A stretch of 64,000 bases of DNA from Arthrobacter castelli DSM 16402 (GTDB taxonomy: Bacteria; Actinomycetota; Actinomycetes; Actinomycetales; Micrococcaceae). Shown in pieces: positions 1 through 64,000 of the stretch. The stretch covers positions 62,001-126,000 of the forward strand of contig NZ_AUMN01000001.1 in assembly GCF_000430705.1 (NCBI RefSeq). Direction: 5' to 3'. The notes under the pieces were generated by a model. It searched no databases. It saw nothing but the letters and a program-made list of their open reading frames with translations, and was not told where the DNA came from. The position numbers and the translations under genes are program-made. How positions within the stretch are numbered: the first letter of the stretch is position 1; each line of letters begins with the position of its first letter.

Positions 1-2
1 TC

Positions 3-560
3 GACCTCAAGGTTGCGATTAAGGACGTCGGATTCGAAGGGCTTCAAAGCGGTGCCGCCTTGGCCGCGGGAACTTGCGACATCGGCGCCAGCGCCATGAC
101 CATCACCAAGCCCCGGGAAGAGAACCTCGATTTCTCCAAGCCGTACTACGACTCGCTGCAGTCGCTGCTGGTCCCCAAGGATTCTGACATCAAAACCATC
201 GAGGACTTGGCGGGCAAGACCGTCGGCGTCCAGCAGGGCACCACGGGTGAGAACTACGCCCAGGAGAATGTCCCGGACAAGGCAACCATCAGGTCATACC
301 CTAGCGATGCCGAACTGTTCCCCGCGCTGAAGTCCGGCAGCATCGACGCCGTGCTCCAGGATCTGCCGGTGAACCTGCGGCACACCGAACAAGGTGCCTT
401 CACCATCGTCCAGGAGTACGACACCAACGAACAGTACGGATTCGCCGTCAAGGAAGAAGGCAGCGAAGCCTTGCTGAAGGCCGTCAACAAGGAGCTGGCC
501 AAGATTCGCGAGAACGGCACGTACCAGAAGATTTACGATAAATACTTCTCTGAACAGTAG
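3..560 (+). CDS. Polar amino-acid ABC transporter substrate-binding protein (5' truncated)
   Basis: This is the C-terminal part of a periplasmic-binding-protein-like (SBP family 3) protein. It should bind an amino acid outside the membrane and deliver it to the permease and ATPase encoded next. The reading frame is open from base 3, so the start and lipoprotein signal lie outside the window. Visible family features are the segment ASAMTITKPREENLDFSKPYY, the hinge region IEDLAGKTVGVQQGTTGENYA, and a C-terminal helix ending NGTYQKIYDKYFSEQ, typical of GlnH/HisJ-like proteins. It heads a binding protein, permease, ATPase operon. A hairpin follows the stop, which could make this gene more abundant than the two after it. 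The substrate cannot be told from sequence. Confidence 0.9.
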   Translation, partial: DLKVAIKDVGFEGLQSGAALAAGTCDIGASAMTITKPREENLDFSKPYYDSLQSLLVPKDSDIKTIEDLAGKTVGVQQGTTGENYAQENVPDKATIRSYPSDAELFPALKSGSIDAVLQDLPVNLRHTEQGAFTIVQEYDTNEQYGFAVKEEGSEALLKAVNKELAKIRENGTYQKIYDKYFSEQ

Positions 561-566
561 GATCCA

Positions 567-600
567 CTGTGGCCCGGGTCTCTGGCCGGGCCACAGTTTT
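567..600 (+). terminator. Intra-operon hairpin with T-run after the binding-protein gene
   Basis: An 11-bp perfect inverted repeat (567-577 pairing with 586-596) with an 8-nt loop is followed by TTTT. It lies 6 nt after the stop of the binding protein and before the permease. Its form is that of a rho-independent terminator. Since permease and ATPase follow directly, partial read-through that gives excess binding protein is the likely role. Confidence 0.7.
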
Positions 601-623
601 GTTAACCACCGGAAGGCTAAGGT

Positions 624-1412
624 TTGAAACCCTCCACCCGTAGGCGCCTGTTTCGGGCCGTACTCTACGTCATCTTTCTCGTGGCCGTTGCCGCCCTTGT
701 CATTGTCGCCGACTGGGAAACCATCGCCACCAACTTCCTGGACCTTGGGGTTGCGGCCGAGCAATTCCCCACCATCATCACCACCGCCGCCAAGAACGTA
801 GTCATTTATACATTCATCGCGTTTGTCGGCGGTTTGATCCTGGGCTTGACCCTGGCGCTGATGAAGCTCTCTCCGGTGGCCCCCTACCGCTGGGTCGCCA
901 CCGCCTACATTGAGACCTTCCGCGGCCTGCCGGCGCTGCTGGTGATCTTCGGGTTCGCCTACGCGGTCCCGATCGCATTCACCGAATGGAATCCGCCGGG
1001 CGGCAGCACCGGCGCCGGCCTGATCGCCTTGATCGTCGTGTCGGCGGCCTATATTGCCGAGACAATCCGTGCCGGCATCGAAGCAGTGCCGAAAGGGCAG
1101 GTCGAGGCGGCCCGCTCCCTGGGCATGCGGCCCAGCTGGACGATGATCTCCGTGGTGCTGCCACAGGCATTCCGCATCATTACTCCCCCGATGACCAACG
1201 AGCTGGTCATCATCATCAAGGACACGTCCCTGCTGTTCATCGCAGGCATGGCGCTGGGTGACCGTGAATTGACCACGTTCGCCCGCGATGCGGTATCGCA
1301 GCACGCCAATTCCACTCCCCTGGTGATGGCCGCGTTGCTGTACCTGGTGATTACGCTGCCCCTGACGCGGCTGGTGGCACGCCTTGAACGACACAACCAA
1401 AGGAGCCGGTGA
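624..1412 (+). CDS. Amino-acid ABC transporter permease
   Basis: A 262-residue membrane protein of the HisM/GlnP family (binding-protein-dependent transport inner membrane component). It has an N-terminal membrane helix near residues 10-28 and several more helices. The EAA loop that docks to the ATPase is visible as [24 protein letters not shown] (residues about 158-181, given here only as landmark), and [17 protein letters not shown] precedes it. The TTG start at 624 is supported by GGAAGG at 611-616. The stop overlaps the ATPase start by 4 nt, so translation is probably coupled. It works with the upstream binding protein and downstream ATPase. Confidence 0.9.
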
Positions 1413-2173
1413 ACACGGTGAGTGAATACATCAACCGCAAGGATGTTCCCGCCATCGCAGTGCAGGACCTGCACAAGTACTTTGGCAAGAACGAGGTGCT
1501 CAAGGGCATCGACTTCCACGTCAACCAGGGTGAAGTAGTCTGCGTTGTGGGCCCATCCGGTTCCGGAAAATCGACGCTGCTGCGGTGCGTCAACCGGCTG
1601 GAGGAACCAACCAGCGGAACCATCGTCGTCGAGGGCGTGGACATTACCGACCGGGAGATCGACCTGGACAGAGTGCGGACGAAGATCGGCATCGTCTTCC
1701 AGCAGTTCAACCTGTTCCCGCACCTGAACGTGCTGAAAAACCTGACCCTGGCACAGCAACGGGCCAAGAAGCGCAGCAAAACCGAGGCCGCCGACATCGC
1801 CAGGAAGAACCTGGCCAAGGTGGGCCTTGCCGGCCGGGAAGAGTCATTCCCAAACCAGCTCTCCGGTGGCCAGCAGCAGCGTGTGGCAATTGCCCGTGCG
1901 CTGTCCATGGATCCGGACATGATGCTGTTCGACGAACCGACCAGCGCCCTGGACCCAGAGCTGGTGGGCGATGTGCTGGACGTGATGCGCACCCTGGCCA
2001 ACGAAGGCATGACCATGATGGTGGTGACCCACGAGATGGGCTTCGCCCGCGAGGTCGGCGATCGGCTCGTCTTTATGGACGGTGGCGTCGTGGTGGAGCA
2101 GGGCAAGCCCAAGGAGATACTGGCCGCGCCGCAGCACGAGCGGACGCAGGGGTTCCTCTCCAAGGTGCTGTAG
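1409..2173 (+). CDS. Amino-acid ABC transporter ATP-binding protein
   Basis: A 254-residue cytoplasmic ATPase of the polar amino-acid uptake (GlnQ/HisP) class. The Walker A motif GPSGSGKS is at about residues 48-55, the Q-loop at [13 protein letters not shown], the signature LSGGQQQR near 152, Walker [12 protein letters not shown] near 171, and the H-loop at VVTHEMGFA. The GTG at 1409 overlaps the permease stop. A second GTG at 1418 is also possible given AGGAG at 1401-1405. It drives import for the binding protein and permease encoded just upstream. It is the last gene of the operon, and an inverted repeat follows at 2185. Confidence 0.92.
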
Positions 2174-2184
2174 CCCCGATGTCC

Positions 2185-2248
2185 AGGTAGCGGCCTACCC
2201 GCGAGGTAGCCCGTTGCAACCCGCTGACTCACGGGGCGGCCGCTACCT
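2185..2248. terminator. Large inverted repeat between convergent genes
   Basis: Perfect 11-bp arms AGGTAGCGGCC (2185-2195) and GGCCGCTACCT (2238-2248) enclose a 42-nt loop that itself can fold. It lies between the ABC ATPase end (2173) and the menD stop (2248-2250), where convergent transcription must end. There is no T-run, so a terminator role is inferred from position. Confidence 0.45.
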
Positions 2249-3972
2249 CAGGGTCGAGACGCGGTCACCGCGGCCTTGATGCGTTCATGCAGCGCCCGCA
2301 GCTCGGAACGCCGGGTGTGCACTTCGATGATGGAACGGCCATTAATCCGTTCGGCCAGCGCCGCTTCCAGTTCGATGGCTGTGCCGGCCGCCCGGTGGCG
2401 CACCCCGTAAGCGGCCGCGAGGGCGGCGATGTTGACGCTGTGGGGCGTGCCGAAGAGACGCTCGACGTCGGCCCGGTAACGTTCCTGCTCCCCCAGTCCG
2501 CCGTGCTCAAGCAGTGAGAAGATCCCTCCGCCGCCGTCGTTGACCACGATGATCTGCAGGTTCGGCTCCGGCTCCCCGGCGCCCAGGAACAACCCGCCGA
2601 CGTCGTGCAGCAGGGTCAGGTCGCCGAGCAGCAGCCGGGTTTCCCGGGCGGGTTCGGCCAGGCAGATGCCGTGCGCGGTGGCCACCGTCCCGTCGATTCC
2701 GGCAATCCCCCGGTTGGCGAAGACCCCCGCCCAGGAGCGCTCTGTGGGGGTCGCCACGAGGTCAAGATCGCGGATGGGGTTGGAGGAACCGACCACCAGC
2801 CGGGCATTGCGCCGGATGGTATCCGACCATAACGCCCGCGCCACGTGCAGTCCGGACACCACGGGTTCGCTGTCGAGCGTTTCGTCGATGGCGGCTTCGG
2901 CCGCTTGGGCGGCGCGTTGCCATTGCGCCAGCCACCCGGCGGGGCCTGTTCCGGCGAATTCAGCCAGTTCGTCCCGGGTGGCAACTCTCTGCTCCGGGCG
3001 CCTGCCGGGCTCATACCACGCCACCGGCTCCGGTTCGTAGCGGGCAATCTCGACGTCGTCGCGCTGCAGCAAGGCAGCCACCTGCCGATTCAGGGTGGGC
3101 CGACCGAACATCACGACCCGTTCAATATCCGCCCCGAGGTGCTCCAGCAGCAGCCGATAGGGGCCAACCGCGCTGGCACCGTGCCGGGCGTTCGACGACG
3201 GCTCCGCAAACAGCGGCAATCCCAGCAGGGAGGCGAACAATTCGGCACCCGCTCCGGCACCGGCTCCGGCGATGACAACGCTGCGGCGCGCGGCCGACGG
3301 CGAACGAAGGGTGACTCCGGTTGTCGCCGGTGCGCTTCCGGCCGCATGCGCATTGGGGTCGATCGGCGCATGCGTCACGGGCGGCGCGGCCTCGGCCACG
3401 GGACCCGGTGCGGGGGCCTCCGGCATCCCGGCCTCCGGATCGGGGGTGAGCGGATCGGCCAGGGCGAGGTTCAGCTGCACTGGCCCCCGCACCGGCAACC
3501 GGCCACCCGTTCCCATGGCCGCTGCGAGGCCGGCTTGGACCGCGCTGGTCGGATCGTCGCCAGCGCTGATATCGGCGTCGTACCTCACCGCCGTGCCAAA
3601 CAAAGAGGCCTGCCGGGTGGTCTGGTTTGCCCCGGTGCCGCGCAACTCCTCCGGGCGGTCAGCACTGAGGACAACGACCGGAACCGCACTGTGATTGGCT
3701 TCCATCACCGCAGGCATCACATTCCCCACGGCGGTGCCGGAGGTGGTCACCACCGCCACCGGAGCTCCGGACGCGAGCGCCAGCCCCAGCGCGGTGAAGC
3801 CGGCGTCCCGCTCGTCGATCCGGACATGAAGCGCCACCTGTGAGGAAGCGGCCGACGCCGCGAGCGCGTACGCCAGCGGGGCGCTGCGGGATCCGGGCGC
3901 GACCACGGCATGGCGCATCCCGCCTTGGATCAGCGCCGCGACGGTGCGGCTGGCGGCTTCGATTGACTCCAT
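2248..3972 (-). CDS. menD: 2-succinyl-5-enolpyruvyl-6-hydroxy-3-cyclohexene-1-carboxylate synthase MenD
   Basis: A 574-residue thiamine-diphosphate enzyme that joins isochorismate and 2-oxoglutarate, the committed step of menaquinone synthesis. Family signatures are visible at the N-terminus: VVAPGSRSAPLAYAL, HVRIDERDAGFTALGLA, VVTTSGTAVGNVMPAVMEA and LSADRPPE-like LSADRPEELRGTGANQT. The C-terminal cofactor half holds LLLGDLTLLHDVGGL and IVVNDGGGGIFSLL. The ATG at 3972 (protein begins MESIEAASRTV) was chosen because the homologous fold starts there; the frame stays open further upstream with no family-like sequence. An Ala/Pro-rich linker joins the first and second domains. menC lies about 2.4 kb away on the same strand, with phoX between. 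Confidence 0.93.
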   Translation of the reverse strand: MESIEAASRTVAALIQGGMRHAVVAPGSRSAPLAYALAASAASSQVALHVRIDERDAGFTALGLALASGAPVAVVTTSGTAVGNVMPAVMEANHSAVPVVVLSADRPEELRGTGANQTTRQASLFGTAVRYDADISAGDDPTSAVQAGLAAAMGTGGRLPVRGPVQLNLALADPLTPDPEAGMPEAPAPGPVAEAAPPVTHAPIDPNAHAAGSAPATTGVTLRSPSAARRSVVIAGAGAGAGAELFASLLGLPLFAEPSSNARHGASAVGPYRLLLEHLGADIERVVMFGRPTLNRQVAALLQRDDVEIARYEPEPVAWYEPGRRPEQRVATRDELAEFAGTGPAGWLAQWQRAAQAAEAAIDETLDSEPVVSGLHVARALWSDTIRRNARLVVGSSNPIRDLDLVATPTERSWAGVFANRGIAGIDGTVATAHGICLAEPARETRLLLGDLTLLHDVGGLFLGAGEPEPNLQIIVVNDGGGGIFSLLEHGGLGEQERYRADVERLFGTPHSVNIAALAAAYGVRHRAAGTAIELEAALAERINGRSIIEVHTRRSELRALHERIKAAVTASRP

Positions 3973-4033
3973 TACCTTCCATCTTGCCTGAAGGCGGGGC
4001 CAAAACGTGCACGCCCCCGCCCGGCGTGACGGA

Positions 4034-6124
4034 TCAGCGAACCGTCGGGAAGACCTGCACCACCGAGGGCCGCGGGCCGCGGAATTGTCCGGCCGGCGCC
4101 TTGGCCCGGTCCACGTAGTCGGGGAAGTACGACGTCGGCTCGTCGTAACTGCCTTCCTCGCCCGGGTGCTGCACGGCGACATAGACCATCGACTCGTCGT
4201 CGTGGATGATCGGTCCGCAGGTCTCGGCGTCCCTGGGCACGGCAAGGAACTGCTGGACGCGTCCCCGACTGGCCCCTTCCAGATCCACCTTGAACAGCCC
4301 GTCGTTCAGCCCGATGGTTCCGGGCTGGCCGTCGGTGGAGATCCACAGCTGTCCGGAGCTGTCGAATGCCAGGTTGTCGGGGCACGAAATCGGCGAAACG
4401 ACCTCCGGCGGGTACCCGCCGAAGTACGTCGAATCGTTGGCCGCCGGGTCACCGCACACCAGCAGCAGGTTCCAGTTGAACGACGTCGCCGTCTGGTCCC
4501 CGTACCGCTCGGAGATTTCCACCACGTGGCCGTCACGGTTGACAGTGCGTGGATTGGCCTCGTTCGCGTCGGCGAAACCTTCCTTGCCGCGATCGGTGTT
4601 GTTGGTGCATGCCACATACACCTTGCCGGTGGCCGGGTTCGGCTCCACGTCCTCGCACCGGTCCATCTTGGTGGCTCCGGCCTTGTCCGCGGCCAGCCGG
4701 GTGTAGACGAGCACTTCAGTCACGCTCATTCCGCTGACCTTCGACGTGCCGCCGACCACCAGCGGCAGCCACTGTCCGGTGCCGTCAAACGCGCCGTCGT
4801 CGGGCAGTTCACCGGATCCGTCGATCTCGGAGCCGGAGTTGCCGGAGAACTTCGCCACGTACAGGTCGCCGTCGGCCAGCAGGGTCTTGTTGTGCTCACG
4901 CTGCTTCGGCCCGTTGCCCTTGCGGAATTTCTTCTTCGACACGAACTTGTACAGATAGTCGAACCGTTCGTCGTCACCGGAGTAGGCCACGACGTGGCCG
5001 TTTGCCGCCACACTGATGGTGGCTCCCTCGTGCTTGAACCGGCCGAGCGAGGTGTGCTTTACCGGCGTGGAGGAAGGGTTCTGCGGGTCGATTTCGACGA
5101 TGTAGCCGAAACGGTTCTGCTCGTTTTCGTAGCCGGCGTTGTTGGCGTCGAAGCGCGGCTCATCCTGTTCCCATCCGGTGCCCGTGGGGGTGTTGGTGAA
5201 ACCGTAGCGGCGGCGGGCCTCGGTGTCGGCCGGGCTGCGGAAGAAACCGTTGAAGTTCTCTTCGCCCGAGAGAATCGTCCCCCACGGCGTGGTGCCTCCG
5301 GCGCAGTTGCCCAGGGTGCCGCGGACGGTCGTCCCCTGCGGGTCCTCGACCGTCTTGAGCAGATCGGTGCCGGCGGCAGCGCCGGTGAAGCCGAATTCGG
5401 TGTCCATGGTGACGCGGCGGTTCAACCGGGCGCCCTTGATGTAGCGCCACGGGTTTCCCTTGTGGTCGCGTTCCAGCTCGACGACGGAGAGGCCGACGGC
5501 GGCGCGGGTCACCGCACGGCGCTCCGCGGCTTCAGCCGGGGCGTTGGCAGGATCGAACATGATGTTCTGGTTGACGTACTCGTGATTGCACACCAGCAGC
5601 CCCTTCTTGCTGTTCGGGGTGCGCAGGATCTCCAGGTAGTCGTTGTTGTAACCGAACTGGCGGGACTGCGAGGCGGCTGTCTGCCGGCCGGCGTCGAAGA
5701 CCGGGGCATCGTTGAACAGCGGGTCTCCCCAGCGCAGAATGGGCTCCCAGTCGTATCCGGCCGGGGTCGTGAACGCGTCCACCTTGGCGTCGACCGGGGC
5801 GATCGGGGTAAACGGCAGCCGGCCAGGGGGGCCGCCGGCCGGAGCACCGGGGCGCGGGCCGGGCGCCGACGCCTGGGCGGCCGGGGCATCGAGTGCCGCA
5901 CTGCCAACCATCAGGCCGACGGCGCCGGCAGCACCGAGTCCCAGCATATTGCGGCGGGTCATGGCCGCTGACGCAATGTCCCGGAAGTATTCGTTGCCCG
6001 ACTGGTTGCAGACGCCCTTGGCGCAGGCGTTGTCGCATTTCAGGGCACAGGTGACGGGGCTTCGCTTGCCGCGGGTATGGCCAAGCATGGGAAGCAGAGG
6101 CCGCTTGGTTTCCGTGGTGCTCAT
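4034..6124 (-). CDS. PhoX-family alkaline phosphatase, Tat-exported (DUF839)
   Basis: A 696-residue member of the PhoX/DUF839 family, calcium- and iron-dependent phosphomonoesterases that release phosphate outside the cell. The N-terminus has the family's Cys-containing stretch (CALKCDNACAKGVCNQSGNEYF, near residues 26-47), then a twin-arginine signal MTRRNMLGLGAAGAVGL at 55-71 and an Ala-rich cleavage region. Later blocks such as GTILSGEENFNGFF and YVNQNIMFDP fit the family. The ATG at 6124 is preceded by GGAAGGAC at good spacing. A direct repeat resembling a Pho box lies about 70 nt upstream, suggesting induction in phosphate starvation. It interrupts the men genes and is not part of their pathway. 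Confidence 0.88.
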   Translation of the reverse strand: MSTTETKRPLLPMLGHTRGKRSPVTCALKCDNACAKGVCNQSGNEYFRDIASAAMTRRNMLGLGAAGAVGLMVGSAALDAPAAQASAPGPRPGAPAGGPPGRLPFTPIAPVDAKVDAFTTPAGYDWEPILRWGDPLFNDAPVFDAGRQTAASQSRQFGYNNDYLEILRTPNSKKGLLVCNHEYVNQNIMFDPANAPAEAAERRAVTRAAVGLSVVELERDHKGNPWRYIKGARLNRRVTMDTEFGFTGAAAGTDLLKTVEDPQGTTVRGTLGNCAGGTTPWGTILSGEENFNGFFRSPADTEARRRYGFTNTPTGTGWEQDEPRFDANNAGYENEQNRFGYIVEIDPQNPSSTPVKHTSLGRFKHEGATISVAANGHVVAYSGDDERFDYLYKFVSKKKFRKGNGPKQREHNKTLLADGDLYVAKFSGNSGSEIDGSGELPDDGAFDGTGQWLPLVVGGTSKVSGMSVTEVLVYTRLAADKAGATKMDRCEDVEPNPATGKVYVACTNNTDRGKEGFADANEANPRTVNRDGHVVEISERYGDQTATSFNWNLLLVCGDPAANDSTYFGGYPPEVVSPISCPDNLAFDSSGQLWISTDGQPGTIGLNDGLFKVDLEGASRGRVQQFLAVPRDAETCGPIIHDDESMVYVAVQHPGEEGSYDEPTSYFPDYVDRAKAPAGQFRGPRPSVVQVFPTVR

Positions 6125-6194
6125 GTGGCTGTTGTCCTTCCGTGAGGTGTTGTGCATTCTCACGGTTTCAGGCACGGGCAACGAAACTTCGACC

Positions 6195-6216
6195 GACAGG
6201 TAAACGTCCGCTGAAC
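6195..6216 (-). promoter_or_regulatory. Candidate Pho box upstream of phoX
   Basis: Read on the minus strand, two adjacent 11-nt units occur, GTTCAGCGGAC (6216-6206) and GTTTACCTGTC (6205-6195). They resemble the GTTCACC-type direct repeats bound by PhoP in actinobacteria, with the characteristic 11-nt period. The site is about 70 nt before the phoX start, as expected for an activator. A third unit is not convincing. Confidence 0.45.
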
Positions 6217-6359
6217 GTCCGATGCCCGACGGTGCCTCCTCGCACCGGGTGCCGTTCGTCCAGGGAGTACAACGCGCCCTTCCGCTGCCCAAACCGGCAA
6301 ATTTGGGCAAAAGCTACTCCCCGGCCGAACAACCACCCGTCGGTTCTTGCGGTGAAGGC

Positions 6360-7382
6360 CTACTGCCTGGCCGAACGGGCCAGCACCCGGTGGACCCGCT
6401 CAAGCCGTTCGAGCCACCAGGCACGGCGTTCGCCGTCGGCCGCGTAACGCTCCAGCAGCTCATCGCTGACCTCAGGGTCCCGGACTTCGATGACGCCGCC
6501 GGCCGGCTTAAGCGGCCGGCCGCTCACATCGGCGTCCATCAGCGACAGCGTGCCCAGACCGCAGGCGTAGGGAAGTTCATCGAGCGCTGCGGCCAGCGCC
6601 ACTCCGGCGCGGATACCCACCGAAGAGTCAAGGGCGCTGCTGACGACGGCGGGCAGTCCCGCTTCGGCGACGATCCGCAGTGCGTTGCGCACCCCGCCCA
6701 GCGGAGCGACCTTGACCACGATCAGGTCGGCCGCTCCGCTGCGGCTGACCAGCAGCGGATCGGCTTCCTTGCGGACGCTTTCGTCAGCGGCGATCGGAAC
6801 GGGGACCCCGCGACGGCGCAATCCCTCGCGCACCTGGCGCAATCCATCGATGCTCATCACCGGTTGTTCGGCGTATTCCAGGCCGTATTCGGCCAGTCCT
6901 TGGAGCGCCTGCAGAGCCTCGTCGACCGTCCATCCTCCGTTGGCGTCCACCCGGACGGGCGTGAAAGGAAGTGCGTTCCGCACGGCTCGCACCCGCGCCA
7001 GGTCATCGGCCAGCGACTGACCGGCCTCGGCCACCTTGACCTTCACCGCGGGAACGCCGTCGAATCCGTCGAGTACGTCGTCGACCCGGCCGGCGTCCAC
7101 CGCCGGCACCGTGGCATTGACGGGGACTTTCGTCCGGACCGGGTCCGGGTAGCCTTGCCAGCCGGCCTCCACCGCCGCAGCCAGCCAGCGGGCCGACTCC
7201 TCGTCGTCGTACTCGCCGAACGGCCCAAACTCGGCCCAGCCCGCCGGGCCACGCAGCAGCATGGTCTCGCGCTGCGTTATGCCGCGGAACTTCACACGCA
7301 TCGGCAGGCTGACAACGCGGGCGCCCGCCACCAGCTCGTCGAATTCCGGAACGTCCAGTCGCATGCCCTCCACTGTACGCAC
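6360..7382 (-). CDS. menC: o-Succinylbenzoate synthase MenC
   Basis: An enolase-superfamily enzyme (up to 340 residues) that dehydrates SHCHC to o-succinylbenzoate in menaquinone synthesis. Catalytic landmarks are visible in order: the Lys of VKVKVAE, the metal ligands in VRVDANGGW, LEYAEQP and IAADES, and the second Lys in LIVVKVAPLGG. The start is uncertain. GTG at 7382 has no clear ribosome site, and ATG at 7364 has GGAGGG only 1 nt away, which is close. The enzyme acts downstream of MenD, encoded on the same strand beyond phoX. Confidence 0.88.
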   Translation of the reverse strand: MRTVEGMRLDVPEFDELVAGARVVSLPMRVKFRGITQRETMLLRGPAGWAEFGPFGEYDDEESARWLAAAVEAGWQGYPDPVRTKVPVNATVPAVDAGRVDDVLDGFDGVPAVKVKVAEAGQSLADDLARVRAVRNALPFTPVRVDANGGWTVDEALQALQGLAEYGLEYAEQPVMSIDGLRQVREGLRRRGVPVPIAADESVRKEADPLLVSRSGAADLIVVKVAPLGGVRNALRIVAEAGLPAVVSSALDSSVGIRAGVALAAALDELPYACGLGTLSLMDADVSGRPLKPAGGVIEVRDPEVSDELLERYAADGERRAWWLERLERVHRVLARSARQ

Positions 7383-7460
7383 CGCCGCGATGCGCTTCCG
7401 TTCAGCACCCGGGCGGGTGAACCGCCGTCGTCGGTTGACAGTCCCCCGGGTCTCGGCAGT

Positions 7461-7502
7461 GGCAGCGTGGGTGCCTGCGTGGGTGGCAGCGCGGGTGCCT
7501 GC
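7461..7502. repeat. Short direct repeat before the PAP2-like gene
   Basis: Two 18-nt copies, GGCAGCGTGGGTGCCTGC (7461-7478) and GGCAGCGCGGGTGCCTGC (7485-7502), differ at one base and are spaced by 6 nt. They lie in the 177-nt gap between menC and the PAP2-like gene. No function is evident. Confidence 0.5.
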
Positions 7503-7559
7503 AGGCCCATCACGTGCCGATATCCGTCGTCGACAGCCGGGTGTGAAATCCTAGGAGGA

Positions 7560-8471
7560 ATGAACAAGCGATCTGCCCGGCAAACGAAGGCCGGGCGCCG
7601 ACCGGCGAAGCCCGCAGCCTCGAACCCCTTTCCGTTCATCGCGGCAGCACTGCTTTGTGCCGGTTCGCTGGTGGGAATTTACATCCTGTTCGTCCGCACC
7701 ACGACGGGCCAACTGATCGGTGAAGGGGCTCTGCGCGAGGCAGAACTAAGCGCAACCGGCATGTCCTCGCGTCTGCAGGACTTCCTGGACCTGCTGCCCT
7801 TGATATCGGCGGTCATTGCAGCGGCATTCATCCTGTTTGTCACCCTGGCCAGACGACGATGGCTGGCCGCAGGGGTGGCGATAGCGGCGGCTCTTGGCGC
7901 GAACCTGACCACCCAGGTGCTCAAGGAGGTGCTGGTGCGGCCGGAACTCGGGGTGCAGACACTGGGGACCAACTCGTTGCCGTCCGGGCATGCCACTCTT
8001 GCCGCCTCTTCGGCCGCGGCCGTGATCCTGGTTGTCGCCCCGCGCTGGCGTCCGCTCGCGGCAGCCGGCGGGGGCAGCTACGCCGTCATCGCCGGTGCCG
8101 CGACCCTGATCAATCTATGGCACCGGCCCGCGGATATCATTGCCGCATTCCTGGTGGTGGGGTTCTGGACCGCCGTCGGCGGGTGGATCATTATGCGCAC
8201 CGGCACAGCGTGGAACGTTTGGAGCGGGTTCGGCGAGCACTGGGCAGCTTCGCGGGTTTGGCCTGCCGGTACCGCCGCAGCCGGCCTGGTCACAGGTTTG
8301 ATGGCGGTGCTGTTTGTGCTGGTCAGCACGCCGACGCTGACGACGCCGGCAGCACCGGAGCGATTGCCCCTGCTGTACTGGGCGGGGCTGGCGATGATCG
8401 TCTCGTCCGGGTACCTGCTGGCCTCGCTGGGTGCGGTGCTCTTTGGCCGTGCCGCCCGGATCCGTCGCTGA
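7560..8471 (+). CDS. PAP2-like (phosphatidic acid phosphatase type 2) membrane protein
   Basis: A 303-residue integral membrane protein with a basic N-terminus (residues 1-20), about six hydrophobic helices, and a PAP2-like core: KEVLVRPEL, the loop TNSLPSGHATLAAS, and LWHRPADI with the HxxxD. In typical PAP2 enzymes the third motif is SRxxxxxHxxxD; here the Ser-Arg pair is replaced by Ala-Thr, so activity is uncertain. AGGAGG lies immediately before the ATG, closer than usual. The gene stands alone between menC and a convergent MFS gene. Its lipid-phosphate substrate, if any, is unknown. Confidence 0.75.
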   Translation: MNKRSARQTKAGRRPAKPAASNPFPFIAAALLCAGSLVGIYILFVRTTTGQLIGEGALREAELSATGMSSRLQDFLDLLPLISAVIAAAFILFVTLARRRWLAAGVAIAAALGANLTTQVLKEVLVRPELGVQTLGTNSLPSGHATLAASSAAAVILVVAPRWRPLAAAGGGSYAVIAGAATLINLWHRPADIIAAFLVVGFWTAVGGWIIMRTGTAWNVWSGFGEHWAASRVWPAGTAAAGLVTGLMAVLFVLVSTPTLTTPAAPERLPLLYWAGLAMIVSSGYLLASLGAVLFGRAARIRR

Positions 8472-8477
8472 CACCGG

Positions 8478-8507
8478 CGGGCGGATCCCGGGCGCGGGAT
8501 CCGCCCG
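8478..8507. terminator. Perfect 13-bp hairpin between convergent genes
   Basis: CGGGCGGATCCCG (8478-8490) pairs with CGGGATCCGCCCG (8495-8507) around a 4-nt loop, 6 nt after the stop of the PAP2-like gene and before the end of the convergent MFS gene (8582). No T-run follows, so its use as a terminator is inferred from strength and position. Confidence 0.55.
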
Positions 8508-8581
8508 CACCCCGGCGCGGGTTCCGCCTGCACCCCAAAGGTGGCGCCAACCCGGCGGTCAACCGGGCCGGGTGGCGGACT

Positions 8582-9889
8582 TCAGCGCGGTCCGGCGTCG
8601 TCCGCCGGGTGCACCCGCGGGAGGAAGTAGCCGAGCAACATTGCCCCGGCCAGTCCGATTCCTCCGACCACCCAGATGCCGGCCGAAAGGGTTGCCAACG
8701 CAGTCACGGAGGAGAGCAGAGCCGGTCCCCCGCTCGAACCGGCGTCGGCCATTAGCCGCCACACCCCAAGGAACTTGGTCCGTCCCACCGGTGGCGAATA
8801 GTCGGATCCCAGGGTCATGATCATCCCGGAACCGATACCGTTGCCGAAGCCGATCAGCACGGCTGCGACCAGCAACGACACCGTGCCGACGGTGAAGGGC
8901 ACGAGAATCAAGGCCAGCCCCATAATCACCATGCAGGGCACCGCAACCCACGGCCGCCCCTTCTGGTCCATCAGCTTGCCCGCCGGATAGAACAGCAACA
9001 TGTCGATAGCACCGGAGACTCCGTAAATCAGCGCTGCGGTGCCGGGATCCAGGCCGATGTTCTCCGCCCACAGCGGAATCACCACCGGCCGGGAGGAACG
9101 TACCACTGCCACCAGCACAACGCCGATGCCCACCGTCCGCAGGACTCCCGCGTGGGTGCGGGCAATCGAGCGGACCGACGCTGCGGATCCAACTGCTCCC
9201 GCGGCAGCCGTCCCGCCCGCCGCGCCTTGCCTCCCCGCGTCCTGCGAGCCATTGCCAGTGGCTTGTGACCTTGTCTTTGTCCGGCTTGTTGCGCCCGGGT
9301 GGTGCGGCAGATCCCGCATCCCGATGGCGACGACCCCGGAGACCAGCAGTGCCCCGGTTCCCACCCAGTACGCGCCAGCCAGTCCCAGGAAGTGAATGGC
9401 CCCCGCGCTGACGAATGGTCCGGCGAAGACTCCGATCCGCATGGTCCCACCGAGTGTGGACAAGGCACGAGCCCGGAATCGGGCAGGCACCGTCTCGGTC
9501 AGATACGTCTGCCGGGCCAGGTGGAAGACCGCCGATGCCATCCCGATCATGAAAATGCCGGCTGAAAAGACCCACAGGGATCCGGCAGCAATGCACACGC
9601 CCATGGCCAGGGCGCACCACGCAGAGGCGCCAATAATCGCCCGGCGCTCCCCGAACCGCGTGGTGATCAGGGATGCGGGAATGTTGGTCAATAAGGAACC
9701 GATGCCGATCAACGTCACCACCAGGGCCGCCATCGCCACGCTGGCGCCAAGATTCCTCGCGCTGAGGGCGATCACCGGGACGATGGAGCCATGTCCCAGC
9801 CCGAAGAGCAAGGCCGGGCCGTAGACGGGGACCGCCAGTGGACGCCAGTCGAATCCCTCGGCCGTCACGCTCCGTCCGGATGCGGGCAC
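8582..9889 (-). CDS. MFS transporter
   Basis: A 435-residue major facilitator with about 12 hydrophobic helices in two halves. A hydrophilic, Thr/Arg/Gly-rich central loop (about residues 197-233) separates them. Family-like elements include the loop after helix 2 (TTRFGERRAIIGASAW) and the helix-8/9 loop (GKLMDQKGRPWVAVPCM). It starts with GTG at 9889, only 1 nt after the stop of the MBL-hydrolase gene, so the two are co-transcribed. Substrate is unknown; an exporter of a small molecule is the usual role for this shape. Confidence 0.85.
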   Translation of the reverse strand: MPASGRSVTAEGFDWRPLAVPVYGPALLFGLGHGSIVPVIALSARNLGASVAMAALVVTLIGIGSLLTNIPASLITTRFGERRAIIGASAWCALAMGVCIAAGSLWVFSAGIFMIGMASAVFHLARQTYLTETVPARFRARALSTLGGTMRIGVFAGPFVSAGAIHFLGLAGAYWVGTGALLVSGVVAIGMRDLPHHPGATSRTKTRSQATGNGSQDAGRQGAAGGTAAAGAVGSAASVRSIARTHAGVLRTVGIGVVLVAVVRSSRPVVIPLWAENIGLDPGTAALIYGVSGAIDMLLFYPAGKLMDQKGRPWVAVPCMVIMGLALILVPFTVGTVSLLVAAVLIGFGNGIGSGMIMTLGSDYSPPVGRTKFLGVWRLMADAGSSGGPALLSSVTALATLSAGIWVVGGIGLAGAMLLGYFLPRVHPADDAGPR

Positions 9890-9890
9890 G

Positions 9891-10712
9891 TCAGGCGCCG
9901 CTGCGCAGCCGGCCCATCAGTTCACGGGCTTGTACCGGCGCATACGGCATGATGGGGATCGCCTTGGTGGTGTCCGCCGGGGCCTCCCGCTTCGCCTGGG
10001 TGGCGATCCGGATGGCGCGGGACATGGTTGAGGCCTGCACCCGTACGTGGTCTATGCCCACCGGCCTGCCGTGGCCGGGGACGAAGATGTCGTACCGGTG
10101 CTGCAGGCGGGCCAGCTGTTCGAGAGTCTGCACCCATTCGCGCGGGTATGCATCCTCAAAGGCCGGGTCCGCGCCCTCCTCGATCAAGTCGCCGGTAAAC
10201 ACCACCGGCCCCGCCGCCGCCAGCAAGTCGTTGTCGGTATGTCCGCGTCCAAGGTGGAACAGCTCCACCGACCTATCCCCCAGCTCAAGGGTCACGCAGT
10301 CGGCTCCGACGGTGCGATTCGGGACCACCAGGGCGGTGGTTTTCCCTGTGGCTGCGGCCATCTCCGGCTCTGGTTCGGCCACGAAGTGCCGCTGGGATTC
10401 GCCAGCGGAGATCCCGGCCACCGCAGCTTCATGGGACCAGAACTCCTCGACGCCATCAGCGGCAAACACAGCGTTGCCGAAGAAGTGGTCGAAATGCGCG
10501 TGGGTATTGATGACCACCAGCGGCAGTTGGGTCATCGAGCGGACGGCGTCCAGAATGGCCAGTCCGTGCCGGGGACCAGCCCCGGTATCGACGACGGCGG
10601 CACGAGCTGAGCCGACGATGAGCCCTGCATTGAGCAGGTAGGTGCCAGTGGCCAGCACATATGTCTGCGGCCCCACCTGATGCCAGCCGTCAGTGGTTTC
10701 CGCCTGTGACAT
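9891..10712 (-). CDS. MBL-fold metallo-hydrolase
   Basis: A 273-residue metallo-beta-lactamase-fold hydrolase. The zinc-binding motif is NTHAHFDHFFGN (HxHxDH), followed by later metal ligands in HLGRGHTDND, VVFTGDLIEEGADP and FVPGHGRPVG. This pattern fits glyoxalase II-like or lactonase-like enzymes acting on thioesters or lactones; the substrate cannot be set. It lies 35 nt after the E2 gene of the 2-oxoacid dehydrogenase operon and is followed at 1 nt by the MFS gene. It may therefore be transcribed with the bkd genes, but a shared function is not shown. Confidence 0.85.
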   Translation of the reverse strand: MSQAETTDGWHQVGPQTYVLATGTYLLNAGLIVGSARAAVVDTGAGPRHGLAILDAVRSMTQLPLVVINTHAHFDHFFGNAVFAADGVEEFWSHEAAVAGISAGESQRHFVAEPEPEMAAATGKTTALVVPNRTVGADCVTLELGDRSVELFHLGRGHTDNDLLAAAGPVVFTGDLIEEGADPAFEDAYPREWVQTLEQLARLQHRYDIFVPGHGRPVGIDHVRVQASTMSRAIRIATQAKREAPADTTKAIPIMPYAPVQARELMGRLRSGA

Positions 10713-10747
10713 GGGGCCGCACTCCTCGTTCTCGCCTCTGTATGAGA

Positions 10748-12166
10748 CTACAGGTCGGCGAGCACGAATCCGGGCTTTTCCATCGCATCTGCCACATAGC
10801 GCAGGAACCCGCCGGCGGTCCCACCATCACACACCCGGTGGTCGAAGGTCAGCGTCAGCTCAGTGACCTTGCGGACCGCAAGGTCACCGTTGACGACCCA
10901 CGGCTTATCGATAATGCGTCCGACGCCAAGGATGGCGGCCTCGGGGTAATTGATGATCGCAGCACTGCCGTCCACCCCGAACACCCCGTAGTTGTTCAGC
11001 GTGAAGGTGCCCGAGGTCAGCTCCTCCGGAGTGGCCTTGCCATCGCGTGCGACGGCGGTCAGCCGGCGGATTTCGGCGTCCAGCCCGCGGGCGCTCATAG
11101 CTTCGGCACGCCGTACTGATGGAACCATCAGCCCGCGGTCCGTCTGGGCCGCGAAGCCAAGGTTCACCCCGTCAAACCCGATGATCTCCTCAGTGCCGTC
11201 GCCGCCGTCGACCACTCTGGTGTTGAGCTGGGGGTACTTCGCCAGGCCCGCCAGCACGAACCGGGCGATGAAGGCAAGCAGACCGGGCGTATCCTCCGGC
11301 TGCGCCGCCTTCAACTGCGAGCGCATCTGCAGCAGTTCGGTGGCGTCGACGTCGACCCAGACTGTCGCTTCGGGGATTTCGGTCCGGCTCTTGGACATAT
11401 TCGCCGCAACCGTCTTCCGCACCCCGGTCATGGGTATGCGGGAAGCGATACCGAGGCCCGAGCGCTTGTCGGACTCTTCCTGCCGTCCGGTTGCAGTCTG
11501 TACGGCCGCAGGCTGTGCTTGCGCCGAGGGTTTGGATGCAGATGCCGCCCGCGCTTCCACATCCTTGCGGGTGATCATTCCGCCCGATCCGGAACCGGCG
11601 ATATCGGCCGGCTTCAGGCCAGCGTCCTTAACCATCCTGCGCACCAGCGGGGAAATCACCAGCGGTGCCTGAGTGCCGGCGGCGGCCTCCTGTCCGGCCG
11701 GCGTCGAAATCGGCCTCCCCGACGTCGGCGGTGAGGCCTTCTTCGGCCGGCGGGTGCGCTTGCTTCCGCCTGCTCCGGCAGGTGTGCCGTAACCGATAAG
11801 CACGTTACCCGACCCGGAGTCCCCGGATTCGGCCGGCTCTGTTCCGGCCGGTGCCTGAGTCCCTGCGCGCTCCTCGGTGCGGTAGGCCTCGCCCGCAGCT
11901 GAATTGCCAGGACCGGCGTCATCGATCGAGATCAGCGGTTTGCCAACGTCGATGGTGGCACCGGCGTCACCGTGCAGCACGGCAACCGTCCCCGCGAAGG
12001 GAGAGGGAACCTCCACCACGGATTTGGCGGTCTCCACTTCCGCCACCGCCTGGTCGACCGCGACCTCGTCTCCTACCGCCACCAGCCAGTTGACCAGCTC
12101 AGCCTCCGTGAGGCCTTCACCGAGGTCAGGAAGCAGGAACACCTGCCGCTGTTGTGTCGCACTCAT
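10748..12166 (-). CDS. Branched-chain 2-oxoacid dehydrogenase E2 (dihydrolipoamide acyltransferase)
   Basis: A 472-residue E2 core protein. It has one N-terminal lipoyl domain with the lipoylated Lys in EVETAKSVVEVPSPFAG (Lys48), an Ala/Pro/Gly-rich linker, a peripheral-subunit-binding domain (SPLVRRMVKDAGLKPADI, near 172-189), another linker, and a C-terminal catalytic domain with FDHRVCDGGTAGGFL. It moves acyl groups from lipoate to CoA. It follows E1 beta with no gap. E3 (lipoamide dehydrogenase) is not in the window and is probably shared from elsewhere. The E1 organisation as two genes argues for the branched-chain rather than the actinobacterial AceE-type pyruvate complex. Confidence 0.9.
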   Translation of the reverse strand: MSATQQRQVFLLPDLGEGLTEAELVNWLVAVGDEVAVDQAVAEVETAKSVVEVPSPFAGTVAVLHGDAGATIDVGKPLISIDDAGPGNSAAGEAYRTEERAGTQAPAGTEPAESGDSGSGNVLIGYGTPAGAGGSKRTRRPKKASPPTSGRPISTPAGQEAAAGTQAPLVISPLVRRMVKDAGLKPADIAGSGSGGMITRKDVEARAASASKPSAQAQPAAVQTATGRQEESDKRSGLGIASRIPMTGVRKTVAANMSKSRTEIPEATVWVDVDATELLQMRSQLKAAQPEDTPGLLAFIARFVLAGLAKYPQLNTRVVDGGDGTEEIIGFDGVNLGFAAQTDRGLMVPSVRRAEAMSARGLDAEIRRLTAVARDGKATPEELTSGTFTLNNYGVFGVDGSAAIINYPEAAILGVGRIIDKPWVVNGDLAVRKVTELTLTFDHRVCDGGTAGGFLRYVADAMEKPGFVLADL

Positions 12167-13249
12167 CTAGTCCTCCCACTGCAGGTCATCGACGGCGTCC
12201 AGGATCCGGTCCACGGACGGCAGGTAATAGTGCTCCAGCTTGGGCGCGGGGAACGGCGTATCGAAACCAACCACACGCCGCACCGGCGCGGCCAGCGAGT
12301 GGAAGCAGCGCTCCTGCACCCGGGCGACAATCTCAGAGGCAACGGAGGCGAAGCCCGGCGCTTCGGCAATCACCACGGCACGTCCGGTGGTGCGCACCGC
12401 GGCGGCAACGGTTTCGTCGTCGAACGGCACCAGCGAGCGCACATCGACCACCTGCAGGCTGCGCCCCTCTGATGCGGCGACGTCGGCGGCAGCCAGCGCC
12501 GTCGGCACCGATGGGCCGTAGGCAATCAGGGTGGCGTCGGTTCCCTCGCGGGCGACGACGGCCTTGCCGATTCCGGAGGCAACCTCCGGATCGCGGCGCG
12601 CCGTCTCCAGCGCCTTCAGGTCCACGGCGTCCTTGGACCAGTACATCTTCTTCGGTTCCAGGAACACCACCGGATCGTCCGAGTCGATGGCATCGCGGAG
12701 CATGGTGTAAGCATCGGCCACGGTGGCCGGAGCCAGCACAGTCAACCCTGGCGTGTGGACGTAGTAGGACTCGGAAGAATCGCAATGGTGCTCCACCCCG
12801 CCGATGCCGCCGGCGTAGGGAATCCGGATCACGATCGGCAGCTTCACCTTGCCCTTGGTCCGATTATGCATCTTCGCGACATGGCTGACCACCTGCTCGA
12901 ACGCCGGGTAGGCGAACGCATCGAACTGCATCTCGACGACCGGACGCATCCCGTTCATCGCCATTCCGACAGCCATTCCCATGATCCCGGCCTCGGCCAG
13001 CGGAGTGTCGAAACACCGCTGCTCGCCGAAACGGTCGGTGAGGCCATCGGTAATCCGGAACACCCCTCCGAGCGGTCCGACGTCTTCGCCGAAAACAACC
13101 ACGCCCTCGTCGGAATCCATCGCGTCGGACAGGGCGGCAGTCAACGCCTTGCCAAAGGTGACAGGCGCCGCCGTCGTCGTGCCGTCGTCGTCGGCCACTC
13201 TGCCGGCCGCAGCCTGCGCCGGGGTCTGCTGATCTGCAACGGAAGTCAT
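12167..13249 (-). CDS. 2-Oxoacid dehydrogenase E1 component, beta subunit
   Basis: A 360-residue beta subunit of the thiamine-diphosphate decarboxylase (E1). Visible family blocks are VVVFGEDVGPLGGVFRITDGL, RCFDTPLAEAGIMGMAVGMAMNGMRPV, and the C-terminal transketolase part VQERCFHSLAAPVRRVVGFDTPFP. With E1 alpha it decarboxylates branched-chain 2-oxoacids and passes the acyl group to E2. The N-terminal 30 residues are low-complexity. It lies 2 nt after E1 alpha and directly abuts E2, so the three are one operon. Confidence 0.92.
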   Translation of the reverse strand: MTSVADQQTPAQAAAGRVADDDGTTTAAPVTFGKALTAALSDAMDSDEGVVVFGEDVGPLGGVFRITDGLTDRFGEQRCFDTPLAEAGIMGMAVGMAMNGMRPVVEMQFDAFAYPAFEQVVSHVAKMHNRTKGKVKLPIVIRIPYAGGIGGVEHHCDSSESYYVHTPGLTVLAPATVADAYTMLRDAIDSDDPVVFLEPKKMYWSKDAVDLKALETARRDPEVASGIGKAVVAREGTDATLIAYGPSVPTALAAADVAASEGRSLQVVDVRSLVPFDDETVAAAVRTTGRAVVIAEAPGFASVASEIVARVQERCFHSLAAPVRRVVGFDTPFPAPKLEHYYLPSVDRILDAVDDLQWED

Positions 13250-13251
13250 GA

Positions 13252-14379
13252 TTACTCCCCTTCCCGGGACAGTTCGTCGCGGAGCATCGCGGCCTGCTCA
13301 TTGAGCTGCGGGGTCGGCTCCGAGTACACATATTTGAACAGGTCGTCCGGATCCACCGAGACCTCTGAGTTCAGGCCATCGCGAAGGGTGGCGGCGACCC
13401 GTTCGGCGTCATCGCCAATCGCCGCTTCCGCCTCGTCGGTCAGCACCGCCGCGTCCGTCAGGTATTTCTTCATCCGCACCAGCGGATCCTTCGGCGCCCA
13501 TTCGGCCACCTCCGCGTCGGTGCGGTAGCGGGTGGCGTCGTCGGCATTGGTGTGGGACTGCATCCGGTACGTGTGTGCCTCCACCAGAGTGGGGCCGCCG
13601 CCGTCACGGGCCCGCTGCACGGCTGTTCCAAGCACCGAGAGCACCCCGGCCAGATCATTGCCGTCCACCCGTTCACCGGGCATCCCGTAACCAATCGCCT
13701 TGTGCGCCAGCGACGGCGCGACCGACTGGTGCGAGAGCGGCACCGAGATTGCGTACTGGTTATTCTGCACGAAAAAGACCACCGGCACGTGGAAGACCGC
13801 CGCGAAGTTCAGTGCTTCGTGGAAGTCGCCCTCGCTTGAGGCCCCGTCACCGCACATGGCGACGACGACGCTGTCCTCGCCCTTGAGCTTGGCGGCATGG
13901 GCGACTCCGACGGCGTGCAGCAGTTGAGTGGCCAGCGGAGTCGACTGCGTGGCGACCTTATGCTCGATGGGGTCATAGCCGCTGTGCCAGTCGCCGCGCA
14001 GCAGCACCATCACTTCAACCGGATCCACATCCCGGGTCATCACGGCAACAGTGTCGCGGTAGGTCGGGAAGAGCCAATCCTGCGCATCCAGGCACAAGGC
14101 GGCCGCAACCTGGCAGGCTTCCTGCCCGTGCGAAGACGGATAGACCGCCATTTTGCCCTGCCGCACCAGGGCTCCGGCCTGGTCGTTCACCCGCCGGCCC
14201 GTGACGAGCTTGTCATACGCGCGCATCAGCGCCTCAGGCGAGGGCATCGGGTACTTGGCAGCGGTCTCAGTGTCATTGTCGACGGCGACGCCCCGCTCGT
14301 TGATCAGCTGCACCGGCGTCGGAGATGGAAGCATCGCGGCTTCGGAGCGGGCCGATTCTTCGGCTGTGGAACTGCTCAT
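13252..14379 (-). CDS. 2-Oxoacid dehydrogenase E1 component, alpha subunit
   Basis: A 375-residue alpha subunit. The thiamine-diphosphate motif runs from GDGASSEGDFHEALNFAA (about residue 177) to the NNQYAIS ending near 211, and the phosphorylation-loop-like YRMQSHTNADDATRYR follows. The ATG at 14379 has GGAAAGGTGG upstream. First gene of the three-gene bkd-type operon, transcribed away from an Lrp/AsnC regulator, which is the usual arrangement for bkd control. A promoter and palindrome lie about 55 nt upstream. Confidence 0.92.
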   Translation of the reverse strand: MSSSTAEESARSEAAMLPSPTPVQLINERGVAVDNDTETAAKYPMPSPEALMRAYDKLVTGRRVNDQAGALVRQGKMAVYPSSHGQEACQVAAALCLDAQDWLFPTYRDTVAVMTRDVDPVEVMVLLRGDWHSGYDPIEHKVATQSTPLATQLLHAVGVAHAAKLKGEDSVVVAMCGDGASSEGDFHEALNFAAVFHVPVVFFVQNNQYAISVPLSHQSVAPSLAHKAIGYGMPGERVDGNDLAGVLSVLGTAVQRARDGGGPTLVEAHTYRMQSHTNADDATRYRTDAEVAEWAPKDPLVRMKKYLTDAAVLTDEAEAAIGDDAERVAATLRDGLNSEVSVDPDDLFKYVYSEPTPQLNEQAAMLRDELSREGE

Positions 14380-14431
14380 GGGAGTCCACCTTTCCTCAGC
14401 GCTGAGGACTTCAGCGAAAGATACTGTGTTT

Positions 14432-14465
14432 ACCCATTATGGGTTCCGCCAGCTATTCGTATCCA
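14432..14465 (-). promoter_or_regulatory. Candidate bkd promoter overlapped by a palindrome
   Basis: On the minus strand, TGGATA (14465-14460) and CATAAT (14441-14436) are spaced by 18 nt and resemble a housekeeping -35/-10 pair about 57 nt before the E1 alpha start. The -10 is centred in the near-perfect palindrome ACCCATTATGGGT (14432-14444), a natural site for repression. The divergent Lrp/AsnC protein is the obvious candidate to bind. This is inference from position. Confidence 0.4.
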
Positions 14466-14561
14466 GTTTCAGGCGTTACTGTGGAATTTTTGGTGTCGTA
14501 AGGCTATTCTTGTAGACACATTGTAATTGTGAGCTGGGTTACTGCGGAGGGATGTAGACGG

Positions 14562-15014
14562 ATGGTTGAGCAACGGGCACCGGCACTGGATGATGTGGAC
14601 CGACGGATACTGTCCGAGCTGTCCGCGGACGGGCGGATGTCGGTGACGGCCGTGGCCGAAAAAGTGCACATCTCCCGCGCCCACGCGTACTCGCGGATCT
14701 CCCGTTTGACCGGGGACGGAGTGCTGACGAGGTTCACGGCGCTGATTGACCCGGCGAAAGCAGGGCTGAAGTCCTCGGCCTATGTGACCCTGAAGGTGCG
14801 GCAGCACTCGTGGCGTGCGCTGAAGGAGACGCTGCAGGCGATTCCCGAAGTGCACCATATCGCCCTGGTCGGCGGCGATTTCGACGTCATCCTGCTGGTG
14901 CGGGCCCAGGACAACCTGGACCTGCGGCGCGTCATTTTCGACAAGCTGCAATCCATGGACGGAGTGCTCGATACCCAGACCTTCCTGGTGTTCGAGGACA
15001 TCGACACGCGATAG
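14562..15014 (+). CDS. Lrp/AsnC family transcriptional regulator (BkdR-like)
   Basis: A 150-residue regulator. The N-terminal helix-turn-helix reads LDDVDRRILSELSADGRMSVTAVAEKV and VHISRAHAYSRISRLTGDGVL. A C-terminal RAM ligand-binding domain follows, containing HHIALVGGDFDVILLVRAQD. The ATG at 14562 begins MVEQRAPALDD, which fits the family; GGAGGG lies 10 nt upstream. It is divergent from the bkd operon and probably senses branched-chain amino acids or their oxoacids to control it. The 180-nt shared gap contains the candidate promoter and palindrome. Confidence 0.9.
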   Translation: MVEQRAPALDDVDRRILSELSADGRMSVTAVAEKVHISRAHAYSRISRLTGDGVLTRFTALIDPAKAGLKSSAYVTLKVRQHSWRALKETLQAIPEVHHIALVGGDFDVILLVRAQDNLDLRRVIFDKLQSMDGVLDTQTFLVFEDIDTR

Positions 15015-15102
15015 AGCCCGACGGGGTTTGTGCCTGGAAGGCGCGTACTTACTCCTGGTGCGAACAGTCGCGCAGTCCGTCGTCGTCCCGCAGTCGGTGT
15101 CC

Positions 15103-16707
15103 CTACTGGTAGCCGTCGACAATGGCCGCGGCGATTTCCTTGTACGCCCGGCGGGTGGCCGGCTTCAGCGTCTCCAGGGAGATCACGTCGCCGTCTGCGA
15201 CGCCCCGGTCATGGGGCACGGCGATGAGTTGGCGGCAGATACCTGACAGATGCTGGTTGATGGCATCCTTGTTGACCCGCGCGGACACCTCGTCCTTGTC
15301 CGTAATCACCACGATCGCGTTGCGAGCGAGTTCCTCGTAACCGTGGCTGGCCAGCCACGACAGCGTACTTCGTGCCCTCTTGGCGCCGCTGACAGCGTAC
15401 CCGGCGGCGATCACCAAGTTGTCCGCCGTCTGCAGTATTCCCTTCATAGCATTGTGGGTCACGCCGGTACCGCAATCGGTCATCAACACCGAGTAGTACT
15501 TTCCAATCAGCGTGCGGATCTTCAGGTACTCGTCCGCGGTAAGGCTGTCCGAAACCTCCGGATCCTGTTCCCCGGCCAACACATGGAACCGGCCTGCATG
15601 CTGCATATAGCGGGACAGCTCGGTCAACGAGGTGATGGATTCCAGATCGTCAATGATGTCCGAGACCGTCCGGGGGTCGGAGGATTGGTGGATGCTCTCG
15701 CCCAACGCCCGTTCGGCCAGGTCGCCAGAGTCAGGGTTGGCATCGATGGCACACGGCAAGTCGCCACGGAACTCGGCAAGTGTCATGCCGACGCCGACGG
15801 TCGTGGAGGTCTTTCCGATTCCGCCCTTGAGCGACAGTACAGCGGTGTTGTATGCGCCATGCAGTTGGCGTGAAATCCGCTTCTCCAGTGCGTCCTCTTG
15901 CCGCTGTTTCGCGCTGGGCCCGAGATTCACCGTTCCGATGGAAGCCTTGTACACGGCTCCCCGAAGGCCACCTGTGGGACGGTCCTTGGGAGGTTTGACG
16001 AAAGACGTCGTTTCCGCCCGGCGTCCGGACCGTGTCTGGGGCAAGTCGTTGGGCGACGACGTCTCCGTGGTGGCAGCCGGAGCGGGCGCAGCAGCTGGTG
16101 GCCCGGTTGCCGGATCGGGGTCGGACGCGGGCGGAGCAGAAGCCGGGGCCGGAGCAGCAGCCGGCGGTGGTTCAGTCGCCCGGTCCGGAACAGCATCAGG
16201 TGCTGCGTTATCCGGATCGGGGCCGGCAGCCGGTGACGCAGTAGTGAGCGGCACAGAGTCTATTGGACCGGGCCGCGGCACCTCTGTAGTTGTCGATGCC
16301 TGCGGAGTTGGCGCCGTCGAGAGCGATTCTTGTTCCACCGGTGCAGGCTCCGGTTGGTCCTCGGTCGCGGGCTCTGCCGGGGCAGACGCTTGATGGTCCT
16401 CAGGCGCAGCTGGCGCTTCGACCGGTTCAGCGCCGGCGTTGTTTGACGGCCGGCTGTTCTCGGACGGTGCCGTGGTGGCTTCGGTGTCGCCAGCGTCGGT
16501 GACGTAGAACCATGTGTCCTCGCCGATCGCGTGGTCGACACCGTGGGTCAGCACCTTCTCGCCCCGGCGCTGTGCCTCTTGCGCGATTTGGTCGAAGGCC
16601 GCCGTATAGGCATCCGGATACCGGGATGTGTTGATCCTGCTGGCACCGACCATCACGGTGCCATCTTTATGGATCTGGACGACCATGTGCTCTGCTGATT
16701 GGCTCAT
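15103..16707 (-). CDS. EspI-like MinD/ParA-type ATPase with Pro/Ala-rich N-terminus
   Basis: A 534-residue protein with three parts. Residues about 1-75 form a small domain (VVQIHKDGTVMVGASRINTS...). Residues 80-240 are a disordered Pro/Ala/Thr/Glu-rich stretch. The C-terminal 260 residues are a SIMIBI-class ATPase with deviant Walker A KGGIGKTS (about 292), AIDANPDSGDLAERAL and Walker B-like VLMTDCGTG. This layout matches mycobacterial EspI (Rv3876) of the ESX-1 locus. No other type VII secretion genes are visible nearby, so this is an orphan copy. The ATG at 16707 was chosen for its AGAGG/GGAG ribosome site. It is divergent from an envelope gene at 16965. Confidence 0.75.
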   Translation of the reverse strand: MSQSAEHMVVQIHKDGTVMVGASRINTSRYPDAYTAAFDQIAQEAQRRGEKVLTHGVDHAIGEDTWFYVTDAGDTEATTAPSENSRPSNNAGAEPVEAPAAPEDHQASAPAEPATEDQPEPAPVEQESLSTAPTPQASTTTEVPRPGPIDSVPLTTASPAAGPDPDNAAPDAVPDRATEPPPAAAPAPASAPPASDPDPATGPPAAAPAPAATTETSSPNDLPQTRSGRRAETTSFVKPPKDRPTGGLRGAVYKASIGTVNLGPSAKQRQEDALEKRISRQLHGAYNTAVLSLKGGIGKTSTTVGVGMTLAEFRGDLPCAIDANPDSGDLAERALGESIHQSSDPRTVSDIIDDLESITSLTELSRYMQHAGRFHVLAGEQDPEVSDSLTADEYLKIRTLIGKYYSVLMTDCGTGVTHNAMKGILQTADNLVIAAGYAVSGAKRARSTLSWLASHGYEELARNAIVVITDKDEVSARVNKDAINQHLSGICRQLIAVPHDRGVADGDVISLETLKPATRRAYKEIAAAIVDGYQ

Positions 16708-16964
16708 TACCTCTGCTCCGGGTTGGATCTGCAAAAATGCGACGACGCTTGCCACGCGCCGTCCCCCGGCCCGCTCGTCCTGCGCACCATCCTATGCCAA
16801 CGGTGAATGCGGATTCATGGCGAAAGCGATATTGGGTTCGTTTAATGCCGCTCGTTGACCCCACCACGAAAGTTATCCACAGGTAGCAGGGTACTCGTCG
16901 CGTCGACGAGACAGGAACGGCAGACTCGAAACAGCCACATAAATTCCACCAGGAAGAACGGCAA

Positions 16965-17624
16965 ATGAAACGTCGATCAATCGTCATACTCTCAACGGCA
17001 GCCGGGCTCGCCCTGCTCCTTGTGCTCGGTCTTGTCATGTGGGCGCTGAACCAACAATCCACGTCGGCACTATTCAGTTCGTTTGGCAGGGATCACGGCG
17101 TTATTTTGTTGGATGAGGCTGGCGACTTCAAAGAGGCGGTCGGGTTCCAGATACCGGAGATGGAGGGATGGCACTCGCGCGGCGCCGACGCTATCGCCAA
17201 TCCCGCATCCCGCTGCACATATACGGTCAACGAGTTCACCGGAGAATCGGGCCCGGAATATCTGTCCGATGACGGCAGTTCCACTACCGCGAAGATGCTT
17301 GCGCGGCTAAAGAAAGAATTTGCAAGAAGCCTTCCCGGTCCAGAGTCCATAATCGAAGCAGAGAATGTAGTTATTCCGCAACAGTCGAATTCGGCTCCGG
17401 GACTCGAATTCAAAGTCGCGCGAATGGACTATGTGGTACCCGGTACGGCCACCTCGGGAACAATGCGAATTGCCGGACGGAATATGCCACAGTCGGACAA
17501 CGCACTATGGGTGCTCCTGATATGCCCAACGGATATCGTGGAGGGCGGCTCGGACCCGTGGCCGGATCTTATCGCAAACACTGTCGTGACGCCCTACGAG
17601 AAGCCGGATCCGTTTGCCGATTGA
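16965..17624 (+). CDS. Hypothetical membrane-anchored or secreted protein
   Basis: A 219-residue protein I do not recognise. It has a short basic start (MKRRS) and a hydrophobic segment at about residues 6-28 that could be an uncleaved anchor or signal. The rest is a soluble outer domain with only two Cys (CTYTVNEFTG and LLICPTDIV), which might pair. It has no lipobox. AGGAAG precedes the ATG. It is divergent from the EspI-like ATPase gene and followed by a small membrane protein 104 nt downstream. The three may act together at the cell envelope, which is inference from position only. Confidence 0.7.
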   Translation: MKRRSIVILSTAAGLALLLVLGLVMWALNQQSTSALFSSFGRDHGVILLDEAGDFKEAVGFQIPEMEGWHSRGADAIANPASRCTYTVNEFTGESGPEYLSDDGSSTTAKMLARLKKEFARSLPGPESIIEAENVVIPQQSNSAPGLEFKVARMDYVVPGTATSGTMRIAGRNMPQSDNALWVLLICPTDIVEGGSDPWPDLIANTVVTPYEKPDPFAD

Positions 17625-17728
17625 ATCACGACGCCCTACCTTGTTGAGAACTACGTCACACATATGCATGTTATGTTGGCCGCAGGTGACGCACTGCGAC
17701 ACCGACGCGAACGGGCAGGAGTTTCGAA

Positions 17729-18103
17729 ATGACTGGCGGAAAGAACCACTCCCGCCGCGGCGGCACCCGGCACCCGGCCTGGAGCTGGCAGACTTTGACC
17801 GGAAGCCTGTTGATGCTCGCCTCTTTGTTCATGCTTATCCCGGGCATCAACAAGTACTCAGCAGCGGTCTACACAGATGTCGGAGCGAGTGCCGAGCTCG
17901 GCATCTTCCTTATGAGTGCAGGAGGCGCAGTACTTCTCTGCGCGATCACGTTGCTTCTCATTGGCTACTTGAAATATCGCACCTATATGAATCGGCCCAG
18001 AACCCACGAAGACCGACACGACGACCACACAATAGAGTCCGAGGATCGGCCGGAGAACCCCTACGACATGCCAGGCCGCGGTTTCCAAACCGGAATTTTC
18101 TAA
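17729..18103 (+). CDS. Small two-helix membrane protein (paralogue of the protein at 49873)
   Basis: A 124-residue protein with two hydrophobic segments (about residues 18-38 and 56-80), a basic N-terminus, and a charged, His/Asp/Glu-rich cytoplasmic-type tail. The core SLFMLIPGINKYSAAVY and the later GGAVLLCAITLLLIGYLKYR closely match the protein encoded at 49873-50259 (SLFLLVPGVNQYSRMVY). AGGAG precedes the ATG. The function is unknown; I recognise no named family. It sits downstream of the secreted protein gene and beside the EspI-like ATPase. Confidence 0.75.
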   Translation: MTGGKNHSRRGGTRHPAWSWQTLTGSLLMLASLFMLIPGINKYSAAVYTDVGASAELGIFLMSAGGAVLLCAITLLLIGYLKYRTYMNRPRTHEDRHDDHTIESEDRPENPYDMPGRGFQTGIF

Positions 18104-18127
18104 CCTGCTTCCTCCGGCCGGCTACGG

Positions 18128-18901
18128 TCAGCCCTTGAAGTTTGGCTTGCGCCTCTCCTGGAATGCTTGGAAACCCTCCGCGTAGTCCTCGCTCTTGCAG
18201 AGATCGCCTTGGGCAACGTTCTCTTCCTCCATGGCGGTCCATAGCCCCAGCCGCTGATCGCGGATATGGGCGACCAGCTCCTTGGAAGCGTTGAAAGCAC
18301 CGGTGGCGCCTGTGGCGACCTTGGCCGCGGTGGCCCGGGTCTTCTCCAGGACCTGGTCGGCCGGCATGGCACGGCTGAACAAACCGGACGAAACGGCATC
18401 TGCACCGCTGATCAGTTCGGCGGTGTAGATCATGTCCAGCGTCCGGTGAGCTCCCAGCCGCTCGGTAAAGAGCCAATGACCACCGGAGTCGAGCGTGGCA
18501 CCCAGATTGGCAAAAGGTGAGCCGATCTTGGCGTCCTCGGCGACATAGACGACGTCGGTGGCCACCAGCAGTCCCAGCCCGACGCCCAGGCAGGCGCCGT
18601 GAGCGGAGGCGAAAGTCGGCGCCGGAAAAGCGCTCATCTTCTTGAGCAACGGAGTGACGGTCCCGCCCAGATACCCGTAGGCATCGTCGCTGGCAGGAGT
18701 GACGTTGGAGATGTCACGGCCGGCGCAGAAGCCGCGCCCCTCCCCTCGGAGCACCAGCGCCCGGACCTTGGCGTCGGCCGCGTCATCGTAGGCCTTCTCC
18801 AGCTCCGACAGCGCACTCTCGTCCAGCGAATTCAGCTTCTGCGGCGCATTCAGCACCACTTCGGCAACATCGTTGTCGATCGTCAGGTCAATCATGCTCA
18901 T
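18128..18901 (-). CDS. paaG: Enoyl-CoA hydratase/isomerase, PaaG-like
   Basis: A 257-residue crotonase-fold enzyme. The oxyanion-hole regions are LRGEGRGFCAGRDIS and HGACLGVGLGLLVATDVVYV, and the active-site block ANLGATLDSGGHWLFTERLG carries the Asp-Ser-Gly-Gly typical of PaaG-type proteins. In the phenylacetate pathway PaaG converts ring-1,2-epoxyphenylacetyl-CoA to the oxepin. The gene is downstream of paaE on the same strand, 192 nt away. The intervening DNA holds a tandem repeat. The PaaG call rests on context plus the DSGG block; a generic hydratase is possible. Confidence 0.75.
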   Translation of the reverse strand: MSMIDLTIDNDVAEVVLNAPQKLNSLDESALSELEKAYDDAADAKVRALVLRGEGRGFCAGRDISNVTPASDDAYGYLGGTVTPLLKKMSAFPAPTFASAHGACLGVGLGLLVATDVVYVAEDAKIGSPFANLGATLDSGGHWLFTERLGAHRTLDMIYTAELISGADAVSSGLFSRAMPADQVLEKTRATAAKVATGATGAFNASKELVAHIRDQRLGLWTAMEEENVAQGDLCKSEDYAEGFQAFQERRKPNFKG

Positions 18902-18991
18902 GGTCTCTCCTTCGAGTGGTGGTGCCGGTCAAGTTACAGGGGGCTGGATGGGACGACCGCCGGGTCTCCACGGGTCTCCACGCGGCGCGGA

Positions 18992-19089
18992 GCGCCTTGG
19001 TCGACCACCGATGCGGGGCGCCTTGGTCGACCACCGATTGCGGAGCGCCTTGGTCGACCACCGATGCGGGGCGCCTTGGTCGACCACCG
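18992..19089. repeat. Four-copy tandem repeat, 26-27 nt period
   Basis: The 19-nt core GCGCCTTGGTCGACCACCG occurs at 18992, 19018, 19045 and 19071, separated by short variable TGCGG-type spacers. The array ends 4 nt before the paaE stop codon (19094-19096, minus strand). The same core forms one arm of palindromes found inside hrpA (46605-46730) and in paaE (about 20248-20310). It belongs to a dispersed palindromic element, not a CRISPR, because spacers are nearly identical. Confidence 0.85.
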
Positions 19090-19093
19090 CTCG

Positions 19094-20338
19094 CTATGCG
19101 TCGTAGTCGACCGCCACTTCCTTGCTGGTCGGCCGAGACTGGCACGTCAGAATGAACCCCTTTTCGATCTCGTCCTGCTCCAGCGCGTAGTTCTCCTCCA
19201 TGTCGACCGTACCGCTGGTCAACTTGGCGCGGCAGGTACCGCACACCCCGCCCGCGCAGGCGAACGGAACATCGGGACGCACCCGCAAGGCAGCGTTGAG
19301 AATCGATTCGTTGGAATGCGTAGGTGTCTCCACCTGTCCCGACAGCCCATCGAGATTGAATGTGATGGCGTAATTGTCCTCGGACGACTCGATCTTCACC
19401 GGCCGGCCGTGCTGGCCCTCCGGCTTTTCCGGCTTCCCGGTGGTGAACAGTTCGTAGCGCACCTTCTCCTTGGGAACTCCACGCTCTTCAAGGGTGTCCC
19501 GGCACAGCTGAACCAGTTCGAACGGACCACAGAGGAACCACTCGTCGATTCCGTCCGTACGGATGACCGTGTCGAACATGGTCGAGAGCTTCTCGGCGTC
19601 GATCCTCCCGCTCATCAGCGGCGAGGTGCGCTGCTCCCGGGAGAGCACATGATGGAGCGCGAAACGGGAAGGATACCGGTCCTTCAGGTCCGCCAGCTCC
19701 TCGAGGAACATCACATCCATCGCGGCACGGTTGGCGTACACGAGATCCAATCGGGTGGTCGGATTCGCCGCCAGCACGGTGCGCGCGATGGCAATCACCG
19801 GGGTGATGCCTGAACCCGCGGCGAAGGCGACGAAGTTCGCCCCGCCGGGATGTTCGGTCGACTCCGTGGCGATCTGCTCCGGGTGGTTGATCTCGTTCAT
19901 ATTGTGCTGGGAAATGAAGGCGCCCTGAGGGCTCATCACATCCATCTGTGCGCCTGCGGCAAGATTTTCATTGGCCCAGGTGGAGAACAGCCCGCCGAGA
20001 TCCTGCTTGATGGCCACACGAATTTCGCCCGGCTTCGGCTCGGCACATATGGAGTAGCTGCGCCGCACTTCCTGGCCATCGAGGGTCGTGCGCAGGGCAA
20101 CATACTGGCCCGGGGCGTAGTCGTACTGGTCGACCAGCTCCTCCGGCACTGCGAAGGTGACTTCGATGGCGTCGGCGGTCAGCCGGCGGACTTCAGCTAC
20201 CGTGAGGGTATGGAAGGTCGGGCGGCGGCGCTTGCCGGTCACGGCGCCGGTCTCGGCGCTGGTCTCCGCGCGCTCGCTGGCGCTCGCTTGGTCGACCACC
20301 GGGTCGCTCGCCGACGTCGGGGGTTTCTCGTTTGTCAC
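19094..20338 (-). CDS. paaE: 1,2-Phenylacetyl-CoA epoxidase, reductase subunit PaaE
   Basis: A 414-residue FAD- and 2Fe-2S-containing reductase that feeds electrons from NADPH to the PaaABC(D) oxygenase. An FAD-binding part has APGQYVALR and RRSYSICAEP. The NAD(P) part has FVAFAAGSGITPVIAI. The C-terminal ferredoxin has the CAGGVCGTCRAKLTSG cluster motif and a final Cys in LTCQSRP. The GTG at 20338 is 2 nt after the paaD stop with AAGG upstream. Residues about 10-30 (VVDQASASERAETSAET) are encoded by a dispersed palindromic repeat and absent from the usual protein start. Confidence 0.92.
   Translation of the reverse strand: MTNEKPPTSASDPVVDQASASERAETSAETGAVTGKRRRPTFHTLTVAEVRRLTADAIEVTFAVPEELVDQYDYAPGQYVALRTTLDGQEVRRSYSICAEPKPGEIRVAIKQDLGGLFSTWANENLAAGAQMDVMSPQGAFISQHNMNEINHPEQIATESTEHPGGANFVAFAAGSGITPVIAIARTVLAANPTTRLDLVYANRAAMDVMFLEELADLKDRYPSRFALHHVLSREQRTSPLMSGRIDAEKLSTMFDTVIRTDGIDEWFLCGPFELVQLCRDTLEERGVPKEKVRYELFTTGKPEKPEGQHGRPVKIESSEDNYAITFNLDGLSGQVETPTHSNESILNAALRVRPDVPFACAGGVCGTCRAKLTSGTVDMEENYALEQDEIEKGFILTCQSRPTSKEVAVDYDA
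20248..20310. repeat. Dispersed repeat half-element inside the paaE N-terminus
   Basis: About 60 nt here match 46608-46664 of hrpA at most positions, including GGTCTCCGCGCGCTCGC and CTTGGTCGACCACCG. In both genes the minus-strand frame is the same and gives VVDQAS..ERAET.AET. The matching arm of the palindrome is not present here. Confidence 0.75.
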
Positions 20339-20340
20339 TT

Positions 20341-20868
20341 TTAGAGCACCTTGAAGTAGTCGAATGGTTCCTTGCACTCCTGGCAGACGTACAGCGCCTT
20401 GCAGGAGGTGGAGCCGAAGCGGGTGAGTTCACGGGTGTTGAGGGAACTGCACTGCGGGCATTTCACGCTGAGCCCGACCTTGACCGGCCCGGCGGCGGCC
20501 TTGCCGGTAGGAGGGGCAATGCCATACTCCTCCAGCTTGGCCTTGCCGGCGTCGGTCATCCAGTCGGTGGTCCAGGCCGGCGACAGCACCAGGTTCACGT
20601 CCACGTCTTGGTACCCTTTGGAAGCCAGGGCGGTGACGACGTCGTCCCGGATGGTGTCCATGGCGGGGCAGCCGGAGTAGGTCGGCGTGATGGTGACCTT
20701 AACCCGCTGAGTACCGGCCCCGTCGTCGTCGACCGTGGTGTCCCGCAGGATGCCCAGGTCTTCAATGGTCAGCACCGGAATCTCCGGGTCGCAGACCGTT
20801 GCCGCGATGTCCCAGGCTTCGGCCGCCGCTTGGTCGGACGGGCGGATGGCAACAGTTGACTCAGACAT
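20341..20868 (-). CDS. paaD: 1,2-Phenylacetyl-CoA epoxidase, subunit PaaD
   Basis: A 175-residue protein with an N-terminal MIP18/DUF59 domain (DPEIPVLTIEDLGILRD, TPTYSGCPAMDTI) and a C-terminal zinc-ribbon-like part with four Cys (CPQCSSLNT and CQECKEPF). PaaD is needed for a working epoxidase, probably in Fe-S or diiron assembly. The ATG at 20868 has AGGTGG upstream. A GTG at 20874, abutting the paaC stop, is an alternative. It is the fourth gene of paaABCDE. Confidence 0.9.
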   Translation of the reverse strand: MSESTVAIRPSDQAAAEAWDIAATVCDPEIPVLTIEDLGILRDTTVDDDGAGTQRVKVTITPTYSGCPAMDTIRDDVVTALASKGYQDVDVNLVLSPAWTTDWMTDAGKAKLEEYGIAPPTGKAAAGPVKVGLSVKCPQCSSLNTRELTRFGSTSCKALYVCQECKEPFDYFKVL

Positions 20869-20874
20869 ATCCAC

Positions 20875-21702
20875 CTACCAGGATGCGCCGGGGTGTTCCC
20901 GGGCGAGTACCTGCATTTCGGCGAGCACGTATCCAAGGTGTTCGGAGTGCCGCCCTTGGCGGCCTCCGCCGATGGAACCGGGCACGTCGGGAACCTCGAG
21001 CTCCGCCTCTGCCAGCACCTCCCCGATCAGCGCATCAAACGGTTCGCGCAGTGCGGAGGGCCGAACAGCGACGCCCTCGAGCTGATCAATGAGTTCATCA
21101 TCGACGAAGAGTTCCTCGACGTAGGGCCAGACCAAAGTCAGTCCGTCGACCATCCGGCGCCGGGATTCCTCGGTTCCGAGTGCCAGCCGCAGCACCCACT
21201 GGGCGCTGTGGTCGCGGTGGTAGGCGACTTCCTTGATCGCTTTCGCAGCGACCGCGGCAAGCGTTTCGTCCGTCGAATCGACCAGCCGGCTGTACAGCTC
21301 GTACTGGAAGTAGGAGACCACCAGCTGGCGGGCGATAGTGCGCGCGAAGTCGCCATTGGGCTGCTCGACTATGTGGGCGCTGCGGAACTCGGCTTCGGCC
21401 CGGAAGTAGGCCAGGTCGTCCTCGGTTTTGTCCCAGGCGCCGGCGGCGTAGGTCAAAAACGACCGGGCATGGCCGATCAGGTCCAGGGCGATATTGCCCA
21501 GGGCCACGTCTTCTTCCAGTTCCGGTGCCCGGGAGATCCACCATCCCAGCCGCTGGGCAAGAATCAGTGAGTCATCGCCCAGCCGCATGGCGTATTTGGC
21601 GACATCGTCGGAGGCACGGGTGCCGGCCTCAACTGCGGCGGCAATATCTTCGGCCGTGAAGGCTTCACCGGCGGAAATCCGGGTTGCGCTTTCCCCGCTC
21701 AC
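20875..21702 (-). CDS. paaC: 1,2-Phenylacetyl-CoA epoxidase, subunit PaaC
   Basis: A 275-residue ferritin-like helical subunit that pairs with PaaA in the oxygenase core. Family blocks are DDSLILAQRLGWWISRAPELEEDVALGNIALDLIGHARSFLTYAA-like sequence near the N-terminus (residues 42-86), EVAYHRDHSAQWVLRLALGTEES, and RQGRHSEHLGYVLAEMQVLAR at the C-terminus. It lacks an obvious complete diiron ligand set, as expected for the structural partner. Its ATG overlaps the paaB stop by 4 nt. Confidence 0.92.
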   Translation of the reverse strand: MSGESATRISAGEAFTAEDIAAAVEAGTRASDDVAKYAMRLGDDSLILAQRLGWWISRAPELEEDVALGNIALDLIGHARSFLTYAAGAWDKTEDDLAYFRAEAEFRSAHIVEQPNGDFARTIARQLVVSYFQYELYSRLVDSTDETLAAVAAKAIKEVAYHRDHSAQWVLRLALGTEESRRRMVDGLTLVWPYVEELFVDDELIDQLEGVAVRPSALREPFDALIGEVLAEAELEVPDVPGSIGGGRQGRHSEHLGYVLAEMQVLAREHPGASW

Positions 21703-22055
21703 AGGTGCTTCACCCCTTCACTCTTCTTGTAGTACGTCGCGTGCCGGTAGTCCTTGCCTGCGGCTGATTCGAAGTAGGCGCCCTTGGCATCGGGATCGCT
21801 GGCCGTGATGGCGTTGGCCGGGACAACCCAGACGGAAACGCCCTCGTTGCGGCGGGTATAGAGGTCGCGTGCGTTCCGCACTGCCATCCCCGCATCCGGC
21901 GCGTGCAAAGACCCGGCATGAACATGGGAGAGCCCGCGGGAAGACCGCACGAACACCTCCCAGAGCGGCCAAGGCTCGTTGGCGTACTGGTCCTCCTCGG
22001 CCTCAGTGTCGACCGGGCGGGTGCCGTCGTCGCCCGTGGTTGATCCACCGGTCAT
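21699..22055 (-). CDS. paaB: 1,2-Phenylacetyl-CoA epoxidase, subunit PaaB
   Basis: A 118-residue small subunit recognised by [40 protein letters not shown] and the [13 protein letters not shown] block. PaaB bridges PaaAC heterodimers in the complex. The ATG at 22055 has AGGAG upstream and overlaps the paaA stop (ATGA). The N-terminal 18 residues are Gly/Thr/Asp/Glu-rich, a modest extension over the enterobacterial protein. Confidence 0.92.
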
Positions 22056-23080
22056 GATGCTGCTCCTACTGTCTGCTCGGCGTTCCTGGCGGCCATCTTC
22101 CGGGCGTATGCGGCAGCGGCTTCCCGCACCCATGCGCCTTCCTCGTGAGCCTCCCGACGGCGTTCCATCCGCTGCGAATTACAGGGACCGCGGCCGGCGA
22201 GGACTTCCTTGAACTCATTCCAGTCCAGTTCACCGAAGTCGTAGTGCCCGCGCTCTTCGTTCCACTTCAGGTCTTCATCCGGCAATGTCAGCCCCAGCGT
22301 CTTGACCTGCTCGGCCAGCATGTCGACAAAACGCTGACGGAGTTCATCGTTGGTGAAACGCTTGATGTTCCACTGCATGGATTGCTGTGAGTTGGGCGAA
22401 TCGCCGTCCGGCGGCCCAAACATCATCAACGACGGCGCGTACCACCGATCGACGGCTTCCTGGGCCATCTGCTTCTGGGCTTGAGTCCCGTTGGCCAGCT
22501 CCATCAGGATCTCGAACCCCTGCCGCTGGTGGAAGGATTCTTCCTTGCAGATCCGGACCATGGCCCGCCCGTACGGACCATAGGATGCCCGGCACAGCGG
22601 AACCTGGTTCACGATGGCGGCGCCGTCGACCAGCCAGCCGATGGCCCCCATGTCGGCCCACGTCACTGCGGGGTAGTTAAAGATGGAGGAGTAGCGCGCC
22701 TTGCCCTCAATCAACTGGTCCGTCATGGCGTCGCGGGTGGTGCCCAGGGACTCGGCGGCAGAGTACAGATAGAGCCCGTGTCCGGCCTCGTCCTGCACCT
22801 TGGCCATCAGGATGGACTTGCGCTTCAGCGACGGTGCCCGGGTGATCCAGTTCGCCTCGGGCTGCATGCCGATAATCTCCGAGTGGGCATGCTGGCCGAT
22901 CTGGCGGACCAGGGACTTCCGGTACTTCTCAGGCATCCAGTCCCGCGGCTCAATTCTTGAATCGTCGGCAAGGATCTGGTCAAAACGCGCCTGGCCGGCC
23001 TCGGCCGCGTCGTCGGCTGCAGCGGTTGTGCCCGGGTCTTCCTTGACCGCCGAAAGACCTGTCTGGGGAGTTGCCATCAT
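22052..23080 (-). CDS. paaA: 1,2-Phenylacetyl-CoA epoxidase, catalytic subunit PaaA
   Basis: A 342-residue diiron oxygenase subunit that epoxidises the ring of phenylacetyl-CoA. Ferritin-like ligand motifs are visible: the [15 protein letters not shown] block (ExxH) and [15 protein letters not shown] (ExxH), with [19 protein letters not shown] at the start of the core. GAGGTG precedes the double ATG at 23080/23077. It is the first gene of paaABCDE. The operator-like motif at 23130 lies 50 nt upstream, so control by the TetR regulator encoded at 28395 is likely. Confidence 0.95.
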
Positions 23081-23129
23081 GATCACCTCGATGATGTTGA
23101 GACCGCAGCCTTCAGCGCCACGGATATTT

Positions 23130-23147
23130 ACTGACCGTTCGTTCAGG
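23130..23147. promoter_or_regulatory. PaaR operator-like site before paaA
   Basis: ACTGACCGTTCGTTCAGG, with the imperfect palindrome CTGAnCGnnCGnTCAG at its core. It matches the sites at 33799 and 39518 at nearly all of the first 15 positions. It lies 50 nt upstream of paaA. Confidence 0.75.
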
Positions 23148-23299
23148 ATATAGGCGGGGCTTCCGAAGTGCAAGCGCTCACAGCACGGTTCGTAGCCGCG
23201 GGCACCAGCTGGTGGCGGGCACCGCACTGGAATCGCTGTCCATTCGGGTGCACACTGGAGGTATAGTCCCTTATACGTCCGACAGAGGGTGGCACGGCC

Positions 23300-23878
23300 A
23301 TGACGGAATTCCTGACGCAACTCCTCCTCGTTGGAGGAATCGTTTTGTTGACCTCCACGCTGGTCTTCGCCCTGTCCACCTGGTTCGTGGTCAGGAAAGT
23401 GCGTCGTTCAGGCATAGTGGGCCGGATGAAAGAAGCCGGGCTCATGAGAATGCGCGCTCTTTCGGGCGACAGTAGCGTCCGGCAATTGGCCAAGCTGCGC
23501 CTTGAGCTGCATCGCTCCACGGAAGCCACCGGGCGATCGCTGGCCGCCGCCCGTTCCGCAGGGCACCCCCTCGGCGACCTGCCCGCAGTGGCCGCCGACT
23601 TGGAACGGGCTCATCGCTCGTTACAGGAAAGTATCCGAATCGCCGAAGAAGAAACCAACCGGCAAACGAGGATGTCCCACGCCGCCCGGTTCCGCCGCCA
23701 AGCGGACAAACTGACCAACCTGTCGGCACAGTTGCGACACACACTGCTGCAACTGTCCGACGATGTCGGCACCGGCGCCGCCCGGCAAGCCGGTGAGCAT
23801 TTGAAGCTTGAACTGGCCGGGCTGCAGGCGTGGAGCACTTCATATACCTCCGCCCCGAGGAACCGGACCACGGCTTAG
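23300..23878 (+). CDS. Hypothetical membrane protein with coiled-coil region
   Basis: A 192-residue protein with one N-terminal hydrophobic helix (about residues 8-32), a basic stop-transfer (RKVRRSG), then a mostly helical, charged cytoplasmic part with heptad-like spacing (about 60-165). I do not recognise the family. AGAGGGTGG precedes the ATG. It lies 11 nt before the PspA-like gene and is surely co-transcribed with it. An anchor or partner for the PspA-like protein is a reasonable guess. Confidence 0.75.
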
Positions 23879-23889
23879 GGAAGGAGCCA

Positions 23890-24609
23890 ATGTCGATCCG
23901 CAGCCGCATCAGTCGCCTGATACGGGTCAAACGCGCCCCGGATCAGCCCTCGGGCATGCAAACCGTGGAAGACGCCCACTACCGCCAGCTCGAGGCCTAC
24001 GAGAAGGCCCGTCGGAGCACCGCCGATCTGGCCGCCACGCACCGCAAGCTTGAGGTGCTGTGCCAGCAAGCGACGTCGGAAGTTGAGGATCTGAAGCGCC
24101 AGGCGGAACGGTCGGTGGCGGCCGGTGATGACGACGCCGCCCGGCGGGCCCTGCGGGACAGTCTCGCCGCCCGGAAACGATTGGATCACTTGACGTCCCA
24201 GCGCAGCGATGCTGCGAACCAGTTGGGCCAGCTGCAGGACCAGTTGGACCGCATTGCTTCGCGGGTGGCGGACCAGCAGCTGCACTACCACCACCTCCAC
24301 GCACGCCACGGTGTCACTGAAGCAACGAGCTCCATGCAGCAGGCGGTCACGGCATCGGACCAGGCGGCGTTCGAAGCCGCAGATGCCGCCCATACGGCCC
24401 AACGCGAGGACAAGCACCGCCACCACACGGCAGCTGCCCGGGATGAGATTTCCGGTCCTGCCGGATCGGCCCACACCTCCGGATCCGCCCGGTTCGATGC
24501 GGCATTCGAGGAACTGGAGACTTCCCCCGACGTCGAGAGCCAGCTGGCGAAGCTGAAGAATAACGAGGAACCGCCTCAATTCTCGGATGATTCCTCGCGC
24601 GGCCAGTAA
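23890..24609 (+). CDS. PspA/IM30-like protein
   Basis: A 239-residue, largely helical protein. The PspA-like part covers about residues 1-165: a short amphipathic start (MSIRSRISRLIRVKRA), then long coiled coils containing ALRDSLAARKRLDHLTSQ. The C-terminus is His- and Pro/Ser-rich and differs from PspA. PspA/IM30 proteins coat and stabilise stressed membranes. GGAAGGAG precedes the ATG at 23890. It is paired with the membrane protein gene upstream and followed by a PadR regulator gene. Confidence 0.7.
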   Translation: MSIRSRISRLIRVKRAPDQPSGMQTVEDAHYRQLEAYEKARRSTADLAATHRKLEVLCQQATSEVEDLKRQAERSVAAGDDDAARRALRDSLAARKRLDHLTSQRSDAANQLGQLQDQLDRIASRVADQQLHYHHLHARHGVTEATSSMQQAVTASDQAAFEAADAAHTAQREDKHRHHTAAARDEISGPAGSAHTSGSARFDAAFEELETSPDVESQLAKLKNNEEPPQFSDDSSRGQ

Positions 24610-24631
24610 TTTCCCGTTACGCACGACTAGG

Positions 24632-24663
24632 TAGACAGTCTAACTACATAGAGGTACTGTCTA
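24632..24663. promoter_or_regulatory. Inverted repeat before padR, candidate operator
   Basis: TAGACAGT (24632-24639) and ACTGTCTA (24656-24663) are perfect inverted arms separated by 16 nt, ending 4 nt before the PadR start. The arrangement suggests autoregulation by the PadR protein. Confidence 0.55.
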
Positions 24664-24666
24664 GCC

Positions 24667-25023
24667 ATGGAACAAGAGACGTGGCCCAATGAATGGATGC
24701 GTGCCATCCTCGGGCTCTGCGTCCTCAAGTCGCTGGAAAGCGGGCCCACCTATGGGTATGCGATTGCCACCACCCTCGAAACAGCCGGATTCGGCACCGT
24801 CAAGGGCGGCACGCTGTATCCGCTCTTGACCCGTTTGGAGAATTCAGGGTGGCTGGAAACCGAATGGCGGGCCGGTGAAGCGGGGCCGGGCCGGAAGTAT
24901 TTCTCCTTGACCACATCCGGGCAGCAGGAACTGGACCGCCGGACGCAGCAATGGGAACGGTTCGCTATGCATACCGTGAATCATCTAACCGGCACCGGCT
25001 CACAACTCAGTGGAAGGGCATAG
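24667..25023 (+). CDS. PadR family transcriptional regulator
   Basis: A 118-residue winged-helix repressor. Family motifs are LCVLKSLESGPTYGYAIATTLE, the recognition region GGTLYPLLTRLENSGWLETEW, and the wing GPGRKYFSLTTSGQQEL. It is followed at 2 nt by a HAAS-type membrane protein gene and then its paralogue, the well-known PadR-HAAS pairing. The inverted repeat just upstream is a likely autoregulatory site. It may report envelope stress or an antimicrobial, but the ligand is unknown. Confidence 0.9.
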   Translation: MEQETWPNEWMRAILGLCVLKSLESGPTYGYAIATTLETAGFGTVKGGTLYPLLTRLENSGWLETEWRAGEAGPGRKYFSLTTSGQQELDRRTQQWERFAMHTVNHLTGTGSQLSGRA

Positions 25024-25025
25024 TC

Positions 25026-25757
25026 ATGACCGAGACCAGGACCGACAAGAAATGGCTGGACAACTTCGCTCTCGAACTCCGGCTGCACAACGTCAGCGGG
25101 CAGGACGTTGGAGACGCACTCGCGCATGTCGAGTCCTACTGCGCCGATAGTGGTGAGACGCCGGTCGAAGCCTTTGGCGATCCTGTTGAGTACGCGCAGC
25201 GGCTCGAGCTGAGGCCGGAGGAGTCTGAGGGGGATCTCCATCGCCGACTCCGGTATGCGCTTCCTTCACTGGCAGGCGTGATCGGGCTATTCGTATTCCT
25301 GCCGGCTATTCGTGCCGCCTATCGTGGTGGCCCTGTCACGATCAACATATGGCAGATCGGGTTCATCCTGCTGCTGGCTGCCATCATCATTGCCGCCATT
25401 GCCAACCTGGGCATTTTGGTCAGGAACAAGTGGGTGCTGATTGCCTTCGCTGTCGCGGGCCCATTGTGTGGGGTCGGCTTCGCCATCAGTGGTACGACGG
25501 CGGCGGGCAGCCCGGCGCTGGTCCTTCCGGCGTTGCCAGTCGTCATTGCGGCCGCCGTCGTCCTTGTTGCCGCCGCCCTGTGGGGACACCTAAGGGACCG
25601 AAATGAGGACAGGGACCCGATCATACGACCGACCGACACCAGTACGACGACCGCCAAGAATCATCGCTGGAGCCGGATATTGCAGATACTGCCGCATTGG
25701 TTGCTGGTGCTCGCCGCGGCCGGGACCGCCCTCTTCCAGTACTTCCTCGTTACGTGA
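25026..25757 (+). CDS. HAAS-domain membrane protein, copy 1
   Basis: A 243-residue protein. Residues 8-58 form a small helical cytosolic domain (KKWLDNFALELRLHNVSGQD, ESYCADSGETPVEAFGDPV) of the HAAS/DUF1700 kind. About five or six membrane helices follow. It lies directly after padR and before a homologous gene. HAAS proteins next to PadR regulators are thought to be membrane sensors or effectors; the exact job is unknown. Confidence 0.75.
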   Translation: MTETRTDKKWLDNFALELRLHNVSGQDVGDALAHVESYCADSGETPVEAFGDPVEYAQRLELRPEESEGDLHRRLRYALPSLAGVIGLFVFLPAIRAAYRGGPVTINIWQIGFILLLAAIIIAAIANLGILVRNKWVLIAFAVAGPLCGVGFAISGTTAAGSPALVLPALPVVIAAAVVLVAAALWGHLRDRNEDRDPIIRPTDTSTTTAKNHRWSRILQILPHWLLVLAAAGTALFQYFLVT

Positions 25758-25771
25758 TCGGAGGTCCGATA

Positions 25772-26479
25772 ATGGCCGGCACGAAGTCAAGCAGAAAATG
25801 GCTGGATGATCTGGCCCTCAAACTGCGCCAGCGCAATGTCAGCGGCAGGGATACCGGCGATGCTGTGGCCCACGTCGAATCGTACTGTGCCGATAGCGGA
25901 GAGTCGCCGGCCCAAGCGTTCGGCGATCCCGTCGTCTACGCTGCAACGTTGCCGCTGCCGCGTCGCAGACCTTGGAGTACCCGGCAGAAGTTGGTGGGCC
26001 TCGTTCCGGTGACCCTTCAAGTTCTTGGCCTTCTGGTGTTATTGCCCGGACTGTTCTCGCTGACGGACGGTGCGGTGGTGAACCTGAGTGCTTATTTCCT
26101 GCTGCTGGCCATCATGACGGCGGGCTGCCTCATCCTGGCCGGGGTGCACCTGGACAAGCTGGCGCGGCAACCGCTGCTCGCCGTCGTCGTCCTCCTGCCG
26201 TTCACCGGTATTGTCCTTGCGCTGACGCTGTTGGAGCAGGGTACGAACGTCCCGTCGATCACCCTGCCGGCAGTCGCTACCATGTTGATCGGTTTTTCAA
26301 TGCTTCTCGCCGGTTCGATCCTCGGCCAACTCAGGGGAAACGAACAGGACCCGGTCGTCAAGCCAGTCGGCTCGAACCACGCGGCGACGCTCCGCGGCCA
26401 ACTGGTCACGCTGATCATCAACTGGGCGCTGCCCGCCGGCGCCGTCCTCTTCTCCGCAGGCTGGCTGGCCTTTACGTAG
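25772..26479 (+). CDS. HAAS-domain membrane protein, copy 2
   Basis: A 235-residue paralogue of the preceding protein. The N-terminal 50 residues are nearly the same (KWLDDLALKLRQRNVSGRD, ESYCADSGESPAQAFGDPV), while the membrane part has diverged. GGAGG at 25760-25764 supports the ATG at 25772. It lies 14 nt after copy 1. Tandem duplication followed by divergence of the membrane half suggests two sensors or a heteromer under one PadR protein. Confidence 0.75.
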   Translation: MAGTKSSRKWLDDLALKLRQRNVSGRDTGDAVAHVESYCADSGESPAQAFGDPVVYAATLPLPRRRPWSTRQKLVGLVPVTLQVLGLLVLLPGLFSLTDGAVVNLSAYFLLLAIMTAGCLILAGVHLDKLARQPLLAVVVLLPFTGIVLALTLLEQGTNVPSITLPAVATMLIGFSMLLAGSILGQLRGNEQDPVVKPVGSNHAATLRGQLVTLIINWALPAGAVLFSAGWLAFT

Positions 26480-26538
26480 TGCATCCGCCAGCGGTGACAT
26501 CTGCTGCACGGCTTGACAGCGACACCCCTAACAGGATT

Positions 26539-26556
26539 ACCTAATGACCATTCAGT
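26539..26556. promoter_or_regulatory. PaaR operator-like site before paaI-paaK-paaR
   Basis: ACCTAATGACCATTCAGT; its reverse complement ACTGAATGGTCATTAGGT agrees with the 33799 site at 13 of 18 positions. It lies 21 nt before the paaI start, consistent with repression of the operon that contains the TetR gene. Confidence 0.6.
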
Positions 26557-26577
26557 AAATCGAGTGAGGGGTACCAC

Positions 26578-27030
26578 ATGCCCGGTACAGAGGCTGCGCC
26601 AGTGACCGTGCCAAAACATCCAATTCTGGCCAACGACCCTGCCTCGGATTGGATGGGGTACGAGGTCATCGAGTTGTCGGCAGGACACGCCACGATCCAG
26701 ATGACGCTGCGCGAGGAGATGCTCAATGGATTCGGTATTGCCCATGGGGGAATGCTGTTCGCCTTTGCCGACAGCGCCTTCGCGCTGGCCTGCAATCATG
26801 TCGACGACGACGGCCAGTTGCTGGACCCCTCAAGCATCACCGTGGCCTCCGGCGTCGACATCAATTTCCTCCGGCCCGCCAAGCCCGGGCAATTAATCAC
26901 GGCCGAAGCGCATCAGCGCCACCAGTCCGGCCGCAGCGGCATCTATGACATCCACATCAAGGCCGACGGCGTCGTGGTTGCCGAGTTCCGCGGCCGCAGC
27001 CGGACCGTTCCCAACCCAGCTGCCAAGTAA
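26578..27030 (+). CDS. paaI: Hydroxyphenylacetyl-CoA thioesterase PaaI
   Basis: A 150-residue hotdog-fold thioesterase. The family motif GIAHGGMLFAFADSAFALACN carries the His-Gly-Gly and catalytic Asp region. PaaI releases CoA from dead-end or stalled phenylacetyl-CoA derivatives. The ATG at 26578 directly follows a GAGGGGTACCAC ribosome site. It is the first gene of the paaI-paaK-paaR operon, with the operator-like site overlapping its promoter region. Confidence 0.88.
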   Translation: MPGTEAAPVTVPKHPILANDPASDWMGYEVIELSAGHATIQMTLREEMLNGFGIAHGGMLFAFADSAFALACNHVDDDGQLLDPSSITVASGVDINFLRPAKPGQLITAEAHQRHQSGRSGIYDIHIKADGVVVAEFRGRSRTVPNPAAK

Positions 27031-27045
27031 CACCAGGAGTTCGAC

Positions 27046-28368
27046 GTGACACAGACAGTTCCCGCCACCGGCACCGCCGGGCTCGACCCCGAAGAGACGA
27101 TGAGCCGCGATGAGATCGAGGCTCTCCAGCTGCAGCGGCTGAAGGACACGGTGCAGTACGCCTACGACCGGGTGCCGATGTACACCAAAAAGTTCGACGA
27201 CGCCGGTGTCCACCCCTCGGACCTGAAGGAACTGGCCGATCTGGCCAAGTTCCCCTACACCACCAAGGAAGACCTCCGCCAGACCTACCCCTTCGGCATG
27301 TTCGCCGTGCCAATGGAGCAGGTCAGCCGGATCCACGCGTCGTCGGGTACCACCGGCAAGGCAACCGTCGTCGGCTACACCGAACGGGATCTGGACGAGT
27401 GGGCCAAGATGGTTGCCCGCAGCATGCGGCTTTCGGGCGTGAAGCCCGGCACCATCGTGCACAACGCCTACGGTTACGGACTGTTCACCGGCGGGCAGGG
27501 TGCCCATGCCGGCGCGGAAAGGCTGGGCTGCACGGTGGTCCCGATCTCCGGCGGCCAGACGGAACGGCAGATCCAGCTGATCCAGGACTTCGGCCCCGAG
27601 ACGATCATGTGCACGCCCACCTACCTGCTGACCATCCACGACGCGATGGTGGCCGCCGGCATCGACCCGACGAAGACATCGTTGAAGACCGCGGTGCTCG
27701 GTGCCGAACCATGGACCGCCGAGATGCGCCATGAGCTCGAAACCAAGATGAATGTCAACGCCTGCGACATCTACGGTCTCAGCGAGGTCATGGGTCCCGG
27801 GGTCGCCGGCGAATCCTGCGAAACCAAAGACGGTTCGCATATCTGGGAAGACCATTTCCGCCCCGAAATCATCGACCCCTTCAGCGACAAGGTGCTGCCC
27901 GACGGCGAACACGGTGAACTGGTCTTCACCTCACTGACCAAGCAGGCACTTCCCGTCATCCGCTACCGCACCCACGACCTGACCCGGCTGCTGCCCGGCA
28001 CGGCACGTGAGGGCATGCGGCGGATGGGACGGATCACCGGACGCAGCGACGACATGATCATCCTGCGTGGGGTGAACCTCTTCCCCACCCAGGTCGAGGA
28101 GATCGCGCTGAAGATTCCCGAACTCAGTCCGCACTTCCAGCTCGAGATCTCCCGCCCCGACCGGATGGACGAGCTGACAGTGAAGATCGAACGCCGCGAG
28201 GAGTTCCCTGCGGATGCGTGCGCTAATGCGGGCAGGGAACTGGGCGAGCAGATCAAGATCCACATCGGCTCCAGCGCCCGCATCGAAGTGGCCGAACCCG
28301 GAACCCTCGCCCGCTCCAGCGGCAAGCTGCGCCGGATTTACGACCTGCGCGACAAAGAGCAGGGTTGA
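27046..28368 (+). CDS. paaK: Phenylacetate-CoA ligase PaaK
   Basis: A 440-residue acyl-adenylate-forming ligase that activates phenylacetate with ATP and CoA, the first step of the pathway. Motifs are the P-loop HASSGTTGKATVVGYT, YGYGLFTGGQGAHAGAERLG, DIYGLSEVMGPGVAGE, the hinge GRSDDMIILRGVNLFPTQVE and a C-terminal Lys-containing tail SSGKLRRIYDLRDKE. It starts with GTG, 15 nt after paaI. The TetR regulator follows closely. Confidence 0.95.
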   Translation: MTQTVPATGTAGLDPEETMSRDEIEALQLQRLKDTVQYAYDRVPMYTKKFDDAGVHPSDLKELADLAKFPYTTKEDLRQTYPFGMFAVPMEQVSRIHASSGTTGKATVVGYTERDLDEWAKMVARSMRLSGVKPGTIVHNAYGYGLFTGGQGAHAGAERLGCTVVPISGGQTERQIQLIQDFGPETIMCTPTYLLTIHDAMVAAGIDPTKTSLKTAVLGAEPWTAEMRHELETKMNVNACDIYGLSEVMGPGVAGESCETKDGSHIWEDHFRPEIIDPFSDKVLPDGEHGELVFTSLTKQALPVIRYRTHDLTRLLPGTAREGMRRMGRITGRSDDMIILRGVNLFPTQVEEIALKIPELSPHFQLEISRPDRMDELTVKIERREEFPADACANAGRELGEQIKIHIGSSARIEVAEPGTLARSSGKLRRIYDLRDKEQG

Positions 28369-28394
28369 TGCCGGTGGATGGCACACTTGCCCCT

Positions 28395-29015
28395 ATGTCC
28401 CAAAACAATACAACACCCCGCCGCGGCCGTCCCGGCTACGACCAGGCCACCGTGCTGCGCATCGCCGTCGACGTGTTCAACCGGCACGGCTACGAGGCAA
28501 CGTCGATGGGTGTGCTCGCCGACAACCTGGGCATCAGCAAGTCCGCCATCTACCACCATGTCCCGTCCAAGGGGGACCTGCTGAGGCTCGCTCTGGATCA
28601 CGCATTGAGCGGGCTGGAGGACATCCTCGCCGAACCCGATGCCCTGAGCGGACGCGCTGATGCACGGCTGGAATTTGTGCTGCGCCGGACGGTGGCAGTG
28701 TTGACCGGGCGGCTGCCCTTCGTCACCTTGCTGCTGCGGTTGCGCGGCAACACGGAGGTCGAGCGGGAAGCGATGGAACGCCGGCGGGCTTTCGACCACA
28801 CCATCGCCGGCCTGGTCGACGCGGCCCGGACCGAGGGATCAGTCCGCAGCGACATCGATCCCCGGACAACGACGCGGTTGCTGTTTGGGACCATCAACTC
28901 GATTGTCGAGTGGTACAAGCCCGGCGGGCCGCTGAGCCCGGAGAAGCTGGCCGACGACGTCATCACCATGGTCTTCGACGGCCTGCACCTGCCGGCGGCC
29001 GCCCGGATCGGCTAG
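28395..29015 (+). CDS. paaR: TetR family regulator, PaaR
   Basis: A 206-residue TetR protein with an N-terminal helix-turn-helix (ATSMGVLADNLGISKSAIYHHVPSKGDLL) and a ligand-binding domain. Its place as third gene after paaI and paaK, and the shared operator-like motif before four paa operons, make it the likely repressor of the regulon. Phenylacetyl-CoA is the known ligand type for PaaR proteins of other bacteria. Two starts are possible: ATG 28395 (chosen; protein begins MSQNNTTPRRGRPG) or ATG 28368 overlapping the paaK stop. Confidence 0.85.
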   Translation: MSQNNTTPRRGRPGYDQATVLRIAVDVFNRHGYEATSMGVLADNLGISKSAIYHHVPSKGDLLRLALDHALSGLEDILAEPDALSGRADARLEFVLRRTVAVLTGRLPFVTLLLRLRGNTEVEREAMERRRAFDHTIAGLVDAARTEGSVRSDIDPRTTTRLLFGTINSIVEWYKPGGPLSPEKLADDVITMVFDGLHLPAAARIG

Positions 29016-29105
29016 ATCAAGCTCAGTATTGCGGGCCGGCGCCTGCCCGATGTACGGGCTCCCGAGGTATGGGCTACTGGCCGAACGGCGTCATAGGCTG
29101 TGAAC

Positions 29106-29513
29106 ATGACACGCTACGTCATCGACGCCCCCACCCTGTTGCACATAGTCGCCAAGGAGATCCGAGTCAGTTCGGCCCATCAGCTCGTCGCTCCGAATCT
29201 CATTCGCTCCCAGGCGCTCAGCCTGCTGCTTGAGGACGTGCAGCGAGGAGACCTTGCCGAGAACCTGGCGCTTCAACATCATGAGCGACTCACCGAACTG
29301 AAGATGCGACTGCTCGGTGACCGGGTGTCCCGGGGCACCGCGTGGAAGATCGCCCTCGAGCAAGGTTGGGACACGACGTTCGACGCGGAGTATCTGGCCG
29401 TCACCAAACTCCAGGCCGACGCTCTCGTCACCATTGACCGTGCCTTCGCCGCCAAAGCGGAGGACATCGTCTCCCTGGCACCTCTTGAAGCGCTCACCGC
29501 AGAGGACTATTGA
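29106..29513 (+). CDS. PIN-domain protein (VapC-like), no antitoxin seen
   Basis: A 135-residue protein with PIN-like order: YVIDAPTLL (Asp7), the helix LIRSQALSLLLEDV, and TTFDAEYLAVTKLQADALVTIDRAF (Asp93, Glu95, Asp111). The second acidic residue usual in the LxxxE helix is Gln36 here, so metal binding may be altered. PIN proteins are ribonucleases, often toxins. No small antitoxin gene precedes it; only 90 nt separate it from paaR. It faces a RelA/SpoT-type synthetase gene across two hairpins. Confidence 0.7.
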   Translation: MTRYVIDAPTLLHIVAKEIRVSSAHQLVAPNLIRSQALSLLLEDVQRGDLAENLALQHHERLTELKMRLLGDRVSRGTAWKIALEQGWDTTFDAEYLAVTKLQADALVTIDRAFAAKAEDIVSLAPLEALTAEDY

Positions 29514-29548
29514 TAGCGATCGAACACTGATACGAGTGCGACGGCGCG

Positions 29549-29611
29549 GGACGCCACCCGCGATCGTGGCGTCCAGTCGCGTACAACGAGCCGCCGGCCA
29601 CGCTGGCCGGC
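29549..29611. terminator. Two hairpins between convergent PIN and RelA/SpoT genes
   Basis: GGACGCCAC (29549-29557) pairs with GTGGCGTCC (29566-29574), and GCCGGCCA (29593-29600) pairs with TGGCCGGC (29604-29611). They occupy the gap between converging genes, a likely bidirectional termination zone. No long T-run is present. Confidence 0.5.
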
Positions 29612-29615
29612 ACCC

Positions 29616-30731
29616 CTACCCCTCCTGCTCGGCACGCTGCCGGTACCGTTCCATCTGGCCCAGCCTGCGACGGAGGCTGTCGCGACGCGGAGCTGATTCC
29701 GCCTTAGCTGTTTCGGCCGTCTTGTCGATGTGTGCGTTGCCGAAACGCCACAGCAGCACGTCGTCGAGGAGACGGTCCGGTCCTGGCGAATAGCGGTGCT
29801 GGAGCGACTTGCGAACAGCGCTAATGGTGTCGGACTGCAGCAAATCCACCAGCTGAACTGTCCGGTCGAGTCCATGGGAGGCCAGCAACTCCGCCGCCCA
29901 GCCCCAATCGTCGTCGGCCTTGCGGTCGACATGCGGCAGCAGCATCTGCCACACTTCCTTGATCCGGTCGGGGGTGAGCGGCACGGCACCCTCGCCATCC
30001 TCATCCCAATAGCCCTTGACCGTTTCGTAGCGGTCGTTCAGCTCGGAGAACGTGGATTCAACCGTCTCCAGCATCGCTGCGGTAGCCGTGAATTGCCGGT
30101 CGAAGTACGGGCTCCAGGCGCGAGGGTCTTCGGCCTTGAACCGGATGTCATGCTCAATTTCGGACCAGGCGTGGGCGAAGACAGTCCTGATCTGGCACTC
30201 GAAGAAGTAGCTGCCGTTGGGGTTAGCCTCCGGGTCCAGGGTTCGCTGATAGGCCCTGACGACGTCGTTCTGGATGGTCCGCAGTATCAGGTGCCGGCTG
30301 GAATACCCGTAGGTTCCCGACTCGATGCTTCCAATGTCCTTTTCCCTGTCGCCACGGCAGTCGAAGGTACTGCGTCGGCGTTTAATCAAGGACGCGGCCG
30401 TGCTGTTCTCCGTCGACAGCGTTGTGATGACGCGGACACCGACCACGTCATTCAGGTTCTTTAGCGGATCGGGAAATTCCAGCGCCGGCGCACTATCGTC
30501 GTCAACCGGAGCGAGCATCCGCGAAGCTTTCTCCCGGAACGACTCCACGGTTTTAGTCCGGCTGGTGATGAACAGTGGTTGCACCTCTGCGCCGTCAAAT
30601 ACCGCCCGGATGGTCGACTCCACTTCGGCCGTGACGGATTCCAGCAGCGGACGGACCCGCTCGTACTCTTCGACGCTTCGCCGCACAGCAGGCCGCAGCC
30701 GGTCGTCCAGTTCCTCCCAGTTGCTCGCCAT
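29616..30731 (-). CDS. RelA/SpoT-domain nucleotide pyrophosphokinase (stand-alone synthetase type)
   Basis: A 371-residue protein. The synthetase core covers about residues 20-235: RTKTVESFREKASRM (58-72), LNDVVGVRVITTL (93-105), YGYSSRHLIL (141-150) and ECQIRTVFAHAWSEIEHDI (178-196). No HD hydrolase or TGS domain is present. The substrate-binding Arg/Lys, Asp and Glu positions look intact, so (p)ppGpp-like synthesis is plausible. The C-terminal 130 residues (after GYWDEDGEG) are a helical extension of unknown role, which could be regulatory. It converges on the PIN gene. Similar size to fused toxin-antitoxin synthetases, but this is not shown. Confidence 0.8.
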   Translation of the reverse strand: MASNWEELDDRLRPAVRRSVEEYERVRPLLESVTAEVESTIRAVFDGAEVQPLFITSRTKTVESFREKASRMLAPVDDDSAPALEFPDPLKNLNDVVGVRVITTLSTENSTAASLIKRRRSTFDCRGDREKDIGSIESGTYGYSSRHLILRTIQNDVVRAYQRTLDPEANPNGSYFFECQIRTVFAHAWSEIEHDIRFKAEDPRAWSPYFDRQFTATAAMLETVESTFSELNDRYETVKGYWDEDGEGAVPLTPDRIKEVWQMLLPHVDRKADDDWGWAAELLASHGLDRTVQLVDLLQSDTISAVRKSLQHRYSPGPDRLLDDVLLWRFGNAHIDKTAETAKAESAPRRDSLRRRLGQMERYRQRAEQEG

Positions 30732-30861
30732 TTCTCTCCTATCTCGCTGGATTCACCCTATGGTCATAACATCACGGTCTCAATCCGGCACGCGCTCTGG
30801 CTGGTGCCAGCGGCGCCGCACTAGACTGCAAACGACTGCGGCATGACCCAAAGGGGGATCG

Positions 30862-31584
30862 GTGAATGGCTTGGGGAACGACGGCGGAACACAGCTGGTC
30901 GACCTGGCATCCACGTGGCTGCCGGTGCTGTCTGTTGCACTGCTGATCGTCTTCGCTGCCCTGGCCGCCCGGAGGTCGACGTGGGCCTGGCTGGCCGCGG
31001 GTCTATCGGTGCTGGTCACCATGGTGCCGTTCCTTGTCGCCGGGCCAGGCATGGCTGCATTCGGGCTGTCGCCCCTCGCATTCCTCACATTGCTGGTGCC
31101 GCTGCTCGGATGGTGGATCTGGCACCGCGCCGGAACTGAGCATACTGCAGGCGCGTTACCCGTCCGGCACGCGACCGGGAAGCATTACCTCATCGCCGCT
31201 GTCATTCTCGTCGTCCCCGCGCTCTTCTCAGTTGTCTCCCTCGCGCCCCAGGGCGCCTTGGCTGAACTGTCCGCAGGCCAAGCGGCCTTGGCGGTTCTGG
31301 GACAGTTCATGCGCGGCATGCTGTTCGTGGCACTGCTGGGGCTCGCGTTTGGCCTGGTGGAGAGCTGGTGGCTGCTGGTGCTGGACAGCGCGTGGTACCT
31401 GCTCCCCGCCGTGCTGGGACTGAACACCATCGATCCATTGAACGTTTCCGTAGCTGCGCACGTGGCGATGGCCGTGCTGCACGCCGGCGTCATCATCGCC
31501 GCCGTGTTGGGCTACCGCGCTTGGAACTCCCGCACCGGCACCAGTTCCATGTCCGGCGCCGGATCCGTCACCAACCGCGCATAG
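30862..31584 (+). CDS. Hypothetical polytopic membrane protein
   Basis: A 240-residue protein with about six or seven hydrophobic helices (near residues 17-35, 42-62, 70-88, 109-128, 145-170, 176-190, 198-218) and few charged residues. I do not recognise the family. It starts with GTG at 30862 preceded by AAGGGGG. It is divergent from the RelA/SpoT-type gene and converges on paaZ with a gap of 61 nt. No function can be assigned. Confidence 0.7.
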   Translation: MNGLGNDGGTQLVDLASTWLPVLSVALLIVFAALAARRSTWAWLAAGLSVLVTMVPFLVAGPGMAAFGLSPLAFLTLLVPLLGWWIWHRAGTEHTAGALPVRHATGKHYLIAAVILVVPALFSVVSLAPQGALAELSAGQAALAVLGQFMRGMLFVALLGLAFGLVESWWLLVLDSAWYLLPAVLGLNTIDPLNVSVAAHVAMAVLHAGVIIAAVLGYRAWNSRTGTSSMSGAGSVTNRA

Positions 31585-31645
31585 GCCGCGACATCGAAAC
31601 GTTCCCCGCTGTACCGCAGCTTGGCCCGTTCCAGCGCTGCCTGGC

Positions 31646-33739
31646 CTACTTCTCCACCAGGGTCAGCACATCGTAGGTCGCGACGATCTCGTCGTGCTGA
31701 TTGTGCAGCACCGCGTCCCAACGGACTTCACCGTACTCATCGTCTTCGCGCGGGGTGATCTGCTTGGCCGTCAGGGTCACGCGGAATGAATCATCCGCGG
31801 CAACCGGCGTGATGAAACGGAGATTCTCCAAACCATAGTTGGCCAGCACCGGTCCGGGCTCGGGCGAGACGAACAGCCCCGCCGCCCAGGACAGCAACAG
31901 ATAGCCGTGGGCCACGATTCCGGGGAAGAACGGGTTGGCCGCGGCGGCTTGCTCATTGGTGTGCGCGTAGAACGTATCGCCGGTGGTGTTGGCGAATGCG
32001 GCAATGTCGTCACCGGTCACCTGCCGCAGCTCAGAGGCAACGGTGTCCCCCAGCTTCAGCGTCGCCAGGTTCTTCTGGAACGGGTGCGTGTCGTCGATGT
32101 TCCGATCCGCGCCCTGATGCCAGACCTGGGTCACGGCGGTCAGCATGTTCGGCGACCCCTGCAGGGCCGTGCGCTGCATGTGGTGATAGACCGAACGGAT
32201 GCCTCCCAGTTCCTCGCCGCCGCCGGCGCGGCCCGGTCCGCCGTGGACCAGGTGCGGCACCGGCGAGCCATGGCCGGTGGAGGTCTTGGCGTCCTCCCGG
32301 TTCAGGGTCAGCACCCGGCCGTGGTACGCGGCGATGCCGGTCACCAGCTTGCGCGCCGTTTCGCCGTCGTTGGTGGCAACCGTTGCCACCAACGATCCGC
32401 TGCCCATCGCAGCAAGACGGACGGCTTCGTCGAGGTCGTCGTAGCCGATCACCGAGGCGACCGGCCCAAAGGCCTCAATATCGTGCACCGCGGGTGTCTC
32501 GGCGTCGTCGAAGGTCAGCAGCATCGGACCGAAGAAGGCTCCCTCACGTGAAGCGGACACCGATCCGTCAGCGTGCATCACCTGGGGCGCGTCCATGCTG
32601 CCCATCTCGATGCGGCCGCCGGCGGTCATCAGCATCTCCACGCTCTTGCGCACCTCGGCCAGCTGATCGAGCGAGGCCAGCGCGCCCATGGTGACGCCTT
32701 CGGCTCGCGGGTCGCCCAGGATCACCCGCTCTTCGACCCGCTCGCGGACGGCGTTGACGACGTCGGGAATCAAGTTGCGTGGCACGATGGTCCGGCGGAT
32801 ACTGGTGCACTTCTGTCCAGCCTTGACCGTCATCTCGGTCACCACTGACTTGATGAAAGCGCTGAATTCTTCGGTGCCCGGAACCGCGTCAGGGCCGAGG
32901 ATGGCAGCGTTCAGTGAGTCGGTCTCCGCGGTGAACCTGACACCCCCGTAGACCACGTTGTCGTGGCTCTTGAGGTGGTTCGCGGTGGCGGCCGAACCGG
33001 TGAAGGACACCATGTCACGGTAATCCAGGTGATCGAGCATGGTCCGTGCGCTGCCGGAAATCAGCTGCAGCGACCCGGCAGGCAGCAGGTTGGATTCGAT
33101 AATGGACTTGACGACGGCGGCAGTCAGGTAGCCGGTCGGCGTCGCCGGTTTCACGATGGTCGGCACTCCGGCCAGGAAGGCGGGAGCGAGTTTCTCCAGC
33201 ATGCCCCATACCGCGAAATTGAACGCATTAATCTGCACTGCGACACCGGGGATCCGGGTGTAGATGTGTTCGCCAAGGAACGATCCGTCCTTGGACAGCG
33301 GCTCGGCGGGGCCGTCGATCACCACCTGGGAGTTCGGCAGTTCGCGGCGGCCCTTGGAGCCGAAGGTGAAGAGCACGCCGATACCGCCGTCGATATCGAC
33401 CAGCGAATCCTTTCGGGTGGCACCGGTCTGGGCTGAGATCCCGTAGAAGTAGTCGCGCTGGTCATTGAGGTACTGTGCCAGGGCCTTCAGCTTCAGCGCC
33501 CGCTGGTGAAAGGTCAGCTCCCCCAGCGACGCCTGCCCCACCGTGCGGCCATAATGCACGGCCGCTTCCAGGTCGAGCCCGTCGGTGCTGACCTTGGCCA
33601 GCAAGTCTCCGGTGCTGGCGTCACGGACGTCAGCTCCGGCGGCGGCCGCCTCCGGCTCCGGGGTCCACCAAGCGTCTTCGACAAAGCTCGGGACGGGGTC
33701 CACTGCCGTTTCCGTGGTCTCTGGGGCTGTTGTTGTCAT
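31646..33739 (-). CDS. paaZ: Oxepin-CoA hydrolase/3-oxo-5,6-dehydrosuberyl-CoA semialdehyde dehydrogenase PaaZ
   Basis: A 697-residue two-domain enzyme. The N-terminal aldehyde dehydrogenase part (about 25-530) has AFNFAVWGMLEKLAPAFLAG, SFTGSAATANHLKS and the catalytic Cys in KAGQKCTSIRR. The C-terminal MaoC-like hydratase part (about 560-690) has ASELRQVTGDDIAAFA, FFPGIVAHGYLLLSWAAGLF and opens the oxepin ring. GGAAGGACC precedes the ATG at 33739. An operator-like site lies 60 nt upstream, shared with the divergent thioesterase gene. The fusion matches the classical Escherichia coli PaaZ arrangement. Confidence 0.93.
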   Translation of the reverse strand: MTTTAPETTETAVDPVPSFVEDAWWTPEPEAAAAGADVRDASTGDLLAKVSTDGLDLEAAVHYGRTVGQASLGELTFHQRALKLKALAQYLNDQRDYFYGISAQTGATRKDSLVDIDGGIGVLFTFGSKGRRELPNSQVVIDGPAEPLSKDGSFLGEHIYTRIPGVAVQINAFNFAVWGMLEKLAPAFLAGVPTIVKPATPTGYLTAAVVKSIIESNLLPAGSLQLISGSARTMLDHLDYRDMVSFTGSAATANHLKSHDNVVYGGVRFTAETDSLNAAILGPDAVPGTEEFSAFIKSVVTEMTVKAGQKCTSIRRTIVPRNLIPDVVNAVRERVEERVILGDPRAEGVTMGALASLDQLAEVRKSVEMLMTAGGRIEMGSMDAPQVMHADGSVSASREGAFFGPMLLTFDDAETPAVHDIEAFGPVASVIGYDDLDEAVRLAAMGSGSLVATVATNDGETARKLVTGIAAYHGRVLTLNREDAKTSTGHGSPVPHLVHGGPGRAGGGEELGGIRSVYHHMQRTALQGSPNMLTAVTQVWHQGADRNIDDTHPFQKNLATLKLGDTVASELRQVTGDDIAAFANTTGDTFYAHTNEQAAAANPFFPGIVAHGYLLLSWAAGLFVSPEPGPVLANYGLENLRFITPVAADDSFRVTLTAKQITPREDDEYGEVRWDAVLHNQHDEIVATYDVLTLVEK

Positions 33740-33798
33740 CGCCGACGGTCCTTCCAACAAGGTGGCATACACAGGGCAACGGGGTCGGTCGGAGGTAA

Positions 33799-33816
33799 AC
33801 TGACCGCTCGTTCGGT
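33799..33816. promoter_or_regulatory. PaaR operator-like site between paaZ and a thioesterase gene
   Basis: ACTGACCGCTCGTTCGGT, the most symmetric of the four sites. It lies 60 nt before paaZ and 75 nt before the divergent hotdog thioesterase gene, so one bound repressor could control both. Confidence 0.75.
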
Positions 33817-33891
33817 AATATGACCACCCTAGCTTAAACCGCCATCCCGCCAACCCGCCGGTCGCAGACCGGCGCTGGAAATGAAGGACTT

Positions 33892-34329
33892 ATGACTGAC
33901 GAAGCCGAAGAACAAGCAGCCCCGGCCGCAGCGCCCTGGAAAATCGTGCTGGGCGAACTGGACGAGAAGATGGGCGTCAAAGTCCTCGAGGAGTCGGCCG
34001 AGCGGGTGGTCGCCACCATGCCAGTCGAAGGTAACCGCCAATCCTTCGGACTACTGCACGGCGGCGCATCGCTGTCATTCGGCGAAGCCATCGGGTCCTG
34101 GGCCGCCGTCATCCATGCCGGGTCGAACCGCTCCGCCGTCGGGGTCGATGTCTCGGCCACCCACCACCGTTCAGCCCGTTCCGGCATGGTCACCGGCGTC
34201 GCCACCGCTATACATTTGGGGCGTACGACGACGTCGCATGAGGTGGTCATCTACGACGAAGAAGACCGCCGGTTGTGCACGCTGCGGATCACCAATCTCA
34301 TCCTCGACCGGCCAAAGCCCGGCGAATAA
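33892..34329 (+). CDS. Hotdog-fold thioesterase (PaaI/MenI-like)
   Basis: A 145-residue thioesterase with the motif FGLLHGGASLSFGEAIGSWAA, in which the HGG and a Glu (not Asp) at the catalytic helix match the MenI/YdiI-like subclass. It is distinct from PaaI at 26578. It is divergent from paaZ with a shared operator-like site, so it may clear acyl-CoA thioesters made in phenylacetate catabolism. A role as DHNA-CoA thioesterase in menaquinone synthesis is an alternative given the sequence type. Confidence 0.82.
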   Translation: MTDEAEEQAAPAAAPWKIVLGELDEKMGVKVLEESAERVVATMPVEGNRQSFGLLHGGASLSFGEAIGSWAAVIHAGSNRSAVGVDVSATHHRSARSGMVTGVATAIHLGRTTTSHEVVIYDEEDRRLCTLRITNLILDRPKPGE

Positions 34330-34350
34330 ACGCTACGAGCTCGTCCTGAA

Positions 34351-35631
34351 TCATGGTGCCGACCGGTGTCGGATCCAGCGCTTCAACTGCACCGGTTCGC
34401 CCCGCTGGTCACCGGCATGAGTCGACTCATGCACGAAGCCCGCGCCCTGGGCGACACGTTCACTCGGAATGTTCCCGACGATCGTTTCCAAGGCAACGCG
34501 TTGGCAGCCATGATCGAGCATCCAATCGGACAGCAGTCGCGCAGCGCCCGTGGCCAGACCTCGGCCGCGGCCTTCGCGAAGCAGCACGTAGAACACTTCA
34601 GGCTCGTCGCCGCCGGCCAATCCCATGCCCGCCGTTCCCAGCGTCACGCCGTCGTGCATCACGGCGTATCTGGCAGCGATCCGCTGCTCATGCCGGTGCT
34701 TAGTCCGCTCGACCCGGTGCCGGGCTGTTTCCTCGTCCATGTCCACCGGGTAATACGTCCATTGCGGCACATCGGACACCCTGCTGAGGGCATATTCGAG
34801 TTCCCAGTCGCTGGCCGCGAGCGCGCGGAGCGTCACGCCTGGACCAGTCAACTGTTGCGGAAACTCGACATCGAACGACATGTCCCTATGATGCCATTCC
34901 GGCAACGTCAGGAGACGGTTCTTTACTTTGTCGAGCTCTGCTGAGGTGAGCCCGGCATCCAACAGGTAATGTTCGACGTCGAACCCCTCCACCAGCTCCC
35001 GCAAAGCGGCGGTCCGGTGGTCCAGCACAACCCTCAGCTCCGCTTCCGTGCGCGGTGTTTCCCGGGCTTGAGGCGCCGACAACGTCTTGAAGTACTCGTT
35101 GACCGCCCGGCAGCTAAGCTCGTAGTCGGCGGCGATGTCAGCATGCTCGACGCCGGCCAGCAATAGCAGCATCGTAGTGATCAATCCGGTCCGGTCGCGC
35201 CCGCCCGCGCAGTGCACCACGATACCCCCATCGACGGCGGCGGACAGTGCCCGGAAGACCGCCGCGAACTTCTCCGGCCAGCGGCGCAGGTTTTCCCGGT
35301 AGTACTCGGGCGAATCCAGGTATGGGCCGCAGATCTCCATAAATTCCGGATCGGATTGGTCCTCGGTCGGGCAGCTCACCACGGTCACCGTGGGCAACGC
35401 GCCAACATCGATCCGCGGATCCCCATCCCGGCGTGCCCTCTCCTCTTCATTGCGCAAGTCGACGATGGTACGCACACCGGCGTCGTACATCTGCTGCCAG
35501 CCGCCGTCAGTCAGGCACTCCAGACGGGCCGTCCGGTAGAAGGCTCCAAACGCCGTCGTACCCGCCGCCGTCCGCAGCCCGCCCAGGTCCCTTGCGTTGT
35601 AGATACCGTCCCAGGTCACGATTCTGTCCAT
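34351..35631 (-). CDS. Tyrosine-protein-phosphatase-like domain fused to a GNAT acetyltransferase
   Basis: A single open frame of 426 residues holding two complete domains. Residues 1-245 are a protein-tyrosine/serine phosphatase of the bacterial MptpB-like type, with RDLGGLRT near the start and the P-loop HCAGGRDRTG (Cys141). Residues 251-426 are a RimJ-like GNAT domain with the acetyl-CoA loop LREGRGRGLATGAARLL. No stop separates them. An in-frame ATG at 34881, with AGGG just upstream, could also start the GNAT part alone. The start at 35631 (begins MDRIVTWDG) is preferred because the divergent exonuclease gene is only 56 nt away. Confidence 0.78.
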   Translation of the reverse strand: MDRIVTWDGIYNARDLGGLRTAAGTTAFGAFYRTARLECLTDGGWQQMYDAGVRTIVDLRNEEERARRDGDPRIDVGALPTVTVVSCPTEDQSDPEFMEICGPYLDSPEYYRENLRRWPEKFAAVFRALSAAVDGGIVVHCAGGRDRTGLITTMLLLLAGVEHADIAADYELSCRAVNEYFKTLSAPQARETPRTEAELRVVLDHRTAALRELVEGFDVEHYLLDAGLTSAELDKVKNRLLTLPEWHHRDMSFDVEFPQQLTGPGVTLRALAASDWELEYALSRVSDVPQWTYYPVDMDEETARHRVERTKHRHEQRIAARYAVMHDGVTLGTAGMGLAGGDEPEVFYVLLREGRGRGLATGAARLLSDWMLDHGCQRVALETIVGNIPSERVAQGAGFVHESTHAGDQRGEPVQLKRWIRHRSAP

Positions 35632-35687
35632 GGCACAGTCAAGCATGCCGGCGCGAAATTGTCGGTCATCCATGCCATCATCAAGAC

Positions 35688-36647
35688 ATGGCCGAACGCT
35701 TAATGCTCCTCGATACTGCGTCCCTGTACTTCCGCGCGTTCTACGGTGTGCCTACCAAGGTCCGGGCACCCGATGGGACTCCGGTCAATGCTGCACGGGG
35801 CCTGCTGGACATCATCGCCAAGCTGGTCGCCGATTTCGAACCGACGCATCTGGTCGCGTGCTGGGATGACGACTGGCGCCCGCGGTGGCGGGTTGACCTG
35901 ATTCCCAGCTACAAAGAGCACCGGGTCAGGGAACTCGTGCCGGGCGGGGTGGATGTCGAAGAGACGCCTGAGGAGCTGGTGGAGCAGATTCCGCTGATCC
36001 GCGAGATGCTGGAGACGCTGGGCATCACGGTCATTGGCGCGACTGAACACGAGGCCGACGACGTTATCGGCACCCTGGCGAGCCAGTCGCAGCTGCCCGT
36101 CGACGTCGTCACCGGCGACCGGGATTTGTTCCAGCTGGTCGACGACGACGCTGGTGTCCGCGTCATCTACACCGCTCGCGGGATGAACAAACTCGAGGTC
36201 CTCACCGACGACGTTGTGCGCTCGAAGTATGGCGTGAGCGCCGGCCAGTACGCGGATTTCGCAGTGCTGCGCGGCGACAACTCCGACGGGCTTCCCGGCG
36301 TCGCCGGAGTCGGCGACAAAACGGCTGCGGGGCTGTTGTCCGAGCACGGCAGCCTGGACAGGATCATCGCCGCTGCCGGCGAACCGTCATCGTCGCTCTC
36401 CAAGACCGGATTATCCAATTCCGTCCGCGCCAGGATTGCGGCGGCCGAAGAATACTTAGCCGTTGCGCCGACAGTCGTCGGCGTGGTGCGGAACCTCGAT
36501 GTAGGTAAGTTCGATGCCCGGCTCAAGCCGCTGCCGCCCAGCCAGCGCGCCGACGTCGACAAACTGGCAGAAAGGCGGGGGCTCGGCGGTTCCATGAAGC
36601 GGGCGCTACTCGCCCTCGGCAACGAGGCTTCAACGCCGCCAAGCTAA
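35688..36647 (+). CDS. 5'-3' exonuclease (PolA N-terminal-like)
   Basis: A 319-residue FEN/PIN-like 5' nuclease without polymerase domains. The N-terminus MLLDTASLYFRAFYGVPTKV, the acidic patches VACWDDDWRP, TEHEADDVIGTLAS and VVTGDRDLFQLV, and the helix-hairpin-helix region LRGDNSDGLPGVAGVGDKTAAGLL are all present. It should remove RNA primers or flaps. It is divergent from the phosphatase-acetyltransferase gene and converges on paaH with a 7-nt gap. Stand-alone versions are common in actinobacteria beside full-length PolA. Confidence 0.9.
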   Translation: MAERLMLLDTASLYFRAFYGVPTKVRAPDGTPVNAARGLLDIIAKLVADFEPTHLVACWDDDWRPRWRVDLIPSYKEHRVRELVPGGVDVEETPEELVEQIPLIREMLETLGITVIGATEHEADDVIGTLASQSQLPVDVVTGDRDLFQLVDDDAGVRVIYTARGMNKLEVLTDDVVRSKYGVSAGQYADFAVLRGDNSDGLPGVAGVGDKTAAGLLSEHGSLDRIIAAAGEPSSSLSKTGLSNSVRARIAAAEEYLAVAPTVVGVVRNLDVGKFDARLKPLPPSQRADVDKLAERRGLGGSMKRALLALGNEASTPPS

Positions 36648-36654
36648 GTAGAGC

Positions 36655-37512
36655 TCAGCTATCCCAGGTGAAGAAGCCCTGTCCCATCTTCCGTCCCAGG
36701 TGTCCGGCGGCCACCTTGTCCCGCAGGATCTGCGGCGGAGCAAACCGGTCCCCGAGGGTTGAGTGCAGGTACTCGGCGATGCCCAGCCGGACGTCGAGAC
36801 CCACAATGTCGGTGGTCTTCAGCGGACCGACCGGGTGCTTGTAGCCCAGCGTCATCGCTGCGTCGATATCCTCCGCCGTGGCCACACCCGACTCCACCAT
36901 CCGCATGGCCTCCAGCGCGATGGCAACTCCCAGCCGGGATGAGGCGAATCCGGGGGCATCATTGACGACGACGGGCGTCTTGTTCAGCGCCTCGACCCAC
37001 CGGCTGGCAGCACCGGCCAGGTCCCGCGACGTCCTCTCCCCGAGCACAACTTCAACAAGCAGCGATGCCGGAACCGGGTTGAAGAAATGCAAGCCGCAGA
37101 AACGCTCAGGCCGGGACAATTCTCCGGCCAACCGGTTCACCGACAACGACGATGTATTAGTGGCCAAGTACGCATCGGAACCGAGCATCTGCTCGACCTT
37201 GGTCAACGCTTCGGTCTTGAGGTCGAAATCCTCGGGAACAGCTTCCACCACGAGGTCCGCGGAGACGAAGGACGCGTAATCGGTACTGACGGACAACCGC
37301 ACCTTCAGATCGTCAAGCGATTCCGCCGTCGTGCCTTTTTCCACGCTCTTGGCCAGCGACCCGTCCAGGCGTTCCCGCGCGGCGGCTGCGGCTGCCTCAT
37401 CTTGTTCAACGACGACGACGGTGGCGCCGGAGGTGCAGAAGGCGTGGGCGATGCCGGCACCCATTCGGCCACCACCGAGGACGCCGACCTTGGCTGGGAG
37501 TGAGTTGATCAT
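36655..37512 (-). CDS. paaH: 3-Hydroxyacyl-CoA dehydrogenase PaaH-like
   Basis: A 285-residue NAD-dependent dehydrogenase. The Rossmann motif is VGVLGGGRMGAGIAHAFC at the N-terminus, the catalytic His lies in GLHFFNPVPASLLVEVV, and NDAPGFASSRLGVAIALEAMRM starts the C-terminal domain. In phenylacetate breakdown it oxidises 3-hydroxyadipyl-CoA. The start overlaps the hydratase stop by 4 nt. It is last in the thiolase-hydratase-dehydrogenase operon that carries an operator-like site upstream. Confidence 0.9.
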   Translation of the reverse strand: MINSLPAKVGVLGGGRMGAGIAHAFCTSGATVVVVEQDEAAAAAARERLDGSLAKSVEKGTTAESLDDLKVRLSVSTDYASFVSADLVVEAVPEDFDLKTEALTKVEQMLGSDAYLATNTSSLSVNRLAGELSRPERFCGLHFFNPVPASLLVEVVLGERTSRDLAGAASRWVEALNKTPVVVNDAPGFASSRLGVAIALEAMRMVESGVATAEDIDAAMTLGYKHPVGPLKTTDIVGLDVRLGIAEYLHSTLGDRFAPPQILRDKVAAGHLGRKMGQGFFTWDS

Positions 37513-38282
37513 TTGTTCTTCTTCCTGTCCAGGAACTTGCCCATCCGGTCGAACTTGGCTTCGGACTCGAAAAGCACGGCTTGGGCCAGCTGGTCGATCA
37601 CCGGGTGCGACTCGGCCGGGGCCGTGAACACAGACTTGGTGATCCGGGTGGCCAGCGGGTCCTGTTTGCCGATCCTGTCCGCCAGGGCGTTCGCGGCGTC
37701 CGCGAGATCACCCGGTTCATGGACTTCGGTCACGAGGTGCAGTGCCAGCGCTTCGTCGGCGGTGAGGACGCGCCCGGCCAGCAGGATTTCCTTGGCCACC
37801 GGCTCGCCCACCAGCTCCTTGAGCCGCCACGACGCTCCGGCGGCGGCCAGAATGCCGAGCCCGGTCTCGGGATTGCCGATCTTCACGGACGGCGTGGCGA
37901 TGCGGAAGTCCGCGGCGTAGGCCAACTCCGCTCCCCCGCCCAGGGCGTAGCCGTCCAGGGCGGCGACAACCGGCATCGGCAGTTTTGAGATGCGGTCAAA
38001 GAGCGTGGAATTGATGCCCGCCAAGGCATCATCCCGCCGTCGTTCCCGCAGTTGGGCGATGTCCGCGCCGGAGGCGAAGACCCCGTTGGCCCCGGAAAGG
38101 ATCAGGGTGCGCGGATTGTCCTCCAGATGAGCACAGACGGCGTGCAGTTCATTGATCATCTGCTGGTCGATGGCGTTGCGCACGTCGGGACGGTTCAACT
38201 GGACATGCATCCGGTCTTCCGTCTCGGTGACCAGCAGGGCGATGAATGCCGAGGTTTCGAGGGCGTTGTCCGGCTGTGGCAC
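37509..38282 (-). CDS. paaF: Enoyl-CoA hydratase PaaF-like
   Basis: A 257-residue crotonase-fold enzyme with LSGANGVFASGADIAQL and LDGYALGGGAELAYAADF forming the oxyanion hole, and the catalytic Glu region IGNPETGLGILAAAGASW. It should hydrate 2,3-dehydroadipyl-CoA. The GTG at 38282 overlaps the thiolase TAG (TAGTG) and has GGAG upstream; the frame is open further but lacks family sequence. The second gene of the thiolase operon, before paaH. Confidence 0.88.
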   Translation of the reverse strand: MPQPDNALETSAFIALLVTETEDRMHVQLNRPDVRNAIDQQMINELHAVCAHLEDNPRTLILSGANGVFASGADIAQLRERRRDDALAGINSTLFDRISKLPMPVVAALDGYALGGGAELAYAADFRIATPSVKIGNPETGLGILAAAGASWRLKELVGEPVAKEILLAGRVLTADEALALHLVTEVHEPGDLADAANALADRIGKQDPLATRITKSVFTAPAESHPVIDQLAQAVLFESEAKFDRMGKFLDRKKNK

Positions 38283-39466
38283 TAGACGCGCTCCACCAGC
38301 ATCGAAACACCCTGTCCGACGCCGACGCACAAGGTGGCCAGCCCGACCTTGGCGTCCTCGCGTTCCATCCTGCCCAGCAGGGTGATCGCGATGCGCGATC
38401 CGGAAGAACCCAGCGGGTGGCCGGTGGCGATGGCGCCGCCGTCGCGGTTGACGATCTCCTCATCCAGTCCCAGTCGGCGCATCACCCCGAGCGACTGGGT
38501 GGCAAAGGCTTCATTGAGTTCGACGGCGCCGAGGTCGTCGACGCTCATCTTGTTCCGCTCCAGCACCTTTTCGGTGGCCGGAACCGGACCCAGCCCCATG
38601 ACCTCCGGGGCCACACCGGCCGAGGCGCCGTCGACAATCCGCCCGCGCGCCTTCAGGCCAAGCTTCTCCACGGCGGCTTCGCTGGCGATGATAATGGCCG
38701 AGGCGCCGTCGTTAAGTGAGCTCGCGTTGCCGGCCGTGACAATCCCTTCGGGTTTGACCACCGAACGGAGCTTGCCCAGCGTCTCCATTGACGTGTCGCG
38801 GCGGGGGCCTTCGTCGACATCGACGGTGCCCTTCTTGGTTTCCACACCGACAATCTCCGGGGCCAACCGGCCGGAATCGATTGCGTCGACAGCACGCTGG
38901 TGGGAACGCAGCGCGAAGGCATCAGCGTCGTCGCGGGTGATGTTGTCGACCTCGGCGACTTCTTCGGCCGTCTCGGGCATGGAGAAGGTGGTCTTGTCCT
39001 GCTTCTTGAACTCCGGGTTGGTGAAACGCCAGCCGATGGATGTGTCAACGATTTCGCCGGGACGGGCGAAGGGCTTCTCCGGCTTGGCCAGCACCCACGG
39101 CGCGCGGCTCATGGATTCAACACCGCCTGCCACGACGACGTCGGCCGCGCCCGCCTTGACCATGTGGGAAGCCATGATGATGGCGGAAAGCCCGGAGGCG
39201 CACAGCCGGTTCACCGTAATACCAGGCACCGCGTCGGGGAACTCAGCCAGCAAGCTTGCCATCCTGGCGACGTTGCGATTGTCTTCACCGGCCTGATTGG
39301 CGTTGCCCATAATGACTTCTTCGACCGTCTCCGGATCGACGCCGGAGCGAGTCACCGCTTCTCTCAGCACCAAGGCGGCCATATCATCGGGCCGGACGCT
39401 GGACAGCGCTCCCCCATATCGACCAACCGGGGTACGAACCCCTCCCACCAGAAATGCCTCAGGCAT
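38282..39466 (-). CDS. paaJ: Acetyl-CoA acyltransferase/3-oxoadipyl-CoA thiolase PaaJ-like
   Basis: A 394-residue thiolase. The nucleophilic Cys is in NRLCASGLSAII, later motifs are VELNEAFATQSL, IATGHPLGSSGSRI and LCVGVGQG. It cleaves 3-oxo-5,6-dehydrosuberyl-CoA and 3-oxoadipyl-CoA to acetyl-CoA and succinyl-CoA at the end of the pathway. GGAGAG precedes the ATG at 39466. It heads the operon with paaF and paaH, 52 nt after the operator-like motif. A general beta-oxidation role is possible too. Confidence 0.9.
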   Translation of the reverse strand: MPEAFLVGGVRTPVGRYGGALSSVRPDDMAALVLREAVTRSGVDPETVEEVIMGNANQAGEDNRNVARMASLLAEFPDAVPGITVNRLCASGLSAIIMASHMVKAGAADVVVAGGVESMSRAPWVLAKPEKPFARPGEIVDTSIGWRFTNPEFKKQDKTTFSMPETAEEVAEVDNITRDDADAFALRSHQRAVDAIDSGRLAPEIVGVETKKGTVDVDEGPRRDTSMETLGKLRSVVKPEGIVTAGNASSLNDGASAIIIASEAAVEKLGLKARGRIVDGASAGVAPEVMGLGPVPATEKVLERNKMSVDDLGAVELNEAFATQSLGVMRRLGLDEEIVNRDGGAIATGHPLGSSGSRIAITLLGRMEREDAKVGLATLCVGVGQGVSMLVERV

Positions 39467-39517
39467 GCGCTCTCCGTATCCGTGCGGGCGGGACGCGGGG
39501 CACCGCGGCCTGCCATT

Positions 39518-39535
39518 ACTGACCGTTCGTTCTAT
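39518..39535. promoter_or_regulatory. PaaR operator-like site before the thiolase operon
   Basis: ACTGACCGTTCGTTCTAT. The first 15 bases are identical to the paaA site; the right end has drifted. It lies 52 nt upstream of the thiolase start, the same distance as at paaA. Confidence 0.7.
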
Positions 39536-39609
39536 AAAGAATCGCACGCAGGGACGGTCCGGTCAACTGAACGTGCTCGCGTTGCTGGACTAAAAGATAC
39601 GCTGGACCG

Positions 39610-39828
39610 GTGAGCACATCCAACGACCCTCAGTCGCCGCAGGGAAGCAGAGGCCGCCTCTGGCGCTATTGGCCGCTGGTCGCGGCGGGTTTCGTCACCG
39701 GCGTGCTGTTCGGCATGGTTCAGCAACCGGACAAGACTTTTGTCGACTGGCTCTTCCTCGCCGTGGGAATCGTTGCTGCCATCCTGCTCTGGACGACGGG
39801 AATCCGCCGCTACAGCCGGCGGGACTGA
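39610..39828 (+). CDS. Small hypothetical membrane protein
   Basis: A 72-residue protein with two hydrophobic segments (about residues 21-37 and 46-63) joined by the short loop QQPDKTFVDW, and Arg-rich ends, so both termini are likely in the cytosol. It starts with GTG at 39610. It is divergent from the thiolase operon. I do not recognise it, and its small size leaves some doubt, though composition and helices look real. Confidence 0.55.
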   Translation: MSTSNDPQSPQGSRGRLWRYWPLVAAGFVTGVLFGMVQQPDKTFVDWLFLAVGIVAAILLWTTGIRRYSRRD

Positions 39829-40088
39829 CTGCACCTTAAGGATTGGATAAGGACTTCCAACCTGCGTGCCGCGGGACCACAGCGCTGGCTATCCACAGGT
39901 TTAGCTGCGGCCATGGACAATGCCGCTGAAACTGGAATCGTTGTGATTGGGGACTGTCCGGCCACTCAGTATGTGCGGCGGAAGCGCCAGCCCTTCGACG
40001 CCCGGAACCGCACATTCGTTATCATTCCGTTACCTACAGTCGCGCATCTGTTCCTATTTTGTCAGTGCCCGGTTCTAGTGTTGGTGGT

Positions 40089-40457
40089 ATGGAACACAGG
40101 CCAGTTGCAGCAGTGGTTTCGACGCCGGGGTCCCCCGCGGCTGGCGGCGGCGTGCCTGCGGGGTCTGAGGCTGATTTGGTCGTTGAGGTCACGGCCGCGT
40201 TGCGGGACTTCTCTCGCCGGGCGGTGTCGGGGCAGTCGCCGGTGGTCACGGCGGAGGCTGCGGCGCGGTTCGCGTCCTCGGTTGAGGAGCTCTCGCGGAC
40301 GGTGGAGCATTTGCAGGTGGTGGCCGTGGGCCGGTTGGAGCAGGTCCGCGATGAGGCCGAAGCATCGGGTACGGCTGATTGTTGGGTGACGCCGGAGGGG
40401 AAGCGGCAGGGCGAGTACCGCAATACTGCCGATGCCGTCCTGCATCAAGGGCTCTGA
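40089..40457 (+). pseudogene. Truncated DUF222/HNH protein gene
   Basis: The first 345 nt (40089-40433) match the intact DUF222 gene at 59558-59932 almost base for base, apart from a shorter Gly/Pro/Ala stretch near the start. Homology breaks abruptly after GAGTACCGCAATACTGCCGAT, and the frame then ends within 8 codons (tail AVLHQGL). The rest of the DUF222 domain and the HNH nuclease domain are missing. It is therefore a remnant formed by deletion or by insertion of the accessory genes that follow. Homology also covers the 18 nt before the ATG. Confidence 0.85.
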
Positions 40458-40572
40458 GGCGTATCCGGAGTCCAGCGATGTGAACCGCCCAAAGCGCGCC
40501 CGTTGGGGGATCCGTTACCGGTTCGCTCGCGGATTCGGGTGAAAGTGTTACTGGATCGGCTAGAGTCGCTGG

Positions 40573-41115
40573 GTGGCTGTAGATACTCGGACGTTGACTG
40601 GCGGCATTCAGATCAGGGGGCTTCGACGGTCCGACGGTAGTCGGCTACGAGTTGCCTATCAGGTGAATCGGGACTTTCTCGCTCCTTGGGAGCCTGTACG
40701 ACCCGACGAGTTCTTCACGGACGAGGGCCAGATGGCAAGCGTCGATGCAAAACTGAACCAGTATGAGGCTGGTCGCCTGGTCCCATGGGTCCTTCTGCAA
40801 GGGGAGCGCATCGTTGGAACGATCACGCTCAATGATATTGTCCGTGGCCCCTTCCTCAACGGCCATGTCGCCTACTGGGTGGATAAGGAATTCAACGGCC
40901 ACGGGGTCTGCTCGGCAGCGTTAGCGTTCGTCGTCGAAACTGCGAGAAATGAGCTCGGTTTACATCGGGTCCAGGCAGCGACTCTCTGCGGTAACGTTGC
41001 ATCCCAGAAGGTCCTCAAGCACACCGGATTCGACGAAATAGGGCTGGCTCCTTCGTATCTGAAAATTGCTGGTCAGTGGCAAGACCACATGCTTTACCAA
41101 CGCGTTCTGTACTGA
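40573..41115 (+). CDS. GNAT N-acetyltransferase, RimJ/RimL-like
   Basis: A 180-residue acetyltransferase. The acetyl-CoA-binding region is HVAYWVDKEFNGHGVCSAALAFVVE, followed by LHRVQAATLCGNVASQKVLKHTGF and a C-terminal strand WQDHMLYQRVLY, all usual in RimJ-type N-terminal alanine acetyltransferases. It starts with GTG at 40573; no strong ribosome site is seen. It is the first full gene after the truncated DUF222 fragment, in a stretch whose base use looks less GC-rich than its surroundings. Target unknown. Confidence 0.82.
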   Translation: MAVDTRTLTGGIQIRGLRRSDGSRLRVAYQVNRDFLAPWEPVRPDEFFTDEGQMASVDAKLNQYEAGRLVPWVLLQGERIVGTITLNDIVRGPFLNGHVAYWVDKEFNGHGVCSAALAFVVETARNELGLHRVQAATLCGNVASQKVLKHTGFDEIGLAPSYLKIAGQWQDHMLYQRVLY

Positions 41116-41240
41116 CAGCCACTCCAGCTGTACCCTTGTCAGGGTTCGTTTGTTTGCACCAGTTGGAATCTTCGGCGCCGGACGCTCAGGAATGGTTTGG
41201 TTGTTCTGTTCGTGTACGAGCTCGGTGGCATAATGATCTT

Positions 41241-41633
41241 GTGACGGGCGAGGCCAAGTTTGTGAGATACCAAGCATCATCCGCCAACCATCGAGGTACG
41301 TTTCCCGGCATTTTCGGGCTGGCCAACGGACTGGCTCACGATGGAAGATTATCTGAGGCTGACTTCACCTGGTGGCGGAACGCCAACGACTGGTGCAACA
41401 CCGCTTACCCCGATCCTTCTACGAGCGATCCCAGTATCTATGATCGGACCGTTAACCCAACTGCACAGGCATGGTTTAAAGTCGCCACCCCAGCTCCTCA
41501 CCTTCTTGCGAAGGTCGATGGGTACCTTTCCCTGCTCCATCGGTATGGCGTGGAATGCGAACGGGTCGCCTCAGATGATCCGGGGACGATCCTCTATGAG
41601 GACGAATTCCAAATAGTAGTTGTTCCTCACTAA
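41241..41633 (+). CDS. Hypothetical protein with conserved FPGIFGLANGL / NDWCN motifs
   Basis: A 130-residue soluble protein. Landmarks are KFVRYQASSANHRGTFPGIF near the N-terminus, WWRNANDWCNTAYPDP and a C-terminal YEDEFQIVVVPH. I recall similar uncharacterised small proteins in actinobacteria but cannot name a family. The frame is open further upstream over the end of the acetyltransferase gene; GTG at 41241 is chosen because the conserved-looking part starts there. No clear ribosome site. Confidence 0.6.
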   Translation: MTGEAKFVRYQASSANHRGTFPGIFGLANGLAHDGRLSEADFTWWRNANDWCNTAYPDPSTSDPSIYDRTVNPTAQAWFKVATPAPHLLAKVDGYLSLLHRYGVECERVASDDPGTILYEDEFQIVVVPH

Positions 41634-41683
41634 CCGATCCTCACCGGGCACCGTCAGCCTGCTTGGCGTGCCACAATGCTGAC

Positions 41684-42211
41684 ATGACGAACTCGGCTGG
41701 GCCTCTCGGATGCGGAGGTGACGCTTGGGCATCACACCTGGAATTTTCGAGGATGACTCGCGCAGCGAGTCATGAGATTGCGGACAATTGGAAATACCCG
41801 GTCCCTTTTGACTTTTACGACGCGACCGCGGACCCAGAAGACTATGAAGAATTTGTCACTTGTGACCTGTGGCCTGAAGTCTTTCAGCAGGTACGTTTTC
41901 GCGGCGCTCTGATAGGTTTCTTCGCCGCCCAACCCGTTCGTGACGGGGCCGCTTACGAAATCAACCTTGGATTACGCCCCGACCTCACAGGAAAGGGCGC
42001 AGGTCCATCCTTCCTGAACGCCGTGCTTACGTGGCTTGGCGCCCACGGTTACCCGCTAAGGACGGTGCTCAGCGTAGCTGCCTTCAACACTCGGGCCATC
42101 AAGGCTTACCAAGCCGCCGGCTTCACCATAGTGCGTGAATTTCCTCAGGAGACCAATGGCGGTGTTCACGACTTTATCGAAATGGAACGCGGCCTTCCTG
42201 ACCTGGGATGA
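41684..42211 (+). CDS. GNAT family N-acetyltransferase
   Basis: A 175-residue acetyltransferase. The first strand and helix LEFSRMTRAASHEIADNWKY, the acetyl-CoA loop LGLRPDLTGKGAG and the C-terminal AAFNTRAIKAYQAAGF fit GNAT enzymes. The start is not certain: ATG 41684 keeps the first strand, while ATG 41753 would cut it. The stop overlaps the methyltransferase start by 4 nt, so the two are translationally coupled. Substrate unknown; similar proteins act on amines or ribosomal protein N-termini. Confidence 0.78.
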   Translation: MTNSAGPLGCGGDAWASHLEFSRMTRAASHEIADNWKYPVPFDFYDATADPEDYEEFVTCDLWPEVFQQVRFRGALIGFFAAQPVRDGAAYEINLGLRPDLTGKGAGPSFLNAVLTWLGAHGYPLRTVLSVAAFNTRAIKAYQAAGFTIVREFPQETNGGVHDFIEMERGLPDLG

Positions 42212-43038
42212 GTCGCCGCACTAATCGAGCCACCCGGGACTTGGCGGACTCCGTAGAGTCTTCGCGAAAGGACGCTAATTGGCGCGAGGCCTCCATGTAC
42301 TCTGGCTCGATGGCTGACTCTCATTCCTCCGATTTGTACGATGCCGTCAACACCTGGGGCGTTGATGACGAGTTCTTCCTGAAATTCGCTACATCGGCCA
42401 CTGCTGCCAGGGTGCTCGACCTAGGCTGCGGTACAGGACGCGTGACTCTTGCGGTCGCGCTGGCAGGATGCATGGTCACAGGTGTTGACCCTGATGGGCC
42501 AAGATTAGAAGCGGCTCGGGCAAAGCCGAAGGCCGGACGTGTGGAATGGATCGTGGGTGACTCGACAGTGATTCCAGCAGACTATGAGTTCGATGCTGCG
42601 ATTATGAGCGCGAACGTCGCGCAGGAAATTCTCGACGACGCAGAGTTAGCCCGGTCGTCCGCCGATATCGCCGGCCAGCTTGTCCCGGGCGGCCGACTTG
42701 CCTTCGACAGCCGTGACCCAATGGCACGAGGGTGGGAAGCATGGACAAAAGAGCGCAGCCACAAGATCGTCAAACTTCCCGAAGGGCAAAGCCAGCACTG
42801 GTACCAGACCACCCATGTTGACGAGGCGAACGGCCCGGTTGAATTCTGCGCGCACGAAGTCGGAGTTGATGGCACTGAGAATATCGGATGTGACACCCTC
42901 CGCTTCCGTTCAGAAGAGCAACTGCGCACCATGCTGAGCGAAGCCGGATTAGTCGTAGATGACGTATTCGGAGGCTTTGCTGGCGAGCCAGTCGGACAAG
43001 GCATCGGCAGTCTGGTCATTACCGCACACAAACCTTAA
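42208..43038 (+). CDS. Class I SAM-dependent methyltransferase
   Basis: A methyltransferase of up to 276 residues. Motif I is ARVLDLGCGTGRVTLAVALA (about residues 66-85), motif II/III MVTGVDPDGPRLEAAR, and IAGQLVPGGRLAFDSRDP is the post-motif strand. The ATG at 42208 overlaps the previous stop; its first 34 residues are unlike the family, and ATG 42310 (begins MADSHSSDLYDAV) is a credible alternative. It is the last of four accessory genes. A small-molecule substrate is likely but cannot be named. Confidence 0.8.
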   Translation: MSRRTNRATRDLADSVESSRKDANWREASMYSGSMADSHSSDLYDAVNTWGVDDEFFLKFATSATAARVLDLGCGTGRVTLAVALAGCMVTGVDPDGPRLEAARAKPKAGRVEWIVGDSTVIPADYEFDAAIMSANVAQEILDDAELARSSADIAGQLVPGGRLAFDSRDPMARGWEAWTKERSHKIVKLPEGQSQHWYQTTHVDEANGPVEFCAHEVGVDGTENIGCDTLRFRSEEQLRTMLSEAGLVVDDVFGGFAGEPVGQGIGSLVITAHKP

Positions 43039-43057
43039 CGACGACCTGAGTCGTCGT
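43038..43057 (+). terminator. Hairpin after the methyltransferase gene
   Basis: ACGACGAC (43038-43045) pairs perfectly with GTCGTCGT (43050-43057) around the loop CTGA, starting in the last base of the stop codon. No T-run follows, so it is a weak terminator candidate. Confidence 0.45.
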
Positions 43058-43442
43058 CCCGTAATACCAACCCACACGGGCCAAATCTCGCCCCCGACCT
43101 GGGGCGATACGATCCCGAGGTCTGGTCCTGTCCGTTTAGGCCGTCCGGACCTCTGTCCGGTGGCGGACCATATATGGCACATCTGTTGCGACGCCCCGAA
43201 GCCTTGGCACCTTGTTGTGAAGCTCCGTCTCTGCCATTGCGAAGCACGCCTAAGCTGCCTGGCAAGTGCTCAAGCACCGGTGCGCACATTTGTGCGGGCC
43301 ACTGCGTTCACTACCATCCGCACCAATGTGCTGCGGTGGCAGAGACGTGCCACCAAGTCCCGGAATTGGAGACAAGACACCGGTCCGCGGAAATGCGGAA
43401 GAGGACAGGAAAGATGCGAGACCCACGGTCATTTGCGAATGG
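43058..43442. other. Gene-free stretch
   Basis: About 385 nt between the methyltransferase and the end of the convergent monooxygenase gene. Open frames exist but their translations look unnatural (Cys/His/Pro-rich) and lack ribosome sites. A small inverted repeat (GTCCGGAC...GTCCGG near 43135-43160) is visible. I see no RNA gene and no remainder of the truncated DUF222 gene. Confidence 0.5.
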
Positions 43443-44492
43443 CTAGTGGGATCCAGCCTTGGCCATCATCACCGTGCCGATGGCGCCGATTGCTGCGTCG
43501 CGGGCCCGGCTTCCGGTGTCCAGCATGGCGAGTTTGCCCACCTGGCGTGACGCGCGCACCAGCCGCTGCGTCTGTGTTCGACGTCGGTGGTCATAGTTGG
43601 CCAGGCCGTCGTCGATGCCGGTCGGCCTAGTTACTGCATGCCCCAGAGCGGCTCCATCAACAAGCGTTTCGCACGCGCCACGGCCGAGGAACGGGGCCAT
43701 GGCATGGGCTGCATCGCCCACCAGTGCGGTATTTCCGTTGACAAACGAGGGAAGCCGTGGCGTCTCGAACAGCCCATGATGCAGGATGCCGTCTTCATCG
43801 ATCCGGGTCAGCACCTCGCCGATAGCGTTGTGCCAGGACCCGAAATGCTCCTTCAAATGCGACAGGTGTGGTCCTTCGAAGGTGCCGGGGGCGCGAACTG
43901 AGGCATACCAGTTCGTTGCCTCCGGTCCTGCGGGAGTGATGCCGAACAAAGCGCCGGGAGCCCACGTCTCGCCGTACTCACGGACAGTGCCGTCAATGGT
44001 GCCACGCCATGCGACAGCACCAAGCGGCCGGGCGCGGAACCGGTCGCCGAATATACGTTGCCGGGTAGTGCTGAAAGTTCCGTCGGCACCGACCACCAGA
44101 TCGGCGTTCTCGAGTTGTCCAGGGTCACTGACAGGCGTGCCGAAGGCGATGTCCACTCCCTCCGAGAGAGTGGCCAGTAGCGTCGGCCGGGATACCATCT
44201 TCAGATTGACGCCGCCCGGTCTCCTGAGCAGCGCTCTTCCGGCCGGGGTCCATAGTGCTGTGGCCGTGGCCCCGGTGATATCGGCCCATCCCTCGCCGTG
44301 GCGCCGGGTTTCCCCAATGCCGATGTCGTCGAGTGCTTTCAGTGCGGCGGGCCACATGCCAAGCATCGTGCCCGACCTCGGCAGGGCCCCGCTCCGCTCC
44401 AACACAGTGACGGACCAGCCGTGTCGTTGCAAGGCTTGTGCGGTGCTCAGGCCGCCGATGCCCGCGCCGATAATCAGTGCTGTGCGCGCCAT
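43443..44492 (-). CDS. FAD-dependent monooxygenase (PHBH/TetX-type fold)
   Basis: A 349-residue flavoprotein monooxygenase. The FAD dinucleotide motif is ALIIGAGIGGLSTAQALQRHGW at the N-terminus, the DG motif is DLVVGADGTFSTTRQRI, and the second FAD motif is NTALVGDAAHAMAPFLGRGAC (about 250-270). It hydroxylates an aromatic or polycyclic compound using NAD(P)H and oxygen. The ATG at 44492 is preferred because an upstream ATG (44501) lies inside the shared palindrome. It is divergent from a TetR gene, as often seen for drug-inactivating or aromatic-degrading monooxygenases. Confidence 0.87.
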   Translation of the reverse strand: MARTALIIGAGIGGLSTAQALQRHGWSVTVLERSGALPRSGTMLGMWPAALKALDDIGIGETRRHGEGWADITGATATALWTPAGRALLRRPGGVNLKMVSRPTLLATLSEGVDIAFGTPVSDPGQLENADLVVGADGTFSTTRQRIFGDRFRARPLGAVAWRGTIDGTVREYGETWAPGALFGITPAGPEATNWYASVRAPGTFEGPHLSHLKEHFGSWHNAIGEVLTRIDEDGILHHGLFETPRLPSFVNGNTALVGDAAHAMAPFLGRGACETLVDGAALGHAVTRPTGIDDGLANYDHRRRTQTQRLVRASRQVGKLAMLDTGSRARDAAIGAIGTVMMAKAGSH

Positions 44493-44498
44493 TCCATC

Positions 44499-44518
44499 CA
44501 TACTACACCTGTAGTATG
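44499..44518. promoter_or_regulatory. Palindromic operator between monooxygenase and TetR genes
   Basis: CATACTACACCTGTAGTATG has perfect 9-bp arms and a 2-nt centre. It sits 6 nt before the monooxygenase start and 27 nt before the TetR start, an ideal place for one TetR dimer to shut off both genes. Confidence 0.75.
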
Positions 44519-44545
44519 TACCGAGGCAGCTGTAATCTGGTGTTC

Positions 44546-45109
44546 ATGGGGACCCGCAAACAGCACATTCTCGACGCTGCAATCGGCGTGCTGGGAAAAT
44601 CGGGGTCACGAGGTCTCACTCACCGCAACGTTGACAGCGAGGCGGGTCTGCCGTCCGGCTCGACTTCGAATTATTTCCGTTCTCGCCATGCACTGATGAA
44701 CGGCATCGTTGGTCGGATGGAGGAACTCGATTACGAGGATTGGGCGCGGCAGTCGTCAGGTCCCGTGGTGGAATCCGAATCCGGGTTTGCGGATATTCTC
44801 ACGGCGTTCGTTTCAGCGGCAGTCGCTGCAGACCGCACCCGGACCCAGGCCCGCTACGCGATATTTGTCGAAGCCGCCATGACCGGCGCGGATTCCGGTA
44901 TTGCCCAATCCATTGAACGCAGCCGGGCCAACTTGAGGCAATGGGGCACCGGAATCGCCGCCGACGTCGGAATGGCCGAGCCGGAGCGGGCCGCCGCCAT
45001 GCTGGTCGACTATCTGGACGGCGTCATCTTCCATCATCTGACCAGGCCGACCTTCGAACGGGACGTGGTCCGTTCCGACATCGGACGATTCCTGGCGGCG
45101 CTGGCGTGA
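44546..45109 (+). CDS. TetR family transcriptional regulator
   Basis: A 187-residue TetR protein. The DNA-binding part is TRKQHILDAAIGVLGKSG, then GLTHRNVDSEAGLPSGSTSNYFRSR, where LPSGSTSNYF is a typical recognition helix. The C-terminal domain has features of the TetR_C family with a long helix AAAMLVDYLDGVIFHHLTR. It is divergent from the FAD monooxygenase and both flank a perfect palindrome, so it probably represses the enzyme and itself until a substrate appears. Confidence 0.88.
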   Translation: MGTRKQHILDAAIGVLGKSGSRGLTHRNVDSEAGLPSGSTSNYFRSRHALMNGIVGRMEELDYEDWARQSSGPVVESESGFADILTAFVSAAVAADRTRTQARYAIFVEAAMTGADSGIAQSIERSRANLRQWGTGIAADVGMAEPERAAAMLVDYLDGVIFHHLTRPTFERDVVRSDIGRFLAALA

Positions 45110-45141
45110 TGGAAATGGACAGTGCCACGGCTGCTGGCGGT

Positions 45142-45591
45142 CTAAAGCTCCTGCAACTTAAGGATCCTGAATGTGGATTCTTCGTCCACCATGTTCGGAT
45201 CATCATTGACGAAAACCGATTCGGGATAGCCCAACTCTGAGTTGTAGCGGACCTCGACGGCATGTGCTTCCGCCAGCTCATGTTCAAGAATTTTGAATAC
45301 GTCTTCCATGGTTCCTGAACGCCCGGATCGGGTCAGGAACAACTCATTTCTGGAGCGCAGTCCTGCAGGCTCGCCTATCGTCGCCTTACCATCGTGGACG
45401 GTTACCACTGTGCGCGTTTGGCCTGCCATGATGCTGAACTGCCAGGTGAACCGGTAATCCTCGGGGCTTTCGGTTTTCCAGAGCTCGCGTGCCTGATTCA
45501 TCGCTGCCTGCCGCGCATCCACTTCCACGCTGGAGCAACCGGTTGCTGCTGCCAGCGCAAGTATCAATGTGGCGCTGCGTATCAGTTTCAT
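45142..45591 (-). CDS. Putative lipoprotein (DUF6174-like)
   Basis: A 149-residue exported protein. A signal peptide (MKLIRSATLILALAAATGC) ends in the lipobox AATGC, with Cys19 the likely lipidation site. The mature part has WKTESPEDYRFTWQFS and VVTVHDGKATIGEP, which fit the uncharacterised DUF6174 family as I recall it. It lies between the TetR gene and hrpA and shows no operon partner. The function is unknown. Confidence 0.75.
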   Translation of the reverse strand: MKLIRSATLILALAAATGCSSVEVDARQAAMNQARELWKTESPEDYRFTWQFSIMAGQTRTVVTVHDGKATIGEPAGLRSRNELFLTRSGRSGTMEDVFKILEHELAEAHAVEVRYNSELGYPESVFVNDDPNMVDEESTFRILKLQEL

Positions 45592-45662
45592 GCAGATCAG
45601 CCTACGTGCACCAGCAGGGGAAGGTCCTAACGATCAGGTATCCCTTGTTTTGGTCTCAAGCA

Positions 45663-45687
45663 CCTGCCCGGCCAGTGGCCGGGCAGG
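45663..45687 (-). terminator. Perfect 11-bp hairpin after hrpA
   Basis: CCTGCCCGGCC (45663-45673) pairs with GGCCGGGCAGG (45677-45687) around a 3-nt loop, beginning 6 nt past the hrpA stop. There is no T-run. Confidence 0.55.
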
Positions 45688-45693
45688 CTGATT

Positions 45694-48600
45694 CTAGACG
45701 GCCGCGGACTCCATGGCCCCGCTCAGGGCCTTCCGGATCCGCTTCTCCGAGACCTTATATGGCGTGCCGAGTTCGACGGCGAAGAGGCTGACCCGCAGCT
45801 CCTCGAGCATCCAACGCACTTGGCCCAGTTCCGCCGTCGGGCTGCTGCCGGGCTGCAAGGCGGCGACGGCGTCGTCGTACTCATCCTCCAACTGCTGGAC
45901 TACGGCCATATTGAGCCCGTCGCGTTGCAGATTGGATGGCATTTTCTCCAGTCGCCGTTCGATGGCGGCGAGGTAGCGTGGCAGTGAGCTGAGTTGCTGG
46001 TACCCGGTGTTCGCCACGAAGCCCGGGTAGACGAGATTCTCCAGTTGCGCCTTGATGTCGTTGAGTCCGCTGATCATGGCCAGGCTGCTGCTGGATTTGA
46101 GCTGTTTCTCGATCCGGCGGGCGCTGGCCAGGATCTTCTCCACGGCGGCGGTCACCGTGAACATGGTGTCCACTAATTCCGCGCGCACGTGTTCGTAGAG
46201 TTCGTTGAACTGGGTTTCGGTGGCCACTGCCAGGTTGCCGGCCGGGTCGACGACGGCGGGAGTCAGCTTGTCGATGGCGGCAACCGTGCAGTCGTCAATC
46301 AGCGAAGCAACGCTGCCGTGCGGGTTCTGGCTGAAGGTCAGTTTTTCGTGGTTGCTCAGGTGGTCCAGCACGTACTTGGCGGGGGAGGGGACACGCAGCG
46401 CGAGCAACTGGATCAGCCCGGCCCGCATCGCTTCGCGCTGTTCGGCGCCGGACTGGAAGATTCGCAGCCCGACCGTCTTGCCTTCGTCCACCAATGCGGG
46501 ATAGCCGGTGACCTCGTGTCCCGCAACGATCCTGCTCACCTGGCTGTCGATGGAGCCGAAGGTCCAGCTCGTCCGGCCCGAGGTCTCGTGGGTTGCAGGG
46601 GTCTCGACGCGGGTCTCCGCGCGGGTCTCCGCGCGCTCGCCGGGGCTCGCTTGGTCGACCACCGCTTCGGTGGTCGACCAAGGCGCTCCGCGCCGCGTGG
46701 AGACCCCGCATCGAGACCCAGCGTGGAGACCCTGGTGCACGGTCTTGGGGGTGGCGCCGAGGGACTCGGCGATGGCCTGGCGGGATGCGCCGGCGAGCTC
46801 CTGCTGCGCGGCTGCCAGGTCTTTGCCCTCGCTGAGCACCTTCCCGCCGTCGTCGACCACCTTGAAGGTCATCTTCAAATGTTCCGGGACCGTTTCCCAG
46901 TTCCAGGAGCCCGGCGGAATCATGTGGCCCTTGAGCCGCCGCAGGGCCAGTTCCAGTGACGATTCCAGCGGGTCCGAGACCGGATCGAAGTCCGCCTCCA
47001 GCGCCGCCGTCGCCTGCCGGGCAACATCCGGGGCGGGAACGAAGTTCTTCCGCACGGCCTTGGGCAGGGACTTGATCAGCGCGGTCACCAGTTCGGTGCG
47101 TAGTCCGGGGATCTGCCATTGGAACGGTGCCGGGTCCAGCTGGTTCAGGAACAGGACGGGCACGGTCACCGTGACGCCGTCGGAAGCGTTGGGTTCCATC
47201 GGCGAGAATTCGTAGTCGAGCCGCAGCTCGAAGCCCGCCTGGAGCCAGGTTTTCGGGAAGGCGGATTCGTCCAGTTCCTCGGCCTCATCGCTGAGCAGCA
47301 GGTCTTCGCTGAAGTCGAGCAGGTTCGGGTCTTCATGCCGGGCGTGCTTCCACCACTTATCGAAATGCCGTTCCGAGACCACGTTTTCGCCGATGCGTTG
47401 GTCGTAGAACTCGAAGAGCGTCTCGTCGTCGACCCGGATGTCGCGGCGGCGCATCCGGTTTTCCAGGTCCTCGACCTCGTCCAGCAACGCCCGGTTGCGG
47501 TGGAAGAACTTGTGGTGGGTGCGCCAGTCGCCTTCCACCAGTGCATGGCGGATGAACATGTCCCGGGCCAGTTCACGGTCGATCCGCCCGTAGTTGATCC
47601 GGCGCTGCGGAACCACCGGCACCCCGTAGAGGGTGACTTTCTCGTAGGCCATCACCGAGCCCATCTTCCTGGACCAGTGGGGTTCGCTGTAGCTGCGCTT
47701 GACCAGCTGGGGAGCGACCTGCTCCACCCACAGCGGGTCGAATTTGGCGACCACGCGTGCCCACAGCCGGCTGGTTTCCACCAGCTCGGCGGCCATCACC
47801 CAGTCCGGATTCTTCTTGAACAGGGCCGAACCGGGGAAGATGGCAAAGCGGGTGCCGCGCGCCCCGGCGTAGTCCCGTTTGCGTTCGTCGCGCAGGCCGA
47901 TGTGGCTGAGCAGCCCGGACAGCAGGCTGATATGGACCGGCTCGTCCTTGGCCACCGGGTCGACATCCCGGTTGTTCGACAGCTTAATTCCCAGCGGCTT
48001 GGCCAACTGCCGCAGCTGGGTGAACAGATCCTGCCATTCGCGGATCCGCAGGTAATTGAGGAATTCGCGGTGGCAAAGCTTGCGGAACTGGCTGGAAGAG
48101 AGCTCCTGCTGCTTTTGCTGGATGTAGCGCCACAACAACAGGTACCCGGTGAAGTCCGAATTCTCGTCGACGAACCTCTTGTGCATTTCGTTCGCCTGCT
48201 GCTGTTTATCTGTGCTGTCCCGCTGGGGGCGCTCGCGGGGGTCCTGAATAGTCAGCGCCGCGGTCAGCACCATCACTTCGCGGGCACAGTCGCGGGTGCC
48301 GGCTTCGATAACCATCCGGCCCAGTCGCGGATCGACAGGCAGCCGGGAGAGTTTGCGTCCGATGGCGGTGAGCCCGCCGTGCTTGTCCGCCAGGGCTCCC
48401 AGCTCGCGCAGCAGGGTGACGCCGTCGTTGACCGCCTTCGCATCCGGCGGTTCGACGAAGGGGAAGTTGCCGATGTCCTTCGGTCCCTTCGCCACCCCCA
48501 TGGCAGTCATTTGCAGGATGACGGCGGCGAGATTGGTGCGCAGGATCTCCGGATCGGTGAATTCGCGGCGGGCCTCGAAATCCTCTTCCGAGTAGAGCCG

Positions 48601-49680
48601 GATGCAGATACCGTCCGAGACGCGTCCGCAGCGGCCGGCGCGCTGGCTCGCCGAGGCCTGGGACACCCGTTCGATGGGCAGCCGTTGCACCTTGGTGCGG
48701 TGAGAGTAACGCGAAATCCGCGCCGTGCCCGGGTCGATCACGTACTTAATGCCCGGGACGGTCAGCGATGTTTCGGCGACGTTCGTGGCCAGCACGATCC
48801 GCCGTCGTCCTCCGGGGTTGAAGACGCGGTGCTGCTCCGCCAATGACAGGCGGGCAAACAGCGGCAGGATTTCGGCTTCCGAGAGCCGTGGATTGTGCTT
48901 GACTCGGCGCTGCAAGGCGTCGGAAGCGTCGCGGATCTCCCGCTCACCGGAGAAAAAGATCAGAATGTCGCCCGGTGCCTCGGCCGCGAGCTCCTCCACG
49001 GCATCGCCGACGGCGTCGAGCGGGTCGCGGTCTTCTTCCAGTTCGTCGTCGGAGTCGGATTCTCCGGGCGGTTGGTTCAGCGGGCGGTACCGGACCTCGA
49101 CGGGATAGGTGCGCCCGGACACCTCCACGATGGGTGCCGGGCCGTCCGGACCCGCGAAATGCTCCGCGAACCGCTCGGGGTCGATGGTGGCCGAGGTGAT
49201 GACGACCTTCAGGTCCGGGCGCTTGGGCAGGATTTGCTTGAGGTAGCCGAGGATGAAGTCGATGTTGAGGCTGCGCTCGTGCGCTTCGTCGATGATGATG
49301 GTGCTGTACCGCTTGAGCAGCTTGTCGTGCTGGATCTCGGCCAGCAGGATGCCATCGGTCATCAGCTTGATCTGCGTGTTGTCGCCGACCCGACCGGTGA
49401 AACGGACCTGGTAGCCGATTTCGGCGCCCAACTCGACGTCGAGCTCGGAGGAGATCCGCTCCGCGACAGTGCGTGCCGCCAGCCGCCGCGGCTGGGTGTG
49501 GCCGACCAGGCCGTTCTCAGCTAATCCGAGTTCGACGCACATCTTCGGGATCTGCGTCGTCTTCCCGGATCCGGTTTCGCCGGCAATGATGGTCACCTGG
49601 TTGGCGGCGATGGCCGCCTTGATGTCCTCGCGGCGTTCGGTGACGGGCAGCTCGGGAGGATAGGTGATCTGCAGTGTCAT
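45694..49680 (-). CDS. hrpA: ATP-dependent RNA helicase HrpA (DEAH box)
   Basis: A 1328-residue DEAH-box helicase. The order is Walker A GETGSGKTTQIPKMC (about 34-48), TQPRRLAARTVAERI, the DEAH box IIIDEAHERSLNIDF, SATIDPERFAEHF, motif V VLATNVAETSLTVPGI, motif VI QRAGRCGR, then the winged-helix, OB-fold and DUF3418-type C-terminal parts. HrpA acts in mRNA processing and in rescue of stalled ribosomes. The C-terminal third carries an insertion at about residues 983-1025 (STTEAVVDQASPGERAETRA) encoded by a dispersed palindromic repeat. The ATG at 49680 has no strong ribosome site. Confidence 0.93.
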   Translation of the reverse strand: MTLQITYPPELPVTERREDIKAAIAANQVTIIAGETGSGKTTQIPKMCVELGLAENGLVGHTQPRRLAARTVAERISSELDVELGAEIGYQVRFTGRVGDNTQIKLMTDGILLAEIQHDKLLKRYSTIIIDEAHERSLNIDFILGYLKQILPKRPDLKVVITSATIDPERFAEHFAGPDGPAPIVEVSGRTYPVEVRYRPLNQPPGESDSDDELEEDRDPLDAVGDAVEELAAEAPGDILIFFSGEREIRDASDALQRRVKHNPRLSEAEILPLFARLSLAEQHRVFNPGGRRRIVLATNVAETSLTVPGIKYVIDPGTARISRYSHRTKVQRLPIERVSQASASQRAGRCGRVSDGICIRLYSEEDFEARREFTDPEILRTNLAAVILQMTAMGVAKGPKDIGNFPFVEPPDAKAVNDGVTLLRELGALADKHGGLTAIGRKLSRLPVDPRLGRMVIEAGTRDCAREVMVLTAALTIQDPRERPQRDSTDKQQQANEMHKRFVDENSDFTGYLLLWRYIQQKQQELSSSQFRKLCHREFLNYLRIREWQDLFTQLRQLAKPLGIKLSNNRDVDPVAKDEPVHISLLSGLLSHIGLRDERKRDYAGARGTRFAIFPGSALFKKNPDWVMAAELVETSRLWARVVAKFDPLWVEQVAPQLVKRSYSEPHWSRKMGSVMAYEKVTLYGVPVVPQRRINYGRIDRELARDMFIRHALVEGDWRTHHKFFHRNRALLDEVEDLENRMRRRDIRVDDETLFEFYDQRIGENVVSERHFDKWWKHARHEDPNLLDFSEDLLLSDEAEELDESAFPKTWLQAGFELRLDYEFSPMEPNASDGVTVTVPVLFLNQLDPAPFQWQIPGLRTELVTALIKSLPKAVRKNFVPAPDVARQATAALEADFDPVSDPLESSLELALRRLKGHMIPPGSWNWETVPEHLKMTFKVVDDGGKVLSEGKDLAAAQQELAGASRQAIAESLGATPKTVHQGLHAGSRCGVSTRRGAPWSTTEAVVDQASPGERAETRAETRVETPATHETSGRTSWTFGSIDSQVSRIVAGHEVTGYPALVDEGKTVGLRIFQSGAEQREAMRAGLIQLLALRVPSPAKYVLDHLSNHEKLTFSQNPHGSVASLIDDCTVAAIDKLTPAVVDPAGNLAVATETQFNELYEHVRAELVDTMFTVTAAVEKILASARRIEKQLKSSSSLAMISGLNDIKAQLENLVYPGFVANTGYQQLSSLPRYLAAIERRLEKMPSNLQRDGLNMAVVQQLEDEYDDAVAALQPGSSPTAELGQVRWMLEELRVSLFAVELGTPYKVSEKRIRKALSGAMESAAV
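46605..46730. repeat. Dispersed palindromic element inside hrpA
   Basis: The centre is a perfect 15-bp inverted repeat, CTTGGTCGACCACCG (46650-46664) with CGGTGGTCGACCAAG (46668-46682). Outer arms rich in GGTCTC and GAGACC extend it to about 125 nt. The same core makes up the tandem array after paaE and the half-element in paaE. It keeps the hrpA frame open. Confidence 0.85.
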
Positions 49681-49872
49681 GTCGGTGCCAGTTTATCGGC
49701 CATTGGCACAGGTGCGGACAACGGCCGGTCGGAGGCCCGTCCGGGGGAGCCGGCCCCTCCTTCGCGCCGCGGCGGGGGTGATATGCGCCCACCGACGGCG
49801 TGGTACTTTGTGGCTATGGCCGCCGATCCCGCCGATCGTCCGGCATACCGTGCCTGCAGAGAGGATCGCCAG

Positions 49873-50259
49873 ATGGGCAGCGGCTCCGCACCGGATAAGG
49901 ACGCGTCGGGAAGCGTGCGGCTGCTGATCGGCGGCCTGGCCGTCATCGGCTCGCTGTTTTTGCTGGTGCCGGGGGTTAACCAGTATTCACGCATGGTGTA
50001 CCTCAACGGGGAGGGCGACACCTTCATGATTGCCCTGTTGCTGGGACTGGGAGGGGCGCTGTTCCTGGCCGGGCTGGTGGTGCTGGTGATGGGAATGGTC
50101 CGGCGCAGGGCGTATCGCAACCGCGTGGTCGGCCACGGAGGTCGTGGTGAGCCCGGGCATGAGGCGGATGAGCCCTACCTGGGCCGGAAGACGACGCGGA
50201 TGACGGCAGAACGTTTGGAAAGCCGGCTGCAGCGGAAAAACCGCTTTCGGCGATGGTGA
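49873..50259 (+). CDS. Small two-helix membrane protein (paralogue of the protein at 17729)
   Basis: A 128-residue protein with two hydrophobic segments (about residues 15-33 and 50-75), then a basic, Arg-rich tail. The core SLFLLVPGVNQYSRMVYLNG and the second-helix end VRRRAYRNR match the protein at 17729-18103 (SLFMLIPGINKYSAAVY and KYRTYMNR). AGAGAGG lies upstream of the ATG at 49873. It is divergent from hrpA. The function is unknown. Confidence 0.72.
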   Translation: MGSGSAPDKDASGSVRLLIGGLAVIGSLFLLVPGVNQYSRMVYLNGEGDTFMIALLLGLGGALFLAGLVVLVMGMVRRRAYRNRVVGHGGRGEPGHEADEPYLGRKTTRMTAERLESRLQRKNRFRRW

Positions 50260-50315
50260 CAGTCAAGGCCGTGGTGATGGGTAGTCGGTCACGGATACCG
50301 CCGGGAGGCGTCAGA

Positions 50316-51281
50316 TCAATCCGCTTCTCCGCTTCCCGATCGGGCCAGCCGTTCGGCCATCTGCCGGGCGCGGTCCCGCAGCTCGGCCGGCTCCAGCACG
50401 TCGAAGTCGACGTCGAGTATTGACAGATGCATCAGCGCATAGTCCAGTGAATCCCAGCCCGCCTTCAGTATCGTGTGGCCAGGGCCGTCGGGCGTCAGTT
50501 GGGCCAGCGAGGGCCCAATATATTCGGCCACATGCGCCATGGGCGCATGCAGACGGACGACGACGTCGTAACGGTAGGGCGAGCGGGTAATGGATTGCTG
50601 CACGTAGTCGACGACATTATCGGCCGGTAGCGGGCGGGGCAGGTACTTATGCCGCTCGGTCGGTGCGCTGTTGATCCGGTCCACCCGGAAGGTCCGCCAG
50701 TCCTGGCGCATGGTGTCCCAGGCGACCAGGTACCACCGTCGCCCGGTGTTGACCAGATGGTACGGCTCCACGATTCTCCGCTCGGGTGCGCCTTCGGATT
50801 TGCTGTAGGTGAATCCGATAGCCCGCCGTTCTGAAATGGCCCCCGAGACCGCCGTCAGATAGTCGGGATCCACGGGCGACGCCGGAGTGGGCAACGTGCT
50901 GACCGATCCCTTCAGCGCGGAGAATCTTGGCCGCAGCCGGGGCGGCAGCACCTGTTCCAGCTTCGCCAGCGCACGAACGGAGGATTCGCCGATTCCGGCC
51001 ACCGGTCCGGAGGCCACGGTCGCCAGTCCGAGCGCGACGGCCAGCGCCTCGCCGTCGTCGAGCAGCAACGGCGGCAACCGGGCTCCGGCACCCAACTGAT
51101 ACCCACCGGCGACTCCCGGGGAGGCCGAGATCGGATAGCCGAGGGAGCGCAGTTTGCCTATATCGCGGCGGACGGTGCGTTCGGTGACCTCCATTCGTTC
51201 GGCCAGGGCGCCGCCGGTCCACTCCCGGTGCACCTGCAACAGGGACAGCAATTGCAGCAACCGCGCTGACGTTTCCAACAT
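50316..51281 (-). CDS. WYL-domain transcriptional regulator (YafY-like)
   Basis: A 321-residue regulator. An N-terminal HTH_11-type DNA-binding domain (ALAERMEVTERTVRRDIGKLRSLGY, about 25-49) is followed by a WYL domain (about 140-225) with the AIGFTYSKSEGAPERRIVEPYHLVNTGRRWYLVAW block (residues 147-181, landmark) and a C-terminal WCX extension. WYL domains sense nucleotides or other ligands. It is divergent from a DJ-1/PfpI gene with an 83-nt gap, so that gene is its likely target. Confidence 0.88.
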   Translation of the reverse strand: MLETSARLLQLLSLLQVHREWTGGALAERMEVTERTVRRDIGKLRSLGYPISASPGVAGGYQLGAGARLPPLLLDDGEALAVALGLATVASGPVAGIGESSVRALAKLEQVLPPRLRPRFSALKGSVSTLPTPASPVDPDYLTAVSGAISERRAIGFTYSKSEGAPERRIVEPYHLVNTGRRWYLVAWDTMRQDWRTFRVDRINSAPTERHKYLPRPLPADNVVDYVQQSITRSPYRYDVVVRLHAPMAHVAEYIGPSLAQLTPDGPGHTILKAGWDSLDYALMHLSILDVDFDVLEPAELRDRARQMAERLARSGSGEAD

Positions 51282-51364
51282 GTTTTGAATCTATCCGATA
51301 TTCAGGACCAAACCGGTCCGCGATGGTCCGTAACATCAAAACATCACCGACCAAGGGGCTCGTA

Positions 51365-52015
51365 ATGCGACACATTAATGTAGTGATGTACCTGCCGGAC
51401 CAGATGGCCGATTGGGAAGTTGGATATGCGACGGCGGAGCTGGCGACCGGCCGCTTCCTCAGGCCTGATGTTGCCGTCACCTTGCACACGGCGGGTGCGT
51501 CCGCCGCCGCCATCCGGACCATGGGCGGCATGTCCGTATTGCCGGACACCACCGTCGGGGCGCTGGATCCCGGAGAGATCGACCTGCTCATTCTTCCGGG
51601 CGCTGAAAGCTGGGGCGAGTTGGAGCCCCATGAGCCGATCCTGGAACTGGCCAGATCGTTGGCCGCCCGTGAGGTGCCCGTCGCCGCCATCTGCGGGGCC
51701 ACCGAGGCGCTCGCCGCCAGCGGTGCGCTGAATCAGGTGGAACACACCAGCAATGCACTGGAGGAAATCGCTTCGCTGCCCGGCTACACCGGCCATCACC
51801 TCTATCGGGAACGTTTCGCCGTCGCCGGCTCCAGTATTATCACCGCTGGTTCCTGGGCTCCGGTGGAATTTGCCTATGAGATATTCAAGATGCTCGACGT
51901 GATGGTCCCTGAGGCGCTGGCGGGTTGGCATCGGTTCTGGGGAGACCGCCACGCGGAGGCGATCTTCGAGTTGATGGCGGCGGCGCAGCCCGCAGGCAGC
52001 GGCGAAAAGGTCTAG
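51365..52015 (+). CDS. DJ-1/PfpI family protein (glutamine amidotransferase-like)
   Basis: A 216-residue class I glutamine-amidotransferase-like protein of the DJ-1/PfpI superfamily. The nucleophile elbow is VAAICGATEALAASG with the conserved Cys, and DLLILPGAESWGEL is the preceding strand. It may act as a protease, chaperone or glyoxalase-type repair enzyme; the family does not say which. The ATG at 51365 was chosen as the family start MRHINVVMYL. It is divergent from the WYL regulator, a common pairing for such genes. Confidence 0.85.
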   Translation: MRHINVVMYLPDQMADWEVGYATAELATGRFLRPDVAVTLHTAGASAAAIRTMGGMSVLPDTTVGALDPGEIDLLILPGAESWGELEPHEPILELARSLAAREVPVAAICGATEALAASGALNQVEHTSNALEEIASLPGYTGHHLYRERFAVAGSSIITAGSWAPVEFAYEIFKMLDVMVPEALAGWHRFWGDRHAEAIFELMAAAQPAGSGEKV

Positions 52016-52022
52016 TGCAGGA

Positions 52023-52577
52023 TCACCGTGCCCGGGTCCTCGACACGGCCCTCCAGAGGAATCCCACCACCATCATCAGCACGGCTGCGGCCGCGACCGA
52101 CACGGCGGTAATACCCCGGGGCTGTTCTGTCAGCAACGCCAGCACAGTCAGTGCCTGTGCGATGAGCTGGATTTTCAGGAAGCTCACCGCAAGCGTCTTG
52201 AGCGCCGGCAGGCAGACCCGGGTGCGCGCCGGCACTGCCGCCGTCACCGAGTACAGCACGTACAGTCCGTGCACGGCCAGCACCAGCACCGGAGTCAGCA
52301 GCGACAGACCGTCATTGCTGAAGTACCAGCCGGCTGCCAGCAGGAACAGCGACAGCAGCATGGCGCCGACGGAGGGGCGCAGGGCCGTCAGCACAAATGA
52401 ACCGACCGGCAACACCATCCAGGCGCTGTTTAGCGCCAGCATCGGGGCACTGACTGCCAGCGCGATCAGCAATGCCGCTGCAGAGAGTGCCCAGGCGGGG
52501 ACCGACCGACCGATTGCCAGACCGGTGGCAGGATGGGCGCCTTCCATCGGCGGGCGGATCCAGGAACCGGAACTCAC
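52023..52577 (-). CDS. Hypothetical membrane protein of the MoxR/DUF58 operon
   Basis: A 184-residue protein with four or five hydrophobic helices (near residues 27-46, 50-66, 70-88, 92-110, 146-172). I do not recognise a family. Its start overlaps the DUF58 stop by 4 nt. It is the last gene of a five-gene operon, and converges on the DJ-1 gene with a 7-nt gap. A role with its operon partners in the cell envelope is likely but unproven. Confidence 0.7.
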   Translation of the reverse strand: MSSGSWIRPPMEGAHPATGLAIGRSVPAWALSAAALLIALAVSAPMLALNSAWMVLPVGSFVLTALRPSVGAMLLSLFLLAAGWYFSNDGLSLLTPVLVLAVHGLYVLYSVTAAVPARTRVCLPALKTLAVSFLKIQLIAQALTVLALLTEQPRGITAVSVAAAAVLMMVVGFLWRAVSRTRAR

Positions 52578-53941
52578 GATGTGCTCCTGCCTGCAGTGGT
52601 GCGCCGGTGTGCGGCGGTTCGCTGCATCATGCGCAGCCCAGCGGCCAGCGGCAACACTCCGGCAACCGCATCGGGATCCGTCTCGCTGGCAGCGTCCTCC
52701 GGACCCCTGAATCCAAATACCGGCAATCCGCGCTGCCGCACGCGCTCGATCCGGTCCTTCCGCGCCATCAATTCCATCCGCAGCGCAAGTCCCTCAGTTT
52801 TGGACAGTCCGGTGGTATTGAGCCGGGGAAGCGTGTCTATACCGATCACTGAATGACCCAGGCGGTGCCATTTGAGCAGCAGCCGTTCGCCGTCGTCGTT
52901 CATGAACGGTGACAGCATCATGACCAGGCAGTCGGCTGGAAGCACCGGATCCTGCCGCGGCTTGTCCAGGTGTTGGTCCACCCGCAACGACGACAACCTG
53001 AGCCGGATCAGCTCCAGCTGGCGGCGTCCGGCAGCGGCACGCAAACCCCGGCGGTAGCCGGCCAGCTCCATCACCCCCACCCGGTCGCCGCGGTGCAGAT
53101 ACGATGCGGCCAGCAGTGTGGCGCCCTGGCGGGACAGATGCAGCGACGAGTAGGTCAGCGGTGTGGGAGGTTGCCCGCCGTACCAGGTGGCGGCTTCGCT
53201 GCTCAGGTCGCTCCGGGCATCGACCACCAGCATCACTGTGGCCTCGGACGTTGTATGCGTGCGGCGGACATAGAGGTCGCTCTGGTCCGGAGAGAGCCGG
53301 GCCGTGGCACGCCAATCGATGCGGCGCCGCGCATCGCCCGGGCGGAATGGATGCACGTCCCGCAGGTCGCCGCCGTCGCCGGGATTGCGGGAGGAATGAT
53401 CGCCGGTCAGTCCGCTGAGCCTGGGCGGCAGCGGCAGGATGTCCAGTCGGTCGATGGAAGGCAGCACCGTGTAGGGAACGGACGGCGCGGCCCCCAACTG
53501 CCCAATCCTGGCCGCGTCGGCCGAAATCGACGCCCAGCTCAACGCGTAAATATCCCGCCGACCGGATAACGGAAGTTCAATCGTCAGCTGCAGGTCCCGC
53601 TGAGAGGCGTCCAACAGGTAGCTGCGTGGCGTCGGTCCGGAACCGGTGACCGCAATGGCCACCAATCCGCCGTCGGCGTCGACATGGAGCGGGACCTGAT
53701 AGAACTGACCATCCCGCACGGCGGCGTCATTGTCCGCCGTGACAGGCGCATCCGGCCTCCTGGGAGAGGCCAGTGCCGCCACCGCGGCCAGAATCAGCGG
53801 GATGCCGGTCACGACGACGTCGGCGCGACCGGCGATCAGTCCTGCAGCGAGGCACGCGGACCCAAGCAGCGCGGCGACGCTCCACGGGCCGGTAAGAAGC
53901 GATGGATCGGGTCGAAGTCTGAAGGGTCGGCGTTCAGGCAC
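52574..53941 (-). CDS. DUF58 family protein
   Basis: A 455-residue protein. Two N-terminal hydrophobic segments (about 18-34 and 40-57) anchor it. A beta-rich part follows, then the DUF58 core with DLRDVHPFRPGDARRRIDWRATARL and a von Willebrand-like part VMLVVDARSDL. DUF58 proteins go with MoxR AAA ATPases and are thought to be assembly partners with a MIDAS-like fold. It overlaps the MoxR stop by 8 nt. Confidence 0.85.
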   Translation of the reverse strand: MPERRPFRLRPDPSLLTGPWSVAALLGSACLAAGLIAGRADVVVTGIPLILAAVAALASPRRPDAPVTADNDAAVRDGQFYQVPLHVDADGGLVAIAVTGSGPTPRSYLLDASQRDLQLTIELPLSGRRDIYALSWASISADAARIGQLGAAPSVPYTVLPSIDRLDILPLPPRLSGLTGDHSSRNPGDGGDLRDVHPFRPGDARRRIDWRATARLSPDQSDLYVRRTHTTSEATVMLVVDARSDLSSEAATWYGGQPPTPLTYSSLHLSRQGATLLAASYLHRGDRVGVMELAGYRRGLRAAAGRRQLELIRLRLSSLRVDQHLDKPRQDPVLPADCLVMMLSPFMNDDGERLLLKWHRLGHSVIGIDTLPRLNTTGLSKTEGLALRMELMARKDRIERVRQRGLPVFGFRGPEDAASETDPDAVAGVLPLAAGLRMMQRTAAHRRTTAGRSTS

Positions 53942-54914
53942 TGTGGCCCACTGATGGGGGAGCAGCCACCCGGTTGACGGCGTCCTCGACTGCGGATTCG
54001 GGACGTATTCCGCGTGCCCATGATGATGGCGTCAAGGTGAGGCGATGGGCCAGCACCGGCACGGCGGTGCCCTTAATGTCTTCGGGCACTACAAAGTCCC
54101 GCCCCTCTGCGGCGGCCAGTGCCCGGGAGAGCAGAATCATCGCTTGGGACCCACGCGGAGAGGCACCAACCTCGACGTCGTTATGGTTCCGGGTGGCGGC
54201 GGCGATGCCGACTGCATAGGCGAGGATGTCCGGGTCAACATTCACGTGTTCGACGGCGGTCTGCATGGCCAGCAGCGTATCCGGGTCGCACAGCGTCCGC
54301 ACCTCGGCAGCTTCCTGCCGTCTGTAAATCCGGCGCCGGATAATTTCGGCTTCCCCCGATCCGGACGGGTATCCGACGGTCAGCCGGACCAGGAATCTAT
54401 CCAGTTGCGCCTCGGGCAAGGGGTATGTGCCTTCGAATTCGATGGGGTTGGAGGTGGCGAACACGTGGAACGGCTGCGGCAACGGCAGACTCCCGCCTTC
54501 AACCGATACCTGGCGTTCGGCCATCGCTTCCAACAGGGCTGACTGTGTTTTCGGAGAGGTGCGGTTGATTTCATCGGCCAGGAACAGGCCGGTGAAGATC
54601 GGTCCGGGCCGGAACTCGAATTGCCTGGCCGCCGGATCGTAGATAGAGGATCCGGTGATGTCGGCCGGCAACAGGTCAGGGGTGCACTGCACCCGGCGGA
54701 ACCCCAGCCCCAGTACTCCGGCCAGGCTTTTTGCGGCCAGCGTCTTGCCCAGCCCGGGCATATCCTCGAAGTAAACGTGGCCACCTGCGAGCACCGCGCC
54801 GAGGGCGAGCCTCAGCGGCTCTTCCATGCCGACAATGACCGTCCCCGCTTCGTCGAGGATCTCCGTGCTGCGCTGGCTCACCTCCTCGATGGACATGGTT
54901 GCGGTGCTGTTCAT
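53934..54914 (-). CDS. MoxR-type AAA+ ATPase
   Basis: A 326-residue AAA+ protein. Walker A-like motif is FEDMPGLGKTLAAKSLA (about 50-66), Walker B is GLFLADEINRTSPKTQSALLEAM, sensor 1 is HVFATSNPIEFEGTYPLPEAQLDRF, and the sensor-2 region is ASPRGSQAMILLSRALAA. MoxR ATPases remodel or activate partner proteins, here probably the DUF58 protein. The gene overlaps its neighbours by 4 and 8 nt in a tightly coupled operon. Confidence 0.92.
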   Translation of the reverse strand: MNSTATMSIEEVSQRSTEILDEAGTVIVGMEEPLRLALGAVLAGGHVYFEDMPGLGKTLAAKSLAGVLGLGFRRVQCTPDLLPADITGSSIYDPAARQFEFRPGPIFTGLFLADEINRTSPKTQSALLEAMAERQVSVEGGSLPLPQPFHVFATSNPIEFEGTYPLPEAQLDRFLVRLTVGYPSGSGEAEIIRRRIYRRQEAAEVRTLCDPDTLLAMQTAVEHVNVDPDILAYAVGIAAATRNHNDVEVGASPRGSQAMILLSRALAAAEGRDFVVPEDIKGTAVPVLAHRLTLTPSSWARGIRPESAVEDAVNRVAAPPSVGHSA

Positions 54915-55492
54915 AGTGCCGACCTGCTTTCCTGTTGTGGCAGTCCCGCCCGTGCCGGGCGGTCCAGCGCATCGAGTTCGTCCAGGCAGTTGGATAATTC
55001 GGCGTGGGTCATGCGGGCTCCGCGTTCCGGGTCGGTGATGATGGCGCGCAACAACGGACTCGGTGTACCGGGACGGCGTTCGGATGCGCTGCCGCCGTCG
55101 TCGTCTGCCAAACCGATGCCCACCTTGGCCAGCCTGCCCCGTGCCAGCCGGACGAAGCGCCGGTACGCCCGCTCGCCAACCGGACGGTCACCAGTGAGTG
55201 AATAAGCGAGGAACTGCTGTTCGTTGGCACCGTGTTCCAGACCTTTCAGTTGTGCCGGCCGCAGCCGCGCGGTGGTGAGTCCTTCCACGAATTCATTGCA
55301 CAGACCCAGCACGACGGCACCGGCGACAATAGCCGCGGCATGGCTGATATCCACTGTGTAGACCCAGACCAAACACAGGGCGATCAAAGCGAACAGTGCC
55401 GGAAGTCGCCACGGGCGCCGTTTCCGCCCGGGAGGGCTGGGCGCGACGGCCCCCGTCTTCGGTTGGCGCTTGTCCGTCGACGGCGGTTTCAT
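54911..55492 (-). CDS. Hypothetical protein with one or two membrane helices
   Basis: A 193-residue protein. A Lys/Arg/Pro-rich N-terminus (residues 1-28) is followed by a hydrophobic stretch with two likely helices (about 30-47 and 51-70), then a soluble tail with no motif I can name. It sits between DUF4129 and MoxR genes with 4-nt overlaps on both sides, so it is surely expressed with them. Function unknown. Confidence 0.7.
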   Translation of the reverse strand: MKPPSTDKRQPKTGAVAPSPPGRKRRPWRLPALFALIALCLVWVYTVDISHAAAIVAGAVVLGLCNEFVEGLTTARLRPAQLKGLEHGANEQQFLAYSLTGDRPVGERAYRRFVRLARGRLAKVGIGLADDDGGSASERRPGTPSPLLRAIITDPERGARMTHAELSNCLDELDALDRPARAGLPQQESRSAL

Positions 55493-56229
55493 CGGGCAGG
55501 GCTCCGGGGCAGATGCTTTTCGATGTCGCGGCGCAGCGACTCGAGGGCAGTCCGCGCGGCTGCCAGGTCGTCCGGCTTCATGGGGATCGACGGTGTAGCC
55601 CCGTACCGGGCACGTTGATACAGGCGAAGGATGACGGCGGTGTCGCCGGGGTCGGTATCGAAGGCATGCAGCACGGTCGTCGTGAACTCCGACGGCGTCT
55701 GGTTGAGCCTGCGGCCGGAACCGGCCAATGCGGCGGCTCGTTCCAATGACAGCCAGCAGCGGATCACCGCGTTGTCGGTGGCACCGGGGTCGAGCAGCGC
55801 GGCTTGAGCGTCGTCGAAATGCTGATGGAATTGCGCTGCTTCAGCATCAGAGAGTGTCGGTGCGATTGCACGGCCGGGTTCCGTGTCTTCCACGGGCCGC
55901 CGCCGGGCCGAATACAGGGTCCGTGCGGCGGCGTGGGCCACGGCGGCGAAGCCGGCCAGCACGATCACGCCGGCGGCCACCATCACCACCACCGGGAGTA
56001 ATGACTGGTCGTCCGTGCCCGAATCGGAACCGGGCGCTGCGGTGGCCGGAGAGGATGGCCGGATCTGTTCGCTGATCGGCTCCGGCGGCCGCAGTTGGTC
56101 GATGTCGAAGCGCGGAACTGCTGCGATCGGGCCCATTGAATTGGCACCGAGAACTATCAACCCCAACGCCAGGAGCACCAGCATCACGGTCCGGGTCAGA
56201 ACGGCGTTTGACGTCTCGTTATCCCGCAC
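55489..56229 (-). CDS. DUF4129 domain protein
   Basis: A 246-residue protein. An N-terminal helix (about residues 11-31), a Pro/Ser-rich outer stretch, a second helix (about 76-100), and a C-terminal cytosolic DUF4129-type part with NAVIRCWLSLERAAALAGSGR and TPSEFTTTVLHAF, RLYQRARYG. GTG at 56229 has AAGGGGTG upstream and is preferred to the ATG at 56298. It is the first gene of the MoxR/DUF58 operon. In many bacteria a transglutaminase gene accompanies these; none is present here. Confidence 0.82.
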   Translation of the reverse strand: MRDNETSNAVLTRTVMLVLLALGLIVLGANSMGPIAAVPRFDIDQLRPPEPISEQIRPSSPATAAPGSDSGTDDQSLLPVVVMVAAGVIVLAGFAAVAHAAARTLYSARRRPVEDTEPGRAIAPTLSDAEAAQFHQHFDDAQAALLDPGATDNAVIRCWLSLERAAALAGSGRRLNQTPSEFTTTVLHAFDTDPGDTAVILRLYQRARYGATPSIPMKPDDLAAARTALESLRRDIEKHLPRSPAR

Positions 56230-56495
56230 TCGCGACACCCCTTTGCTGTTGTCGGACCGTTGGCCGACAGTGTAGCCGCTGGCGGTGACAACCGTCACTG
56301 GCGGCGGGTGGTCGCTAACGAATTGATTACGTAGTGGACGAATCGTCTCCGTCGTGGTTCGCAGCGATCATCCTGACAGTAATCAGCCCGGCGTGGAGAC
56401 AATTTGTATTTGGCGCGCTGGCAAGCTTAGACAATATGAGTCAAATCACAGATGATTACTACCGGAAACTCCATTCCGTGAAAGGAACTATCCCA

Positions 56496-57491
56496 GTGAA
56501 CCGTTCATCACTCATTAAAGTTGGCGCGGGGCTTTTCGCCTCGGCCCTCATGCTGACCGGCTGTGGCAGCAGCGGCGGTTCCGGAGGCGGCGGCGAAGAG
56601 GCCGGCGGCTCGGAACCCGTACAGATCGGCATCACCCAGATTGTCGAACATCCCTCACTCGATGCCGCCCGCAAGGGGTTTAAGCAGGCGCTGAAGGAGA
56701 ACGGCTATGAGAATGCCGTGTTCGACGAGCAGAACGCTCAGGCCGATCAGGCAACCGCAACCACGATCGCGAGCCAGTTCGCCTCCGACAACAAGGACCT
56801 GGTGCTGGCCATCGCAACGCCAACCGCCCAGGCAGCAGCCCAGACCATTACCGACATCCCGGTGTTGATCACCGCCGTCACCGCTCCGGTGGAAGCCGGT
56901 CTGGTGGACTCGCTGGAGAAGCCTGGCGGTAATGTCACCGGCACCAGTGACCTGAACCCGGTCGAGAAGCAGTTGAGCCTGGTTAAGGAATTGGCCCCTG
57001 ATGCCAAGAGTGTGGGAATCGTTTACAGCTCCGGCGAGGTGAACTCCGAAGTCCAGGTGAAGATAGCCCGCAAGGCGGCCAAGGAAATGGGACTCAAGGT
57101 CCAGGAAGCCACGGTCAGCAACTCCTCCGAGGTGCAGCAGGCGGCGAACTCCCTCGACGTCGACGCCATTTACGTACCTACCGATAACGCCGTCGTTTCG
57201 GCCCTGAAGTCTGTGGTCCAGGTGGCGGAGTCGAAGCAGATCCCGTTGATCGTTGGCGAAGCCAACTCCGTCAAAGGCGGCGGTGTCGCAACGTACGGCA
57301 TCGATTACCAAAAGCTCGGTTACCAGACCGGCATGATGGCCATCGAAGTCCTCGAAGGGGCAGATCCGGCGTCCATGCCGATCGAGACCCTTGACGATAT
57401 TCAACTCGTGATCAACACCAAGGCCGCCGAGCGGATGGGGGTTGAGGTTCCGCAGGACCTGCTGGACGAGGCCGACCAGGTCATCAAGTAA
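56496..57491 (+). CDS. ABC transporter substrate-binding lipoprotein (TrpX/DUF534 family)
   Basis: A 331-residue lipoprotein. The signal peptide ends in the lipobox ALMLTGC, followed by a Gly/Ser-rich linker. The body has IGITQIVEHPSLDAARKGF, PVLITAVTAPVEAGLV and GLKVQEATVSNSSEVQQAA, which are hallmarks of the TrpX-type binding proteins used for aromatic amino acids or related ligands. GTG at 56496 has AAAGGAAC upstream. It precedes its permease and ATPase in an operon. The exact ligand is unknown. Confidence 0.88.
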   Translation: MNRSSLIKVGAGLFASALMLTGCGSSGGSGGGGEEAGGSEPVQIGITQIVEHPSLDAARKGFKQALKENGYENAVFDEQNAQADQATATTIASQFASDNKDLVLAIATPTAQAAAQTITDIPVLITAVTAPVEAGLVDSLEKPGGNVTGTSDLNPVEKQLSLVKELAPDAKSVGIVYSSGEVNSEVQVKIARKAAKEMGLKVQEATVSNSSEVQQAANSLDVDAIYVPTDNAVVSALKSVVQVAESKQIPLIVGEANSVKGGGVATYGIDYQKLGYQTGMMAIEVLEGADPASMPIETLDDIQLVINTKAAERMGVEVPQDLLDEADQVIK

Positions 57492-57518
57492 GGGTAAAGG
57501 AACCAAGGTACTTAGTTA

Positions 57519-58445
57519 ATGTATACAGCTGTTGAATTAGGGCTGATCTACGCGATTATGGCTCTAGGGGTCTACCTGACCTTTCGCATCCTGGACTTCC
57601 CCGATTTGACGGTTGACGGGAGTTTCACCACGGGGGCCTCCGTTGCGGCCATCATGATCGTCAGCGGTGCGCCCCCGCTGCTGAGCACCATCGCGGCTTT
57701 CGTGGCCGGGCTGCTCGCCGGGGTGATCACGGGGCTTCTCCATACCAAGGGGAAGATTAACGGGTTGCTTGCCGGTATTCTCACCATGATCGGGCTGTAC
57801 TCCGTCAACCTGCGGATCATGGGGGGCAGCGCCAACATACCGCTGCTGCGCGAAGACACTCTGATGACGCCATTACGCGAGAACGAATGGCTGGGAACCT
57901 GGGTATCGATTGCCATCTTCGCCCTGATTGCCATCGCCGTGAAGCTGTTCCTCGACTGGTTCCTGCACACCGATATGGGGCTGGCGATGCAGGCCACCGG
58001 CGATAATCAGGAGATGATCCGCAGTTTCGGCGTCAGCACAGACCGGACAAAGATCGTGGGCCTGGCCATCTCGAACGGATTCGTCGCATTGTGCGGCGCA
58101 TTGATCGCGCAGTATCAGGGATTTTCGGATATCAGCATGGGGATCGGGCTCATCCTGGTGGGGCTGGCATCGGTGATTGTCGGCCAGGCGGTCTTCGGAA
58201 GCCGGGTGATCTTCGTTTCGACTCTCGCCGTGATTCTGGGCGCCGTTGCCTACCGGGTGTTCATCACACTGGCGCTTCAGATCGAGTGGTTTGACCCGTC
58301 CGACGTGAAGCTCATCTCCGCGGTGCTGGTGATTCTTGCGTTGATCCTGCCGCAATGGAAGTTCTTCAAACGCTTGCCCACCTTCAGTACGTTGAAGAAG
58401 ACCAAGACGAGTGCGAAGGCGAGGGGCAGCTATGTTGGAAGTTAA
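57519..58445 (+). CDS. ABC transporter permease (TrpY-like)
   Basis: A 308-residue membrane protein with about eight or nine helices, of the branched-chain/ribose (LivH-like) permease superfamily. Landmarks are FRILDFPDLTVDGSFTTGAS near the N-terminus and GLAMQATGDNQEMIRSFGVS, the cytosolic coupling loop. The ATG at 57519 lies 27 nt after the binding-protein stop. Its 3' end overlaps the ATPase start by 14 nt. It forms the channel for the upstream TrpX-type protein. Confidence 0.9.
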   Translation: MYTAVELGLIYAIMALGVYLTFRILDFPDLTVDGSFTTGASVAAIMIVSGAPPLLSTIAAFVAGLLAGVITGLLHTKGKINGLLAGILTMIGLYSVNLRIMGGSANIPLLREDTLMTPLRENEWLGTWVSIAIFALIAIAVKLFLDWFLHTDMGLAMQATGDNQEMIRSFGVSTDRTKIVGLAISNGFVALCGALIAQYQGFSDISMGIGLILVGLASVIVGQAVFGSRVIFVSTLAVILGAVAYRVFITLALQIEWFDPSDVKLISAVLVILALILPQWKFFKRLPTFSTLKKTKTSAKARGSYVGS

Positions 58446-59226
58446 TGATGTCAGCAAGACGTTCTTCGCCGGCACCGTCAACGAACGGGTGGCGCTGGAC
58501 GACGTGTCGCTGCAGCTGCCCAGTGGCGATTTCGTCACGGTCATTGGCAGTAATGGCGCGGGGAAGTCGACACTGCTCAACATCGCCGCGGGAAAACTCC
58601 TGCCGGAAACGGGAAGAGTGATCATCGGGGACCGTGATGTCACCAAGCTGGCGGATCATCAGCGGGCCAAGTACATCGGCCGGGTTTTCCAGGATCCGAT
58701 GGCGGGAAGCTCACCGAATATGACCATCGAGGAGAACCTGGCCATTGCTTACGAGCGCGGCCGCCGCCGTGGCTTCCGGATTGGTGTCACCAATAAAAAG
58801 CGTGAGCTGTTTGCTGAGGAGCTGAAATCCTTGGAGCTTGGGCTGGAGAACCGGCTCAAGGCCAAGGTGGGGCTGCTCTCGGGTGGTCAACGTCAGGCTT
58901 TATCGCTGTTGATGGCGACCTTCAGTGAGCCCGAAGTGCTGATGCTGGACGAGCACACTGCAGCATTGGATCCGCAGCGGGCGGAACTGGTCTCCCGGCT
59001 GACTACGGAGATCGTCGAGCGGCACAAACTCACGACGTTGATGGTCACCCATAATATGGAGCAGGCTCTGCGCCTCGGCAACCGCCTCATCATGATGCAT
59101 GAAGGCAGAATCCTGTTTGACCTGAATGAAGAGCGTAAGTCCAGGATGACTGTGAAGGGCTTGCTGCAGGAGTTCGAGAACGTCAAGGGGGAGACACTCA
59201 ATGACGACCGGGCCATGCTGCAATAG
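58432..59226 (+). CDS. ABC transporter ATP-binding protein (TrpZ-like)
   Basis: A 264-residue ATPase. Walker A is IGSNGAGKSTLL (about 39-50), the Q-loop GRVFQDPMAGSS, signature LLSGGQRQALSL, Walker B VLMLDEHTAALDP and the H-loop MVTHNMEQAL. The Walker B D-loop has EHTAALD, where most have EPT, common in this subclass. GAGGGG precedes the ATG at 58432. It completes the binding protein, permease, ATPase operon, followed by a strong hairpin. Confidence 0.9.
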   Translation: MLEVNDVSKTFFAGTVNERVALDDVSLQLPSGDFVTVIGSNGAGKSTLLNIAAGKLLPETGRVIIGDRDVTKLADHQRAKYIGRVFQDPMAGSSPNMTIEENLAIAYERGRRRGFRIGVTNKKRELFAEELKSLELGLENRLKAKVGLLSGGQRQALSLLMATFSEPEVLMLDEHTAALDPQRAELVSRLTTEIVERHKLTTLMVTHNMEQALRLGNRLIMMHEGRILFDLNEERKSRMTVKGLLQEFENVKGETLNDDRAMLQ

Positions 59227-59557
59227 TCCGCTTCCGCGGCAGCGCTTATAAAGTACGACGCCGTTCCGCACCAGGTGGGTTTCCACCCTGGGCGCGGAGC
59301 GGCGTTTGCTTAGTGAGTGCAGAGATAGTGGCCGTAGAGAGCTGTGGGGCAAGTGCTGTTGCGCTGCACTCAGGGCTTGAGGGTAGCGGGCGATGGCGGA
59401 AGCGGTACAGCCCGGTCAGGCAGTCGCGGATGGCGGAGCCATGGACCCGGCAAGAGGGCAGAACCGAAGGCTGGATCCACTTCTTCGTTACCAGTTCGTT
59501 ATCTTGGATTCGTACTTTGTTCGAATAATGTCGGTGGTCGGTTCTAGTGTTGGTGGT
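59227..59557. other. Intergenic region with terminator, no gene seen
   Basis: About 330 nt between the ABC operon and the DUF222 gene. The first part holds the terminator at 59258-59307. The rest (59310-59540) has no convincing gene; the frame of the DUF222 gene is open here but its translation lacks protein-like character. The last 18 nt repeat the sequence before the truncated DUF222 copy. Confidence 0.5.
59258..59307 (+). terminator. Strong hairpin terminator after the TrpX-type ABC operon
   Basis: ACGCCGTTCCGC (59258-59269) pairs with GCGGAGCGGCGT (59294-59305) with one mismatch, and the inside can fold further. TTT follows (59305-59307). It lies 31 nt past the ATPase stop. Confidence 0.65.
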
Positions 59558-61471
59558 ATGGAGAACAGGCCAGTTGCAGCAGTGGTTTCGGCGCCGGGGT
59601 CCCCGGCGTCGGGCGGCGGCATGCCTGTGGGCGCTGCCGCTGCCGGCGGCGTGCCGGCCGGCTCTGAATCTGATTTGGTCGCTGAGGTCACGGCCGCGTT
59701 GCGGGACTTCTCTCGCCGGGCGGTGTCGGGCCAATCCGGTGTGGTCACGGCGGAGGCTGCGGCGCGGTTCGCGGCCTCGGTTGAGGAGCTCTCGCGGACG
59801 GTGGAGCATTTGCAGGTGGTGGCCGCGGGCCGGTTGGAGCAGGTCCGCGATGAGGCCGAAACATCGGGTACGGCTGATTGTTGGGTGACGCCGGAGGGGA
59901 AGCGGCAGGGCGAGTACCGCAATACTGCCGATTATTTGCGTGACGTGGTGCGGGTGAACCGTCCCGAGGCAGCCAAGCGGCTCAAGTTGGCGGCCGGGTT
60001 GTTGCCCTCGGCCGGGTTGGCGGGTCAGCCGGTGCCGCCGGCTCATGAGCAGTTGGCGGTGGCGATGGCCGACGGGCACGTCCCCGCCGCCGCGGCAACG
60101 GCGGCGACCACCGCGTTGGGTAAGGCCAAGGCTACCGGGGCTGGCCCGGAGACGGTTGAGGCGATGGAACAATCACTGGCCCAGGTCGCCGCCGAGCGGG
60201 ATCCGCAGTTCGTGACGGTGGCTGCCGCTCGGTGGTTGAACCATATCGACCAGGACGGGCCCGAACCCTCCGAGGCCGAACTACGCCACCGGCAAGGAGT
60301 ATTCCTACGCGGTAAACGCTCCGGGTTGCACCGGATGGAGATCCTGGCCACCGACGACCAATACGAACATCTCATCACTACCATGAACGCTGCCGCCAAC
60401 CCCCGCGCCCGCGGCTGCCACCCCGACACAGGCAACACGACCACTACGGGTTCGACCCGAAACGGCGCCACCGCCAGCCGTGCGGGAAGTAGCGCCGGAA
60501 GCGCCACCGGCACAGGTGCAAGCGAAGCCATCGCCACTAACGGCACGGGGAGCATCAGTAGCGCGGGTAGTACCGATGGCGCCGACGAAACCAGCGGCAG
60601 CCAGTATGCCAGTGCCGGCGGTTCCACCGCCGTTGGCGCCAGCTCCGGCGCGTCCGCCACCGGTTCGGCAAGCTCGGCCCACACCAGCACTGGCTCGGAT
60701 GCCGACGATCGTGATGGTGGTGCCGCCGGTGGTGTTCCGGTGCCGGCGGCGGCGATCGATAATCGGGCGGTGGCGCAGAAACGCCTCGACGGGCTCGTCG
60801 CCGCCTGCGACGCCGCCCTGGCCACCGGCGGACTACCCGACACCGGCGGACACCGGCCCCAAATCATGGCCGTCATCGACTACCAGGAACTCCTGGCCCA
60901 CCTCACCAACGCAACAGACCACCCAGACCGTGACGGCAGCCCCGACCGGGCGGGAACAGTCTTCAGCCCGAGCCGACACGGCAGCGGTACTGGTACCGGC
61001 GGGACCGGCTCCTACGTGTTCTCCGGTCCCGTCCACGCCGGCAACATCCGCCAATTGGCTTGCGACGCCGAGATCATCCCGGCCGTGCTGGCCGGCAACG
61101 GCCAAATCCTCGACCTCGGCACCGGCCGACGGATCTTCCCACCGAACCTGCGCCGGGCCCTCGTCGCCCGAGACGGCGGATGCGCCTTCCCCGGCTGCAC
61201 CATGCCCGCACCCTGGACCGAGGCTCACCACATTCGATACGCCAGCGACGACGGAGAGACATCCACTGACAACGGGTGCCTGCTATGCAGCTACCACCAC
61301 CACCTGATCCACAAGGAAAAGTGGGTCATCACCGTCCGCCACGGGATCCCCTGGTTCACCCCGCCGGGCTACGTGGACCCCGACCGGAAACCGATCCGCA
61401 ACCACTACTTCAACCGCACACCCCACCGAGGCCACCAACAAACCAGCATCGAGTTCGCCGACACCGGATAA
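59558..61471 (+). CDS. DUF222/HNH endonuclease domain protein
   Basis: A 637-residue protein of the actinobacterial DUF222-HNH family, often repeated in a genome. A helical DUF222 domain spans about 30-280. Residues 288-392 are an unusually long Ser/Thr/Gly/Ala low-complexity stretch. The C-terminal HNH nuclease motif begins CAFPGCTMPAPWTEAHHI (about 541), with the later Asn and His in NGCLLCSYHHHLIHK. The role is unproven; some authors link them to mobile DNA. ATG 59558 is chosen because the upstream 18 nt are shared with the truncated copy at 40089; ATG 59528 is possible. Confidence 0.85.
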   Translation: MENRPVAAVVSAPGSPASGGGMPVGAAAAGGVPAGSESDLVAEVTAALRDFSRRAVSGQSGVVTAEAAARFAASVEELSRTVEHLQVVAAGRLEQVRDEAETSGTADCWVTPEGKRQGEYRNTADYLRDVVRVNRPEAAKRLKLAAGLLPSAGLAGQPVPPAHEQLAVAMADGHVPAAAATAATTALGKAKATGAGPETVEAMEQSLAQVAAERDPQFVTVAAARWLNHIDQDGPEPSEAELRHRQGVFLRGKRSGLHRMEILATDDQYEHLITTMNAAANPRARGCHPDTGNTTTTGSTRNGATASRAGSSAGSATGTGASEAIATNGTGSISSAGSTDGADETSGSQYASAGGSTAVGASSGASATGSASSAHTSTGSDADDRDGGAAGGVPVPAAAIDNRAVAQKRLDGLVAACDAALATGGLPDTGGHRPQIMAVIDYQELLAHLTNATDHPDRDGSPDRAGTVFSPSRHGSGTGTGGTGSYVFSGPVHAGNIRQLACDAEIIPAVLAGNGQILDLGTGRRIFPPNLRRALVARDGGCAFPGCTMPAPWTEAHHIRYASDDGETSTDNGCLLCSYHHHLIHKEKWVITVRHGIPWFTPPGYVDPDRKPIRNHYFNRTPHRGHQQTSIEFADTG

Positions 61472-61575
61472 ACCCCCTGGCGCTGCGCGCGCTGCGTTGG
61501 CCCGGGCGGTGCCGAAAGTTAACGCCTGAAATCCGGCCTCCGATCTCACGTTTACCGATTGCAGTGCGTCTACCT

Positions 61576-61583
61576 TATAGAAT
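61576..61583 (+). promoter_or_regulatory. Possible -10 element before the alkylation-repair operon
   Basis: TATAGAAT at 61576-61583 lies about 93 nt before the first methyltransferase gene and resembles a -10 box. A TTACCG-like -35 candidate lies about 18 nt upstream. It is a weak call; no Ada-type box was seen. Confidence 0.25.
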
Positions 61584-61675
61584 CGGCAGACTATCTGCCA
61601 CGGAACGGCTCCGGCGGGGCACAATTTGGATGTGCCGGGCTGCGGGTTGTATCCGATGGCCATGGAGGACTCGGC

Positions 61676-62173
61676 ATGAAAACGCACACCACTATTGACT
61701 CGCCAATCGGGATGCTCACTCTGGTGAATACCGACGGCGTGCTCAGCGCTGCCTATATGGGCGAGCAAGCCCGGATGCCAAACCGCGATAGTTTCGGCTC
61801 GAGCACCAGCGCCGGTTTCGAAGCTGCGACAGAGCAATTGAATGAATACTTCGCCGGCGATCGACAGGAATTCTCCCTGCCGATGGCTCCGGAGGGCAGC
61901 CCTTTCCAGCAGCGGGTATGGCAGCTCCTCACGGAAATTCCCTACGGCCAGACCCGGACGTACGGGCAACTGGCGGACGAGTTGGGCAACCGGCACATCG
62001 TTCGTGCGGTGGGATCGGCGAACGGCAGAAATCCCATCAGTATTATTGTTCCGTGCCATCGAGTCATTGGCGCTGACGGTTCGCTGACCGGTTACGGCGG
62101 GGGACTGGAGAGGAAAAGGTTCCTGCTGGATTTGGAGAACCCCGCACGTACACATGAACCGGCGCTCTTCTAA
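61676..62173 (+). CDS. ogt: Methylated-DNA-[protein]-cysteine S-methyltransferase (Ogt), copy 1
   Basis: A 165-residue DNA repair protein that removes alkyl groups from O6-alkylguanine in a suicide reaction. The acceptor Cys is in IIVPCHRVIGADG, preceded by the helix-turn-helix/Arg-finger region YGQTRTYGQLADELGN and AVGSANGRNP. The start TIDSPIGMLTLV fits the family. GGAGGAC supports the ATG at 61676. It is the first of four overlapping or close genes: methyltransferase, sigma factor, methyltransferase, AlkB. Confidence 0.93.
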   Translation: MKTHTTIDSPIGMLTLVNTDGVLSAAYMGEQARMPNRDSFGSSTSAGFEAATEQLNEYFAGDRQEFSLPMAPEGSPFQQRVWQLLTEIPYGQTRTYGQLADELGNRHIVRAVGSANGRNPISIIVPCHRVIGADGSLTGYGGGLERKRFLLDLENPARTHEPALF

Positions 62174-62711
62174 CCGCATGGAGCCATCGCATATACCCAC
62201 GACGCCATCGCAGGCACCTACCGCGGCTGGTCTCGAGCCGTTCGAACACGTGGTCGCGGAGCACGGACGCACCGTCCTGCGTGTTTGCCGGGCGATCCTT
62301 GGACCGCACGAGGCGGAGGATGCCTGGTCGGAAACTTTCCTCGCGGCACTGCGCGCCTACCCTGAGCTCGATCCGAGCACGAATGTTCAGGCGTGGCTGG
62401 TCACTATTGCCAAGCGGAAGGCGATTGACCAGCGCCGCGCAGCGGCGCGGAACCCTGTACCGGTGAATTCTTTGCCCGATCAGCCCGGAGGCGCCGGAAT
62501 CCCGGATTCTCCTGACGGGCAGCTCTGGAAGGCCGTGGGCGCATTACCGCGAAAGCAACGGGAAGCGATCGCATATCACTATTTGGCGGGCATGCCTTAC
62601 ATCGAGGTGGCCGGACTGCTCGGCAACTCCGAGTCGGCCGCCCGGCGTGCCGCAGCCGATGGAATGAAGAATCTTCGAAGCAGTTACCAGGGAGCCAGAG
62701 ACGATGAGTGA
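62154..62711 (+). CDS. Sigma-70 family (ECF-like) RNA polymerase sigma factor
   Basis: A sigma factor of up to 185 residues. Region 2 is visible as EHGRTVLRVCRAILGPHEAEDAWSETF and VQAWLVTIAKRKAIDQRR, and region 4 as GALPRKQREAIAYHYLAGMPYIEVAGLLG. The start is ATG 62154 (overlapping the first methyltransferase) or 62178. It overlaps the second methyltransferase gene by 8 nt. No separate anti-sigma gene is visible. Being within a DNA alkylation repair operon, it may activate this operon upon damage, which is inference. Confidence 0.85.
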   Translation: MNRRSSNRMEPSHIPTTPSQAPTAAGLEPFEHVVAEHGRTVLRVCRAILGPHEAEDAWSETFLAALRAYPELDPSTNVQAWLVTIAKRKAIDQRRAAARNPVPVNSLPDQPGGAGIPDSPDGQLWKAVGALPRKQREAIAYHYLAGMPYIEVAGLLGNSESAARRAAADGMKNLRSSYQGARDDE

Positions 62712-63339
62712 CTTAGACGGTACCGCTAGGGACAGCTGGCAGGACCCTGACAGCGCAATCATCCGCCAATTGAGCGAGGACGACGACGTCAGCCGCCTCC
62801 ACGAGCGGCTGGCAGCCGCGGCCCAAAGCGCCGGTGTACTCGATGTTGCCTACGACACTGTTGATACACCTGTCGGCACACTTCTGCTGGCAACTACGGA
62901 AGAGGGGTTGGTCCGGGTTGCCTACCCGATCCAGGGCCATGATGCGGTGCTGGCACAACTGGCCTCGGACATCAGTCCACGGATTCTGCATGCCCCTGAG
63001 CAGCTCAGGGAGCCGACTCGCCAACTGGATGAGTACTTTGCGGGCCGCCGGAGACAGTTCGATTTGCAGCTGGACAACCGGCTCTCCCCGGGCTTCCGCC
63101 GGAGCGTGCTGTCGCAATTGCCGGGGATCGGCTATGGCAGCACTGTCAGTTATGGAGAGTTGGCGGCCATGGCGGGAAATCCCAAGGCGGCGCGCGCCGT
63201 CGGCACGGCCTGCGGCGCTAACCCGCTGCCCGTCGTCGTGCCCTGTCACAGGGTTGTCCGCTCTGACGGGTCAGCAGGCGGGTACGCCGGGGGGCCTGAA
63301 GCCAAGGAAGCCCTGCTGAAACTGGAAGGAGCTGCCTAG
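62704..63339 (+). CDS. Methylated-DNA-[protein]-cysteine S-methyltransferase (Ogt), copy 2 with N-terminal extension
   Basis: A 211-residue paralogue of copy 1. Residues 1-45 form an acidic helical extension (DPDSAIIRQLSEDDDVSRLH) not found in copy 1. The methyltransferase part starts at VAYDTVDTPVGTLLLAT and has the acceptor Cys in PVVVPCHRVVRSDGS. The start overlaps the sigma factor by 8 nt, so the two are made together. The acidic helix could bind the sigma factor, making this protein an alkylation-sensitive partner; that is a hypothesis. Confidence 0.9.
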   Translation: MSDLDGTARDSWQDPDSAIIRQLSEDDDVSRLHERLAAAAQSAGVLDVAYDTVDTPVGTLLLATTEEGLVRVAYPIQGHDAVLAQLASDISPRILHAPEQLREPTRQLDEYFAGRRRQFDLQLDNRLSPGFRRSVLSQLPGIGYGSTVSYGELAAMAGNPKAARAVGTACGANPLPVVVPCHRVVRSDGSAGGYAGGPEAKEALLKLEGAA

Positions 63340-63340
63340 G

Positions 63341-64000
63341 ATGAGCGGCATGCTGTTACCACGCGAACACAACGAGGTCGCACCAGGCGCGGTGCACGTG
63401 CCGGACTGGCTTGATGGCGCGGAACAACGACGGATCGTTGAGGCGTGCCGCCGCTGGGCGGTTGGCCCGGTACCGATGCGTTCCGCCCGTCTGCCAGGTG
63501 GCCGCCGGATGTCGGTCCAGACTGTTTGCCTGGGCTGGCATTGGCAACCGTACAAGTACAGCAGGACGGCCGACGACGCCGGGGGAGGGCAGGTTGCCGA
63601 GCTGCCGGAATGGATGGCTGAACTGGGGCGCAGGGCCGTGAGCGCCGCCTACCGGGACGAGGATGCGGGACGGGAATATTGTCCGGACACTGCCCTGATT
63701 AACTACTACGACGACGCGGCTGCCATGGGGATGCACCAGGACAAGGACGAGAAAACCGATGCCCCAGTCGTTTCGCTCAGCATCGGTGACAATTGCGTGT
63801 TCAGGTTCGGAAACACAGAAACGCGGACCAAGCCATACACCGACGTCGAACTCCACTCCGGAGACCTGTTCGTGTTCGGCGGGCCCAGCCGGTTCGCCTA
63901 CCATGGCGTGCCGAAAACGTACCCGGGGACGTCGGATCCGGAGTGCGGGATGAAACAAGGGAGGATCAATATCACCATGCGCAGAACCGGCATGGAGTGA
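63341..64000 (+). CDS. alkB: AlkB-type alpha-ketoglutarate-dependent dioxygenase
   Basis: A 219-residue Fe(II)/2-oxoglutarate dioxygenase that reverses N1-methyladenine and N3-methylcytosine damage. The iron ligands are MHQDKDE (HxD) and RFAYHGVPK (His), and the 2-oxoglutarate-binding Arg is in GRINITMRRTG. ALINYYDDAAAMG matches the family's substrate loop. It starts 1 nt after the second methyltransferase stop, and its stop is the last codon of the window, so the operon could extend further. Confidence 0.93.
   Translation: MSGMLLPREHNEVAPGAVHVPDWLDGAEQRRIVEACRRWAVGPVPMRSARLPGGRRMSVQTVCLGWHWQPYKYSRTADDAGGGQVAELPEWMAELGRRAVSAAYRDEDAGREYCPDTALINYYDDAAAMGMHQDKDEKTDAPVVSLSIGDNCVFRFGNTETRTKPYTDVELHSGDLFVFGGPSRFAYHGVPKTYPGTSDPECGMKQGRINITMRRTGME

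Follow-up and report, generated by a model that had tools for sequence, protein, structure and literature searches.

A putative Ada-free alkylation-damage response in Arthrobacter castelli, with an operon-encoded ECF sigma factor and a suicide methyltransferase as its candidate brake

Described alkylation switches and the operon of A. castelli

In the E. coli Ada response, a suicide methyltransferase (MGMT), AlkB and AlkA are under the control of one alkylation regulator. The locus described here is similar in that MGMT and AlkB, and in relatives also AlkA, would be placed under one such regulator; it differs in that the genome lacks the Ada zinc domain and the promoter is apparently read by a sigma factor and not by an activator. 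In ZAS systems, release of the sigma factor occurs through a modified Cys. These are soluble zinc anti-sigma systems, and PMC8999054 names two in M. tuberculosis, for SigH and for SigE. They offer the precedent of a soluble ECF sigma partner answering a cytoplasmic chemical signal, a candidate role for the second methyltransferase of our operon (MGMT2), but MGMT2 carries no anti-sigma domain, its Pfam domains being PF02870 and PF01035 only.

In Caulobacter, the methylated PCHR Cys of Cada2 turns on an alkylation regulon, according to PMC10957082. Both cases involve an alkylation regulon with direct-repair genes, and the methylated PCHR Cys of the PF01035 domain, which is the switch in Cada2, has its counterpart in the MGMT2 Cys as a candidate switch. 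However, Cada2 carries its own DNA-binding domains, whereas Pfam finds none in the MGMTs, and promoter recognition would fall to a separate sigma factor. ECF122 sigma factors are listed in PMC8999054 with 6-O-methylguanine DNA methyltransferases, their mechanism being presented there as uncharacterised. The sigma factor studied here likewise is an ECF sigma beside a 6-O-methylguanine DNA methyltransferase, a neighbour conserved in 50 of 52 class genomes, and by this description it is a candidate member of ECF122, a group without a known anti-sigma factor. Since this neighbourhood is already in print, the pairing itself is no discovery. The description of ECF122 in PMC8999054 gives no promoter, regulon or methyltransferase helix; beyond the printed pairing, the promoter, the regulon, the adjacency of MGMT2 in searches that start from sigma and the MGMT2 helix have been found here.

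Our main reading, to which we give a probability of roughly one half, is that the operon constitutes a self-contained Ada-free alkylation-damage response, in which sigma would read the operon's promoter and so sustain a positive loop, and MGMT2 would be both brake and sensor.

The window analysed is the whole stretch of 64,000 nucleotides of A. castelli DSM 16402 (positions 62,001 to 126,000 of contig NZ_AUMN01000001.1). An operon with the order MGMT1, ECF sigma, MGMT2 and AlkB had been claimed in the initial annotation, and the window ORFs confirm it, with neighbours overlapping or 1 nt apart:

61676..62173, + strand: MGMT1, Ogt-like suicide methyltransferase with intact PCHR, first gene, 165 aa from ATG (ORF, translation, Pfam)
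62154..62711, + strand: ECF sigma factor with regions 2 and 4, 185 aa (ORF, translation, Pfam)
62704..63339, + strand: MGMT2, suicide methyltransferase with a sigma-associated N-terminal helix and Cys181, 211 aa (ORF, Pfam, alignment, AlphaFold2)
63341..64000, + strand: AlkB-type 2-oxoglutarate/Fe(II) dioxygenase, last gene, 219 aa (ORF, Pfam)

The sigma gene overlaps MGMT1 by 20 nt; the 8-nt overlap of MGMT2 with the sigma gene that had been claimed agrees with the ORF coordinates, and AlkB starts 1 nt past the MGMT2 end. The ATG at 61676 is favoured as the MGMT1 start because the alternative TTG at 61559 would fall within the promoter. AlkB ends the operon, a minus-strand tRNA-Arg lying directly after it (L004:6003-6078, with the AlkB end at L004:6001). 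The sigma factor contains Sigma70_r2 and Sigma70_r4_2, with the acidic stretch HEAEDAWSETF within region 2, and AlkB matches PF13532. MGMT1 and MGMT2 both contain PF02870 and PF01035 and keep the PCHR Cys, which identifies them as O6-alkylguanine-DNA alkyltransferases (MGMT/Ogt); a reading of either as an ATL protein was rejected, the Cys of PCHR being present in both. A third PF01035 protein of the genome (C4) lacks PCHR. In neither MGMT is a DNA-binding regulatory domain fused to PF01035, as Pfam finds PF02870 and PF01035 alone.

The absence of Ada, also claimed initially, holds: the genome, 98.95% complete, yields no hit to PF02805, the Ada zinc domain, and the idea of an Ada gene outside the operon was discarded on this basis. 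Ada is missing from 44 of the 59 relatives searched and is present as well in 3 of 27 sigma-positive relatives. No anti-sigma-like gene was seen among the neighbouring ORFs of the operon. An identity of MGMT2 as a zinc or Class I anti-sigma was rejected, since Pfam searches up to E 1 give no anti-sigma domain.

The promoter and its regulon

Comparison of upstream regions predicts a bipartite promoter before the operon, CTCACGTT-N13-GCGTCTAC (61545-61573), made up of two elements:

61545..61552, + strand: -35-like element CTCACGTT of the sigma-associated promoter (dyad, held-out test, own-site score)
61566..61573, + strand: candidate -10-like element GCGTCTAC of the sigma-associated promoter (dyad, matrix score, held-out test)

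The dyad CTCAC-N17-CGTCT is present in 40 of 90 upstream regions, while the best word pair in three shuffles reached 6-8, and the site of the window itself scores 35.1. Scored on its own training loci, the promoter matrix finds 75 of 90 sigma-linked loci and 2 of 35 others, a count that is partly circular because the matrix was trained on the same loci; a held-out test was therefore used instead. In this test the promoter lies upstream of 54 of 62 helix-bearing sigma-MGMT2 loci, at none of 7 loci whose sigma is divergent and whose MGMT2 lacks the helix, and at 2 of 35 MGMT2 relatives without an adjacent sigma. In one of these last two (L011, genome G051) sigma sits on another contig, so that sigma, promoter and helix-bearing MGMT2 persist though apart in that assembly. 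The distribution suggests that sigma reads the CTCACGTT-N13-GCGTCTAC promoter in a positive loop.

A scan of the A. castelli genome allowing up to one mismatch gave 169 sites, fewer than the 224 of the reversed control, and thus just the two exact sites were used. The only exact site other than that of the operon lies upstream of a short-chain dehydrogenase gene. Orthologues of this dehydrogenase carry the promoter in 8/8 sigma-positive genomes, 6 of these 8 belonging to one genus, versus 0/17 sigma-negative genomes, in which the absence of sigma was checked by a search from sigma. In relatives, the promoter is also found upstream of Tag and AlkA (one genome, G001), of a lone MGMT1 (one genome, G028) and, in a single case, of a lone MGMT2. 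The Tag gene of A. castelli has no such promoter upstream. Across 59 relatives, CTCAC-N17-CGTCTAC occurs at 28 sites, and its reversed control at 17; MGMT, sigma or Tag/AlkA genes follow 15 of the 28, and the other 13 mostly resemble background. Loci L239 and L255, without MGMT, sigma or Tag/AlkA genes, have promoter scores of 24.7 and 22.3.

That sigma answers another stress, such as reactive electrophiles or oxidative stress, the methyltransferases then being part of a broad repair set, appears very improbable. The dehydrogenase in the regulon would fit it, as would the motif at L046, before a gene that we take to resemble a flavin reductase; however, the remaining genes under the promoter (MGMT1, MGMT2, AlkB, Tag and AlkA) form a direct alkylation-repair set. 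The initial proposal that the operon's own sigma drives an alkylation response independent of Ada is supported by comparison of promoter and regulon, and as a prediction from genomes it can be regarded as well supported.

Conservation of the sigma-MGMT2 pair

Of 125 distinct MGMT2-family loci, 90 have sigma immediately upstream. Left out of these counts were loci whose best MGMT2 tblastn match was below 110 bits, the window copies L001, L002 and L004 (L005 represents the window), and duplicates, recognised by an identical sequence over the final 200 bases of the aligned stretch. Because MGMT2 itself served to collect the 125 loci, the retention of MGMT2 by sigma cannot be judged from them, and a search from sigma was added afterwards. 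MGMT2 is then the next gene after sigma in 50 of 52 genomes of a class sample and in 26 of 27 sigma-positive relatives, the 27th being G051. Of the two exceptions in the class sample, G167 has a sigma match ending near a contig edge and its MGMT2 on another contig, and G361 has a divergent sigma (38% identity), MGMT2 not being found at E 1e-40. If MGMT2 is taken to begin at the start codon closest to the sigma stop, the two genes overlap at that point in 88 of 90 loci. The adjacency is more than chance.

MGMT2 could instead be purely a repair enzyme, with sigma set by its level alone (autoregulation plus other input, proteolysis or a regulator) and the gene order reflecting co-expression. We regard this as unlikely. 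It agrees with the covariation analysis, in which 79 sigma-MGMT2 pairs (effective number 55) gave no signal above the permuted pairings: the top pair has z 7.7 versus 7.7-10.3 in five permutations, and helix columns make up 0.22 of the top 1% versus 0.18-0.27. Against it stands the presence of MGMT2 beside sigma in those 50 of 52 class genomes, whereas MGMT1 is upstream in at least 29 of 90 sigma-MGMT2 loci and AlkB downstream in at least 18 of 90, many of these loci carrying only about 1.5 kb of flank.

The N-terminal helix of MGMT2 and its possible function

An acidic N-terminal extension of MGMT2 had been pointed out initially. Acidity is not a family trait, as the net D+E-K-R ahead of the helix has a median of 2 and ranges from -1 to 6 in the 90 sigma-linked loci; what stands is a sigma-associated N-terminal element, the conserved part of which is a helix:

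62779..62832, + strand: predicted MGMT2 N-terminal helix, residues 26-43 (alignment of 21, AlphaFold2, helix counts)

The helix follows the pattern L..RL...A, with L36 and A40 invariant and L32 and R35 nearly invariant in an alignment of 21 sequences. AlphaFold2, run on MGMT2 alone with 21 sequences, places a helix at 26-43, with pLDDT values of 62, 80 and 87 for the 10-residue blocks of 21-50. With an anchored definition, 83 of the 90 sigma-linked loci have the helix and 3 of the 35 others do, figures that were not fixed in advance, because the definition was revised after inspecting misses caused by shifted alignment positions. A first definition had given 66/90 and 1/35, and a second one 71/90 and 5/35, with a shuffled-residue rate of 0.08 for the second only. 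The 7 sigma-linked loci without helix have sigmas 26-42% identical and lack the promoter, and the helix is kept without an orthologous sigma in two genomes (L151/G170 and L154/G136). On a quick MGMT2-core tree (124 rows, second helix definition), 14 sigma changes and 20 helix changes were counted; correlated evolution was not significant, and well-supported branches offered no more than 3 independent contrasts for sigma under that definition. Ancestry largely accounts for the helix-sigma association.

The two genomes with a helix but no orthologous sigma would also suit a MGMT2 devoted to repair only, as would the invariance, across the 21 sequences, of the catalytic PCHR region and of numerous core residues; such a role does not explain why the helix tracks sigma and is absent from most relatives that lack sigma. 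All 90 sigma-linked loci retain the suicide Cys, 87 of them matching the pattern and 3 being read from the list of exceptions.

It is plausible that MGMT2 holds sigma, and the genomic pattern makes MGMT2 a good candidate for brake and damage sensor of this factor. The specific mechanism in which the repair suicide enzyme is itself the anti-sigma, lesions being counted by spent molecules, is put forward tentatively, at slightly less than even odds. Unmethylated MGMT2 would hold sigma by means of its N-terminal helix. When Cys181 accepts an alkyl group from DNA, MGMT2 would change shape or be degraded, sigma would be released and the operon would be made. Once the lesions are gone, fresh unmethylated MGMT2 would build up and silence sigma again, so that MGMT2 would act as repair enzyme and one-shot damage counter. 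Several observations run against the main reading: the helix without sigma in two genomes, the lack of covariation, the promoterless Tag gene of A. castelli and the presence of Ada in some sigma-positive relatives.

Conversely, MGMT2 might be a positive partner: in its alkylated form it would attach to sigma or RNA polymerase and activate it, in the way that methylated Ada and Cada2 act on their promoters. The alkylation switches named in PMC10957082 that are built on these domains, Cada2 and E. coli Ada, are all activators and none is a brake. Helix and Cys conservation fit a positive partner equally well. However, the acidic (E/D)DAW motif of competent sigmas is present in region 2 of 20/20 aligned sigmas, so that sigma gives no sign of being inactive on its own and should presumably need a brake and not a helper. 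An activating role of MGMT2 is considered improbable.

A defined promoter, a small regulon that extends to a gene beyond the operon, and a candidate brake whose helix and Cys are named make alkylation sensing in such bacteria directly testable. If the repair enzyme were indeed the brake, this would be a new way of controlling a sigma factor, and a third adaptive-response design beside Ada and Cada2, across many actinobacterial families.

The best fold match of MGMT2 is M. tuberculosis Ogt (PDB 4bhb, 4wx9). The MGMT2 model and 4bhb share the catalytic fold, with a TM-score of 0.86 normalised by the 165-residue target. The sequence match to this Ogt begins at MGMT2 residue 49, and the helix-bearing extension lies outside it.

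The operon and its constant pair

The final 2.3 kb of the window are occupied by a four-gene operon, whose gene families were confirmed by Pfam and NCBIfam, preceded by a candidate bipartite promoter:

61545-61552: putative promoter element CTCACGTT, window site of the refined pattern
61566-61573: putative promoter element GCGTCTAC, window site of the refined pattern
61676-62173, + strand: MGMT1, first suicide methyltransferase, gene 1
62154-62711, + strand: ECF sigma factor (sigma), gene 2
62704-63339, + strand: MGMT2, second suicide methyltransferase, gene 3
63341-64000, + strand: AlkB, gene 4

The initial annotation, two methyltransferases around an ECF sigma factor followed by AlkB, all close or overlapping, is borne out by coordinates and families. 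MGMT1 and sigma overlap by 20 nt, sigma and MGMT2 by 8 nt as had been stated (62704 versus 62711), and 1 nt separates MGMT2 from AlkB. A tRNA-Arg lies on the opposite strand directly after AlkB, indicating that the operon is complete. Its description as an operon without Ada also holds, since the Ada zinc domain had no match in the source genome (4.59 Mb, 49 contigs, 98.95% complete). Besides MGMT1 and MGMT2, this genome contains a third PF01035 protein, an ATL-like one of 124 aa on contig C4 (L003, 1483-1857, + strand), which lacks the PCHR Cys and has SAPWWRV in that region. Just upstream of the operon (59393-61471) there is a DUF222/HNH endonuclease-type gene whose middle part is repetitive and rich in Thr, Ser and Gly.

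MGMT2 was searched for in 59 relatives, 394 genomes of the class (matches at E 1e-40 or better in 78) and a genome collection (80 loci kept), and further stretches were fetched. The resulting loci were reduced to 125 distinct MGMT2-family loci, 90 of which carry a sigma gene of the window's type directly upstream. Hosts of the pair include Rhodococcus, Streptomyces sp. WMMB 322, Saccharopolyspora, Amycolatopsis, Oerskovia, Leifsonia, Microlunatus and Mycolicibacter. Since these loci had been found through MGMT2, the search was reversed. Sigma was present in 52/394 class genomes (E 1e-20), with MGMT2 directly downstream in 50, and in 27/59 relatives, adjoining MGMT2 in 26 and on another contig in genome G051. 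This sigma-first search strengthens the pairing and has no bearing on binding. The other neighbours vary: among the 90 sigma-linked loci, MGMT1 lies upstream in at least 29 and AlkB downstream in at least 18, with Tag in at least 9, AlkA in at least 9 and a short-chain dehydrogenase in at least 6 (lower bounds, many loci holding only ~1.5 kb of flank). Therefore, sigma and MGMT2 form the constant pair. Ada is rarer among relatives with the operon (3/27 sigma-positive versus 12/32 others; Fisher p 0.034, uncorrected for ancestry).

Such pairing is already known, since a 2022 review places 6-O-methylguanine DNA methyltransferases in the neighbourhood of ECF122, a group listed there among those without anti-sigma factors and with a mechanism yet to be characterised (PMC8999054). 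By that description, the window operon resembles ECF122. In the open-access literature on ECF122 and on ECF sigma factors with methylguanine or alkylation, no account of the mechanism was recognised, and no description of the promoter, regulon or MGMT2 helix was found in the open-access literature searched.

Promoter and predicted regulon

When all spaced 5-mer pairs upstream of the operon were counted, CTCAC-N17-CGTCT occurred in 40/90 regions, compared with at most 6-8 regions for the best pair of each of three shuffled sets. Refinement gave the pattern GA(C/T)CTCACGTT-N13-GCGTCTAC. A matrix built from 17 sites in the 21 sigma-linked loci of the genome collection was applied to the remaining loci at a 99% threshold set on shuffled sequence. 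It was passed by 54/69 sigma-linked loci, namely 54/62 with the predicted N-terminal helix of MGMT2 and 0/7 without it. Among the eight failures with helix, L027 and L132 are truncated where their contigs end, L135, L136, L137, L144 and L145 have the site before the next gene instead, and L016 scores just under the threshold. Only 2/35 loci without adjacent sigma passed. L011 comes from G051, whose separate sigma is 54% identical; L154 comes from G136, where the best sigma match is 29% identical and no orthologue is present.

The window's genome has two sites with exact half-sites. One lies before the operon; the other, the only such site outside it, precedes a short-chain dehydrogenase gene (PF00106) on contig C28 (L206, 696-1430, - strand). 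In six loci of one genus, this dehydrogenase gene stands after MGMT2 with a site of this kind in front of it. Its orthologues were found in 25/394 class genomes (E 1e-65), and the promoter, ~110 bases ahead of the first motif of the gene, precedes them in 8/8 genomes with the sigma operon and 0/17 without; these 17 gave no sigma match at E 1e-20. Six of the eight come from one genus and are operon-linked, the window's genome and G113 having the gene on other contigs. The longer exact pattern gave 28 sites in the 59 relatives against 17 for a reversed control; 15/28 precede the operon or alkylation genes, for instance Tag and AlkA in G001, a lone MGMT1 in G028 and the lone MGMT2 of G051. The Tag gene of the window's own genome is without the promoter.

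Comparison across genomes shows that a predicted dedicated promoter, autoregulatory by its position, and a putative regulon of alkylation-repair genes plus the dehydrogenase go with the presence of sigma. We infer that sigma reads this promoter.

Upstream of sigma in L147 and L149, two sites lie back to back; one faces sigma and the other, on the opposite strand, faces a divergent MGMT1, forming a putative control region common to both. L046 has a second site, 2919 bases before MGMT2 and directly before another gene, which we take to resemble a flavin reductase-like FMN-binding protein.

The MGMT2 helix and a possible brake on sigma

The N-terminal extension of MGMT2 had been described as acidic. 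This is true in the window, but acidity is not general: the 48 residues comprise a variable start and then the conserved part, a helix with L32, R35, L36 and A40, ending in L46-D47. AlphaFold2 predicted helices at 15-22 and 26-43, with pLDDT values of 92-98 in core blocks; over the second helix they run from 62 to 87, and before it they are ~50. The helix pattern, its definition refined after inspection, occurs in 83/90 sigma-linked versus 3/35 other loci; in the largest sigma-less set, genus g77, MGMT2 relatives were read as starting at the core. The seven sigma-linked loci without helix have sigmas 26-42% identical and no promoter, indicating that promoter and helix both track the sigma subfamily. 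These traits share ancestry, since a tree of the MGMT2 core gave only three well-supported independent contrasts. The MGMT2 start, chosen by script as the start codon nearest the sigma stop, overlaps that stop in 88/90 sigma-linked loci, usually by 4 nt (75/90). The suicide PCHR Cys is kept in 90/90 (87 by pattern, 3 read in an exception list).

MGMT2 might hold sigma by its N-terminal helix and free it when alkylated, to which we give a probability of about one half. The constant partnership, the sigma-associated helix and the conserved Cys argue for such a brake. So does the analogy with Caulobacter, where this Cys, in a PF01035 domain, acts as the methylation switch (PMC10957082). Sigma also seems competent alone, since the acidic region-2 motif occurs in 20/20 aligned sigmas. 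MGMT2 could instead be an activator, as known alkylation switches would favour, and this counts against the brake. So do a comparison of sigma with MGMT2 that gave no covariation signal above permuted pairings (79 pairs, effective number 55) and a helix without sigma in two genomes (L151, L154).

The divergent sigma-MGMT pair, with neither helix nor promoter (L031, L033, L158, L162, L170, L176 and L183), is perhaps a second, differently controlled system.
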